From Oceaniglobus ichthyenteri (GTDB taxonomy: Bacteria > Pseudomonadota > Alphaproteobacteria > Rhodobacterales > Rhodobacteraceae), in contig NZ_QAGK01000003.1 in the NCBI RefSeq assembly GCF_003057885.1, positions 1-64,000 on the forward strand: a stretch of 64,000 bases of DNA, read 5' to 3'. Within the stretch, counting starts at the first letter, position 1. Every line of letters begins with the position of its first letter. The notes under the pieces were generated by a model that did no database searches, was not told where the DNA came from, and worked only from the letters and a program-made list of their open reading frames with translations. Position numbers and translations under genes: made by a program. Positions 1-64,000 of this stretch are shown piece after piece.

Positions 1-1
1 C

Positions 2-109
2 AATTGCTACGACAACGCTGCCGTCGAAACCTTCTTCAAGACAATCAAAGCTGAGATGTTGTGGCAGCGGTCCTGGCGAACACGCCGCGATGCTGAGATG
101 GCCATCTCA
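2..109 (+). mobile_element. IS3-family transposase OrfB fragment
   Basis: The window opens inside a reading frame whose first residues read NCYDNAAVETFFKTIKAE, the conserved stretch around the last catalytic glutamate of IS3-family OrfB integrases. The frame carries on through RTRRDAEMAI and then leaves the family pattern near base 109, where the usual tail (YNxxRRHSALG) is absent. A stop follows at 121-123. Only a piece of the DDE domain is present, so the copy is inactive unless the missing 5' part lies outside the window. The other side of the junction is a separate coding-like sequence on the opposite strand, which suggests an old insertion followed by deletion. Confidence 0.75.
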
Positions 110-294
110 AAGGTCGCCTCATAGCTGTCGGTTTTTTCATTCAAGGCAACGCTGACCTGATCGATGACCTTGAAACGTCCCTTTTCCTTGATTGTCGTTT
201 GGATCAGACCGACCTTGATCATGGTCGCGTCGATCCCCATCAACACGATAGGTATCTCGGTGGGCACAAGCGACGATCGGCGGCAGGTCATCAC
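110..294 (-). pseudogene. Unknown coding remnant truncated by the IS3 fragment
   Basis: Reading leftward from a GTG/ATG pair at 289-294 gives about 60 residues with a native look (for example IPIVLMGIDATMIKVGLIQT and KGRFKVIDQVSVALNEKT). The frame then runs into the antisense of the IS3 fragment at about base 110. I do not recognise the family. The open frame continues upstream of 294 for some 20 codons, so the true start is uncertain. It lies about 120 bases downstream of the RND permease on the same strand and could once have been a third gene of that operon. This is inference from frame quality only. Confidence 0.3.
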
Positions 295-414
295 CTCAAA
301 TGGGAAGATTGCAAGTTGCCGATCGCTTCCTGTATCGCGCTGAATCTTATGCCGTATAAAAAATCTGCTGTTCGCTGTGTCCCGTCAGGGGGGTGCAGCG
401 AACAGCCGCAGGCG

Positions 415-3400
415 TTATTTTTCGGCATCCAGACCGGCAGGCCGATAGGGTGCTTGTGGGTTTTTGAACAGCACATAGATTGCCGGAATAACCAGCACGG
501 TCAGAAGTGTTGATGAGGCCAAACCGAACAGCAGCGAAATCGCCAGGCCTTGGAAGATCGGATCGGTCAGGATCACCGACGCCCCGATCATTGCGGCGAT
601 TGCGGTCAGCAGGATCGGTTTGAACCGGATTGCGCCCGCCCGGAGCAGGGTTTCGCGCAAGGGCTCTTCGGCTTCGGCACCGTGGCGGATGAAATCAACC
701 AGCAGGATCGAATTGCGCACGATGATACCGGCCAGGGCGATGAATCCGATCATCGACGTGGCGGTGAACGCGGCATCAAACAGCCAATGACCGAACACGA
801 TCCCGATGAAGGTCAGCGGAATCGGTGTGAGGATCACCAGCGGCACCCGGAACGATCCGAATTGCGCCACCACCAGCACATAAATGGCAAGGATCGCCAC
901 ACCAAACGCCGCCCCCATGTCGCGGAAGGTGACATATGTCACCTCCCATTCGCCGTCCCACAGCAGGGTGGGCGTGGAATCACCGGCGGGTTGACCATGC
1001 AGGCTGATTTCGGGGCGCGGCACGGCATCCGACCAGGGGCGATCGTCCAGCGCCTCTTGTACCGCGATCATGCCATAGATCGGCGCCTCGTATTCGCCCG
1101 CCAGCTCGGCCATGACCATTTCGGCAAAGCGGCCATTGTGGCGAAAGATCGGATGACTGCCGACCTCTTGGGTAACGGTCACCACATCGCCCAATTCGAC
1201 GACACCACGATCACCCGGCAGCAGGTTCGCAGGCACAGGCGTTGATGCGGTGCGCTCGGACCAGTTCATTTCGCCACGCGGCAGCGCCACGCGGATTTCG
1301 GTCGGATCGCGGCCTTCGCCCCGGTGGGAATAGCCAACGGGAACGCCGTCAAACAGGGCGCGGATGGTGTCGTAAACATCGCTTTGGCGCACTTTGAAAA
1401 ATTCCAGACTGGCCTGATCGATAGCCAGCCGCAGGCGCGGCCTGGGTTGGCCAAAACTATCTTCGATATCAACGACATAAGGCACTGCGGCAAAGGCGGC
1501 GCGCACCTCGCGCGCCACGGCGCGACGGGTGTCGGCATCGGGGCCATAGATTTCGGCGAGCAGGGTCGCCAAAACCGGCGGGCCGGGCGGAATTTCGGCA
1601 ATGGCGACCGAACCGCCGTCGGGAAGATCCATGTCGGCCAGCAGTTCGCGCGCCGCCAGCGCAATATCATGCGATGATCGTTCCCGGTCGTGTTTGGGCA
1701 ACAGGTTGACCTGCAGATCGCCTTGTTCGGGATTGCTGCGCAGATAGTAATGGCGCACCAGCCCGTTGAAGTTGAACGGTGCTGCAGTACCGGCATGCAG
1801 TTGGATCGACGTTACCTCGGACAAGGCGGCAAGGCGGCTGGCGGCCTCGGTCAGCACCCGTTCGGTGCGCTCAAGGCTGGTGCCCTCGGGCATGTCGACG
1901 ATGACCTGAAACTCGGATTTGTTATCGAAGGGCAGCAGTTTTACAACCACTGTTCGATCAAAGAAAAACGTCATCGATCCGGCGGTCAGCACCAGCACCA
2001 CGATCAAAAACAGGCCAGAGCGCCACCGGCTGGCGATGACAGGGGCGGCGACGCGGCGAAACAGCCGCCCCAGAAAGCCTTCGGAATCGTGGTCATGGCC
2101 GCCGGTATCCGCGCCCTCCCGCCCGGCAATTTTCAACATCAGCCAGGGCGTGAGGATCACGGCAACAAAGAACGAAAAGATCATCGCAGCCGAAGCGTTG
2201 ATCGGGATCGGCCCCATATAAGGCCCCATCAGCCCCGACACGAACAGCATCGGCAGCAGGGCCGCAACCACGGTCAGGGTGGCGACGATGGTGGGGTTGC
2301 CCACCTCGGCCACCGCCTCGATCGCGGCGGTCACACGGTTGCGCCCGTCGCGCATGGCCCAGTGACGGGCGATGTTTTCGATCACCACGATGGCGTCATC
2401 CACCAGAATACCGATGGAAAAGATCAACGCAAACAGCGACACGCGGTTGATCGTGTACCCCATGAGGTTCGACGCAAACAACGTCAGCAGGATCGTGGTG
2501 GGGATGACAACAGCCACCACGATGCCTTCGCGCCAGCCGATAACGAATGTCACCAGCAAAACGATGGAAACCGTGGCAAGGGCAAGGTGGAACAACAGTT
2601 CGTCGGCCTTTTCATCGGCGGATTCACCATAGTTGCGGGTGATCTCGACGGTAATATCCTCGGGGATCAGTTCACCGCGCAAAAGCTCCATCCGCTCCAG
2701 CACATGTTCTGCCACCAGCACCGCATTGGCGCCTTCGCGTTTGGCAATGGCCAGGGTCACGGCGGGAAGCTGGGTCCAGCCCTCGGCGCCATCGGCGCGC
2801 GTCAGGGTCCAGGTGCGCGCATCAATCGGTGCGCCGCCAACCACGATATCGGCCACGTCCCGCACATACACCGGGCGATCATCACGGGTGGTCAGTTGCA
2901 ATAGGCCGATATCACCTGGCCCCTGCAGGGATTGCCCCGCCACCACCGACAGGGTGCGATCAAGTGCTGTATCGCTGCCCACCGGAAAGGTCTGGTTGGC
3001 CTCGCTCACCCGCGCGGCCAGTTGTTGCAGGGTGACGCCATACAGCGCCAGTTGTTCGGGGTCGGGTTCGATACGGATCTGATCGGTGCGCCCGCCAACG
3101 ATATAGGTCAGCCCCACATCATCCACCGACATCAGCGATGCGCGCAATTCCTCGACCAGCGAATACAGCGCGCGGTCGTCCCAGTGCGCCGCCGCCTCGG
3201 GGGTGGGCGACAGGGTCAGCGCCACGATGGCGACGTCGTTGATCCCGCGCCCGATGATCAGGGGCTGGGGTATGCCTTGGGGGATACGATCCATGTTGGC
3301 CATGATCCGTTCCTGCACGCGCAGGATGGCGGCGTCGGGATCGGTGCCCACATCAAACCGCGCGGTGACCATGACCCGGTCATCTTCGGTCTGGGAATAG

Positions 3401-3654
3401 ACATGTTCGACCGCGTTGATCGAGCGCAGGATCGCCTCAAGCGGTTCGGTGACCAGCTCAACCGCATCGGGGGCGCGCAAACCATCGGTGCGCACCATCA
3501 CATCAACCATCGGCACCGAAATCTGCGGCTCTTCCTCGCGCGGGATCACCACAAGTGCGATCATCCCCATGGCCAATGACGCCAGCAGCAAAAGCGGTGT
3601 CAGCGGCGAGCGGATGAAAGCGCGGGTCAGAAGCCCGGAAATACCCAGTTTCAT
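415..3654 (-). CDS. RND family efflux transporter permease
   Basis: The 1079-residue protein has the full length and layout of an AcrB/CzcA-type resistance-nodulation-division pump: TM1 near residue 20, a large periplasmic domain, a TM bundle at about 345-520, a second periplasmic domain and a C-terminal TM bundle. The proton-relay Asp pair is visible in GILVDDAIVVIENIARH in the fourth helix. The N-terminal REEEPQISVP signature is typical of the less-studied RND subgroup often annotated as acriflavin or metal/drug resistance. It follows the periplasmic adaptor with a 4-base start/stop overlap, so the two are translated together. No outer-membrane channel gene is adjacent. The substrate cannot be read from sequence. 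The adjacent SqrR-like repressor suggests control by sulfide/persulfide stress (inference). Confidence 0.93.
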   Translation of the reverse strand: MKLGISGLLTRAFIRSPLTPLLLLASLAMGMIALVVIPREEEPQISVPMVDVMVRTDGLRAPDAVELVTEPLEAILRSINAVEHVYSQTEDDRVMVTARFDVGTDPDAAILRVQERIMANMDRIPQGIPQPLIIGRGINDVAIVALTLSPTPEAAAHWDDRALYSLVEELRASLMSVDDVGLTYIVGGRTDQIRIEPDPEQLALYGVTLQQLAARVSEANQTFPVGSDTALDRTLSVVAGQSLQGPGDIGLLQLTTRDDRPVYVRDVADIVVGGAPIDARTWTLTRADGAEGWTQLPAVTLAIAKREGANAVLVAEHVLERMELLRGELIPEDITVEITRNYGESADEKADELLFHLALATVSIVLLVTFVIGWREGIVVAVVIPTTILLTLFASNLMGYTINRVSLFALIFSIGILVDDAIVVIENIARHWAMRDGRNRVTAAIEAVAEVGNPTIVATLTVVAALLPMLFVSGLMGPYMGPIPINASAAMIFSFFVAVILTPWLMLKIAGREGADTGGHDHDSEGFLGRLFRRVAAPVIASRWRSGLFLIVVLVLTAGSMTFFFDRTVVVKLLPFDNKSEFQVIVDMPEGTSLERTERVLTEAASRLAALSEVTSIQLHAGTAAPFNFNGLVRHYYLRSNPEQGDLQVNLLPKHDRERSSHDIALAARELLADMDLPDGGSVAIAEIPPGPPVLATLLAEIYGPDADTRRAVAREVRAAFAAVPYVVDIEDSFGQPRPRLRLAIDQASLEFFKVRQSDVYDTIRALFDGVPVGYSHRGEGRDPTEIRVALPRGEMNWSERTASTPVPANLLPGDRGVVELGDVVTVTQEVGSHPIFRHNGRFAEMVMAELAGEYEAPIYGMIAVQEALDDRPWSDAVPRPEISLHGQPAGDSTPTLLWDGEWEVTYVTFRDMGAAFGVAILAIYVLVVAQFGSFRVPLVILTPIPLTFIGIVFGHWLFDAAFTATSMIGFIALAGIIVRNSILLVDFIRHGAEAEEPLRETLLRAGAIRFKPILLTAIAAMIGASVILTDPIFQGLAISLLFGLASSTLLTVLVIPAIYVLFKNPQAPYRPAGLDAEK

Positions 3655-4610
3655 GGCTGCACCAATCTGTCACCCGTGGACAGCCCGGCCAGGATTTCAA
3701 CACCATCAGGGCTTTCCTGCCCCAGCAGAACAACCACATCGCGCGGTCCGGTTTGGGTATCGAGCACGACAAAATCATTGCCAAACCGGGTGGTGACATA
3801 GCTGCGCGGAATGACGATTACCTCGCGTTTATCCACGGTGACATGCACCCGCACCCGTTCGCCGACAAAGAAACTGCCCAGCCCTTCGACCTCGGCATCG
3901 GCGACAATGCGGCCATTGGTGATCAGCGGATAAACCTGTCGGATCACACCAGTTGACGCCACATCGCCGCCCAGCGCGGCACCTGCCACCTCGATCGTGT
4001 CGCCCTCGGCGATGGATCGGGCGTGGCGTTCGGGCAGGTTGAGGCGCAACAGGTAATGATCCGATGCAATGGTGGCCACCTGCTCTCCGGGCAACACGAC
4101 GCTGCCTGACGGGCTTTGCACGTTCAGCACCCGGCCCGCGGCGGGGGCCAGAACCTCGCCCTCGCGCTCTTGTTGCAACAGCACATCGCGCGATTGATTG
4201 GCCGAGGCAACGCGCCCCTCAAGAACCGCCACAGCGGTTTGCGCCTGATCCACCCGGGTCTGGGCGATGATCCCGCGCGACAACAGGCTGACGGCGCGTT
4301 CCAGATCATCGCGCGCCTGGGCAAGCTCGGCCTCAAGCGCGGCGGCCTGCGATGTGGCGGCGGCGATTTGCGGCGCCATCTGTTCGTTGACGACCAGCGC
4401 CAGAACATCGCCCGCCGCGACCATGTCGCCCTCATCCACCAACAAATCCGCGACGGTGCCCCCCACCCGCGTGCGCGCGATCAGGGTGTCCACACTTTCT
4501 ACCGTTGCGAACACCGCCTTGCGATCGGCCACAAACGTGGTTGTGATCGCGTGGGTCTGGGCAAAGGCAGGCGTGGCGAGGATGAGAAACAACAGGAAAG
4601 TCTTATACAT
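3651..4610 (-). CDS. RND periplasmic adaptor (membrane fusion protein)
   Basis: This 319-residue protein carries a signal peptide (MYKTFLLFLILATPAFAQ), a biotinyl-lipoyl-like half motif, an alpha-helical hairpin rich in Ala/Gln/Asp (about residues 85-150) and beta-barrel segments, the standard HlyD/AcrA adaptor order. It would link the inner-membrane RND pump to an outer-membrane channel. The ATG at 4610 is preferred because it begins the signal peptide; the longer open frame starting at 4742 would run through the operator region. It overlaps the permease start by 4 bases. The promoter must lie in the 107-base gap shared with the divergent ArsR gene. Confidence 0.9.
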   Translation of the reverse strand: MYKTFLLFLILATPAFAQTHAITTTFVADRKAVFATVESVDTLIARTRVGGTVADLLVDEGDMVAAGDVLALVVNEQMAPQIAAATSQAAALEAELAQARDDLERAVSLLSRGIIAQTRVDQAQTAVAVLEGRVASANQSRDVLLQQEREGEVLAPAAGRVLNVQSPSGSVVLPGEQVATIASDHYLLRLNLPERHARSIAEGDTIEVAGAALGGDVASTGVIRQVYPLITNGRIVADAEVEGLGSFFVGERVRVHVTVDKREVIVIPRSYVTTRFGNDFVVLDTQTGPRDVVVLLGQESPDGVEILAGLSTGDRLVQP

Positions 4611-4659
4611 GGCGGCGCTTTCGGGTCTGACAGATTTGTGAGCTTTGTTGACTTTCATA

Positions 4660-4688
4660 TTAGACAAAGCTAATTTAGTAAATACTAA
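4660..4688. promoter_or_regulatory. Tandem operator TTAG-N6-CTAA (ArsR/SqrR-like site)
   Basis: Two copies of TTAG-N6-CTAA lie at 4660-4673 and 4675-4688, 15 bases apart centre to centre. The second is extended to TTAGTA-AA-TACTAA. The block is AT-rich in a GC-rich context and sits between the adaptor start (4610, leftward) and the repressor start (4718, rightward), where it could overlap both promoters. The dimeric ArsR-family repressor encoded next door is the obvious ligand (inference). Confidence 0.6.
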
Positions 4689-4717
4689 TTTACAACCAAT
4701 CTGACATGTGAGAGCCG

Positions 4718-5038
4718 ATGCCGCAGGCCAATTCCGACCCATTCGAGGATCTTCAGGCCCGCGCCGAAGAGGTCGCGACGCTGCTTAAACAGTTGGCAAA
4801 TACCCGCCGGTTGATGATTCTGTGCCGTCTGGCCGGGGGCAAGGCGACGGTGTCGGAATTGTGCAAGGTCGCCAATCTGTCGCAATCGGCGGTGTCACAA
4901 CATCTGGCCAGAATGCGGATCGAGGGATTGATCGAGGGGGAAAAAGATGGCCAGCAGATCCGTTATTCCATCATTGATCCGCGCTGCCTTGAGGTGTTGA
5001 GCCATCTCAAGGCAAGCTTTTGCGATCCGCCCGATTGA
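4718..5038 (+). CDS. ArsR/SmtB-family repressor, SqrR/BigR-like
   Basis: The 106-residue winged-helix protein aligns by eye with ArsR-family repressors of the BigR/YgaV/SqrR branch (LLKQLANTRRLMILCRL, SQSAVSQHLARMRIEGL). Cysteines are at 36, 49, 90 and 102. C36 in the ILCRL helix and C102 near the C terminus are 66 residues apart, the same spacing as Cys41 and Cys107 of Rhodobacter SqrR, which form a polysulfide bridge on persulfide exposure (family knowledge from memory). The ArsR metal-site motif ELCVCDL is not intact (ELCKV), which argues against an arsenic sensor. The gene is divergent from the RND efflux genes and probably represses them and itself. Confidence 0.87.
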   Translation: MPQANSDPFEDLQARAEEVATLLKQLANTRRLMILCRLAGGKATVSELCKVANLSQSAVSQHLARMRIEGLIEGEKDGQQIRYSIIDPRCLEVLSHLKASFCDPPD

Positions 5039-5045
5039 GCCAACC

Positions 5046-5085
5046 ACAGGCACAGCGCGTTTCAACGGGCCGTGCCTGTATCGCG
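5046..5085 (+). terminator. Rho-independent terminator after the ArsR gene
   Basis: ACAGGCAC at 5046-5053 pairs with GTGCCTGT at 5072-5079, and a TTTTT run follows shortly after. It lies just after the ArsR-type gene and before the stop of the convergent oxidoreductase. Confidence 0.5.
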
Positions 5086-5100
5086 TTTTTCGCCCCGCCC

Positions 5101-6114
5101 TCAGACGGCAAGCGATTGCTTGTGTGACACCAGATCACCCAGCGCCCCGGCCACAATATCAAAAGAGCGCACCCGCGCGGCATGATCGTGGATCATCCCG
5201 GTCACCAGAACCTCGTCTGGCTGATGCTTGTCTATAAGGGCGCGCAACTTCGCCTTGACCGTGTCGGGCGATCCGGTTGCCGAACACGACAGAGCCTGTC
5301 TGACCTGTGCCAGAACCGCGGCGGGCACCTGCGCCTCGACATCGCGGATCGGCAGCGGCAACTTTCCCGGTTTGCCCGAAAACAGCCGCGCAAAGGCCAG
5401 CGTTTGTGATGAGCGCAAAAATGCGGCTTCGGCGTCGGTTTCGGCGGCGCAAACCCCGATGGTGATCATCGCATAAGGTTTTGCCAAGGCAGCAGAGGGT
5501 TTGAAAGACGCCCGATAAACGGCAAGCGCCTGTTCCAGCATGGCAGGCGCAAAATGCGAGGCAAACGCATAAGGAAGGCCCAGATGGGCGGCCAGTTGCG
5601 CGCCATACAGGCTTGACCCAAGTATCCAGACCGGAACATGGGTGCCGACACCGGGTATCGCGCGCACCGGCGCAGTGTCGGGCATGTCACCGAAATACCC
5701 GATCAGCTCCTGCACATCCTGAGGAAAGCTGTCTTCGGGCATCATATGGCGGCGCAAGGCACGGGCGGTGGCCATATCCGTGCCCGGCGCGCGGCCCAGC
5801 CCCAGATCGATCCGACCATCATAAAGCGTTGCCAGCGTGCCGAATTGTTCGGCCACCACCAAGGGGGCGTGGTTGGGTAACATGATTCCGCCCGCGCCAA
5901 TGCGCATGGTGCGGGTGGCGGCCGCCACATGGCCGATCACAACCGCCGTTGCCGCGCTGGCGATGCCGGGCATGTTGTGATGTTCAGCCAACCAATATCG
6001 GTGATACCCCGCCCGTTCTGCCGCGCGCGCCAGATCGACGGTATTGGCCAGGGCATCGCGGGTGGTCAGGCCTTCGGGCACAGGTGACAAATCAAGAAGC
6101 GAAAATTTTTGCAT
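5101..6114 (-). CDS. LLM-class flavin-dependent oxidoreductase
   Basis: The 337-residue protein is a bacterial-luciferase-like TIM barrel. The N-terminal [12 protein letters not shown], the [14 protein letters not shown] block and [12 protein letters not shown] are typical of the YhbW/MsnO8 branch of flavin-dependent oxidoreductases. Members use FMNH2 or F420H2; alphaproteobacterial ones generally use FMNH2 supplied by a separate reductase. The substrate is unknown. It is convergent with the ArsR-type gene and divergent from the TAXI-TRAP operon. Length is normal for the family and no disruption is seen. Confidence 0.88.
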
Positions 6115-6298
6115 GGTGATCTCCGTTTGTCATAAGGTAGGCATCCGGGCGCGCCGATCCAAGGCTGGTTCAGATTGCCATTGCTTGCACTTGATATTCA
6201 GGGGCAAATGCTCAAACATGATCCATCTGTCTGGCGCTTCGTGTCGCGTGGGCACGGGCAAAACCCGCAAAGGGCGCCGACATCAAAGGGAGAGCAAA

Positions 6299-7249
6299 AT
6301 GAACAAGATCATACCAGCCGCCGCCGGCGCATTCGCCTTGGCGGTCAGCCTGACAGGCGCGGCCAAGGCCCAGGATTTCATCAACGTGCTGACCGGCGGC
6401 ACATCGGGGGTATATTATCCGCTCGGGGCCGGTCTGGCCAATATCTATGGCGAAAAGATCGACGGGGCGCGCACCCAGGTGCAATCAACCAAGGCCAGCG
6501 TCGAAAACATGAACCTGATCCAAAGCGGGCGTGGTGAAATTGCCTTTGCATTGGGCGATACGGTTGCCGCCGCATGGGCCGGCGACGAAGAAGCGGGCTT
6601 TCCCGGCAAGCTGGATCAATTGCGCGGCATCGCCGCGATCTATCCGAACTACATTCAGATTGTCGCCTCAAAGGAATCAGGGATCACCGATTTTGCAGGG
6701 CTGAAAGGCGCCAGCCTGTCGGTTGGTGCCCCTGCGTCGGGCACCGAATTGAACGCCCGCGCGATTTTTGGGGCGATGGACATGTCCTATGATGATCTGG
6801 GCAAGACCGAATATCTGCCGTTTGCGGAATCGGTCGAACTGATCAAGAACCGCCAGCTTGACGCGACCTTGCAATCGGCCGGGCTTGGCGTCTCTTCGAT
6901 CCGCGATCTGGCGTCATCCTTGCCGATCACCGTGGTCGCGGTTCCGGCACAGGTGGCCGAAAACCTGGGCGCGCCGTATATTTCGGCGACCATCCCGGCG
7001 GGCACCTATGATGGCCAGGAGGCCGACGTGCCGACCGTTGCGATTTCAAACTATCTTGTCACCAATGCCAGCGTCACCGACGACATGGCCTATGCGATGA
7101 CCAAGGAACTGTTTGAAAACCTCGACACTTTGGCGGCCTCGCATCAGGCGGCCAATCTTATCAAACTGGAAAATGCGTTGGACGGCATGCCGATCCCGCT
7201 GCATCCCGGGGCCGAGCGGTATTACCGCGAACAAGGCGTGTTGAAGTAA
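6299..7249 (+). CDS. TAXI-family TRAP transporter solute-binding protein
   Basis: The 316-residue exported protein has a signal peptide (MNKIIPAAAGAFALAVSLTG...AKAQ) and the TAXI hallmarks INVLTGGTSGVYYPLG and a VQSTKASVENM segment. It would bind a solute in the periplasm and hand it to the fused permease encoded next. The ATG at 6299 is chosen because it has an AGGGAGAG ribosome site and opens the signal peptide; the open frame runs upstream to 6044 without a plausible leader. The ligand is unknown (TAXI proteins often bind dicarboxylates or glutamate, but this cannot be read here). Confidence 0.92.
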   Translation: MNKIIPAAAGAFALAVSLTGAAKAQDFINVLTGGTSGVYYPLGAGLANIYGEKIDGARTQVQSTKASVENMNLIQSGRGEIAFALGDTVAAAWAGDEEAGFPGKLDQLRGIAAIYPNYIQIVASKESGITDFAGLKGASLSVGAPASGTELNARAIFGAMDMSYDDLGKTEYLPFAESVELIKNRQLDATLQSAGLGVSSIRDLASSLPITVVAVPAQVAENLGAPYISATIPAGTYDGQEADVPTVAISNYLVTNASVTDDMAYAMTKELFENLDTLAASHQAANLIKLENALDGMPIPLHPGAERYYREQGVLK

Positions 7250-7349
7250 GACACCCTGTGTGTGGGCGCGCGTGCCGGTTGCGCGGGCGTCCACACCACC
7301 CAATCCTGCAGAACCTATTTTCAATGCTTCGTCCTTCGGGGAACCGGCC

Positions 7350-9422
7350 ATGACCAATCCAGCAACCCCGCCCCTCCCGACCGAGGTACATGGCGTCAGC
7401 TTCCCGCAAGGGAACATCGGGCGTTTCCTGTTCTGGGTCGCGGTGGTCTTTTCGCTTTTCCAGATCGGCACGGCGGCCCATGTGATCGATCTGCCCAGCC
7501 AGATCGTGCGCGCCTTTCACGTCGGATTTCTGACTTTGCTGGCTTTTCCGCTGGTGGCCTATGCCCGCTATGACGGGGCGACAATGCGCGCCGTGGCCTG
7601 GGGGTTTGCGGCGGCCGGGGTGGCTGTGGCGCTATATCAGTGGTGGGAATACAAACCGCTGATCCTGCGGGCCGGGCGGCCTTTGGATATTGATATCGTC
7701 ATTGGTGTTGTCTCACTTGTGGTGGTGTTTGCCGCCGCCTGGGCAATCATGGGCATTGCCCTGCCGATCATCGCGGGCGGTTTTCTGGCCTATTGCCTGT
7801 TCGGTGAATACCTGCCCGCGCCGCTCAATCATCGCGGTTATGGATTTGGTCAGGTGATCGATCATATGACCTTCGGGACCGAAGGCATTTACGGCATCCC
7901 GATTTATGTTTCATCCACCTATATCTTTTTGTTCATCCTGTTTGGATCGTTTCTGGAACGCGCCGGGATGATCCGGTTGTTCACCGACGTGGCGATGGGC
8001 CTGTTCGGGCATCGCCAGGGTGGCGCGGCCAAGGTTGCCGTTGTCTCTTCGGGGTTGATGGGCACGATATCGGGGTCGGGGGTGGCCAATGTTGTCACCA
8101 CCGGGCAATTCACCATTCCACTGATGAAACGCTTTGGATACCGCCCGGCCTTTGCCGGCGGGGTCGAGGCGACGGCGTCCATGGGCGGGCAGATCATGCC
8201 GCCGGTGATGGGCGCTGTGGCCTTTATCATGGCTGAAACGCTGGATGTGCAATATATCGAAGTCGTGCGCGCCGCGCTTATCCCGGCGATTCTGTATTTC
8301 CTGTCGGCGTTCTGGATTGTCCATCTTGAGGCGGGGCGTCACGGATTGCGCGGCCTGGCGCGCGATGAGCTGCCTTCGGCGCTGGATGCGATCCGCAAGA
8401 ACTGGATGCTTCTGGTGCCACTTGGGGTGCTGGTTTATCTGCTGTTTGGTGGCTATACACCGCTGTTTGCCGGCACCATCGGTCTGGGGCTGACGATCTT
8501 GCTGATCCTTGGCGGGTCTGCGGTTCTGAACCTGCCCGAGGGCATCTTCCGAATCATTTTCTGGATCGCGCTGGGGCTGGTTGCTGCGGGTTTCCTGCAA
8601 TGGGGCACTAACGTGCTGTTCATCGCCATCGCGGTGCTGATCGCGGCGTCAACCATCACCCATGGCGGGCGCGATACGCTGGCGCTGTGTCGTGACAGCC
8701 TGGCCGAGGGCGCAAAGACCGCGCTGCCGGTTGGCATCGCCTGCGCGCTGGTGGGGGTGATCATCGGCACCATGACCCTTACAGGTGCGGCCAACACCTT
8801 TGGACAGTTCATCGTGACCGTGGGCAAAGCCAGCCTGTTCCTGTCGCTGATTCTGACCATGCTCACCTGTATCCTGCTGGGCATGGGGATTCCGACAATT
8901 CCCAACTATATCATCACCTCAACCATCGCCGGACCTGCCCTGTTGGCGCTGGGTGTGCCGTTGATCGTCAGCCATATGTTTGTCTTTTATTTCGGCATCC
9001 TGGCCGACCTTACACCGCCTGTGGCGCTGGCCTGTTTTGCCGCGGCGCCGATTGCCAAGGAAAGCGGGCTCAAAATCTCGGTCGAGGCGATAAAGGTGGC
9101 GGCGGCCGGATTCGTCATCCCGTTCATGGCGGTCTATACGCCCGCGCTGATGTTGCAGGATGGCGGCCCGCTGGCCGAAACCATCGGGTTCTGGCCCGCC
9201 GTGGCCTATGTGGTGTTCAAGGCCGGCCTGTCCATCGGGCTGTGGGGCATTGCGGTGATCGGCTGGCTGGGGCGGCCTTTGGGCTGGCCTTTGCGCGCGC
9301 TGGCGATGGTTGCCGCCTTTACACTGGTCGCGGCGCTGCCGATGACGGATCAGGCTGGATTTGCCCTGGTCGCGCTGTTTGTCGGCATCGTGTGGGTGGG
9401 GCGGCGAAAGATCATCGCGTGA
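7350..9422 (+). CDS. TRAP transporter fused permease (4TM/12TM), TAXI type
   Basis: At 690 residues this is the single-chain form in which the small DctQ-like and large DctM-like membrane subunits are fused, as is usual for TAXI systems. About 16 hydrophobic segments are visible. The large domain contains GTISGSGVANVVTTGQFTIPLMKR and GGQIMPPVMGAVAFIMAE, conserved TRAP-permease loops. The ATG at 7350 follows the binding-protein stop by 100 bases and begins a soluble N terminus. It overlaps the downstream DUF1850 gene by 4 bases, so the three genes form one transporter operon powered by an ion gradient. Confidence 0.93.
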   Translation: MTNPATPPLPTEVHGVSFPQGNIGRFLFWVAVVFSLFQIGTAAHVIDLPSQIVRAFHVGFLTLLAFPLVAYARYDGATMRAVAWGFAAAGVAVALYQWWEYKPLILRAGRPLDIDIVIGVVSLVVVFAAAWAIMGIALPIIAGGFLAYCLFGEYLPAPLNHRGYGFGQVIDHMTFGTEGIYGIPIYVSSTYIFLFILFGSFLERAGMIRLFTDVAMGLFGHRQGGAAKVAVVSSGLMGTISGSGVANVVTTGQFTIPLMKRFGYRPAFAGGVEATASMGGQIMPPVMGAVAFIMAETLDVQYIEVVRAALIPAILYFLSAFWIVHLEAGRHGLRGLARDELPSALDAIRKNWMLLVPLGVLVYLLFGGYTPLFAGTIGLGLTILLILGGSAVLNLPEGIFRIIFWIALGLVAAGFLQWGTNVLFIAIAVLIAASTITHGGRDTLALCRDSLAEGAKTALPVGIACALVGVIIGTMTLTGAANTFGQFIVTVGKASLFLSLILTMLTCILLGMGIPTIPNYIITSTIAGPALLALGVPLIVSHMFVFYFGILADLTPPVALACFAAAPIAKESGLKISVEAIKVAAAGFVIPFMAVYTPALMLQDGGPLAETIGFWPAVAYVVFKAGLSIGLWGIAVIGWLGRPLGWPLRALAMVAAFTLVAALPMTDQAGFALVALFVGIVWVGRRKIIA

Positions 9423-27894: not shown

Positions 27895-28821
27895 TTACAG
27901 GCCCAATTCGGCGCGTACAGCTGTGATGCCCGGCTTGCCGTCTTTGGTTGTTACACCGTCAAGCCAGCCGTTCAAAACGCCGGGATGCGCGGTCAGCCAT
28001 TCCATCGCCGCCACACGAGGCGCTTTGCCGTCGTTCAGGATGCTGCCCATGATTTCATTCTCAAGCTGAAGTGAAAATGCCAGGTTTTTCAAAAGATTGC
28101 CAACATTCTTGCACTCTTGTGTGAACCCTGCGGTGACATTGGTATAAACCGTGGCACCACCCAGATTGGGGCCGAAGAAATCATCGCCACCGGTCAGATA
28201 TTGCATTTCGAACGCGGCGTTCATCGGGTGCGGCTCCCAGCCCAGAAATACGACCGGCTCTTCGCGACGGTTGGCGCGGGCCACTTGGGCCAACATGCCC
28301 TGTTCGCTGGATTCGACCACTTCGAACCCGTCCAGCTCAAAGGCGTTGCCCTCAATCATCGACATGATCTGGCGGTTGCCGTCATTACCGGCCTCAATGC
28401 CGTAAATCTTGCCTTCAAGCGCGTCCTTGTGCGCGGCGATATCGGCAAAGCTGGCAATGCCCAGATCGGCGGCGGTTTTGTTTACGGCCAAGGTGTATTT
28501 CGCCCCGGTCAGGTTAGCGCGCACGGTTTCCACTGTACCGGCCTCGCGGTAGGGGGCCAGATCGCCCTCCATTGTGGGCATCCAGTTGCCCAGAAACACA
28601 TCAATGTCACCCGCGGCCAACGAGGTATAGGTGACCGGCACGCTCAGCACCTTGACGTCGGTGTCGTATCCCAAAGCATCCAGAACAACGGTGGTGGCGG
28701 CGGTGGTGGCGGTGATATCGGTCCAGCCCACATCGGCAAATCTGATCGTGTCGCAATCGGCCAATGCAGCACCGGCCGTGGCGGCCAGGGCCAAGGCGGA
28801 AAGTGTGGTTTTCAACAGCAT
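27895..28821 (-). CDS. choX: Choline ABC transporter substrate-binding protein ChoX
   Basis: The 308-residue periplasmic protein has a signal peptide (MLLKTTLSALALAATAGAALA) and is of OpuAC/ChoX type (CDTIRFADVGWTDITATTA, VFLGNWMPTME, PVVFLGWEPHPMN). The conserved aromatic residues of the quaternary-amine box are in these blocks. The ATG at 28821 is chosen for the signal peptide. It is the first gene of the leftward cho operon and is divergent from betI across a perfect palindrome. Confidence 0.93.
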   Translation of the reverse strand: MLLKTTLSALALAATAGAALADCDTIRFADVGWTDITATTAATTVVLDALGYDTDVKVLSVPVTYTSLAAGDIDVFLGNWMPTMEGDLAPYREAGTVETVRANLTGAKYTLAVNKTAADLGIASFADIAAHKDALEGKIYGIEAGNDGNRQIMSMIEGNAFELDGFEVVESSEQGMLAQVARANRREEPVVFLGWEPHPMNAAFEMQYLTGGDDFFGPNLGGATVYTNVTAGFTQECKNVGNLLKNLAFSLQLENEIMGSILNDGKAPRVAAMEWLTAHPGVLNGWLDGVTTKDGKPGITAVRAELGL

Positions 28822-28841
28822 ATCAAGCTCCGTATTTTTTG

Positions 28842-28861
28842 TTGATTGACTGATCAATCAA
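28842..28861. promoter_or_regulatory. BetI-type operator
   Basis: TTGATTGA-CTGA-TCAATCAA is a perfect 8-bp inverted repeat at 28842-28861 between choX and betI. BetI is a TetR-family dimer that binds such AT-rich palindromes and is released by choline (family knowledge). Its position allows control of both divergent operons. Confidence 0.8.
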
Positions 28862-28902
28862 AATTCATTTACCCTTGGTCGGTACTCTAAGCGAGGTTCA
28901 GA

Positions 28903-29481
28903 ATGCCCAAGGTTGGAATAGAGCCTATCAGGCGCGACGCATTGGTGAAAGCAACGATCCACGAGATCGGCTGCGCCGGATCACTTGACGTGACGGTGGG
29001 CCAGATCGCGCGCCGTGCCGGTATGTCGACCGCCCTGGCGCATCACTATTTCGGTGGCAAGGATCAGATTTTTCTGGCCGCCATGCGCCATATTCTGGGC
29101 CTCTACGGCGCCTCTGTGCGCGGCGCGCTTATGGGCGCGACCGATCCGCGTGACCGGTTGGGACGTATCGTGCGGGCAAATTTCGAACCTGCCAATTTCC
29201 GCCGCGAGGTGATCGCCGCCTGGCTGACGTTTTATGTGCAGGCCCACACCGTCCCCGAGGCGGGCCGCCTGTTGCGCGTTTATCAACGGCGGTTGCATTC
29301 GAACCTGTTGCACAACCTTAAACCGCTGTGCGGCGCGCGCGCGGGCGAGGTGGCCGATATCATTGGCGCGCTGATTGACGGGCTGTACCTGCGCGCGGCC
29401 CTGGGCGGAGAGATTGACGGCATCACCGCCGCCGCGCGGGTTCTGACGGTGATGGAGGGTCTGATCGACGCCAAACCGTGA
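28903..29481 (+). CDS. betI: Transcriptional repressor BetI
   Basis: The 192-residue TetR-family protein begins MPKVGIEPIRRDALVKATI and has the HTH VGQIARRAGMSTALAHHYFGGKDQ, the recognisable BetI form, and the effector-domain block VIAAWLTFYVQA. It is expected to repress the bet and cho genes and to be relieved by choline. It is followed 51 bases later by betB. Confidence 0.96.
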   Translation: MPKVGIEPIRRDALVKATIHEIGCAGSLDVTVGQIARRAGMSTALAHHYFGGKDQIFLAAMRHILGLYGASVRGALMGATDPRDRLGRIVRANFEPANFRREVIAAWLTFYVQAHTVPEAGRLLRVYQRRLHSNLLHNLKPLCGARAGEVADIIGALIDGLYLRAALGGEIDGITAAARVLTVMEGLIDAKP

Positions 29482-29532
29482 CTATGCCTCGCCGCCTACC
29501 GAAACACTGAATTTCTGGACCTTCTGAATACC

Positions 29533-30990
29533 ATGACCCACACAACCCAACCCACCGCCAGCCATTTCATTGATGGTGAATATGTCGAAGACACCGCAGG
29601 CGATGTGATCACCTGCATCTATCCGGCCACGGGCAAACCGATTGCCACCGTCCATGCCGCCACCCCCGCGGTGGTGGAGCGCGCCCTGGCCGCCGCCAAA
29701 CGCGCCGGGCCGATCTGGGCCGCGATGAGCGGGACCGAGAGGGGCCGCATCCTGCGCCGCGCCGCCGATATCATCCGCGCGCGCAACCACGACCTGAGCG
29801 TGCTGGAAACATATGACACCGGCAAACCCTATAGCGAAACAAGCGTGGCCGACGCCACCAGTGGGGCCGATGCGTTGGAATATTTCGGCGGTCTGGCCGG
29901 ATCGTTGACCGGCGAACATATCCAATTGGGGGGTGATTGGGTCTATACCGTGCGCGAACCCTTGGGCGTCTGTGTCGGGATCGGCGCGTGGAATTACCCC
30001 ACGCAAATCGCCTGTTGGAAGGCGGCACCGGCCCTGGCCTGTGGCAATACCATGGTGTTCAAACCCAGCGAAACAACCCCGCTTTGCGCGCTGAAAGTGG
30101 CCGAAATTCTGGTTGAGGCGGGGGCACCGGTCGGCGTGTTCAACGTGGTGCAGGGCATGGGCGCGGTTGGCGCGGCGCTGGTAGGTGATGAAAGGGTCGC
30201 AAAAGTATCGCTAACCGGATCGGTGCCCACCGGGCGGCGCGTCTATGCGGCCGCAGCCGAAGGCATGAAACACGTCACAATGGAGTTGGGCGGCAAGTCA
30301 CCCTTGGTGATTTTCGACGATGCTGATCTGGAAAACGCGGTGTCAGGGGCGATCCTGGCCAATTTCTATTCCACGGGTCAGGTGTGTTCCAATGGCACAC
30401 GGGTGTTTGTGCAACGCGGGCTGCACGCGGAATTTGTCGCCCGCCTGAATGCGCGTCTGGCCAATGTGGTGATGGGTGATCCGATGGACCCGGCGGTGAA
30501 TTATGGCCCGATGGTAAGCGAGGCACAAATGCAGATCGTGCAAGGTTTTATCGCCAAAGGCATTGAAGAGGGCGCAACCCTGGCCCATGGCGGCAACCGC
30601 GTGGCGCGTGATGGATTTTTCCTGGAGCCCACGGTGTTCACCGATGTCACCGACGATATGACCATCGCGCGCGATGAAATCTTCGGCCCGGTCCTGTCGG
30701 TTTTCGCGTTCGATACCGAGGACGAGGTGATGGCCCGTGCCAACGCTACGCCCTTTGGTCTGGCCGCCGGGGTGTTCACCAATGATCTGACCCGCGCGCA
30801 CCGGGTGGCGCAGGGGTTTGAGGCAGGCACCTGTTACATCAACACCTACAACCTGGCCCCGGTCGAAGCGCCGTTTGGCGGTGTAAAAGCCAGCGGTGTG
30901 GGCCGTGAAAACAGCAAAGAGGCGATCAACCATTACAGCCAGGTGCGATCGGTTTATGTGGCGATGGGCGATGTGGAGGCTCCGTTTTAA
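29533..30990 (+). CDS. betB: Betaine-aldehyde dehydrogenase BetB
   Basis: The 485-residue ALDH has the catalytic Glu in [11 protein letters not shown], the nucleophile Cys in [16 protein letters not shown] and the NAD-binding [12 protein letters not shown]. It converts betaine aldehyde to glycine betaine in osmoprotection and choline catabolism. The start [20 protein letters not shown] is the usual BetB N terminus. Confidence 0.96.
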
Positions 30991-30991
30991 G

Positions 30992-31078
30992 ATGGCGAAG
31001 TTTGACCAAAAGGAGCGCTACCGCGCATTTCCATATAACACGCGGCACCGCGACGCCCAAATCGAACGGTGGTTCTGA
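30992..31078 (+). CDS. Candidate 28-residue ORF between betB and betA
   Basis: An ATG directly after the betB stop opens a frame of 28 codons ([20 protein letters not shown]...ERWF) whose TGA overlaps the betA ATG as TGATG. It fills the whole betB-betA spacer, and such an overlap is typical of translational coupling. It has no recognisable family. It could be a real leader-like peptide or chance. Confidence 0.35.
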
Positions 31079-32736
31079 TGGAGGCGGATTTTGTCATCGT
31101 CGGCGCGGGCAGTGCCGGGTGTGCCATGGCCTATCGGTTGTCCGAGGCCGGATCATCGGTGTTGGTGATCGAACATGGCGGCAGCGATGCCGGGCCGTTC
31201 ATTCAGATGCCCGGCGCCTTGTCATTTCCGATGAACATGCCGCGCTATGACTGGGGCTACAAGACCGAACCCGAACCGCATCTGGGCAATCGCCGCATGG
31301 CCACGCCGCGGGGCAAGGTGATTGGTGGCTCGTCCTCGATCAATGGCATGGTCTATGTTCGCGGTCATGCCCGCGATTTTGATACCTGGGCCGATATGGG
31401 CGCCACCGGCTGGGGATTTGCCGATGTGCTGCCCTATTACAAACGCATGGAAACCTGGCACGATGGCGGCCATGGCGGCGATCCGGCCTGGCGCGGCACC
31501 AATGGGCCACTGCATGTATCGCGCGGGCGGCGGGACAATCCATTGGTTCAGGCATTCGTTCAGGCCGGCGTGCAGGCGGGTTATCCCGCCACCGATGATT
31601 ATAACGGCGCCCAACAAGAGGGCTTTGGCCCGATGGAGGCGACGATATACAAGGGGCGGCGGTGGTCGGCGGCGAATGCCTATCTGAAACCGGCGTTGAA
31701 GCGAAAAAATTGCGATATTGTGCGGGCCTTGGCCTGTCGTGTGGTGATCGAGGAGGGCCGCGCCGTCGGGGTCGAGGTGCAGCGCGGCGCCACCCGGCAG
31801 ATCGTGCGCGCCCGGCGCGAGGTGATCCTGGCCGCGTCGTCGATGAATTCGCCCAAGTTATTGATGCTGTCGGGTATCGGCCCCGGCGCGCATTTGGCCG
31901 AACACGGAATTGATGTGCTGGCCGATCGTCCCGGCGTTGGTGCCAACCTTCAGGATCATCTGGAATTGTATGTGCAGATGGCCGCAACCCAACCGGTTAG
32001 CCTGTTTCGATACTGGAACCTGTGGGGCAAGGCCTATGTGGGCGCGCGGTGGCTGTCCACCGGCACCGGGCCGGGTGCGAGCAATCAGTTTGAAAGTGCG
32101 GCCTTCATCCGCAGCCGGGCGGGCATCGCTTATCCCGACATCCAGTATCATTTTCTGCCCATCGCCGTGCGGTATGATGGTCAAACAGCTGCCGAAGGCC
32201 ACGGGTTTCAGGCCCATGTCGGCCCGATGCGCAGCACATCGCGCGGCTCGGTCAGCTTGCGCAGCGCCGATCCGGCAGCGGCCCCGGTGATCCGGTTCAA
32301 TTACATGTCACAGGCACAGGATTGGGCCGATTTCCGCACCTGCATTCGCCTGACCCGGGAAATTTTCGGTCAACCGGCCTTTGGCCCCTACGTCGGCCAT
32401 GAAATTCAGCCCGGCGCACAGGCGCAAACCGATGACGAGCTGAATGATGTGATCCGCGATCATGTGGAAAGCGCCTATCATCCCTGTGGCACCGCGCGGA
32501 TGGGGCGGGCCGATGATCCGGGCGCGGTGGTTGACCCACACTGCCGGGTGATCGGGGTTGATCGCCTGCGCCTGGCCGACAGTTCAATTTTTCCCCAGAT
32601 CACCAATGGCAATTTGAATGCCCCCTCAATCATGGTAGGAGAGAAAGCGTCAGATCATATTCTGGGGCGCACACCGCTGGCGGCGGATGATGCCACGCCC
32701 TGGATGCATCCGAATTGGGAAATTACACAACGATGA
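31078..32736 (+). CDS. betA: Choline dehydrogenase BetA
   Basis: The 552-residue GMC oxidoreductase has the FAD-binding GAGSAG at residues 9-14, the GMC signature [20 protein letters not shown], and the active-site His region [12 protein letters not shown] near the C terminus. It oxidises choline to betaine aldehyde at the membrane. It overlaps the preceding small ORF by one base and the downstream hemerythrin gene by four. Confidence 0.96.
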
Positions 32737-33278
32737 CAGATTTGGCACATCGCACCGGCCTGCCCGAAGGCTTGCGCATTCTGGCCGATCAAATGCCGCG
32801 CGACACCTGGGAGGGCCATGAAAACTTTGATGGCCTGACCCGGTTCTGGATGGAGCGTCATTTGATGTTTCGCGAGGTGCTGGGCCGGTTGCAGACCGGC
32901 AGTCAGGCCTATCTCGATGGCAATCGCGAGGCACAATCCTATATCCATGAAACCGGGCGGTATGCGGGCTTCCTGCTGAATCAATTGCACGAACACCACA
33001 CCATAGAAGATGATCACTATTTCCCGAAACTCACAATTCTCGAACCGCGCCTGATGGCGGGGTTTGAACTTCTTGATCGTGATCATCAGGCGTTGGATGG
33101 CCATATCAGCGCTTTGGCCGATAGGACAAATGCGGTGCTGCGCGGTGTTTCGCGCGATACGGCAGGCGCGCTTGAAACCCATTTGGCGCAGTTCAAGACA
33201 TTTCTAAACCGCCACCTGCTCGACGAAGAAGATCTGGTCGTGCCAATCATCCTGACACACGGCGGTGTCGATTTGTAA
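32733..33278 (+). CDS. Hemerythrin-like domain protein
   Basis: The 181-residue, mostly helical protein has His/Glu motifs spaced as in hemerythrin-type di-iron proteins: [37 protein letters not shown] and [11 protein letters not shown]. It overlaps betA by an ATGA junction, so it is made with the choline genes. A role in oxygen or iron handling, or in protecting BetA or the membrane chain, is possible but not shown. Confidence 0.82.
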
Positions 33279-33340
33279 GGCGCAACGCTATGTTTTTTCT
33301 TGCGAAAACTATCCTCGGGGGTGAATTGCCGCAGGCAAGA

Positions 33341-33357
33341 GGGGGCAGACAGCCCCC
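33341..33357. terminator. GGGGGC hairpin between convergent genes
   Basis: GGGGGC (33341-33346), AGACA loop, GCCCCC (33352-33357) abuts the stop of the leftward CoxG-like gene and follows the hemerythrin gene. There is no U-run on either strand, so efficiency is doubtful. Confidence 0.35.
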
Positions 33358-33819
33358 TTACTCCGCCTCACCCTGATCGCCGCCCTCAACGTGATCCTTG
33401 AACTGGGTGAAAAACTGATCCGACAGTTTGCGTGCCACCCCATCAATCAATCGGCTGCCCAATTGCGCCAGTTTGCCGCCCACGGCCACATCTGCGACAT
33501 AGGACAGCTCGGTGCCATCTTCGACCTCGGCCAGAACAACGTTTGCACCGCCTTTGGCAAATCCCGCGACGCCGCCCTTGCCTTCGCCCGAGATACGATA
33601 GCTTTCGGGCGGGTTCGCATCCGAAAGGGCGACGATGCCTTTGAAGGTGGCCTTTACCGGGCCGATTTTTTGTTTCACCACCGCCTCAAACCCGTCTTCG
33701 GCACTGCCTGACAATTCTTCGCAGCCGGGGATGCAGGCGCGCAATGTGTCGGGATTGTTGAGATGCGCCCAAACCGTTTCGCGGTCGGCGTTGATGATAC
33801 GGCTGCCCGTCAGTTCCAT
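33358..33819 (-). CDS. CoxG-like SRPBCC protein
   Basis: The 153-residue protein starts MELTGSRIINADRETVWAHL and contains LRACIPGCEELSG and VAVGGKLAQLGSRLIDGVAR, the pattern of the CoxG / carbon-monoxide-dehydrogenase subunit G family. The SRPBCC fold binds hydrophobic ligands. CoxG helps anchor CO dehydrogenase to the membrane in carboxydotrophs, but no cox genes are in this window, so the role here is open. Confidence 0.88.
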   Translation of the reverse strand: MELTGSRIINADRETVWAHLNNPDTLRACIPGCEELSGSAEDGFEAVVKQKIGPVKATFKGIVALSDANPPESYRISGEGKGGVAGFAKGGANVVLAEVEDGTELSYVADVAVGGKLAQLGSRLIDGVARKLSDQFFTQFKDHVEGGDQGEAE

Positions 33820-33877
33820 AGGTTCCTCCCTCTAGGCCCACAGGGATACCCGCAGGCCCCGATTGGGTAAAGGGGCG

Positions 33878-35269
33878 TCAGCGATCAACGCTATAGGGCA
33901 GGGTGCCGCGCCGGTCGGGGTCGATGGTCAGGCGGCGTTCCAAGGGCGGCACCGAACGTTGATGGCAATTTTGCCGCTCGCAAATGCGGCAGGATATGCC
34001 GATGGGTTCAAATGCGGCGCTGGCCGTAAGGTCCAGCGTATCGGCATAAACCAGGGCGGGGGCGTGTTTCACCTCGCAGCCCAACCCAATGGCAAACCGG
34101 CGCGTCGGGGCGGTAAAACTGCCCCCCGGTTTGGACACATCGCGCGCCACCGAAAGGTACCGCAGCCCATCGGGAGTTTGCGCCAGTTGCCGCAAAAACC
34201 GCCCCGGGGTTTCAAAGGCGCGGTGCACATTCCACAACGGACACGCCCCGCCAAACCGGGCAAATTGCAATTGAGTGGCAGAGTGGCGTTTGGTGATCGT
34301 GCCGGCCTGATCGACCCGCACAAAGAAAAACGGCACGCCCTTGGCACCGGGGCGTTGCAGGGTTGAAAGCCGGTGCGCCACCTGTTCGATGCTGGCCCCG
34401 AACCGGTCTGACAGCATTTCCAGATCGTGACGGGTGTCCTGCGCCGCCTTCAGAAACGCGGTATAGGGCAGCAGCGCGGCACCGGCGAAATAGTTGGCCA
34501 GGCCCAGCTTGGCGATCTGGCGGGCTTCATCGCTTTGAAAACGGGCCAGATCCAGCGTTGCCTCGAACAAATCATCCTGGGTCAGCACCGCCAGTTGATG
34601 CAACAGTTGAAATGCCCGGGTGGCGGGGGCCGCACGCGCCGAAAGGGTCAGCGTGCCTGCCGCACTGTCATAGGCGCGCAACAGATCGGTATCCTGTGTG
34701 CGGGTTTCCACCCCGTGTCGGGCCAGGGCCGCATGGGCGCGCGCCACCGCATCGCCCGGCCCGGCGAAATGTTCGGCGGCACGATCGACCGCATCGATAT
34801 AATTGTCGCAGTAATGGAAGAAATCGCGCACCTCTTCCCATGGGCTGTGTTGCAGGCGCGCGCCGTCGCGGCCCAATGCTTCGTCAAACGAGGCCAGGCG
34901 TTCATGGGCCTGTCGATAACTGCGATGCAGATGCAGAAAGGCGCGCGCCAACGCGGGCGCATTCGAGGCGGCCAGCCGCAGATCCGCCAAAGGCGGCGGG
35001 TCATCGGTGAACACGGGGTCTGCCAAGGCTTCGCGCATGTCGGTGATCACACGCTCGGCCTCGCCCGTGCTCAGTTCGGTCACATCAAAGCCAAATTCAC
35101 TGGCCAAGGCCAGAACCACACCGGTAGACACCGGGCGGTGATTGTTCTCCATCTGGTTCAGGTAAGGCAGCGACACGCCCAACTTTTCGGCAAACGCCTT
35201 TTGGGTCAGCGACAGGCCGGTGCGGATATCACGCAGTTTCACCCCGGCATAAAGTTTCTGATTGGCCAT
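33878..35269 (-). CDS. XRE-family regulator, ScfR/RamB-like
   Basis: The 463-residue protein has an N-terminal XRE helix-turn-helix (LSLTQKAFAEKLGVSLPYLNQMENNHRPVS region, split here as residues 19-48), a long helical middle domain of the IrrE/DUF955-like type, and a C-terminal DUF2083 domain with GISCRICERQNCHQRSVPP. The family includes short-chain fatty-acyl regulators such as MccR and RamB that control the glyoxylate and methylcitrate pathways. The C-terminal Cys cluster is a family feature. It is a single leftward gene. Confidence 0.87.
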   Translation of the reverse strand: MANQKLYAGVKLRDIRTGLSLTQKAFAEKLGVSLPYLNQMENNHRPVSTGVVLALASEFGFDVTELSTGEAERVITDMREALADPVFTDDPPPLADLRLAASNAPALARAFLHLHRSYRQAHERLASFDEALGRDGARLQHSPWEEVRDFFHYCDNYIDAVDRAAEHFAGPGDAVARAHAALARHGVETRTQDTDLLRAYDSAAGTLTLSARAAPATRAFQLLHQLAVLTQDDLFEATLDLARFQSDEARQIAKLGLANYFAGAALLPYTAFLKAAQDTRHDLEMLSDRFGASIEQVAHRLSTLQRPGAKGVPFFFVRVDQAGTITKRHSATQLQFARFGGACPLWNVHRAFETPGRFLRQLAQTPDGLRYLSVARDVSKPGGSFTAPTRRFAIGLGCEVKHAPALVYADTLDLTASAAFEPIGISCRICERQNCHQRSVPPLERRLTIDPDRRGTLPYSVDR

Positions 35270-35319
35270 GACACCCCCAAGCTTTGCAAACCCGGTTTAG
35301 CCTTTGCAAAGCGGGCGCG

Positions 35320-36537
35320 CTAGCCCGTGGTCATCACCCGGTCCCGGCGCACGGTGTAAACCGCACTGGCACAAGACAGCGCAGCCGTTACAGCCATCAA
35401 GACAATCAGCGGCAGCGCGGAATTGCGCCCCTCAAGCAATATGCCAGCCAGAACCGACAGCGCGGCACCGCCCCCAATCATGATTGCCCCACCCAGCCCG
35501 CTTGCCGTGCCCGCCAGATGTGGCCGCACCGACAACATGCCAGACGTCGCATTGGGCAAAACCAGACCGTTGCCCAAACCGACAGAGATCATGAAACCAA
35601 AAAAGGTGTAAGGATTGCTGAAACCCGCAACATTGACAATCAAGGCGACAAACAGCCCGGTGGCCGACAGGAATGTACCAGTCAGAACCATCGCGTTGAT
35701 GCCAAACTGAACGGCAAAACGGCCGGTGATGAAATTACCCATCATATACCCAATGGCCGGCGCGCCAAAGAACAGCCCCAAGGTGGCAGCGTCCATTCCA
35801 AACACATTGGTGCCCACATAAGGCGCCCCCCCGAGATACGCAAAGAATGCGCCCGAGGTGAACGCCGCGGTCAGGCAATAGCCCCAAAACCGCCGCGAGG
35901 TCAGCAATTCGGGATACTGACGGACCTGTTCCAAAAGGCTCGACGAGGATTTGACGGCAGTTTCGCCCAGGTCTTTCCAGGCCAGAATGGTGACAAGAAC
36001 GCCCAGTATCGCCAGCACCCAAAAGCTGGCCTTCCAGCCAAACAGGCCATCCAGCGCACCGCCCACGGCGGGGGCGATCATCGGCGCCACGGCCATCCCC
36101 ATGGTGACATAGCCGATCATCGACGCGGCGCGGTCTTGGGAAAACATATCGCGGATCACGGCGCGCGACAGAACCATGCCGGAAATGATGATGGCCTGAA
36201 CCACCCGCAGCGTCAGAAAAACCTCAACGTTGGGGGCATATATGCATGCAACCGTGGCAATCACGAACACCACACAGCCAAACAGGATCACCGGCCGCCG
36301 CCCGTAGCGATCACTGACCGGGCCAATGAACAACTGCAACACCGCATTCCCGACAAGATACAGCGCAACCGACAATTGCATCGTTGCATAATCGGTTTCA
36401 AAATACGCCGTCATGCCGGGCAGCGACGGCAAAAAGATATTCATCGCCAGCGCCGAAACTCCGGCAAGCAGAATCAAGGTCAGGATATGGGGGGGTGTCG
36501 TGCGGTCTAAAAACCGTACAGAAATTGCTTTGGTCAT
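35320..36537 (-). CDS. Bcr/CflA-type MFS drug efflux transporter
   Basis: The 405-residue protein has twelve predicted helices and the Bcr/CflA signature: LSVALYLVGNAVLQLFIGP, then VSDRYGRRPVILFG (motif A). It is expected to export drugs or small metabolites using the proton gradient. It starts 251 bases downstream of the end of the exonuclease gene, and no gene was found in that gap (36538-36788). Confidence 0.88.
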   Translation of the reverse strand: MTKAISVRFLDRTTPPHILTLILLAGVSALAMNIFLPSLPGMTAYFETDYATMQLSVALYLVGNAVLQLFIGPVSDRYGRRPVILFGCVVFVIATVACIYAPNVEVFLTLRVVQAIIISGMVLSRAVIRDMFSQDRAASMIGYVTMGMAVAPMIAPAVGGALDGLFGWKASFWVLAILGVLVTILAWKDLGETAVKSSSSLLEQVRQYPELLTSRRFWGYCLTAAFTSGAFFAYLGGAPYVGTNVFGMDAATLGLFFGAPAIGYMMGNFITGRFAVQFGINAMVLTGTFLSATGLFVALIVNVAGFSNPYTFFGFMISVGLGNGLVLPNATSGMLSVRPHLAGTASGLGGAIMIGGGAALSVLAGILLEGRNSALPLIVLMAVTAALSCASAVYTVRRDRVMTTG

Positions 36538-36788
36538 ATGCAGGCCGCCAGGCGCGTGGTGGGGCGTGGCCCGCGGTGCAGGCGCAAAATGGTTGGATTC
36601 ATGGTATGTAACCGGCTGTAATGGTTATGAAAATTCTCTGGCACGGCCGCGCATGCGCAGGGTGTCGTCAAGATACCTAGTGCGCATGGCGCCGATTGGC
36701 AAAGACAAATGCAGCTGTGCCGTGGCGCGGGCGGTCATCGGGCAGGCCGGGACGCCGGGCAAAACCAGGCCCGATTGCGATTGGCCAA
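36538..36788. other. Gap with no gene seen
   Basis: The 251-base stretch upstream of the MFS transporter is presumably its promoter region. I see no coding frame or strong hairpin. A rightward open frame crossing it (to 37006) runs antisense to the exonuclease and lacks a family look. Confidence 0.4.
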
Positions 36789-37430
36789 TCAATCCGGTGA
36801 TGGGGCGGTTGGGGTTTCAGACCGCGCTTTTCCGGTTGGTTTTGCCACCGGCAGGATCAATTGTTCAAACGGCATCACAAGACGGGTTTCGGCATGCAGC
36901 ACAACCATGGCCGCCGCGCGCGCGTCTTCGCCTGCATCGTGGTGTTCGAAATTCAGCTGCAACACCTTTTTCAGATGCGCCAACCCGTGACCGCCATTTC
37001 CCTTGAATTCGGGCCAGGCGCGCCGCGCAATTTTCACGCTGTCGCTCCATCGCAGGGGCGGGGCCTCCAGGCCGCAGGTGTCACAGGCGGCATTGATCGC
37101 GCGTTTGTCAAAACTGCTGTGTTGCACGATGTGATGGCGCGACAGTAACGGCAGGATCGCCGACAAGGCATCGGGAAAGGTGGGCGCGCCCAAAACGTCA
37201 TCGGGGCGGATGCCGTGCAAGGCGATGTTGAACCTGTCGAATCTGCTGCGGGGATCGACCAGCATGGAAAATGTCAGGATTTCATTGTCAGGGCGCACAC
37301 AGGCCAGCCCGATCTGGCAAATGCTGGCGGCATCGCCGCAGGCCGTTTCAACATCCAGCGCGACAAAACGGAAATCGCCCTGCGGTACGCGGCGCAAATG
37401 GGCAAAGCTCTGGCGATTGGGGGCGATCAT
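36789..37430 (-). CDS. DEDDh 3'-5' exonuclease
   Basis: The 213-residue protein has the three exonuclease motifs of the DnaQ superfamily: FVALDVETA with Asp26 and Glu28, ILPLLSRHHIVQHSSFDKRA, and HHDAGEDARAAA with the His/Asp pair. It resembles stand-alone DnaQ/epsilon-like nucleases. It may act in DNA or RNA trimming. It is divergent from the haem-protein cluster. Confidence 0.85.
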   Translation of the reverse strand: MIAPNRQSFAHLRRVPQGDFRFVALDVETACGDAASICQIGLACVRPDNEILTFSMLVDPRSRFDRFNIALHGIRPDDVLGAPTFPDALSAILPLLSRHHIVQHSSFDKRAINAACDTCGLEAPPLRWSDSVKIARRAWPEFKGNGGHGLAHLKKVLQLNFEHHDAGEDARAAAMVVLHAETRLVMPFEQLILPVAKPTGKARSETPTAPSPD

Positions 37431-37560
37431 CGGGCTGACTCGTGCTGTGGGCGTTGCGGTTTTTTAGCGGACAGCGTTCAAATTTGACAGGGTCGCGCCG
37501 GCAATCGGGTGAAAACAGCATTAATTTGGTATTTGCAATGCGCATTTGGCGGCGATATAC

Positions 37561-37583
37561 AATAGGCATCAGAAATACCTATT
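37561..37583 (+). promoter_or_regulatory. Inverted repeat AATAGG-N11-CCTATT
   Basis: An AT-rich inverted repeat lies 14 bases before the ATG of the small membrane gene that leads the HTHP/NnrS cluster. It does not match the FNR/Dnr pattern seen elsewhere in the window. It is a possible operator for another factor, or part of a hairpin in the leader. Confidence 0.35.
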
Positions 37584-37596
37584 AGGGGTAGAATCA

Positions 37597-37752
37597 ATGA
37601 CACTGTCCGAAGCATTTTTATGGCCGGGAACCAAAGTCTGCGAACGTCTGGGCATCGACCCCGAAGGCGAGGCGGGGCTGATCCGATGGCTGATCAACAC
37701 GCTTGTTTACCTTGTGATAAGCCTGATTTTCGTCTGGATCATTGTGGTTTAA
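37597..37752 (+). CDS. Small single-TM protein
   Basis: The 51-residue protein (ATG at 37597) has a soluble N-terminal half and one C-terminal TM segment (LINTLVYLVISLIFVWIIVV). It is the first gene of the HTHP-DUF6522-NnrS-NnrU group. I do not recognise it. Its AGGGG-containing leader supports translation. Confidence 0.6.
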   Translation: MTLSEAFLWPGTKVCERLGIDPEGEAGLIRWLINTLVYLVISLIFVWIIVV

Positions 37753-37805
37753 CGTTGCCGCATGCATCCTGCTGACCAATAGAGACACACCGAAAGGCCC
37801 CAAAT

Positions 37806-38039
37806 ATGACAACCTGGCTTCCCACGCTGATCACCAAAACCCCCGAAGAAGGCTATGAATTGGCAGTCAAACTCAGCCGTGTGGCGATCAAGATGACGCA
37901 ACCTGATGCCGCAATCCGCGAAAAGCTGCGCCCCGAATACGCACAGGATTCTGACGCGCTGATTGCGTCAAGTCAGGTGGTTGCGACCCATTTTGCAACG
38001 GTGGCCGCCGCCAACGGATATTGGACCGACGTGTCATGA
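37806..38039 (+). CDS. Hexameric tyrosine-coordinated haem protein (HTHP)
   Basis: The 77-residue protein matches HTHP described from Silicibacter pomeroyi (TWLPTLITKTPEEGYELAVK, VVATHFATVAAANGYW). Tyr45 in LRPEYAQ is at the position that binds haem in that family. The family forms a six-haem ring with catalase- or peroxidase-like activity in vitro; its physiological role is unsettled. The neighbours (DUF6522, NnrS, NnrU) suggest a role with nitrogen oxides. It overlaps the DUF6522 gene by 4 bases. Confidence 0.93.
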   Translation: MTTWLPTLITKTPEEGYELAVKLSRVAIKMTQPDAAIREKLRPEYAQDSDALIASSQVVATHFATVAAANGYWTDVS

Positions 38040-38332
38040 CACGGGTTGAGATCAATCGCGACGGGTTTGTCGTGGACGCCGCGGTGATTGCCGCCGCCTG
38101 CGGGATAAGCCCCGAACAAGTGCAGCCGCTGATGCGCGCCGGGCAGATCACATCGGTAAGCGAAACCGGCGTTGACGAAGACGCCGGGCGCGCACGCCTG
38201 ACGTTTCATTACGCCGGGCGGGCGGTGCGGATCGTGATTGATCAGGCCGGAACCATATTGAAACAGGTCAGTTTTCCGGCACGCGGTGGCCTGTCGGGGT
38301 CTGAGAAATCTGGGCATAAGAGTGTGAAATGA
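38036..38332 (+). CDS. DUF6522-like protein
   Basis: The 98-residue protein (MTRVEINRDGFVVDAAVIAA) has the pattern of DUF6522: a beta-strand start, GISPEQVQPLMRAGQIT, an SETGVDEDAG loop and a hydrophobic sandwich ending near GTIL. The function is unknown. It sits between HTHP and NnrS with start/stop overlaps on both sides. A recognisably similar domain occurs inside the Nfu-like protein at 53630. Confidence 0.75.
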   Translation: MTRVEINRDGFVVDAAVIAAACGISPEQVQPLMRAGQITSVSETGVDEDAGRARLTFHYAGRAVRIVIDQAGTILKQVSFPARGGLSGSEKSGHKSVK

Positions 38333-39534
38333 CGCAGACCACATCCGAGCAAAGCCGCCAATGGCAAGGGCCAGCGGTGTTTTCCTATGGGTTTCGCCCG
38401 TTCTTTTTATTCGGGGCAGTTTGGGCAGCCCTGGCCATGGTGCTGTGGATTCTCATGCTGGCGGGCCTGATTGCATTGCCCACCGCACTTGATCCGGTGT
38501 CTTGGCACGCGCATGAGTTCCTGTTTGGATATCTGGGCGCAATCATTGCCGGATTCCTTTTGACCGCCGTGCCCAATTGGACCGGGCGATTGCCGGTTGT
38601 CGGATGGAATCTGGCGGGGCTGTTTGCCCTGTGGGTGGCCGGGCGCGTTGCGGTTGCCAGTTCGGCGATCTGGCCGGTTGGCCTGTCCGAAGTTGTTGAT
38701 CTGTCATTCCTGGTGGTGCTGGGCGCGGTGATCCTGCGCGAAATCGTCGTGGGCAAGAATTGGCGCAACCTTTTGGTTTTGGCGCTTTTGTCGGTGTTCG
38801 CCCTGGCCAATCTTATTTTTCACCTTGAGGCGGCGCGCGGCGATGTTGCCGCGCAGGGCATTGGCCTGCGTCTGGGCATTGGGGCCGTGGTGATGATGAT
38901 TGTGGTGATCGGGGGGCGGGTGGTGCCATCGTTCACGCGCAATTGGCTGGTTCAGCGAAAGGCCGAACGCCTGCCCGCGCCCCCGATGCAGCGGTTTGAC
39001 AAGGCGACGTTTTTGATCACGGTGCTGGCGCTGGTTGCATGGGTGGGCGCGCCCGATCACGGGGCGGTGGGTGGCGCGCTTTTGATTGCGGGGGTTCTGA
39101 ATGCGGCCCGTCTGGCGCGCTGGCAAGGTGGGCAAACCCTGTCAGAGCCGCTTTTGTGGATATTGCATCTGGGCTATGCCTTTGTGCCGCTTGGCGCGAT
39201 TTTCGCCGCCCTTGCGATTTTGTGGCCCGATCTGTTTCCCGCCATCGCGGCACAGCATTTCTGGATGGCGGGGGCGTTTGGCGTGATGACCGTGGCGATG
39301 ATGACCCGCGCCACCCTGGGCCACACCGGGCAAAAGCTGGTGGCCGGGCCGGGCACACTGGCGCTGTATCTGGTGCTGATCGGGGCGGTGGTGGCGCGCA
39401 CGGCCGCAGCAATCTGGCCTGATCTGGCAATGCTGTTTCACACCCTGTCCGGCGTGTTTTGGATCGGGGCCTTTGTCGGGTTTGGCGTTGTTTACGGCCC
39501 ATGCCTGATGACCCCGAAACCGGCCCGGCGATGA
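38329..39534 (+). CDS. nnrS: NnrS family protein
   Basis: The 401-residue membrane protein has twelve predicted helices and the NnrS pattern (FSYGFRPFFLFGAVWAALAM, DPVSWHAHEFLFGYLGAII, GGRVVPSFTRNWL). NnrS is a haem- and copper-containing protein that relieves nitrosative stress in denitrifiers. It overlaps the DUF6522 gene and nnrU by 4 bases each. Confidence 0.95.
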   Translation: MTQTTSEQSRQWQGPAVFSYGFRPFFLFGAVWAALAMVLWILMLAGLIALPTALDPVSWHAHEFLFGYLGAIIAGFLLTAVPNWTGRLPVVGWNLAGLFALWVAGRVAVASSAIWPVGLSEVVDLSFLVVLGAVILREIVVGKNWRNLLVLALLSVFALANLIFHLEAARGDVAAQGIGLRLGIGAVVMMIVVIGGRVVPSFTRNWLVQRKAERLPAPPMQRFDKATFLITVLALVAWVGAPDHGAVGGALLIAGVLNAARLARWQGGQTLSEPLLWILHLGYAFVPLGAIFAALAILWPDLFPAIAAQHFWMAGAFGVMTVAMMTRATLGHTGQKLVAGPGTLALYLVLIGAVVARTAAAIWPDLAMLFHTLSGVFWIGAFVGFGVVYGPCLMTPKPARR

Positions 39535-40199
39535 CCGGCTGGTTGACATTCGCGGGGATTTTCGCGCTGTTTTTCGCAACGCATTCGATCCCCGTGCGCC
39601 CGCCCGTCAAACGGCAGATCGTGCGTCATGTCGGGCCACGGGGTTTCACCATCGGCTATTCCATCCTGTCGTTGGTGATGCTGGCGCTGCTGATCTGGGG
39701 GGCGGATCGTGCACCGTTTGTATTGGTGTGGGGCGAGGCACCGTGGCACCGGCCCATTGTCTGGGCGGGCATGTTTGCCGCCTGTCTGATCCTGGCGGCG
39801 ACCATCGGGCGGCCCAATCCGTTTTCGTTTGGGGGGCGAAATGATCAGGCGTTTGATCCTGAAAATCCCGGCCTGATCGGATATATGCGCCACCCTTTGT
39901 TGATTGTGCTGGCGCTTTGGGCGGGGCTGCATGTGTTGGGCAATGGCGATCTGGCCCATGTATTGCTGTTTGGCACGCTCACGCTTTTTGCGCTGCTTGG
40001 GTTTCGGATTGTGGATATGCGAAAGAAACGCATTCTGGGGCCCGAAACCTGGGCGCGGCTTTTGTCGCAAACGCGCGCGGCGCGGCATGTGGGGATGCCA
40101 TCACGCGACACCTTGTTGCGCATCGCTGCGGGGGTGGTTGGGTATCTGATCCTTGTGGCTCTGCATCCGGTGGTGATTGGACAGCCGGTGTTTTTATAG
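39531..40199 (+). CDS. NnrU family protein
   Basis: The 222-residue membrane protein shows about six helices and the NnrU pattern FFATHSIPVRPPVKRQ, then IGYMRHPLLIVLALWAGLH. NnrU is required for nitrite/NO metabolism in some Rhodobacter strains and resembles methyltransferase-type membrane enzymes (distant). It is the last gene of the rightward HTHP cluster, and is convergent with the HPP gene. Confidence 0.9.
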   Translation: MTGWLTFAGIFALFFATHSIPVRPPVKRQIVRHVGPRGFTIGYSILSLVMLALLIWGADRAPFVLVWGEAPWHRPIVWAGMFAACLILAATIGRPNPFSFGGRNDQAFDPENPGLIGYMRHPLLIVLALWAGLHVLGNGDLAHVLLFGTLTLFALLGFRIVDMRKKRILGPETWARLLSQTRAARHVGMPSRDTLLRIAAGVVGYLILVALHPVVIGQPVFL

Positions 40200-40225
40200 G
40201 CTGGGCGCGGCAACGCACAGCCACC

Positions 40226-41359
40226 CTATTGCAGACTGACCCGGGCCAGCGCGCTGATCAGATCGGTGCGCGTCACGATCCCGATAATCCTGTCCTCTGC
40301 CAACACCGGCACGGCATCGACATCGCCTTCGGCCATGAGCGGCAGCAGCGCGGTCAGCGATGTTTCGGCAATGGCGCGGGGGCTGTCGGTGTTCATGATA
40401 TCGGCGGCGCGGGCTGTGGTGTTGCGATTCAAAAGGTGCCGCAGGGCCGGGCCAAACCTTTGACGCAGGCGCGCGGCATCCTGGCGGGCATGGTCGATCA
40501 GATGAAACTGAAAGATAACGCCCAAAAACCGTTGTTCATCGTCCACCACGGGTAGGGCGGTAAACCGGTGGCGAAGGAAAAGATCGGCGATATGTGAAAG
40601 CCGTGCATCCGGTTTCACGGTAATCAGGGCGCGCGACATGATATCGGCGGCAGTGACCGGCCCGGTGCGGTGTGTCGCGGCCTGAAGTTCGGCAGCACCG
40701 ATAAGACGGGCAAGATCTTCAACACCAAGGTTGAAGGACTGTCGATATTTATCAAGAATCGCGGTCAGCTCTTCCTCTGACAGGCCAAGGCGTTCGGTGG
40801 GTTCGGGGTCTTGGGTGCCGTGGGTGTTTGGATCGTCAAACTGGCGAAACGGATAATGCCGCCCGGTCAGGCGGCTGTAAATCATCGCAACCCCAACCAG
40901 AATCACGGTGCCCAGGGCCACCGGCGTCAGGGCAAACATGAACCCAAGATCGCGCATCGCATCCGGGCTCATTGCCGCGGTCATGGCGATCGCCCCGGCG
41001 GGCGGGTGCAGCGCCCGGCACAAAATCGTTGCCGCAATCGCCAGGCTGACCGCCAGCGCAATGCGCAAGACCGGATCACCGACCGTCAGGCACACGGCCA
41101 CGGCCACAACTGCGGCAACCGTATTGCCGACAATCGCTGACCAGGGCTGTGCCAGCGGGCTGTTGGGCACGGCAAACAGCAACACCGCGCTCGCGCCGAA
41201 CGGGGCGATCAGATACAGCCCTAGCCGCAGATCGACCGTGGGCGACAGAACAAACAGCCCCACCATTCCCAACCCCAGAAATGCGCCAAGACCGGCGCGC
41301 GCCGCCTCAAGCGGTGAGGTGCGCGCCACGGCCGGCCCGAATGATTGCAATTTCAGCAA
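40226..41359 (-). CDS. HPP-family protein with tandem CBS domains
   Basis: The 377-residue protein has four predicted N-terminal TM helices (HPP family; HPPAGAIAMTAAMSPDA is the HPP signature) followed by two CBS repeats (MSRALITVKPDARLSHIADL and MNTDSPRAIAETSLTALLPL). Related plant and cyanobacterial proteins transport nitrite. The CBS pair suggests nucleotide sensing. Its promoter region includes the palindrome at 41399, so it is probably controlled with denitrification. Confidence 0.88.
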   Translation of the reverse strand: MLKLQSFGPAVARTSPLEAARAGLGAFLGLGMVGLFVLSPTVDLRLGLYLIAPFGASAVLLFAVPNSPLAQPWSAIVGNTVAAVVAVAVCLTVGDPVLRIALAVSLAIAATILCRALHPPAGAIAMTAAMSPDAMRDLGFMFALTPVALGTVILVGVAMIYSRLTGRHYPFRQFDDPNTHGTQDPEPTERLGLSEEELTAILDKYRQSFNLGVEDLARLIGAAELQAATHRTGPVTAADIMSRALITVKPDARLSHIADLFLRHRFTALPVVDDEQRFLGVIFQFHLIDHARQDAARLRQRFGPALRHLLNRNTTARAADIMNTDSPRAIAETSLTALLPLMAEGDVDAVPVLAEDRIIGIVTRTDLISALARVSLQ

Positions 41360-41398
41360 GAGCGCGCCTTTCGTTTGTGGCCTGTGCCGTGTCCAAGT

Positions 41399-41412
41399 TT
41401 GCGCTTACGCAA
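41399..41412. promoter_or_regulatory. FNR/Dnr-type palindrome TTGCG-N4-CGCAA
   Basis: TTGCGCTTACGCAA is a perfect inverted repeat with the TTG-N8-CAA frame of Crp/Fnr regulators. It is 40 bases before the HPP start and 55 bases before the DUF1858 start, so it can serve both divergent genes. The nearby Dnr-type regulator (41677) is the likeliest ligand. Confidence 0.65.
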
Positions 41413-41466
41413 CGTCCCTTGCGGCGGTGGGCCTTATAAACACCGGATGATGGAGGAGTGAAACCT

Positions 41467-41676
41467 GTGAAAACGCCAAAACTCGAAGATCCCGATATGA
41501 CCCTGGACATGTTGATGTCGAACTGGCCAGAAACGATTGCCGTGTTTCTGCGTCACAAGATGTTATGTGTCGGCTGTATGGTGAATTCGTTTCACACCGT
41601 GGTTGATGCCTGTCAGGAATACGGGCTGGATGAACAGGCGTTTCGCGCTGAAATCCACGATGTGATCCGTCTGTAA
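41467..41676 (+). CDS. DUF1858 domain protein
   Basis: The 69-residue protein has the CVGC motif (Cys34, Cys37 from the GTG at 41467) and the DUF1858 pattern LDMLMSNWPETIAVFLRHKM. An AGGAG 8 bases upstream supports GTG 41467, although the earlier GTG at 41458 remains open. Such short domains are found in denitrifiers and anaerobes, often near Dnr/Fnr genes. The exact role is not known; the Cys pair could bind a metal or a redox centre. Confidence 0.78.
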   Translation: MKTPKLEDPDMTLDMLMSNWPETIAVFLRHKMLCVGCMVNSFHTVVDACQEYGLDEQAFRAEIHDVIRL

Positions 41677-42366
41677 TCAGAGATCGCCCAAAACCGTCAG
41701 CCGGTGTGGATCGCAGATGATGATCTTCTTGCGCTGGCTGGTGATCAGGCCGTCTTTTTCCCATCCGCTCAGCAGGCGGCTGACTGTTTGCAGCGTTGTG
41801 CCGGCCATTTCCGACACATCCTTACGGGTTATCGGAAAGCTGATTTCGATGCCATCTTCGGTGCGTCGCCCCGATTGGTTGACCAACCGCAGCAGCGCGC
41901 GGGCAATGCGTTGTTCGACGTGCTGTGTCGACATTTCAACGATACGGGTATTCATTTCATCGACACGATCCCCGACAACCTTGTAAGTTTCCGTGGCAAA
42001 CCCCTGATAATCAGTAACAAATTCGCGCCACAATGATGTGGGCCAAGACAACGCCAGAATTTCACAGGCGGCGATTGCGGTGGCCGGATAGGTATCGCGC
42101 CCCAAGGCCTGGGCAATGCCAAACAGCTGTCCCGATGGAATATGCAGGAACGTGACCTGTTCACCGTTCGGGGTGATCTTGACCACCCGCACCGTGCCAT
42201 CAAGCAGCAGAAAAAACCGGCGCGCCGGGGCGGATTGTTCGAATACGGATACGTTGGAGTCAAACCTGTGGCTTGTCGCCTGATCGAGAATCGCCCTGAT
42301 CTGCGGTTTTTGCAGTTGGCGAAACGGTGGCAGCGGCGACAGCAGGCTTTCATCCAGTTTATGCAA
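41677..42366 (-). CDS. Crp/Fnr-family regulator, Dnr/NnrR type
   Basis: The 229-residue protein has a cyclic-nucleotide-like N-terminal beta barrel and a C-terminal HTH (ITRKDVSEMAGTTLQTVSRL, then LSGWEKDG). The N-terminal Cys cluster of FNR is absent, so a haem-NO type sensor (Dnr/NnrR) is more likely than an oxygen-sensing FNR. It lies between the HPP/DUF1858 pair and the nos operon, both of which carry TTG-N8-CAA sites. It converges tail-to-tail with the DUF1858 gene, with no gap. Confidence 0.88.
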   Translation of the reverse strand: MHKLDESLLSPLPPFRQLQKPQIRAILDQATSHRFDSNVSVFEQSAPARRFFLLLDGTVRVVKITPNGEQVTFLHIPSGQLFGIAQALGRDTYPATAIAACEILALSWPTSLWREFVTDYQGFATETYKVVGDRVDEMNTRIVEMSTQHVEQRIARALLRLVNQSGRRTEDGIEISFPITRKDVSEMAGTTLQTVSRLLSGWEKDGLITSQRKKIIICDPHRLTVLGDL

Positions 42367-42707
42367 GGCTTTGTTCCAATTTCCAATTGTCTCCCAGTGA
42401 TAAGGCCAATGCGCCAGAACGACCAGTGGTCAGAGGCACACAATGATCCGCAAAAAGGTTAAGCTGGCACAACGTTCGGCCCCGCGCCTGAGGTTAGGCA
42501 GGGCGCAATGCTTATTCGTCTGGACGTGACTGAAATGTTTCAACCTGCTCTTCTGGCCTATGCTTTGATGCCAGACTGCTGCGCAGACTCTGAAAACGGC
42601 GGGCGTTGGGTCATGCAGGTATTAAATTCACCACAAAGCTTGGCAGACCGGTCAGAATTTGTTCTAGATCAAAGCGTGGGCTTTGATCACGGGGCATGTG
42701 TGTCTTC
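42367..42707. other. Divergent promoter region, Dnr regulator / nos operon
   Basis: The 341-base gap holds no gene. The right-hand end contains the binding-site cluster at 42659-42688 described separately; the rest presumably contains the regulator promoter. No known RNA was recognised. Confidence 0.5.
42659..42688 (+). promoter_or_regulatory. FNR/Dnr-type site and overlapping palindrome upstream of nosR
   Basis: TTGTTCTAGATCAA (42659-42672) has the TTG-N8-CAA frame with a good right half-site (ATCAA). It is followed by GATCAAAG-CGTGGG-CTTTGATC (42667-42688), a perfect 8-bp inverted repeat sharing the ATCAA half. They precede the first nos-operon gene by 20-50 bases and are well placed for activation by a Crp/Fnr-family protein. 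Confidence 0.55.
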
Positions 42708-43172
42708 ATGAAGAACGCAATTTCCATATTGTTCAGTCTGGTCCTTGGGGTGTGCCTTGCATTCTATGGCCCCGCTGACATGGCCAAAGCCGATGGCGGT
42801 GGCGCGGTCTTTGCGATTGAGATTTGCGCCAATGCAGGCGCGACGACCGTCTATGTCGATGCCGATGGCAACCTTGTCGAACCGGCCGCAGACTGTGCCG
42901 AATGTCTGACATGCTGTCAGGCCGCCATGGCGCAGCTCTGTGTGACCCCCGGAGCGATTCAGGCCCTTGTTCTTTCCAGCGAAAAGGCGGATCTGCCCCT
43001 TTCCGATACGCCCCACCTGAATAAACGAAATACCCACCCCTCGCCGCGCGGCCCCCCTGCCGGGCATGTCTCTTTGTTTACGGTGACCGGGCTGATCGCA
43101 CATGATCAGGCTCTTGCCGGTCATAAGACGCGCAGCGACGGGCGACCTCTCTCTAAGGACGCCGACGCATGA
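42708..43172 (+). CDS. DUF2946-like exported protein, nos operon leader gene
   Basis: The 154-residue protein starts MKNAISILFSLVLGVCLAFY (signal peptide) and has FAIEICANAGATTVYVDADG, followed by a Cys cluster (63, 66, 69, 70, 78). The layout matches DUF2946, whose members occur beside copper-handling genes. It overlaps the nosR start by 4 bases, so it may aid copper delivery to NosZ (inference). The ATG at 42708 is preferred to the earlier in-frame start at 42696 because it opens the signal peptide. Confidence 0.7.
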   Translation: MKNAISILFSLVLGVCLAFYGPADMAKADGGGAVFAIEICANAGATTVYVDADGNLVEPAADCAECLTCCQAAMAQLCVTPGAIQALVLSSEKADLPLSDTPHLNKRNTHPSPRGPPAGHVSLFTVTGLIAHDQALAGHKTRSDGRPLSKDADA

Positions 43173-45373
43173 AAACCCTTCTTTCCCCCCTTAAAATCAT
43201 GGTATTTGTCGCGACATTGCTTCTGTCGGGGCTTCCGGTTGCGGCGCAAAGCGTGCTGTCGGCTCTGCTGCCGGATGTTGTGGCAAGTGAGCTGGTCGAG
43301 GGCGCCGATGGCTTTGGCGCGGTGCACCCGGATATACCGGTGGTTCAGGTGCTCAGGGGCGGTGAGAGGATCGGCTGGGCCTATGTCACGTCGGATTTTG
43401 TGTCGACCACCGGGTATTCGGGCAAACCGATTCACACCATGGTGGCGATTGATGACGCGGCACAGGTGATCGGCGTCGAGCTGGTCAAACACTCTGAACC
43501 GATTGTTCTGATCGGCATTCCCGACAGCAAGGTCAAAGCGCTGGTTGCCAATTATCGCGGGCTTGATCTGGTGGCCGAGGCGGAATCTGGCGGCACCGCG
43601 CACCAGCTTGATATCATCTCGGGCGCCACCGTTACCATTATGGTGATTGACGATTCCATCGTGCGTGCCGGTCTGAAGGTGGCGCGCCAGCTGGGGCTGG
43701 GCGGTCTGGCGGTTGAGGCCCCCGATGCCGGTCCGCAATTTGAAATCAACCCAGACGCCGAAGCATCGGATGATTGGATGACCCTTGAGGGCGACGGCAC
43801 CTTGCGCCGTCTGTCGTTGGATGTGGGGCAGGTGAATGCCGCCTTTGCCGCGATGGAAGACGAACGCGCAGGTCAGCGCGCCCTGACCGAAGCCCCCGAA
43901 ACCACCTTTATCGAAATGCAGGCGGCCCTGGTGTCGCATCCGGCCATCGGGCGGGCGATTCTGGGCGAGGCGGTCAACGACAACCTGAATGATTGGCTGG
44001 ACGAGGGCGATCATGCTGTCGCCATCGTCGGGCGCGGGCTGTATTCGTTCAAGGGGTCTGGCTATGTGCGCGGTGGGATTTTCGACCGTATTTTCCTGAT
44101 CCAGGATGATATATCGGTGCGGTTCCGTGACCGGATGCACAAACGGATCAACACAATCGCCGCCGACGGCGCGCCGGTTTTTGCCGAGGCCGACCTGTTC
44201 AAGATTCCCGCCGACAGCGGATTTGACCCGACCAAACCGTTCCGCATTCAACTTTTGGTGCAGCGTGAGGTGGGCGCGATTGAAAAGGTGTTTACCACCT
44301 TTGATTTGGGTTATCAGCTGCCGCCGCAATACATCCGCGCCGTGGCCCCCGCGGCCGCACCCGAGGCGTCAGGCGCCGCTGTGGCCGCCGCAGCGCAAAG
44401 CGAAACAGACGCGCAACAGGCATTGTGGAAACGGATCTGGGCCGGCAAAAAGGTTGAAATCGCGGTGCTGGTGGTGATGCTGACCATCCTGACCGGCGTG
44501 TTCTTTTTCCAAAGCTTTGCAGTGCGCAACGAGCGTTGGTTCTATTGGTTCCGGATCGGATATCTGACCGTTGTGCTGGTTTATCTGGGCTGGATTTCGA
44601 ACGCGCAATTGTCGGTGGTGAACCTGATGGCGCTGTTCGGCTCGCTTGTGTCCGGCTTTAGCTGGCAGGCGTTCCTGCTTGATCCGCTGACGTTCATTCT
44701 GTGGTTTGCGGTGGCGGCGGCGCTGTTGTTTTGGGGGCGGGGGGCCTATTGCGGCTGGCTGTGCCCGTTCGGCGCCTTGCAAGAGTTGTTGAATCAGGTG
44801 GCGCGGGCGCTGCGCATTCCGCAATGGACGCTGCCCTGGGGCCTGCATGAACGGCTGTGGCCGCTGAAGTACATGATCTTTCTGGGCCTGTTCGGCGTCT
44901 CGCTTGTCAGTATTGAACAGGCCGAGCATCTGGCCGAGGTCGAACCGTTCAAGACCGCGATCATCCTGAATTTCGTACGCGCCTGGCCGTTTGTGGCCTA
45001 TGTTGCGGCGCTGTTGATTGCCGGTTTGTTCGTTGAACGGTTCTTCTGCCGCTATCTTTGCCCGCTGGGTGCCGCACTTGCGATACCGGCGCGGTTGCGG
45101 ATGTTTGACTGGCTCAAGCGCTATAAGGAATGTGGCAACCCCTGTCAGACCTGCGCCCACCAATGCCCGGTTCAGGCGATTCACCCGACCGGCGAAATCA
45201 ACCCGAACGAATGCATCGACTGTCTGCATTGTCAGGTGTTGTACCAATCGGAAACCCAATGCCCCGTTGTCATCAGAAAACTGAAACGGCGCGAAAAAGT
45301 TGGCGCTGTGCCTGATCTTGGCCGCGCTGCGATGGGTCATCCAAACCAACCAAAACCACAAAGTATCAACTGA
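43169..45373 (+). CDS. nosR: Nitrous-oxide reductase electron donor NosR
   Basis: The 734-residue protein has a signal peptide and a periplasmic FMN-binding domain with the covalent-flavin motif SGATVT (residues 151-156). After residue 400 come TM segments, two CxxxCP motifs ([12 protein letters not shown] and [11 protein letters not shown]) on cytoplasmic loops, and a C-terminal pair of 4Fe-4S sites ([29 protein letters not shown]). It donates electrons to, and is needed for expression of, NosZ. It is the usual second gene of Rhodobacterales nos operons. Confidence 0.97.
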
Positions 45374-45384
45374 AAGGATACGTT

Positions 45385-47322
45385 ATGTCAGAGGACAAAA
45401 AACTACCGATTTCCCGCAGGAGCCTTTTGGCTGCGACGGCCGGTAGCGCCGCGTTGGCCGGCGCCTGGGGCGGACGCGCCATGTTGGCTGGCGGTGCCGT
45501 TGCCGGTGCCACCCTTGCCACGGCCACCAGCGCACGCGCTGCTGCCGGTGCCGAGGTCGGGCCGGGCCAGTTGGACGAATACTATGGCTTCTGGTCTTCG
45601 GGTCAGTGCGGCGAAATGCGGATCCTGGGTGTTCCGTCGATGCGCGAACTGATGCGTATTCCGGTATTCAACACCTGTTCGGCCACCGGTTGGGGGATCT
45701 CCAACGAATCCAAGAAAATCCTGACCGAGGGCCTGCTGCCCAAGACCAAGGAATATCTGGCGGCCAATGGTCATGAGTTCCCGCCAAACGGCGATTTGCA
45801 CCACCCGCACATGTCCTTCACCGAAGGCACCTATGACGGTCGGTTCCTGTTCATGAACGACAAGGCCAACACCCGTGTTGCCCGCGTACGTTGTGACGTG
45901 ATGAAATGCGACAAGATCATCGAGATCCCCAACGCCAAGGCGATCCACGGTCTGCGTCCGCAAAAATGGCCCCGCACCAACTATGTCTTCTGTAATGGCG
46001 AAGACGAAGTGCCAATGGTCAACGATGGCAAAATCCTGGACGAGCCGGAAAAGTATGTAAACTTCTACACTGCCGTGAATGCCGACGAAATGACGGTGGC
46101 GTGGCAGGTGATGGTCACCGGCAACCTGGATAACACCGATTGCGATTATGACGGCAAATATGCCTTCTCGACCTCGTACAACTCGGAAATGGGCATGACC
46201 CTGGCCGATATGACCGAGGCCGACATGGACCATGTTGTTGTCTTCAACATCAAGGAAATCGAAAAGGGCATCGAAGCGGGCGATTACATTGAGCTGAACG
46301 GCGTCAAGGTGATCGACGGGCGCAAGGGCCAGAACAAGAAATACACCCGCTATATCCCGATTCCGAACAACCCGCACGGCTGCAACATGGCACCCGACAA
46401 GATTCACCTGTGCATCGCGGGCAAACTGTCGCCCACCGTGTCGGTGATCGACGTGCGCAAACTGGACGCGGTGTTCGCCGACGAAGCCGAGCCGCGCAGC
46501 GTTGTGGTGGCCGAGCCGGAACTGGGTCTTGGGCCGCTTCACACCTGCTTTGATGGTCAGGGCCGTGCGTTCACGACACTGTTCCTCGACAGCCAGGTGG
46601 TGATGTGGGACATTGAAAAGGCGATCCAGCTGTATAACGGCGAAGATGTCGATCCGATCATCTCCAAGCAGGACGTGCATTACCAGCCCGGCCACAACTC
46701 GACCGTGATGGGTGAAACCCTGGAGGCAAGCGGCAAGTACTATCTGACGATGAACAAGTTCTCCAAGGACCGGTTCCTCAATGTCGGACCGCTCAAGCCC
46801 GAAAACGAACAGTTGTTCGCGATCGACGGCGACAAGATGACCCTGATCCACGACGGCCCCACCTTTGCCGAACCCCACGATGCAATTCTCGTGGACCCCA
46901 GCAAGGTGAACCCGAAATCGGTCTGGGATCGCAACGATCCGATGTGGGCCGAAACCCGCAAACAGGCCGAGGCCGATGGCGTCGATCTGGACGACTGGCA
47001 AGAGGAAATCATCCGCGACGGCAACAAGGTGCGCGTCTATATGTCGGCCAACGCGCCCAGCTTTTCGATTGAAAAGTTCACGGTGCAGCAGGGCGACGAA
47101 GTGACGATCATCGTGACCAACCTGGATGACATCGACGATCTGACCCACGGGTTCACCATGGGCAACCATGGCGTCGCGATGGAAGTGGCACCGCAAGCAA
47201 CCGCTTCGGTCACCTTTGTGGCGGCACAGCCTGGCGTCTTCTGGTACTATTGCCAGTGGTTCTGCCACGCGCTTCACATGGAGATGCGCGGCCGGATGTT
47301 TGTTGAGCCAAAGGCAGCCTAA
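45385..47322 (+). CDS. nosZ: Nitrous-oxide reductase NosZ (clade I, Tat-exported)
   Basis: The 645-residue protein has a Tat signal ([20 protein letters not shown]), the CuZ histidine region around [17 protein letters not shown] in a seven-bladed propeller and a C-terminal cupredoxin with the CuA ligands C623, C627, H631 and M634 ([12 protein letters not shown]). It reduces N2O to N2 in the periplasm, the last step of denitrification. The length and Tat signal place it in clade I. It starts 11 bases after nosR. Confidence 0.98.
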
Positions 47323-47325
47323 ACG

Positions 47326-48657
47326 ATGATGCGTTCCCTGACTTTCGTGTTTGCCGTGATTTTTGCTCTGCCCCTCTGGGCGGGTGAACGGGCTGTGGCA
47401 CCCGGTCAGGGGACGCTTGCCAAAGCCATCGCCGGGGCGGCCCCCGGCGATGTGCTGATCCTTGAGCCGGGCAGCCATCTGGGCGCGATCGTGATTGACC
47501 GCCCGCTGACCCTGACCGGTACGCCCGAGGCGATCATCGACGGTGCGGGCGATGGCACCGTGGTGACGATTGACGCCTCTGATGTGACAATCACCAACCT
47601 TACCGTTACCGGATCGGGCCTGAACAGCGAAGACACCGATTCAGGTATCAAGATTTTGCGCAAAGCCGACCGCGCCCTGGTTGAAAACAACCGGGTTCTG
47701 GGCAATCTGCATGGCATTGATGTGCATGGGGGCCATGATGCCATGGTGCGCGGCAATACCATCGAAGGCACCCGAAATCCGCGGATGAATGACCGCGGCA
47801 ATGGAATTTATGTGTGGAATTCCCCCGGCACCGTGGTTGAAAACAACAGTGTGCGCTGGGGCCGCGACGGTATTTTTTCCAACGCCTCGCGCAAGGGCAC
47901 GTATCGGGGCAACCTGTTTCGTGATCTGCGCTTTGCCGTACATTACATGTATACCAACGATTCCGAAGTGTCGGGCAATGTGTCCATCGGCAATCACCTG
48001 GGCTATGCGATCATGTTTTCCAACAAGGTGGTGGTAAAAGACAACCTGAGCCTGTCTGACCGCAGTCACGGCGTGATGTTGAACTTTGCCAATAACGCGG
48101 ATGTGTCCGGCAATCTGGTGCGCGGCGGGGCGGATCGGTGTACGTTCATCTATAACGCCCATAAGAACCTGATTTATGACAACCGGTTCGAGGGCTGCAA
48201 TATCGGCATCCATTTCACCGCCGGGTCAGAACGCAACGTGTTGACCAACAATGCCTTTCTGGGCAATCGCACGCAGGTGAAATATGTCGGCACCCGCGAT
48301 ATCGAGTGGAGCTTTGAGGGGCGCGGCAATTACTGGTCGGATCATTCCAGTTTTGATCTGGGCGGTGACGGCATTGCCGACAGCGCGTTTCGCCCTAATG
48401 ATTTGATGGATCACATTCTGTGGTCGCAACCCGCCGCCGCCCTTTTGACCGGCGCGCCGGTGGTGCAATTGATCCGCTGGGCACAATCCAGCTTTCCGGC
48501 CACGCTGCCCGGTGGGGTGGTGGACAGTGCGCCCCTGATGATCGCACCCACCATAGACGTGCCAACCCAATACCTCGCCATGGAGGCCGAAGCGGCCACG
48601 CGGTGGAATGAAAGCGAACCTGATGACTTCGACATTAACGATCTCTCATCTCACTAA
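47326..48657 (+). CDS. nosD: Periplasmic copper-processing protein NosD
   Basis: The 443-residue exported protein has a signal peptide (SLTFVFAVIFALPLWAGE) and many short repeats of a right-handed beta-helix (CASH) fold, with NSPGTVVENNSVRWG and DNLSLSDRSHGVMLN as typical coils. It is needed with NosFY for CuZ maturation, probably in sulfur delivery. It overlaps nosF by 35 bases. Confidence 0.95.
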   Translation: MMRSLTFVFAVIFALPLWAGERAVAPGQGTLAKAIAGAAPGDVLILEPGSHLGAIVIDRPLTLTGTPEAIIDGAGDGTVVTIDASDVTITNLTVTGSGLNSEDTDSGIKILRKADRALVENNRVLGNLHGIDVHGGHDAMVRGNTIEGTRNPRMNDRGNGIYVWNSPGTVVENNSVRWGRDGIFSNASRKGTYRGNLFRDLRFAVHYMYTNDSEVSGNVSIGNHLGYAIMFSNKVVVKDNLSLSDRSHGVMLNFANNADVSGNLVRGGADRCTFIYNAHKNLIYDNRFEGCNIGIHFTAGSERNVLTNNAFLGNRTQVKYVGTRDIEWSFEGRGNYWSDHSSFDLGGDGIADSAFRPNDLMDHILWSQPAAALLTGAPVVQLIRWAQSSFPATLPGGVVDSAPLMIAPTIDVPTQYLAMEAEAATRWNESEPDDFDINDLSSH

Positions 48658-49519
48658 GGCATTCGGAGGCGTCAAAGCCTTGTCCGATGTCTCGTTGGAG
48701 GTGGCGCCCGGTGAACGGGTGGCGTTGCTGGGCCATAATGGCGCGGGCAAATCCACCCTGATGAAGGTGATCCTGGGCCTGATCGCGGCAGACAGCGGCA
48801 AGGTAAGCGTGTGTGGCGCCGCCCCGGGCGATGCGATTGCGCGCACCAAGGTGGCCTATCTGCCGGAAAACGCGACGTTTCATTCCGCCCTGACCGGGTT
48901 GGAACAGATCACCCATTACATGCGCCTGCGCGGTGAAAACCCGTCGGGCGCCACGGCGCTGCTGGACAAGGTGGGCCTGGGGCACGCGGCAAAACGCCGG
49001 ATCGGCACTTATTCCAAAGGGATGCGCCAACGCGTCGGCCTGGCGCAAACCCTGATCGGGCGTCCCAGCCTTTTGGTGCTTGACGAACCGACCAGCGGTC
49101 TTGACCCGGTGTCGCGGCGCGATTTTTACGAACTTCTGGATGCGCTTGCCGCCGATGGCGCGGCGATCCTGCTGTCAAGCCACGCCCTGACCGAGGTTGA
49201 GGCACGCACCGACCGGTTGTTGATCCTGTCGGGCGGGCGGATGGTGGCCAGGGGCACCTTGCCCGATCTGCGCCGCGAGGCCGCTCTGCCGGTGGCCATG
49301 CATATCACCGCCCATAATGGCTATGACGCCGATATCCTGACCGCGTTGCCCGGTGCCATTCGGGTCGGGCGCGCGCTGCATATCAATTGCAGCCAGTCGG
49401 AAAAACTTGCCACCCTCGCCAAGGTCGCGGGGATGAAGGAAAAGGTTGCCGATATCGAGGTCGTGCCACCCAGCCTTGAAGATATCTATAGCCATTTCAG
49501 CCGGAGGGACGGCCAATGA
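48623..49519 (+). CDS. nosF: Nos ABC transporter ATPase NosF
   Basis: The 298-residue ATPase has Walker A LGHNGAGKST, a degenerate signature TYSKGMRQRVGLAQ and Walker B LLVLDEPTSGLDPVSR. Its start lies within the 3' end of nosD; the ATG at 48623 (MTSTLTISHLTKAFGG) or the one five codons earlier are both possible. With NosY it forms the exporter that supplies a compound, probably sulfur, for CuZ. Confidence 0.95.
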   Translation: MTSTLTISHLTKAFGGVKALSDVSLEVAPGERVALLGHNGAGKSTLMKVILGLIAADSGKVSVCGAAPGDAIARTKVAYLPENATFHSALTGLEQITHYMRLRGENPSGATALLDKVGLGHAAKRRIGTYSKGMRQRVGLAQTLIGRPSLLVLDEPTSGLDPVSRRDFYELLDALAADGAAILLSSHALTEVEARTDRLLILSGGRMVARGTLPDLRREAALPVAMHITAHNGYDADILTALPGAIRVGRALHINCSQSEKLATLAKVAGMKEKVADIEVVPPSLEDIYSHFSRRDGQ

Positions 49520-50340
49520 TCGCCCGTATTCTGGCCACCGCCATCACCGAATCCCATATCGCGCGGCGCAACCGTTGGGTGTTGATCGCGGTGGTATTGA
49601 TGGTGGTGTTTTCGCTTGTCCTGTCGGCGGTGGGATCGGCCCCGGTTGGCGGGCTTGGGGTGGATCGTCTGTCGGTCACGGTTGCCTCGCTGACGTCATT
49701 GGCGGTGTATCTGGTGCCGTTGGTGGCCCTGCTGATGTCGTTTGATGCCGTCGCGGGCGAGGTGGAGCGTGGCACATTGCCGCTTTTGCTGACTTACCCT
49801 GTCGCGCGCTGGGAAATTCTGGCCGGTAAATTGCTGGCTCATACGACGATTTTGGTGATTGCCCTTGTTGCCGGTTTCGGCGCTGCCGCTGCCATCGCCG
49901 TGGTCAGTGACCCCGCAGCGGTGGCCGGGTTTGGCGCGCTGTGGCGGCTGACCTGGACATCGACCCTGCTTGGGGCGACGTTTCTGGGGGTTGGTTATGC
50001 CCTGTCGTCGATGGCACGGCGCGCGTCGGGTGCGGCGGGTCTGGCAATCGGGCTGTGGTTGGGGTTGGTCGTGCTATACGATCTGGCGCTGTTGGCGGCG
50101 GTTGTTGCCGATGATGGCGGCGTTTTCACGACGCAGGTCTTTCCCGCCGCGCTGTTGGCCAACCCTGCCGATGCTTTTCGCCTGTTCAACCTGACCGCGT
50201 CCCAGGCCACGGCCGCCGCATCGGGGATTGGTGGCGCGGCGGCTTCGATTCCGATGTGGCAATCGCTGATCTCGGTTCTGGTATGGCCATTGGTCGCGCT
50301 GGGCCTTGCCACACTGGCCTTCAGAAAGGTCGAGCCATGA
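49516..50340 (+). CDS. nosY: Nos ABC transporter permease NosY
   Basis: The 274-residue membrane protein has six predicted helices and the ABC-2-type features SFDAVAGEVERGTLPLLLTY and PVARWEILAGKLLAHTTILV. It overlaps nosF and nosL by 4 bases each and works with NosF. Confidence 0.95.
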   Translation: MIARILATAITESHIARRNRWVLIAVVLMVVFSLVLSAVGSAPVGGLGVDRLSVTVASLTSLAVYLVPLVALLMSFDAVAGEVERGTLPLLLTYPVARWEILAGKLLAHTTILVIALVAGFGAAAAIAVVSDPAAVAGFGALWRLTWTSTLLGATFLGVGYALSSMARRASGAAGLAIGLWLGLVVLYDLALLAAVVADDGGVFTTQVFPAALLANPADAFRLFNLTASQATAAASGIGGAAASIPMWQSLISVLVWPLVALGLATLAFRKVEP

Positions 50341-50903
50341 TCCGTCTGTTGGCCATACTGGCGCTGTTTGCCCTGACCGCCTGCAAGGAAGAGACGACGC
50401 AGGACACATCTGCCGTGCCCCTGACGATTGAGGCAGTGGGGCATTTTTGCCAGATGAACCTGTTCGAACATGAAGGCCCCAAGGCCCAGGCGCATCTGGC
50501 GGGCCTGCCGCAAATGCCCCTGTTTTTCAGTCAGGTGCGCGATGTCGTCGCCTATTTGCGAATGCCCGAACAAAGCCACGAGGTTTTGGCCGTCTGGGTC
50601 AATGACATGGGGGCCGAGGGTGCCACATGGTCAGAGCCCGGCATCACCAACTGGATTGCCGCCGAAGATGCGGTTTATGTGGTCGGCGGGCGCCGGGTGG
50701 GTGGCATGGGCGCGCCGGAACTGGTGCCGTTCTCCGACCCTGCCGATGCCGCCGCCTTTGCCCAATCCAACGGCGGTGAGGTGATGAAAATGGCCGATAT
50801 CCCCGACGCGGCGGTTCTGGCCCCTGTCGTTTTGGATGGCGACGACACCGATACCGAATTTGAACAACGCCTGCGCGCGCTGTCCCGCACATCAGGAGAT
50901 TGA
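50337..50903 (+). CDS. nosL: Copper-binding lipoprotein NosL
   Basis: The 188-residue protein is a lipoprotein: the lipobox LTAC places the lipidated Cys at residue 16. It contains the NosL copper site CQM (Cys38-Met40 in GHFCQMNLFEHEGPKAQ) and VWVNDMG. NosL binds Cu(I) and delivers it to NosZ with NosDFY. It overlaps nosY by 4 bases and ends 3 bases before nosX. Confidence 0.95.
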   Translation: MIRLLAILALFALTACKEETTQDTSAVPLTIEAVGHFCQMNLFEHEGPKAQAHLAGLPQMPLFFSQVRDVVAYLRMPEQSHEVLAVWVNDMGAEGATWSEPGITNWIAAEDAVYVVGGRRVGGMGAPELVPFSDPADAAAFAQSNGGEVMKMADIPDAAVLAPVVLDGDDTDTEFEQRLRALSRTSGD

Positions 50904-50906
50904 ACC

Positions 50907-51815
50907 ATGACAACACGCCGCCGTTTCCTTGCCATCAGTGCCGCCGCTTTCGCCTATCCCGGGATTGCCGCGGCCCAACCCGTTTACACCTGGCAGGGTG
51001 TCGCCCTTGGCGCGCGCGCAACGCTGCGCCTGGCCCATCCCGATGCAAAGGCAATCAGCGCCCGGGTGGCGGGCGAAATTTCGCGCCTTGAGGATATATT
51101 CAGCCTGTATCGCCCCGACAGTGCGTTGATGGAATTGAACCGCGCCGGCGTGCTGAACGCCCCGCCCTTTGAATTGCTTGAGTGTTTATCGCTTGTTTCG
51201 GCAGTGTATCGCGCCAGCGACGGGCGGTTTGACCCGACGGTTCAACCGCTGTGGCGGTGTTACGGCGATGCATCCGCCTTGGGCGCACTGCCAAACCCCG
51301 ATGCTTTGACCCGTGCGCAGGCCCTGACCGGCTGGAGCAAGGTCACGGTTGACTCGACCGCCATTGCGATGCGGCCGGGCATGGCGCTGACCCTGAATGG
51401 GATCGCCCAAGGGTATATTGCCGATCAGGTGGCGACGATGCTGACCGCCGAGGGCCTGGGCAATATCCTGATTGATACGGGTGAATTTCGCGCGATCGGC
51501 ACACAGCCGGATGGCCGCGCCTGGCCCGTAAAACTGGCCGCCGGGGGCGAAGTTGCCCTTGCCGCGCGCGCGCTGGCCACATCCGCCCCCCTGGGCACCA
51601 CGTTTGATGCTGCCGGGCAGGTCGGGCATATCCTTGATCCGCGCAGCGGTGTTTCATCACCGTCAAACTGGCGTGAAATCACGGTGTCTGCGCCATCCGC
51701 CGCCCTGGCAGATGCAATTTCCACCGCGGCGTGTTTGTGCGCCACACGGGGCCAGATCGACAGTGTCGCGGCGCAGTTTGGCGATGTTCGGGTTGAGGCG
51801 GCGCATCCCGCCTGA
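50907..51815 (+). CDS. nosX: ApbE-family flavin transferase NosX
   Basis: The 302-residue exported protein begins MTTRRRFLAISAAAFAYP, a likely Tat signal, and has the ApbE blocks ALTLNGIAQGYIADQVATML, NILIDTGEFRAIG and HILDPRSG. It attaches FMN covalently to the SGATVT motif of NosR. This is the last gene of the canonical nos operon. Confidence 0.96.
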   Translation: MTTRRRFLAISAAAFAYPGIAAAQPVYTWQGVALGARATLRLAHPDAKAISARVAGEISRLEDIFSLYRPDSALMELNRAGVLNAPPFELLECLSLVSAVYRASDGRFDPTVQPLWRCYGDASALGALPNPDALTRAQALTGWSKVTVDSTAIAMRPGMALTLNGIAQGYIADQVATMLTAEGLGNILIDTGEFRAIGTQPDGRAWPVKLAAGGEVALAARALATSAPLGTTFDAAGQVGHILDPRSGVSSPSNWREITVSAPSAALADAISTAACLCATRGQIDSVAAQFGDVRVEAAHPA

Positions 51816-51865
51816 TCCGCCGGGATGGTCCGCGCGCCGGGGCAGGGCGCGCGCCACCTTGCCAA

Positions 51866-51885
51866 GATAGTTTCGATTCGCTATC
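51866..51885 (+). promoter_or_regulatory. GATAG-N10-CTATC inverted repeat before the MarR gene
   Basis: GATAG at 51866-51870 and CTATC at 51881-51885 form a 20-base inverted repeat 9 bases before the MarR-type ATG. Dimeric MarR proteins commonly bind such repeats in their own promoters, so autoregulation is likely. Confidence 0.5.
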
Positions 51886-51893
51886 AATTGTTC

Positions 51894-52484
51894 ATGCAAC
51901 ACCCACCCTGTTCCATCGACCGGATTGCCGAACTTCTTGTTCATATCGGCCGCGCCTCGCGCGCCGATACCGGGCAGGCCGATCTGACCGGGGCGCAATG
52001 GGCCTGTTTGCGGTTTTTCGCCCGCGCCAATCCCAGCACGCGCACCCCGTCGGCCTTTGCGGGGTTTCAGGCAACGACCCGGGGCACGGCATCACAAATC
52101 ATCAAATCGCTGGAAAAGCGCGGCCTTTTGGCGCGCTTCAAATCCGCCACAGACGGGCGCAGCGTCAGGTTTGACCTGACGAAACAAGGGGATGCTGTGT
52201 TGTGCAACGATCCCCTTGGCGATTTGAACGGGCTTTTGGCGCGGCTGGAGCGGTCAGAGCGCGAGGCATTCCTTGCAACGCTGTCGCGCCTGTCTACATC
52301 ATTGGCAGAGCTGAAAAACATACCGGCCTTCGGCACCTGTGCCGATTGCAGTCACTTTACCCCCAGCGGCGATCACGGATTTTGCGGCTGCATGGCGGCG
52401 GCCCTTGGGGCGGGTGATATCAACAAACTTTGCGCCAGCTTTCGTGGCCAGCATTCACAAGGACAGACCCATGACACAGACTGA
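51894..52484 (+). CDS. MarR-type regulator with C-terminal Cys cluster
   Basis: The 196-residue protein has a MarR winged helix (LTGAQWACLRFFARANPSTR; FQATTRGTASQIIKSLEKRG; FKSATDGRSVRFDLTKQG) and a C-terminal tail with Cys at 149, 152, 164, 166 and 180. The Cys arrangement (CADC, CGC, then C) could hold an Fe-S cluster or zinc and would make it a redox or NO/Cu-responsive regulator (inference). It lies 78 bases after nosX and overlaps the start of the Mrp-type ATPase by 14 bases, so it is cotranscribed with the Fe-S genes. The ATG at 51894 follows the operator-like repeat and is preferred. Confidence 0.78.
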   Translation: MQHPPCSIDRIAELLVHIGRASRADTGQADLTGAQWACLRFFARANPSTRTPSAFAGFQATTRGTASQIIKSLEKRGLLARFKSATDGRSVRFDLTKQGDAVLCNDPLGDLNGLLARLERSEREAFLATLSRLSTSLAELKNIPAFGTCADCSHFTPSGDHGFCGCMAAALGAGDINKLCASFRGQHSQGQTHDTD

Positions 52485-53637
52485 TACAGCCGCCGCGCCG
52501 CGAATGATTGCCATCAGCAGCGGCAAGGGCGGCGTTGGCAAATCCACCGTCACCGCCAATATCGCCGTCGCCATGGCCGAGGCGGGGTTGCGTGTTGGCA
52601 TTGTCGATGCCGATATCTACGGCCCGTCAATTCCGGGGATGTTGGGCATTGAAACCCAGGCAAAACCGCAAATGGCGCCCAATGGCATGGTGACGCCCGC
52701 CCAGGGGCATGGGGTGAAGGTGATTTCGATGGCGATGCTCAGCAATGATGACGCGCCGGCCATCCTGCGCGGGCCAATGGTTACGAAATATCTGCAAATG
52801 TTCGTGCGCCAGGTCGATTGGGGGCCGCTTGATGTGCTGTTGCTGGATCTGCCGCCGGGGACGGGCGATATTCAACTGACGCTGGCACAGGCGTTCCCCT
52901 TGTCGGGCGCGGTGGTGGTCAGCACGCCCCAGGATGTCAGCCTGAAGATTGCGCGCCGTGGATTGCGGATGATGGAACAGGTCAAGGTGCCGATCCTTGG
53001 CGTGATCGAAAACATGAGCGGCTTTACCTGCCCGACCTGTCAGACGGTCACCCATATCTTTCACGATGGCGGCGGCGAGGCGATTGCCAAAGAACTGGGC
53101 GTGGCGTTTTTGGGCAAGGTGCCTCTTGATCCGGCGGTGGTGGATTCGGGCGATGATGGCGCGCCTCTGGTCAAGGCCGCGCCAAACAGTCCGGCGGCCC
53201 TGGCCTATCGCCAGATCGCCGCATCCCTTATGGGCGATACCGGCCCCACCGGCGGATTGGTCACGCCATTCGCCTGGACCTTGGCCGATGGCACGGGCAA
53301 GCCTGCATCGGTTCCCGCCACCGGGGCCGGGCCAGACCGCCTGATCACGCTGGAAAGTGACGCGGCAGGCCTGATTCTGGGGTGGGGGGATGGGCGCGAA
53401 CAACGTCTGTCACCGCGCGATCTGCGCATTGCCTGCCGCTGTGCCAGTTGCCGGGATGAGGTGACGGGCAAGCGATTGCTTGATCCCGAAATCGTGCCGC
53501 TGGATATTGCGATCACCCGGATCTGGAGCGTTGGAAACTATGCGCTGGGCCTGTCGTTCAGCGATGGCCATGACACCGGCATTTACACGTTCACGCAATT
53601 GCACGGACTGCAGGGCGCGGAGGTTGAAGATGTCTGA
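52471..53637 (+). CDS. Mrp/ApbC-type Fe-S carrier ATPase with C-terminal DUF971
   Basis: The 388-residue protein has an N-terminal Mrp/NBP35 P-loop ATPase (GKGGVGKST at 18-26; DADIYGPSIPGML; LLLDLPPGTGD; the CPTC metal-binding pair Cys187/Cys190) and an extra C-terminal domain from about 290 that looks like DUF971 (IACRCASCRDEVTGK, Cys322, 324 and 327; GNYALGLSFSDGHDTGI). Mrp proteins transfer Fe-S clusters. The fusion to DUF971 is common in some alphaproteobacteria. It overlaps the MarR gene by 14 bases and the Nfu-type gene by 8. It may supply Fe-S clusters to NosR or sulfur for NosZ. Confidence 0.88.
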   Translation: MTQTDTAAAPRMIAISSGKGGVGKSTVTANIAVAMAEAGLRVGIVDADIYGPSIPGMLGIETQAKPQMAPNGMVTPAQGHGVKVISMAMLSNDDAPAILRGPMVTKYLQMFVRQVDWGPLDVLLLDLPPGTGDIQLTLAQAFPLSGAVVVSTPQDVSLKIARRGLRMMEQVKVPILGVIENMSGFTCPTCQTVTHIFHDGGGEAIAKELGVAFLGKVPLDPAVVDSGDDGAPLVKAAPNSPAALAYRQIAASLMGDTGPTGGLVTPFAWTLADGTGKPASVPATGAGPDRLITLESDAAGLILGWGDGREQRLSPRDLRIACRCASCRDEVTGKRLLDPEIVPLDIAITRIWSVGNYALGLSFSDGHDTGIYTFTQLHGLQGAEVEDV

Positions 53638-54871
53638 CCAACCCGCGCAACGGCGGATCCGGGCGCAAAATTCGGCCAGTGATGCCCATGTGATGGGGTT
53701 TGTTCTGGACGCGCCGATTCAGCCGGGCCGCACCGCGCGCTTTGACGGGGCCGACGACGGCGCGCCCCTGTCACGCGCAATGTTCGGCATTGAGGGCGTT
53801 CAGCATATCGAGGCATCGGGCGCCACGATCTGGGTGCGCAAAGCTGAAACAGCGGATTGGAGCACGCTGAAACCCGCGATTGCCGCCGCAATCCGACAGG
53901 TGCTGGAAGAAACCGATACGCCGCTTGGCGCCCATGATGTGGATGCCGACACCGCCCTTTTGCAAGCGGTCGAGGCCCTGTTGGACCGGCAGGTCAACCC
54001 GTCGGTCGCCGCCCATGGTGGCCATATCGGGGCCGAGCGTGTGGCGGGCGGTGTGGTTTTTCTGCGGATGTCGGGCGGATGTCAGGGCTGTGCCGCGTCG
54101 GCGGCCACCCTGCGCGAAGGGGTTGAGCGTATGTTGCGCGCGGCCCTGCCCGAAATCCGCGAAATCGTCGATGTCACCGATCACGCCGAAGGCAGCAACC
54201 CGTTTTATACCCGCGATGGCGGGCCTTCGGCCGTGTTCAACCGGCCGGTTCCGCCCCAGGTTATAAGCTGGCAAGGTGATGAAATCAGGGTCGATCCTGA
54301 CTACCTTGCGCCGCGTCTGGGGATCAGCACCGATGCCCTGAGCAAGGGGTTGCAAAGCGGTGAGGTGGTGGCGACCACTGAAATCGGCACCGGGGCGAAG
54401 GCCGGCACATCGCAAATCATCCTGCGCAGCGCGACGCGGGCTTGGGCGGCCGAGGTTTTTACCGATGGCACCGCGCGCGAAATTCCACCGCCCCGCGTGG
54501 GTGGGGCGGCGCCCCGGTTGAAATCCAACCTTGCCACACAGGTGCGCGCCCATCTTGATGTCATGCCCGGCGAAAAGCCCCATATCACATATGGCGCGCT
54601 GGCCCGCGCGCTTGGGTATTGGGCGCCCGGATCGGTGGGGCGGATCACCCGCGCGTTGGAAACCACAATGCAAGAGGATGCCGCCGCCAATCGCCCATTC
54701 ATCGCCGCCCGCGCCGTGGGCCGGGGGCCTGCCGCCCTGCCGGGGCGCGGATTTTTCGATCTGGCGCGCGCTTTGGGTCGGGGGCCGGACCCGGGGGAAA
54801 GCGATCAGGCGTTTCATGCCCGCGAACTGGCGCGTGTGGGTGTAACGGAAAAATCGTCAATCACGACCTGA
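53630..54871 (+). CDS. Multi-domain Nfu-type Fe-S scaffold with DUF6522-like and winged-helix-like domains
   Basis: The 413-residue protein has four parts. Residues 17-90 resemble the Nfu N-terminal domain. Residues 105-185 are an NFU domain with the CQGC pair (Cys151, Cys154) for the bridging 4Fe-4S. Residues 208-285 resemble the DUF6522 protein at 38036 (VDPDYLAPRLGISTDAL; GTDG-type end). Residues 300-405 read ITYGALARALGYWAPGSVGR and LPGRGFFDLARALGRG, similar to the MGMT/ATL-type DNA-binding fold or an LPxL-type module. Typical Nfu proteins are under 200 residues, so this is a large fusion. It follows the Mrp-DUF971 gene with an overlap of 8 bases, and ends 12 bases from convergent nagA. 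Confidence 0.82.
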   Translation: MSDQPAQRRIRAQNSASDAHVMGFVLDAPIQPGRTARFDGADDGAPLSRAMFGIEGVQHIEASGATIWVRKAETADWSTLKPAIAAAIRQVLEETDTPLGAHDVDADTALLQAVEALLDRQVNPSVAAHGGHIGAERVAGGVVFLRMSGGCQGCAASAATLREGVERMLRAALPEIREIVDVTDHAEGSNPFYTRDGGPSAVFNRPVPPQVISWQGDEIRVDPDYLAPRLGISTDALSKGLQSGEVVATTEIGTGAKAGTSQIILRSATRAWAAEVFTDGTAREIPPPRVGGAAPRLKSNLATQVRAHLDVMPGEKPHITYGALARALGYWAPGSVGRITRALETTMQEDAAANRPFIAARAVGRGPAALPGRGFFDLARALGRGPDPGESDQAFHARELARVGVTEKSSITT

Positions 54872-54883
54872 TGATCGGGATGC

Positions 54884-55978
54884 TCAGGCGCCGTGCCTCT
54901 GCAATTTGCCAAAATACAATGTGTCGCGATGGCTGCCCAGCAGCGGTTGTCGCGGGAGTTTCATCAAATCACGCGGTGTGACCGTGGCGGCGCGCAGGGC
55001 CTCAACCGGGGAAATCCCCACATCGGCCACCAGCCGCGCGACCGAAGTTTTCAGATCGATATGCGCGCCCGCAAGCGCGCCATTGGCATTGACCAGTTTG
55101 CCATTTTCCACGCGAATGGTTTCACCGTAAAGTTCAAACCGGTCCGGCCCGGCAATGGTGGACATCGCATCAGATACCAACACCATGCGCCCCGCACAGG
55201 GGCGGGCGCGAAACGCCAGCGCGACCATGCGATCATCCACATGATGACCATCGGCAATGATGCCGCAATAGGCGGTGCTGTTGATCGCCACGCCCGCAAT
55301 ACCGGGGGCGCGCGATGTCATCGGCGGCATCGCGTTGAACAGATGGGTGAACCCCCGCAATCCTTCGGCAAGGGCCTGTTCGCCTTGCAGCGCTGTGGCG
55401 GTGGTGTGCCCTGCGGCCACGGTCACGCCCATCCGGGTCAGATCGGCGATGGTGCCGGGGGGCAGTGTTTCGGGCGCGACGGTGAACAGCACCGGCAGAT
55501 CATGTTCGCGCAACCGCGCCAGCAGTGCGCGGGTCTGCGCATCGAACGGGCGAATGCGGGCCGGATCGTGGGTGCCTTTGCGCGCCACATTGATGTGCGG
55601 GCCTTCGATGTGAATACCCAGAACGCCGCCGCGTCCGTGTTCGGCCAACACCGCATCGGCGGCGCGTTCGGTAACATCGGGGTGGTCGGTGATCACCGTG
55701 GGCAGTACGAACGCGGTCCCGACCGAGCGGTGGGCGGCGGCAATGGCGCGCACCCCTTGGGGCGTGGGATCGTTGTTCAACATCACCCCGCCGCCGCCGT
55801 TCACCTGAACGTCAAACAGCCCGGGTGACAGAATTTCAGGCACCGGTTTGGGGGCAACTTCGGCGGGCAGGGCCGATATGTGGCGGCGCGCGACCAGGAT
55901 ATCGTTTTCAAACGCAACCGCCACGTCGCTCAGAAAGGTTTCGCCATCATACACCGCGCGCGGCAGAATCCATTGCAT
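54884..55978 (-). CDS. nagA: N-acetylglucosamine-6-phosphate deacetylase NagA
   Basis: The 364-residue amidohydrolase has the NagA blocks SPGLFDVQVNGGGGV, IEGPHIN (metal-binding Glu), AAGHTTAT (His), THLFNAMPP (His) and LVSDAMSTIA (catalytic Asp). It deacetylates GlcNAc-6-phosphate. The ATG at 55978 (MQWILPRAVYDGE) is preferred over the longer frame because the upstream part is not family-like. It is the second gene of a leftward pair with the ROK kinase; no nagB or transporter is in the window. Confidence 0.93.
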   Translation of the reverse strand: MQWILPRAVYDGETFLSDVAVAFENDILVARRHISALPAEVAPKPVPEILSPGLFDVQVNGGGGVMLNNDPTPQGVRAIAAAHRSVGTAFVLPTVITDHPDVTERAADAVLAEHGRGGVLGIHIEGPHINVARKGTHDPARIRPFDAQTRALLARLREHDLPVLFTVAPETLPPGTIADLTRMGVTVAAGHTTATALQGEQALAEGLRGFTHLFNAMPPMTSRAPGIAGVAINSTAYCGIIADGHHVDDRMVALAFRARPCAGRMVLVSDAMSTIAGPDRFELYGETIRVENGKLVNANGALAGAHIDLKTSVARLVADVGISPVEALRAATVTPRDLMKLPRQPLLGSHRDTLYFGKLQRHGA

Positions 55979-56129
55979 CAGTCGCGTCCTTTGGGAGGTG
56001 CGCGCCGCTGAATGGTCAGTCGTGTCATTGGTAATCCATCGCAAAAGGGGCGGCGTGTGCAGTGCATATCATCGGGCGAATGGGCGGCGAAGGCAACACG
56101 GGGGCGCAACGGTTTCTTCGCTTGCGGCC

Positions 56130-57071
56130 CTACATCCTGTTGTGAAGATCGCGCGCCAACAGTGCGGCACCCCGGCACCCGCTGCTGTCACCAAAGGCGG
56201 GTTTCAAAATTTCGGGTCGCCGCGCGCGGGGCAGGGCGGCGCGGTCTACCGCAGCGGCAAGATATGTATCAAGGTCGGGAATATTCGACAGGCCACCGCC
56301 CAGCACGATGCAATCGGGATCAACATGCAACATGATTGTATGCAGCAGTTCGCCCGCCAGATCGGCCCACACCGCCATCACCCGTTGATTGCCGGGATCA
56401 TCCAGATGCGCCCCGATACTGCGCGCGGTGCGTGGCGCGCCAATCAGCGCCGTGGCCAGGTTGGCCATGCCGGTGCCGGAAATCAGGGTTTCATAACAGC
56501 CAACCCGCCCACAGCCGCATGTCAATAACGGCAAATCATGGGTGCGGGCCAGCAGCGCAGAAATGCCGTAATGGCCAATTTCCCCCGCCATTCCGTTCAA
56601 CCCCGGCACAAGGCGGCCATCCTGGCACAGGCCGCCCCCCACCCCGGTGCCCAAGGCCAGGCCAAACACCCGCCGGTGATTGCGCGCCGCGCCGCCACAG
56701 GATTCCGACAGGGTGAAACACTGACTGTCATTGGCGGCCACAACCGTACCGCCCACGCGGTCGCGCAGATCGGGCGATAACCTTTGCCCATTGGCCGACA
56801 GGTTGGCGGCAAAGGTCACGCCGGTTTGCGCATCGACCAGCCCGGGCATTCCGATACCCACTGGCAAATCTTCGCACCCCGCCTGGCGGCGCAGCCACTG
56901 CACCTCGTGTTCGAGGGCAGCCAGAAGTGCGCCGTAGGACGCGTTAGGTGTTGGCGTGCGCCGCGCTGTGATCGCCAAAAGATCGGCCCCAAACAACGTC
57001 GCCTCGATCTTGGTGCCGCCAAGGTCGATCCCGGCGGCAACCGGGCGGTGGGGGGGGGATGCGTGGGCCAT
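56130..57071 (-). CDS. ROK-family sugar kinase (N-acetylglucosamine kinase-like)
   Basis: The 313-residue protein begins near AAGIDLGGTKIEATLFG (ATP-binding DLGGTK), has VGIGMPGLVD, AANDSQCF, GLALGTGVGGGL and the zinc-site block ELGH-like GEIGHYGI with the CGCGRVGCYET zinc finger typical of bacterial NagK. Together with nagA it makes and deacetylates GlcNAc-6-phosphate. The ATG at 57071 starts at MAHASPP; the frame upstream to 57275 crosses the riboswitch area and is rejected. A 151-base gap follows to nagA. Confidence 0.88.
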   Translation of the reverse strand: MAHASPPHRPVAAGIDLGGTKIEATLFGADLLAITARRTPTPNASYGALLAALEHEVQWLRRQAGCEDLPVGIGMPGLVDAQTGVTFAANLSANGQRLSPDLRDRVGGTVVAANDSQCFTLSESCGGAARNHRRVFGLALGTGVGGGLCQDGRLVPGLNGMAGEIGHYGISALLARTHDLPLLTCGCGRVGCYETLISGTGMANLATALIGAPRTARSIGAHLDDPGNQRVMAVWADLAGELLHTIMLHVDPDCIVLGGGLSNIPDLDTYLAAAVDRAALPRARRPEILKPAFGDSSGCRGAALLARDLHNRM

Positions 57072-57220
57072 GATGATCCGGGCGATTTGCAGTAAAACCG
57101 CGACAGTGGACAAGAACCGGCAGCGCGGCAAGGGGGCGGATGTCTGTCGCGCCGCAATCGTGAAAGGCGCGGATAAGATGCTTGACACCACGGGGATCTT
57201 GGCCAGTATGTGGCCAAATT
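57072..57220. other. Divergent promoter region upstream of the TPP operon
   Basis: This 149-base stretch between nagK and the TPP riboswitch carries no gene. GGCCAGTATGTGGCC at 57201-57215 can form a small hairpin immediately before the aptamer. The riboswitch transcript must start in this region. Confidence 0.45.
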
Positions 57221-57310
57221 CAACCAGGGGTGCCCCGAGCGGGGCTGAGATGCGCAAGATGCGCGAACTCTTCACAGCTGATCCGGATAATGCCGGCGGA
57301 GCGAGGGAAA
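57221..57310 (+). ncRNA. TPP (THI-box) riboswitch
   Basis: Hallmarks are present in order: AGGGGTGCCC (57226-57235), GGGGCTGAGA (57241-57250), CTGATCCGGATAATGCCGG (57279-57297) and the closing GGAGCGAGGG (57298-57307). These are the conserved aptamer core motifs of the TPP riboswitch. The Shine-Dalgarno-like GAGGG of the following gene lies at the 3' edge, and the ATG (57314) starts within about 7 bases, so translational control is likely. It should reduce expression of the downstream genes when TPP is plentiful. Confidence 0.95.
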
Positions 57311-57313
57311 AAT

Positions 57314-57925
57314 ATGTTCATTGGCGCACAAGTGTCTCTTTATCCGATGGTGTCGGATTTTGTCCGGGTCATTCTTTCAGGGCTCAAGGGGATTGACCCC
57401 TACCGCGATCAGTTGCGCATCGAAACCGATGATGTTTCAACCCTGATGGTGGGCGCGCCCGAACCCCTGTTCGGCGCAATCCGCGATTTGTTTGCCGAGG
57501 CCGCGCGCGATCCGGCCCATGTGGCGATGCATGTCACGTTTTCGCGCGGCTGCCCGGGTGAACCCGATGACCCCAACTGCCGCTGTGATGTTTTGGCCAC
57601 GGCGCAAGACACGCCCTTGGCCCAACGTCAGCAGCAAGCCGCAGAGGCGGTGCGGGCCGCGCCGGTTCTGGGGGTCGAGATCGACGTGCAGTTTTCGCTG
57701 TATGTCATGGGCCAGGATCGGCACATGGACGAAATCTATGGCTGTATCGAGTTTCTGAAAGACTCGGGCACGTTTTTGAAATCGAAAAACTTCTGTACCC
57801 GGTTGCACGGCGATGCGGGGGCGGTGTTTGAAACGGTGCGCCAGGCGTTTCTGCGCTTTGGCCCAGCCCAAGGTCATGTGACGATTGATCTGACCGCCTC
57901 GGCCAACAGCCCCACCGCGCGCTAA
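57314..57925 (+). CDS. YkoF-family thiamine/HMP-binding protein
   Basis: The 203-residue protein starts MFIGAQVSLYPMVSDFVRVI and has two repeats of the YkoF ferredoxin-like fold (VSLYPM...FVRVI and VQFSLYVMGQDRHMDEIY), typical of the thiamine/HMP-binding YkoF family. YkoF binds the hydroxymethylpyrimidine part of thiamine. It is the first gene after the riboswitch, an arrangement seen for ykoF genes in other bacteria. The ATG at 57314 fits the SD at the aptamer end. Confidence 0.85.
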   Translation: MFIGAQVSLYPMVSDFVRVILSGLKGIDPYRDQLRIETDDVSTLMVGAPEPLFGAIRDLFAEAARDPAHVAMHVTFSRGCPGEPDDPNCRCDVLATAQDTPLAQRQQQAAEAVRAAPVLGVEIDVQFSLYVMGQDRHMDEIYGCIEFLKDSGTFLKSKNFCTRLHGDAGAVFETVRQAFLRFGPAQGHVTIDLTASANSPTAR

Positions 57926-57954
57926 ACCCCCACGTTTACCCAAGGGGTATTTTG

Positions 57955-58710
57955 ATGCTGGCGCGTATTTTGCCAACGCTGATCATTGCTGCGCTGCTTT
58001 TGGCCGCGTGGGAGGGATATTGCCATCTGATGGGGGTATCGCCGATGGTTTTGCCGCCGCCATCGGGGGTGATCCGGGCGCTGGTGGCGCACCGCGATGC
58101 AATAATCCCACATGGGGTGGCGACCCTGACTGTGGCCAGCATCGGCTTTGCCCTGTCGGTCAGTTTCGCCTGTCTCACCTCGGTGGCGTTGTATTTCACG
58201 CCTTGGGCGCAGCGCGGATTGATGCCGCTGTTTGTGGTCAGTCAGACGGTGCCTTTGATCGCGCTGGCACCGTTGATGATCCTGTGGTTCGGGTTTGGAT
58301 TGCTGCCCAAGGTGCTGTTGGTCATTCTGGTGACGTTTTTCCCAATGCTGCTGAGCCTGTTGTCGGCGTATCGCCAAACGCCGGGCGCTTTTGTTGATTT
58401 GCTGGCGTCGATGGGCGCCGGGCGCTGGGCGATTTTCTGGCGCGCCACGGTGCCGTCGGCGCGGGCGGCGTTTTTGGCGGGGCTGCGGATATCGGCGACC
58501 TATGCCATCGTGGCGACCATTTTTGCCGAATATGCCGGGGCGCGGCGCGGATTGGGCATTTATATCCTGTCGGCCAAGAATAATTTTCGCGCCGATCTGG
58601 TGTTGGCGGCGGTGGTGATATCGGCGCTGTTGACCCTGACGTTGCTGGGCGCGATCCGCCTTTTTGACCGGCTGACCGCCAAAGGGCCAGAGGTGCGCCG
58701 GGATGCTTGA
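57955..58710 (+). CDS. ABC transporter permease, thiamine-precursor type (ThiX-like)
   Basis: The 251-residue membrane protein has six predicted helices, a SsuC/TauC-type core (VVSQTVPLIALAPLMILWFG) and the EAA loop SMGAGRWAIFWRATVPSARAA. In the TPP context it is the permease of a ThiXYZ-like importer of thiamine or pyrimidine precursors. The ATG at 57955 has AAGGGG upstream. The ATPase start overlaps by 8 bases. Confidence 0.88.
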   Translation: MLARILPTLIIAALLLAAWEGYCHLMGVSPMVLPPPSGVIRALVAHRDAIIPHGVATLTVASIGFALSVSFACLTSVALYFTPWAQRGLMPLFVVSQTVPLIALAPLMILWFGFGLLPKVLLVILVTFFPMLLSLLSAYRQTPGAFVDLLASMGAGRWAIFWRATVPSARAAFLAGLRISATYAIVATIFAEYAGARRGLGIYILSAKNNFRADLVLAAVVISALLTLTLLGAIRLFDRLTAKGPEVRRDA

Positions 58711-59446
58711 AATTCGCGGTCTGACCATTGCGGCGCCGGGGCGCGATCTGGTGCGCGATCTGTCGCTGTGTTTGCCCGGCACCGGGATCACCGCGCTGAT
58801 CGGGGCGTCGGGTTGTGGCAAAACATCGGTTTTGAAATGGCTGTCGGGGATTTTGCCGGCAGGACTGGTCGCGCGCGGGCAGATCATGCTTGATGGTCAG
58901 GCCATCACCCCGCCCCATCCCGCACTCAGTTATCAGCCGCAAAGCGATGCCTTGTTTCCTTGGCTGACGATCATGGAAAACGCGATTCTTGGGCTGGAGA
59001 TGTCGGGCCTGTCGCGCCGCGCGGCCCGGGCAAAGGTGGCGCCATTGTTTGCGCCCTTTGGCCTTTCGGGGTGCGAGGCGCTGTTTCCGGCGCAATTGTC
59101 AGGCGGAATGCGCCAGCGCGCCGCGTTCCTGCGCACCATTGTGCAAGACAGCCGGTTTGTTCTGTTGGACGAACCGTTTTCGGCGCTGGACGCTGTCACG
59201 CACATGCGGATGCAGGATTGGCTGTTGGCCCGCCTCGCCGACCGCCCGCGCGGTGTTTTGCTGGTCACCCATGATCTGCACGAGGCAACGTGCCTGGCCG
59301 ACCGCATTCTGGTGATGGCGGGCGGGCCGGGCCGGATCATTGCCGATATCCCCGTCACAACCCCACGCCCCGCGCGCAGCGAGGCGGCGCTGGCCGATCT
59401 GCGCGAAACCCTGAAATTCCATCTGTTAAAGGACACATCCCCATGA
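58703..59446 (+). CDS. ABC transporter ATPase, thiamine-precursor type (ThiZ-like)
   Basis: The 247-residue ATPase has Walker A GASGCGKTS, signature LSGGMRQRAAF, Walker B FVLLDEPFSALDAV and the switch HDLHEA. It is of the TauB/SsuB/ThiZ type. It overlaps the permease by 8 bases and the binding-protein gene by 4. Confidence 0.9.
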   Translation: MLEIRGLTIAAPGRDLVRDLSLCLPGTGITALIGASGCGKTSVLKWLSGILPAGLVARGQIMLDGQAITPPHPALSYQPQSDALFPWLTIMENAILGLEMSGLSRRAARAKVAPLFAPFGLSGCEALFPAQLSGGMRQRAAFLRTIVQDSRFVLLDEPFSALDAVTHMRMQDWLLARLADRPRGVLLVTHDLHEATCLADRILVMAGGPGRIIADIPVTTPRPARSEAALADLRETLKFHLLKDTSP

Positions 59447-60426
59447 TCAAGAACCTGTTTCTGGCCGCCTGTCTTTTGGCCCCTTTTGCCGCCCAATCCC
59501 AGGATGCCGATGTAACCATCGCGCTGGATTGGACATTGAACACCAACCACATCGGTCTGGTTGTGGCGCGCGACAAAGGGTTTTTCGCCGATGAGGGGCT
59601 GAACGTTGAACTTCTGCCCTATTCCGATACCAATTCGGCCGCTCTTTTGGCGGCTGGGGTGACCGATTTTGCCTATCTCACCTCGCTTGGATTTCTCAGC
59701 GCCAAGGCGGCGGGTGCCGATCTGGTGGCGCTGTGGGCCACGATGCAGCATGAAGCGGGGCGATTGGTGTATAACACCAACAATACCGAAATCACCCGCC
59801 CCGCCGATCTGTCGGGCAAAACCTATGCCGGATTCGGCAGCGCCTGGGAGGCGGCGTTGATCGGCACGATGATCGAAAACGATGGCGGCGATCCGGTGTG
59901 GGATACGGTCACCCTTGGCACCGGCGCCTATGAGGCATTGGCGACGGGTGCTGTGGATTTCACCCTTGAGGTCGCAACCTGGGAAGGGGTGAATGGCACG
60001 CTGTTGGGCCGCGAACAATCATCGTTTACCTATGCCGATTACGGCATTCCCGATCAGCAAAACGGCTATATCGGCACCCAAATGGCCACCTTGGCCGATG
60101 ATCCCGATCTGGTGGCCCGGTTCATGCGCGCCACACAGGCCGGATACACCTGGGCCGCCGATAACCCGGATGCCGCGGCGCAATTGCTGATCGCGGCGGG
60201 CGATTTCCCGAATCCCGCGTTGGTGCAAGGATCAATGCAGGCGATTGCCCAAGGTGGGTATTTGCGCGATGGTGATCGGCCCGTGGGCGGGATTGATGCC
60301 GACCGGTTTGCCGCCATGGCGCAATTTCTGTTTGACAGCGGCGTGTTGAAAGACGCGGGCGGCACGACCCTGAACTGGCCGGGCGATGTTTCAGGGTGGT
60401 ACAATCAGGACTGGCTGACCCAATGA
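59443..60426 (+). CDS. ABC transporter substrate-binding protein, NMT1/THI5-like (ThiY-like)
   Basis: The 327-residue exported protein (signal peptide MIKNLFLAACLLAPFAAQS) has the THI5/NMT1 pattern VTIALDWTLNTNHIGLVVAR and FFADEGLNVELLPYSD. Such proteins bind pyrimidine precursors such as formylaminopyrimidine or HMP. It overlaps the ATPase by 4 bases and the monooxygenase by 4. Confidence 0.9.
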   Translation: MIKNLFLAACLLAPFAAQSQDADVTIALDWTLNTNHIGLVVARDKGFFADEGLNVELLPYSDTNSAALLAAGVTDFAYLTSLGFLSAKAAGADLVALWATMQHEAGRLVYNTNNTEITRPADLSGKTYAGFGSAWEAALIGTMIENDGGDPVWDTVTLGTGAYEALATGAVDFTLEVATWEGVNGTLLGREQSSFTYADYGIPDQQNGYIGTQMATLADDPDLVARFMRATQAGYTWAADNPDAAAQLLIAAGDFPNPALVQGSMQAIAQGGYLRDGDRPVGGIDADRFAAMAQFLFDSGVLKDAGGTTLNWPGDVSGWYNQDWLTQ

Positions 60427-61643
60427 TCCTGAATGCCGTTGTTTTTGGCCACGGCAGCCACGAGGCGGCGTGGCGCGGCCCGGGGGTACAGGCCACCGCG
60501 CCATTGGAGTTGGCCCATTGGGTGGCCTGCGCCAAGGGGGCCGAGGCGGCGGGGTTTGATGGGTTGTTTCTGGGCGATATCCTGTGCCTGCAGGATCGCC
60601 CCGAACATCACCCGTCCGAGGCATTGGACCCGTTTCTGGTGCTGGCCGCTTTGGCGGCGGTGACCGAGCAGTTGACCCTGACCGGCACGGCCAGCACCAG
60701 TTTCAATCATCCCTGGCATCTGGCGCGGCGCATCCTGTCGTTGCACCACCTCAGCGGTGGGCGGGCCGGATGGAACATTGTCACCTCGTCCTATCCGCAA
60801 GAGGCGGCAAATTTCGGCTGGCCCGAAATGCCCCCCACCGCCGAACGCTATGCCCGCGCCGAAGATGTGGTTCAGGCGGTCAAGGCCCTGTGGTCGGGGT
60901 GGAAGGGTGTAAGCCGGATCGCCGACACATCCACCGGACGATATTTAAGCCACGCGCCAAAAGACGTAGGGCACACGGGCCGATACGGTGCGGTGGGCGG
61001 CGCCGTAAATCTGTCACCCGCGCCCTATGATTGGCCGCTCTTGGCCCAGGCGGGGTCATCGCCCGAAGGCATGGCGTTTGCCGCGCGCCATGCCGATCAG
61101 GTGTTTACCGTGCAATCCAATCTGGCGGACGCGCGGGCGTTTCGCCAGAGTGTTCGCAATCATGCCGCACAGGCAGGGCGCGATCCTGACACGGTCAAGG
61201 TGCTGCCGGGGTTGGTGCCGTTCGTGGGCGCAACGCGCGTGCAGGCCGAGGCAGAGCTGCAAAACCTGAGCGCGCGGATCGGGTTGGATCATGTCCTTAC
61301 CAAACTGGAACGGTTCATCGGTGCGCCGCTGGCCGGGCTTGACCCGGATCAACCAGTCCCGATTGGCCCCGACGATCTGACCGACAATCGGTTCAGCAAT
61401 TCGCGTGCGCGGCTTTTGTTGGCCGAGGCGCGGCAAGGCGGCCTGACCCTGCGCCAGTTGGCAGCACGCTTTGCCGCCGGGCGGGGGCATCTGTTGGTGG
61501 TGGGAACGGGGGCCGATGTAGCCCAGGTGATGCAGTCCTGGGTGTCTGGTGGCGCGGCAGATGGATTTAACATCATGGTGCCCGAACTACCCGATGGAAA
61601 CGCCCGTTTTGGCGCGGGCGTGATGCCGCATCTCAGCAGGTAA
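60423..61643 (+). CDS. FMN-dependent monooxygenase (NtaA/SnaA/DszA type) in the TPP operon
   Basis: The 406-residue luciferase-like protein has FDGLFLGDILCLQDRPEHH, the conserved TGTASTSFNHPWHLARR, LSGGRAGWNIVTS and PLLAQAGSSPEGMAFAAR, typical of the NtaA/DmoA/DszA class of flavin monooxygenases. These use FMNH2 from a separate reductase to open or cleave nitrogen or sulfur compounds. It starts inside the binding-protein stop (ATGA) and is the last gene of a TPP-riboswitch operon. A role in oxidative salvage of a thiamine or pyrimidine/thiazole precursor is inferred; the substrate is not known. Confidence 0.87.
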   Translation: MILNAVVFGHGSHEAAWRGPGVQATAPLELAHWVACAKGAEAAGFDGLFLGDILCLQDRPEHHPSEALDPFLVLAALAAVTEQLTLTGTASTSFNHPWHLARRILSLHHLSGGRAGWNIVTSSYPQEAANFGWPEMPPTAERYARAEDVVQAVKALWSGWKGVSRIADTSTGRYLSHAPKDVGHTGRYGAVGGAVNLSPAPYDWPLLAQAGSSPEGMAFAARHADQVFTVQSNLADARAFRQSVRNHAAQAGRDPDTVKVLPGLVPFVGATRVQAEAELQNLSARIGLDHVLTKLERFIGAPLAGLDPDQPVPIGPDDLTDNRFSNSRARLLLAEARQGGLTLRQLAARFAAGRGHLLVVGTGADVAQVMQSWVSGGAADGFNIMVPELPDGNARFGAGVMPHLSR

Positions 61644-62044
61644 AAATTTGATGTCGGGCGGCAATCGACCGCGGAAAACGTCAAAAATAACTGATAATGT
61701 GACTTAATTGGCCCACCATCGAAAAGCTTTCGCCAATACCGCGCCCCCGGATCGTGGCGCGATTGAAAGGCCGCGGCACCGACCCCATATGACGATCATG
61801 AAACCTTCCAGTTATCATAAGAGGGCCCTGCACACCGCGGGAAAAACCCAAACCCTTCGTTAGCCCCGGGCGGGGCGGGCGCGCTGTGCCGCCTCTCGCC
61901 TCGGGGGTTTTGCAGATCTTTGTGATCTGTCGAGATGGCGAAGGGGCCTGTGCCACATTTCATATTGCAAATTTTCGCAACCGGCGCTGTGGCAGGCGGC
62001 ATTCTGACGTCATGGTTTTGATCCTTTTTCAACTGGAGGATGAT
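61644..62044. other. 400-base gap with no gene seen
   Basis: Between the monooxygenase and the DUF1127 gene there is no convincing frame. The leftward 180-residue frame here has no family look. The last 15 bases hold a good ribosome site (CTGGAGGATG) for the DUF1127 ATG. A small RNA is possible, but I could not support one. Confidence 0.4.
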
Positions 62045-62362
62045 ATGCATCCGTTTTTCACTCGTCGGCTTCTTCTGGCCGAACTTCGCCGCGATAGGGC
62101 CATGCATGGCGACACTGCGGTTGCCAAGCCTGGGTTGTTGCAACGTGCCATGTGGTTGGCCAACCAGCGCTGGAAACGCCACAAGACGATCGCGGCCTTG
62201 CGCGCGATGGATGATCACATGCTGAAAGATATCGGCGTAAACCGGTACGAGATTACCGACATCGTCGACCGCCCCGCGCACCGCGATATGCATCTTGTGC
62301 GCAATCACGCAAACCACAACAGCGTGCGGGAAGAGCAAAGCAGCCTGAAACTGGCGGCCTGA
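62045..62362 (+). CDS. DUF1127-containing protein (longer form)
   Basis: The 105-residue protein has a basic N-terminal half and the DUF1127-like block KTIAALRAMDDHMLKDIGVN followed by RYEITDIV, the usual motif, then a short His-rich extension (HRDMHLVRNHANHN). The ATG at 62045 has TGGAGG 6 bases upstream. It is longer than the DUF1127 copy at 20940. Function unknown, probably RNA- or stress-related. Confidence 0.8.
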   Translation: MHPFFTRRLLLAELRRDRAMHGDTAVAKPGLLQRAMWLANQRWKRHKTIAALRAMDDHMLKDIGVNRYEITDIVDRPAHRDMHLVRNHANHNSVREEQSSLKLAA

Positions 62363-62414
62363 CCGGCGCTGTTGCCGCAGGGCGCGCGCACCGTCTTACC
62401 TGACGCTGTTGGAA

Positions 62415-62428
62415 TTGCAGAATTTCAA
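62415..62428 (+). promoter_or_regulatory. Weak FNR-like site upstream of the USP gene
   Basis: TTGCAGAATTTCAA has the TTG-N8-CAA frame but a poor match to ATCAA-type half-sites. It lies 118 bases before the USP start. Universal stress genes in this group are often oxygen-regulated, so it is worth noting at low confidence. Confidence 0.25.
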
Positions 62429-62545
62429 TGCGTCGGGTGGGGCGCTTTGGCGATGAGAACGTGCGTCGTGCCGTATTGGCTGGCGCAGCCGAACATGCGA
62501 TGGTCCGGGCAGACAATCAGATGATCACTCGCAAGGGATACCGCC

Positions 62546-63433
62546 GTGCCAGCCTCAACCATCCTTGCCGCTGTGGGGCAGTTCCCACAAGATACCGCCG
62601 TTCTGGCGCGGGCTGTCGCGCTGTCGGTGGCCCATGGGGCGCGGTTGCACGTCGTTCATATTCTTGATCTGCCCGAAAGCAGCGCGTTTCCCGGCGATGT
62701 CGGCACCCTGTTTGGCCAAGCCGAAATCGCGGCGCGCGATACGATCAAGGCGGCGTTGGCCGAACTCGACGTCGCGCCCGACAGGATCGAAATTCATATT
62801 GAGGCTGGGGCGCACGCCCTGCGTCTGATTGAGATCTGCGAACATATCGCCCCCGATCTAATTGTAATGCGCGCCCATCAAAAGACCAAAATCTCACAGC
62901 GGATTCTCGGGTCGACCACCGAACGGGTGATTGCCGCCGGGTTGGCGCCGGTTCTTGTTGTAAAACAGATGGTTGGCGCGCCCTATGCGCGGGTGATCGT
63001 GGCCACCAACGGCAATGATGATGCGCAAAACGCGCTGGGATATGTGGCCAATCTGTTGCCCGACGCCAAATTGCATCTGGTTCAGGTGGTGCGCATCGCG
63101 CCGCAATTGGAAGAGGCGATGTTGCGCGTTGGAACCCGCCAATCCGGCCTGATCGCGCATCGGCGCAATTTGACCCGGATCGCCAAGGACCATCTGCACA
63201 GCCTGACCGAAACCATCGGCCCCCGTGCCACATCGCAGGCGGTGACAGGGGCGCCAGACACCGTTCTGGCGCGGTTGTGCCGCAACCCGGGCGTGGATCT
63301 GATTGCCCTTGGCCCCGGGCGTGCCAGCCTGATTCACCGTGCCTTTATCGGCAGTGTGTCGCGCCGTCTTTTGCGCGACGCGGCCTGTGACGTTCTGATC
63401 TGCACTGCCCTGCCAAAAAGTGGGTTGGCCTGA
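62546..63433 (+). CDS. Universal stress protein with two UspA domains
   Basis: The 295-residue protein consists of two UspA folds: the first from residue 4 (TILAAVGQFPQDTAVLARAV; MRAHQKTKISQRILGSTTER), the second from about 150 (YARVIVATNGNDDAQNALGY; ALGPGRASLIHRAFIGSVSR). Both contain the G-x-x-S/T-type turn, the second in a variant form. A GTG at 62546 is the only start in the right place. It is followed by a strong bidirectional terminator. Tandem Usp proteins are induced by anaerobic or stress conditions. Confidence 0.9.
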   Translation: MPASTILAAVGQFPQDTAVLARAVALSVAHGARLHVVHILDLPESSAFPGDVGTLFGQAEIAARDTIKAALAELDVAPDRIEIHIEAGAHALRLIEICEHIAPDLIVMRAHQKTKISQRILGSTTERVIAAGLAPVLVVKQMVGAPYARVIVATNGNDDAQNALGYVANLLPDAKLHLVQVVRIAPQLEEAMLRVGTRQSGLIAHRRNLTRIAKDHLHSLTETIGPRATSQAVTGAPDTVLARLCRNPGVDLIALGPGRASLIHRAFIGSVSRRLLRDAACDVLICTALPKSGLA

Positions 63434-63459
63434 CCACACAGGATGTTCCGTAGGCCCGC

Positions 63460-63497
63460 AAAAAAGCCTGCCAAGGGGTATCCCTGGCAGGCTTTTG
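63460..63497. terminator. Bidirectional terminator between usp and the BI-1 gene
   Basis: GCCTGCCA (63466-63473) pairs with TGGCAGGC (63485-63492), and GGG/CCC inside nearly continue the stem. It has AAAAAA to its left and TTTT to its right, so it ends transcription in both directions. Confidence 0.85.
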
Positions 63498-63520
63498 CAA
63501 TTGTGGAACGAAAGGTTTCG

Positions 63521-64000
63521 TTACTCGCGGTTGCCAAAAAGTGACAGCAGCATCATGAACATGTTGATAAAGTTCAGATACAGGCTCAGCGCGCCCATGA
63601 TCGCGGATTTGCCCAACCATTCCTGATCCATCGCCTGTGCATGGGCGATATAATCTGTCTTGATCCGCTGGGTGTCATAGGCCGTAAGACCGGCAAAGAT
63701 CAGTACACCAATCACCGAAATCGCAAACATGATCGCGGGCGAGCCGAGGAAAATGTTAACGATCGACGCCACGATCAAACCGATCACACCCATGATCAGG
63801 AACGACCCCCAAGCCGAGATGTCTTTCTTTGTGGTATAGCCCCACAGTGACAGACCGGCGAACGAGATCGACGTGACCAGAAACACCTGTGCAATCGACA
63901 GGCTGGTATAGGCCGCAAAGATATAGCTGATCGAAAGGCCCATCAGCGCCGAAAAGGCGTAAAAGAACAGTTGCGCACCGGCCGCCGACATTTTGTTGAT
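63521..64000 (-). CDS. Bax inhibitor-1 / YccA family membrane protein (partial)
   Basis: The C-terminal about 159 residues are in the window: INKMSAAGAQLFFYAFSALM, GLSISYIFAAYTSLSIAQVF and a terminal AIMGALSLYLNFINMFMMLL. Several TM segments and the IKTDYIAHAQAMD loop are typical of the BI-1 family of inner-membrane proteins. The 5' end lies beyond base 64000, so the start is not seen. Confidence 0.92.
   Translation of the reverse strand: MNKMSAAGAQLFFYAFSALMGLSISYIFAAYTSLSIAQVFLVTSISFAGLSLWGYTTKKDISAWGSFLIMGVIGLIVASIVNIFLGSPAIMFAISVIGVLIFAGLTAYDTQRIKTDYIAHAQAMDQEWLGKSAIMGALSLYLNFINMFMMLLSLFGNRE

Follow-up and report, generated by a model that had tools for sequence, protein, structure and literature searches.

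An FMN-dependent monooxygenase in a TPP riboswitch-controlled uptake operon of Oceaniglobus ichthyenteri: a possible oxidative route of vitamin B1 salvage

Most aquatic bacterioplankton cannot make vitamin B1 and rely on an outside source (excerpt of PMC10881298). Why, then, should an operon for its uptake end in a flavin-dependent monooxygenase? The locus that raises this question lies in a 64,000-nucleotide stretch of Oceaniglobus ichthyenteri DNA (contig NZ_QAGK01000003.1; hereafter the window). The riboswitch, the operon, the protein families, their linkage in relatives and the carrier genomes in which ThiE was not detected are all read from sequence. We tentatively propose, at a little short of even confidence, that this is a TPP-repressed operon for vitamin B1 salvage, in which the monooxygenase would free thiamine oxidatively from an imported modified form.

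Organization of the operon

The features of the operon are shown in Table 1. A first-pass annotation had described a YkoF-type protein, an ABC importer and an NtaA/DszA-class monooxygenase, the last joined by an ATGA overlap and placed under the same riboswitch. This description is borne out: all five proteins have Pfam matches, the overlap of the binding-protein and monooxygenase genes lies at 60423–60426, the monooxygenase scores above the curated cut-off of its family, and the RF00059 match upstream makes its gene part of a TPP-controlled operon, although the aptamer starts at 57216 rather than at 57221. The 3' end of the aptamer covers the ykoF AUG together with the purine-rich stretch before it. 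TPP riboswitches are normally OFF switches, and we infer the same direction here. Plain folding of the riboswitch stretch showed no excess stability (z 0.12), and scans for terminators and promoters returned nothing usable.

Table 1. Features of the TPP-controlled operon in the window.
Feature	Position	Strand	Evidence
TPP riboswitch aptamer (THI element)	57216..57321	+	RF00059, 68.7 bits (gathering 54.3)
ykoF, thiamine/HMP-binding protein family, 203 aa	57314..57925	+	PF07615, 113.6 bits (gathering 21); PDB YkoF 1s7h, E 8.6e-26
ABC importer permease, ThiX-like	57955..58710	+	BPD_transp_1, PF00528
ABC importer ATPase, ThiZ-like	58703..59446	+	ABC_tran, PF00005
Periplasmic binding protein, NMT1/ThiY family, thiamin-type	59443..60426	+	PF09084, 168.8 bits (gathering 20.5); nearest solved sequence 4nmy
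FMN-dependent NtaA/DmoA-family monooxygenase, 406 aa	60423..61643	+	Bac_luciferase, PF00296; TIGR03860, 393.3 bits (NCBI curated cut-off 279.7)

In a curated profile scan the permease fell below the cut-offs of the TauC, SsuC and SaoP models, and the binding protein reached 70.1 bits against a cut-off of 163.5 for the SsuA sulfonate importer model (TIGR01728). Partner genes of cysteine salvage are absent from the operon, which holds only ykoF and the ABC importer beside the monooxygenase.

The predicted structure of the monooxygenase (pLDDT 91.0) has the family fold and matches CmoJ/YtnJ, BdsA, NtaA-type enzymes and RcaE, with 6ask (CmoJ/YtnJ) as the best Foldseek match (E 3.9e-33); by sequence, 1yw1 (E 3.6e-69) and 6ask (3.7e-69) are tied. 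CmoJ is ~33% identical, BdsA, EmoA and NtaA-type chains match near-equally, and the nearest folds are mostly FMN enzymes named for bond cleavage. BdsA/DszA (dibenzothiophene sulfone) and the NTA/EDTA monooxygenases, which belong to the same family, cleave C-S or C-N bonds of xenobiotic or chelator substrates with FMNH2 and O2, in catabolic contexts. RcaE, a riboflavin lyase that shares the fold family and is 28–31% identical to the operon enzyme, is also catabolic, and we know of no RcaE with a riboswitch-controlled importer operon. CmoJ/YtnJ of B. subtilis, an S-alkyl cysteine sulfoxide C-S monooxygenase of the NtaA/DmoA family, acts in salvage, recovering a metabolite from its substituted form; its pathway is cysteine salvage, however, whereas the context here is TPP-controlled thiamine uptake, and the enzyme belongs to a clade lacking a C-terminal tail that is present in the 20 other homologues aligned. 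CmoJ cleaves the sulfoxide C-S bond en route to freeing a thiol, and further cases of C-S cleavage in the family are named in the same source (excerpt of PMC10863075).

Linkage of the monooxygenase to TPP-controlled importers

For seven of the eight clade monooxygenases with a readable upstream side, the gene immediately before encodes the binding protein of a TPP-controlled operon (the window, L034, L035, L065, L081, L082 and L083). This count excludes L066 in genome G301, which runs off the end of its contig; the exception, L080 in G708, lies outside the operon. All seven linked loci have an aptamer above the gathering score and the gene order permease, ATPase, binding protein, monooxygenase; ykoF follows the aptamer in six, L035 being without it. 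At all four clade A loci the binding-protein and monooxygenase genes share 4 nt; at all three clade B loci a gap of 19–20 nt separates them. The arrangement is kept down to ~50% protein identity and is found in two families, that of the window and that of Nitratireductor aestuarii; because it recurs in six loci other than the window it is more than chance, and we regard the association of the monooxygenase with the TPP operon as near certain. Xinfangfangia pollutisoli and N. aestuarii are cultured carriers. Scans around homologues outside the clade, most of them covering only ~1.5 kb to either side, turned up no TPP aptamer. The monooxygenase tree and alignment comprise 28 of 56 places, the other 28 being duplicates, partial copies and further distant homologues (33–41% identical). 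Distances between the monooxygenases track those between the transporters (r 0.98, with 16 of 5040 permutations as high), the correlation coming mostly from the split between clades A and B (r 0.82 within A). Conservation of the enzyme in place across distant relatives suggests that it converts modified vitamin B1 to a usable form.

The transporter also occurs on its own. Among 76 YkoF matches (24 + 52), 41 loci carry it, and two of the other 35 (L168 and L173) are too truncated for a decision. The monooxygenase is absent at 36 of these 41 loci and is thus accessory to the transporter. An RF00059 match stands directly before ykoF at all 36 (places matched by eye), 33 being over the cut-off and three below it at 51.7–53.5 bits; aptamers were called by RF00059, and a regular expression missed loci that Rfam finds. 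Clade A comprises 15 loci with four carriers and clade B 28 loci with three. Parsimony gives six changes in the history of the monooxygenase gene; presence at the A/B root would instead mean one gain and 14 losses. No remnant was found in loci without the gene. Early presence with loss and spread of the whole operon both fit and cannot be told apart.

The binding protein, the carrier genomes and the substrate

The importer had been annotated as one for thiamine precursors, and two papers name YkoF and ThiXYZ as transporters of B1/HMP and of pyrimidine or HMP (excerpts of PMC10881298 and PMC12236431). By sequence, the binding protein points elsewhere. Its profile matches the thiamin-bound protein 4nmy of C. 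difficile at E 1.3e-49 and the FAMP-binding ThiY of B. halodurans, 3ix1, at 3.2e-32, and ThiY1 of the same genome (thiD-tenA operon) gives the reverse order (3ix1 1.3e-37, 4nmy 2.2e-10). Foldseek also places it closer to the thiamin-bound structure, with VIA-align tying the two; judged on sequence, it is nearer to the thiamin-bound protein. The operon thus shares its importer type and the NMT1/ThiY family with the ThiXYZ system of B. halodurans, here with a TPP element, but differs in the sequence of its binding protein, and the O. ichthyenteri genome also has a ThiY matching the 3ix1 type, in a separate ThiY-TenA-ThiZ-ThiX set. As in YkoFEDC of B. subtilis, a YkoF family protein stands in a B1 uptake operon, although paired here with a binding-protein-dependent ABC importer and not with YkoEDC, the other components of that system.

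None of the nine genomes with a clade A or B monooxygenase yielded thiC. We rejected this as a clue because 343 of the 394 genomes sampled in the family also lack the gene (51 have it), as do 20 of 26 non-carrier transporter genomes (6 have it; p 0.30 versus carriers), these being the 26 of 36 such genomes searched for TenA and thiC. ThiE scored above its cut-off in four of the nine carriers, and not in G422, G459, G644, G708 or the incomplete G301, where the low-scoring hits lack the usual ThiE motifs. In G459 and G644, TPP elements other than that of the operon lead to thiB, from which a TPK-like gene (named by eye) diverges. G422 has one before thiB and a further, decayed one, at 46.4 bits, before a thiD fragment. 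With neither thiC nor a ThiE above cut-off found in them, G422, G459 and G644 probably have no use for half-molecules.

These observations bear on the earlier suggestion of an oxidative step on a thiamine breakdown product or a pyrimidine or thiazole derivative. An imported B1-related compound is still the natural reading, given the TPP operon and the retention in two families, and a breakdown product is possible if it keeps both rings; a pyrimidine or thiazole derivative sits poorly with those three genomes and with the binding protein. We accordingly consider it unlikely that the enzyme is an oxidative counterpart of TenA/YlmB, cleaving the substituent from an imported 5-substituted aminopyrimidine so that ThiD and ThiE receive the pyrimidine aldehyde or HMP. 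Such a route would suit the transporter listings, the thiD and thiE of the O. ichthyenteri genome, and locus L198, where a TenA-like gene (28% identical) occupies the position of the monooxygenase. However, HMP would probably be of no use to the same three genomes, the binding-protein sequence lies closer to 4nmy than to 3ix1, and the lack of thiC in carriers, which would otherwise count in its favor, is not telling.

TenA was also considered as a partner. PF03070 matches occur in six of nine carriers and six of 26 other transporter genomes (p 0.038), but most of those in the 12 positive genomes are PqqC-like (by eye; L230 neighbors), including, among carriers, those of G423, G301 and G644 and the best match of G708. 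Of the carriers, G000 and G386 have true tenA and G708 a divergent one; among non-carriers only G121 has a TenA-like protein. The corrected comparison is 3/9 versus 1/26 (p 0.044, relatedness ignored), and we place no weight on it.

Proposed salvage and its alternatives

In the salvage that we tentatively favor, low TPP would free the ykoF start, and YkoF with the ThiXYZ-like importer would bring in a thiamine-like compound still holding both rings. The monooxygenase, with O2 and with FMNH2 from a flavin reductase elsewhere in the cell, would then break a C-S, C-N (or C-C) bond to the substituent and release thiamine, which kinases would turn into TPP; the two-ring substrate and the chemistry we infer. 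Candidate substrates, by analogy with the chemistry of the family, are C2-adducts such as hydroxyethylthiamine or S-substituted open-ring thiamine, the latter on the model of CmoJ, which releases cysteine from its S-alkyl form. The literature searched held nothing usable on oxidized or hydroxyethyl thiamine as nutrients.

TenA/YlmB salvage is hydrolytic, not oxidative, and to our knowledge all known thiamine salvage routes are hydrolytic and act on half-molecules. TenA/YlmB, like the operon enzyme as read here, salvages B1 degradation products (excerpt of PMC10470507), but it works on half-molecules that need ThiE for their use. The role was thought to be undescribed, and we too found no description of this monooxygenase in B1 use in the open-licence literature; the monooxygenases in excerpts of PMC9870897 and PMC12236431 are unrelated to it. 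If the proposal is true, an oxidative step would bring a new substrate class into the B1 cycle, and the NtaA/DmoA family would gain a vitamin-salvage member. More doubtfully, the enzyme could be the first of a group of O2-dependent, TPP-controlled enzymes recovering thiamine from environmental modified thiamine, opening a closed B1 pool to cells unable to join the halves. The question is directly testable in the carriers with no detectable ThiE, since the product there should be thiamine itself.

It is improbable that the importer lets in antivitamins of the bacimethrin or methoxythiamin type, which the monooxygenase would destroy whenever import is on. Microcystis releases both compounds (excerpt of PMC12345177), and detoxification would fit an optional, scattered accessory gene and need neither ThiE nor ThiC, but the sequence holds no pointer to it. 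Likewise improbable is an enzyme that shares only the transcript, its substrate being some unrelated compound of sulfur or nitrogen. The family is large, with homologues at E <= 1e-40 in 853 of 72,556 plasmid records (every one <60% identical), and L080 lies outside the operon; against this stand the position directly behind the binding protein at seven of eight readable loci in two families and the lack of aptamers around the non-clade homologues scanned. Oxidation of imported thiamine for sulfur, nitrogen or carbon is very improbable, for although RcaE acts on a vitamin (structure titles), TPP riboswitch control and the occurrence of the enzyme in apparent thiamine auxotrophs oppose the destruction of thiamine.

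Organization of the operon and its riboswitch

The operon in the window and the other features discussed here are listed in the table below. The stop of the binding-protein gene and the start of the monooxygenase gene share the motif ATGA. At the other end of the operon, the 3' end of the TPP aptamer covers both the AUG of ykoF and a purine-rich stretch, which suggests that control is exerted at the level of translation; by the usual behaviour of TPP switches, TPP would turn the operon off.

Coordinates of the operon and of related features in the window, the organism's own genome and other genomes
Feature	Location	Coordinates	Strand	Remarks
TPP aptamer	window	57216-57321	+	68.7 bits
ykoF	window	57314-57925	+	first gene after TPP aptamer
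ABC permease, ATPase, NMT1/ThiY-family binding protein	window	between ykoF and monooxygenase	+	in that order
TIGR03860 monooxygenase	window	60423-61643	+	last gene of operon
N-acetylglucosamine-6-phosphate deacetylase-like gene and ROK kinase	window	54884-57071	-	divergent from operon
TPP element	own genome, L038			then thiBPQ (names by eye)
TPP element	own genome, L039			then thiD-thiO-thiS-thiG-thiE-thiF-thiY-tenA-thiZ-thiX (names by eye)
Second ThiE-like protein	own genome, C35, L228	3423-4043
Short open frame	Nitratireductor aestuarii, L035	5232-5509		starts at AUG near aptamer's end
FMN riboswitch beside TPP riboswitch	G386, L065	4204-4336 and 4517-4628		FMN riboswitch on opposite strand, ~180 bases away
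Clade B monooxygenase	G708, L080	10863-12089		no TPP element
TenA-like gene	G504, L198	5673-6390		directly behind binding-protein gene
Sub-cut-off TPP aptamer and thiD fragment	G422, L213 (C68)	2119-2620		46.4 bits; ~90 residues of thiD

Two further TPP elements are present in the organism's own genome (L038 and L039), and in the L039 operon thiE, tenA and the ThiY type were confirmed by search in addition to naming by eye. A search of this genome for thiC found none; 343 of the 394 genomes sampled from the same family likewise lack the gene. Since a thiamine importer (thiBPQ) and a pyrimidine salvage set are already there, the window operon is a third system.

Distribution and conservation of the monooxygenase

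The monooxygenase has few close relatives. Among the same 394 genomes (E <= 1e-60), the only other copies at least about 65% identical are in G386 and in G301, the latter truncated by a contig end. Named genomes with matches are Xinfangfangia pollutisoli (G422; 73%) and N. aestuarii (69%), both Alphaproteobacteria, of the Paracoccaceae and Phyllobacteriaceae respectively (NCBI taxonomy). These sequences form clade A with that of the window. In 297 genomes of N. aestuarii's family (E <= 1e-90), G459, G621, G644 and G708 have copies at 52-53% (clade B), and three more matches are at 41-46%.

Seven loci, including the window, share one order: TPP element, permease, ATPase, binding protein and monooxygenase. 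The four closer loci have a 4-nt overlap between the last two genes, which are 19-20 nt apart in the three more distant ones. The monooxygenase ends the run of closely spaced genes; the next gene is either encoded on the opposite strand or separated by at least ~140 nt. The exception is G708, where the monooxygenase lies among other genes, apart from that genome's ykoF-transporter locus (L180). We are highly confident that the association with the TPP operon is real and conserved. Searches of the open-licence literature found no paper joining YkoF, thiamin and a monooxygenase, none joining LLM-class flavin enzymes and a TPP riboswitch, and, by titles and abstract starts, nothing on point on related topics. 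The association may have been noticed earlier, most likely in a 2002 comparative-genomics paper on thiamin genes.

The enzyme is an accessory to the TPP-ykoF-ABC operon. YkoF searches of both families gave 76 matches, with 41 loci having this transporter; five of these (the window, G386, G459, G621 and G644) include the monooxygenase and 36 do not. A TPP match directly precedes ykoF in all 36 enzyme-free loci, above cut-off in 33. The gene that follows in these loci is variable by eye, with near relatives sharing one (for example L169, L175 and L186). A tree built from the permease, ATPase and binding-protein sequences has the seven monooxygenase loci scattered, with six changes versus a mean of 6.65 in shuffles. 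Yet the distances between monooxygenases correlate with those between transporters (r 0.98, owing mostly to the split between clades A and B; 0.82 within clade A). A C-terminal tail present in 20 of 20 other aligned homologues is absent from all eight full-length clade members.

We note several peculiarities of individual loci. The N. aestuarii operon is missing ykoF; the gene is elsewhere in that genome, downstream of a separate TPP match that scores below threshold (52.1 bits). The G708 monooxygenase adjoins a putative ABC gene set of the branched-chain amino acid type, and the FMN riboswitch in G386 precedes a ribH-like gene (named by eye). In G504 the TenA-like gene occupies the place that the monooxygenase has at other loci. 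PF03070 (TENA_THI-4) matches at nine loci (L230, L231 and L232-L238) are PqqC-like, so TenA counts from PF03070 alone are unsafe.

Thiamine genes of the carriers and candidate substrates

An HMM search for ThiE, which couples the pyrimidine and thiazole halves, found it above cut-off (145.1 bits) in four of the nine genomes with a clade A or B monooxygenase, with none above it in the incomplete G301. In G422, G459, G644 and G708 a paralogue scoring 46-71 bits is the only match. In G459 and G644, the TPP elements other than that of this operon precede thiB, from which a thiamine pyrophosphokinase-like gene (named by eye) diverges. G422 has one further element before thiB and another before the thiD fragment, which looks like the residue of a degenerated thiamine biosynthesis operon; the monooxygenase operon of this genome is intact. 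Given these gene sets and the ThiE result, which comes from one HMM and genomes of unstated completeness, HMP and thiazole appear to be unusable for G422, G459 and G644, all of which have an intact linked monooxygenase. Here we depart most from the first-pass annotation: its pyrimidine or thiazole derivative is less likely, and the substrate probably keeps both rings. Salvage of such a two-ring thiamine derivative is the best-supported reading, albeit a tentative one; pyrimidine salvage ranks second and is unlikely.

The structure model of the monooxygenase (pLDDT 91.0) matches FMN enzymes of the same family (CmoJ/YtnJ, BdsA, NtaA-type, DmoA, EmoA and RcaE), and most of its matches are enzymes named for bond cleavage. 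In the CmoJ pathway (PMC10863075), an S-alkyl cysteine is first acetylated and oxidised; CmoJ then cleaves the resulting sulfoxide, yielding an aldehyde and a sulfenic acid, in a scheme that includes a flavin reductase. Because the thiamine ring can open to a thiol (PMC11681303), an S-substituted open thiamine is by analogy a plausible candidate substrate. C2-adducts of thiamine are another candidate.

Such a paralogue, a second ThiE-like protein, is encoded in the own genome besides the true ThiE, and also at L224, L225, L226, L227 and L229, in carriers with and without true ThiE. It is without the residues and motifs typical of ThiE, and may be wrongly labelled thiamine phosphate synthase in annotations.
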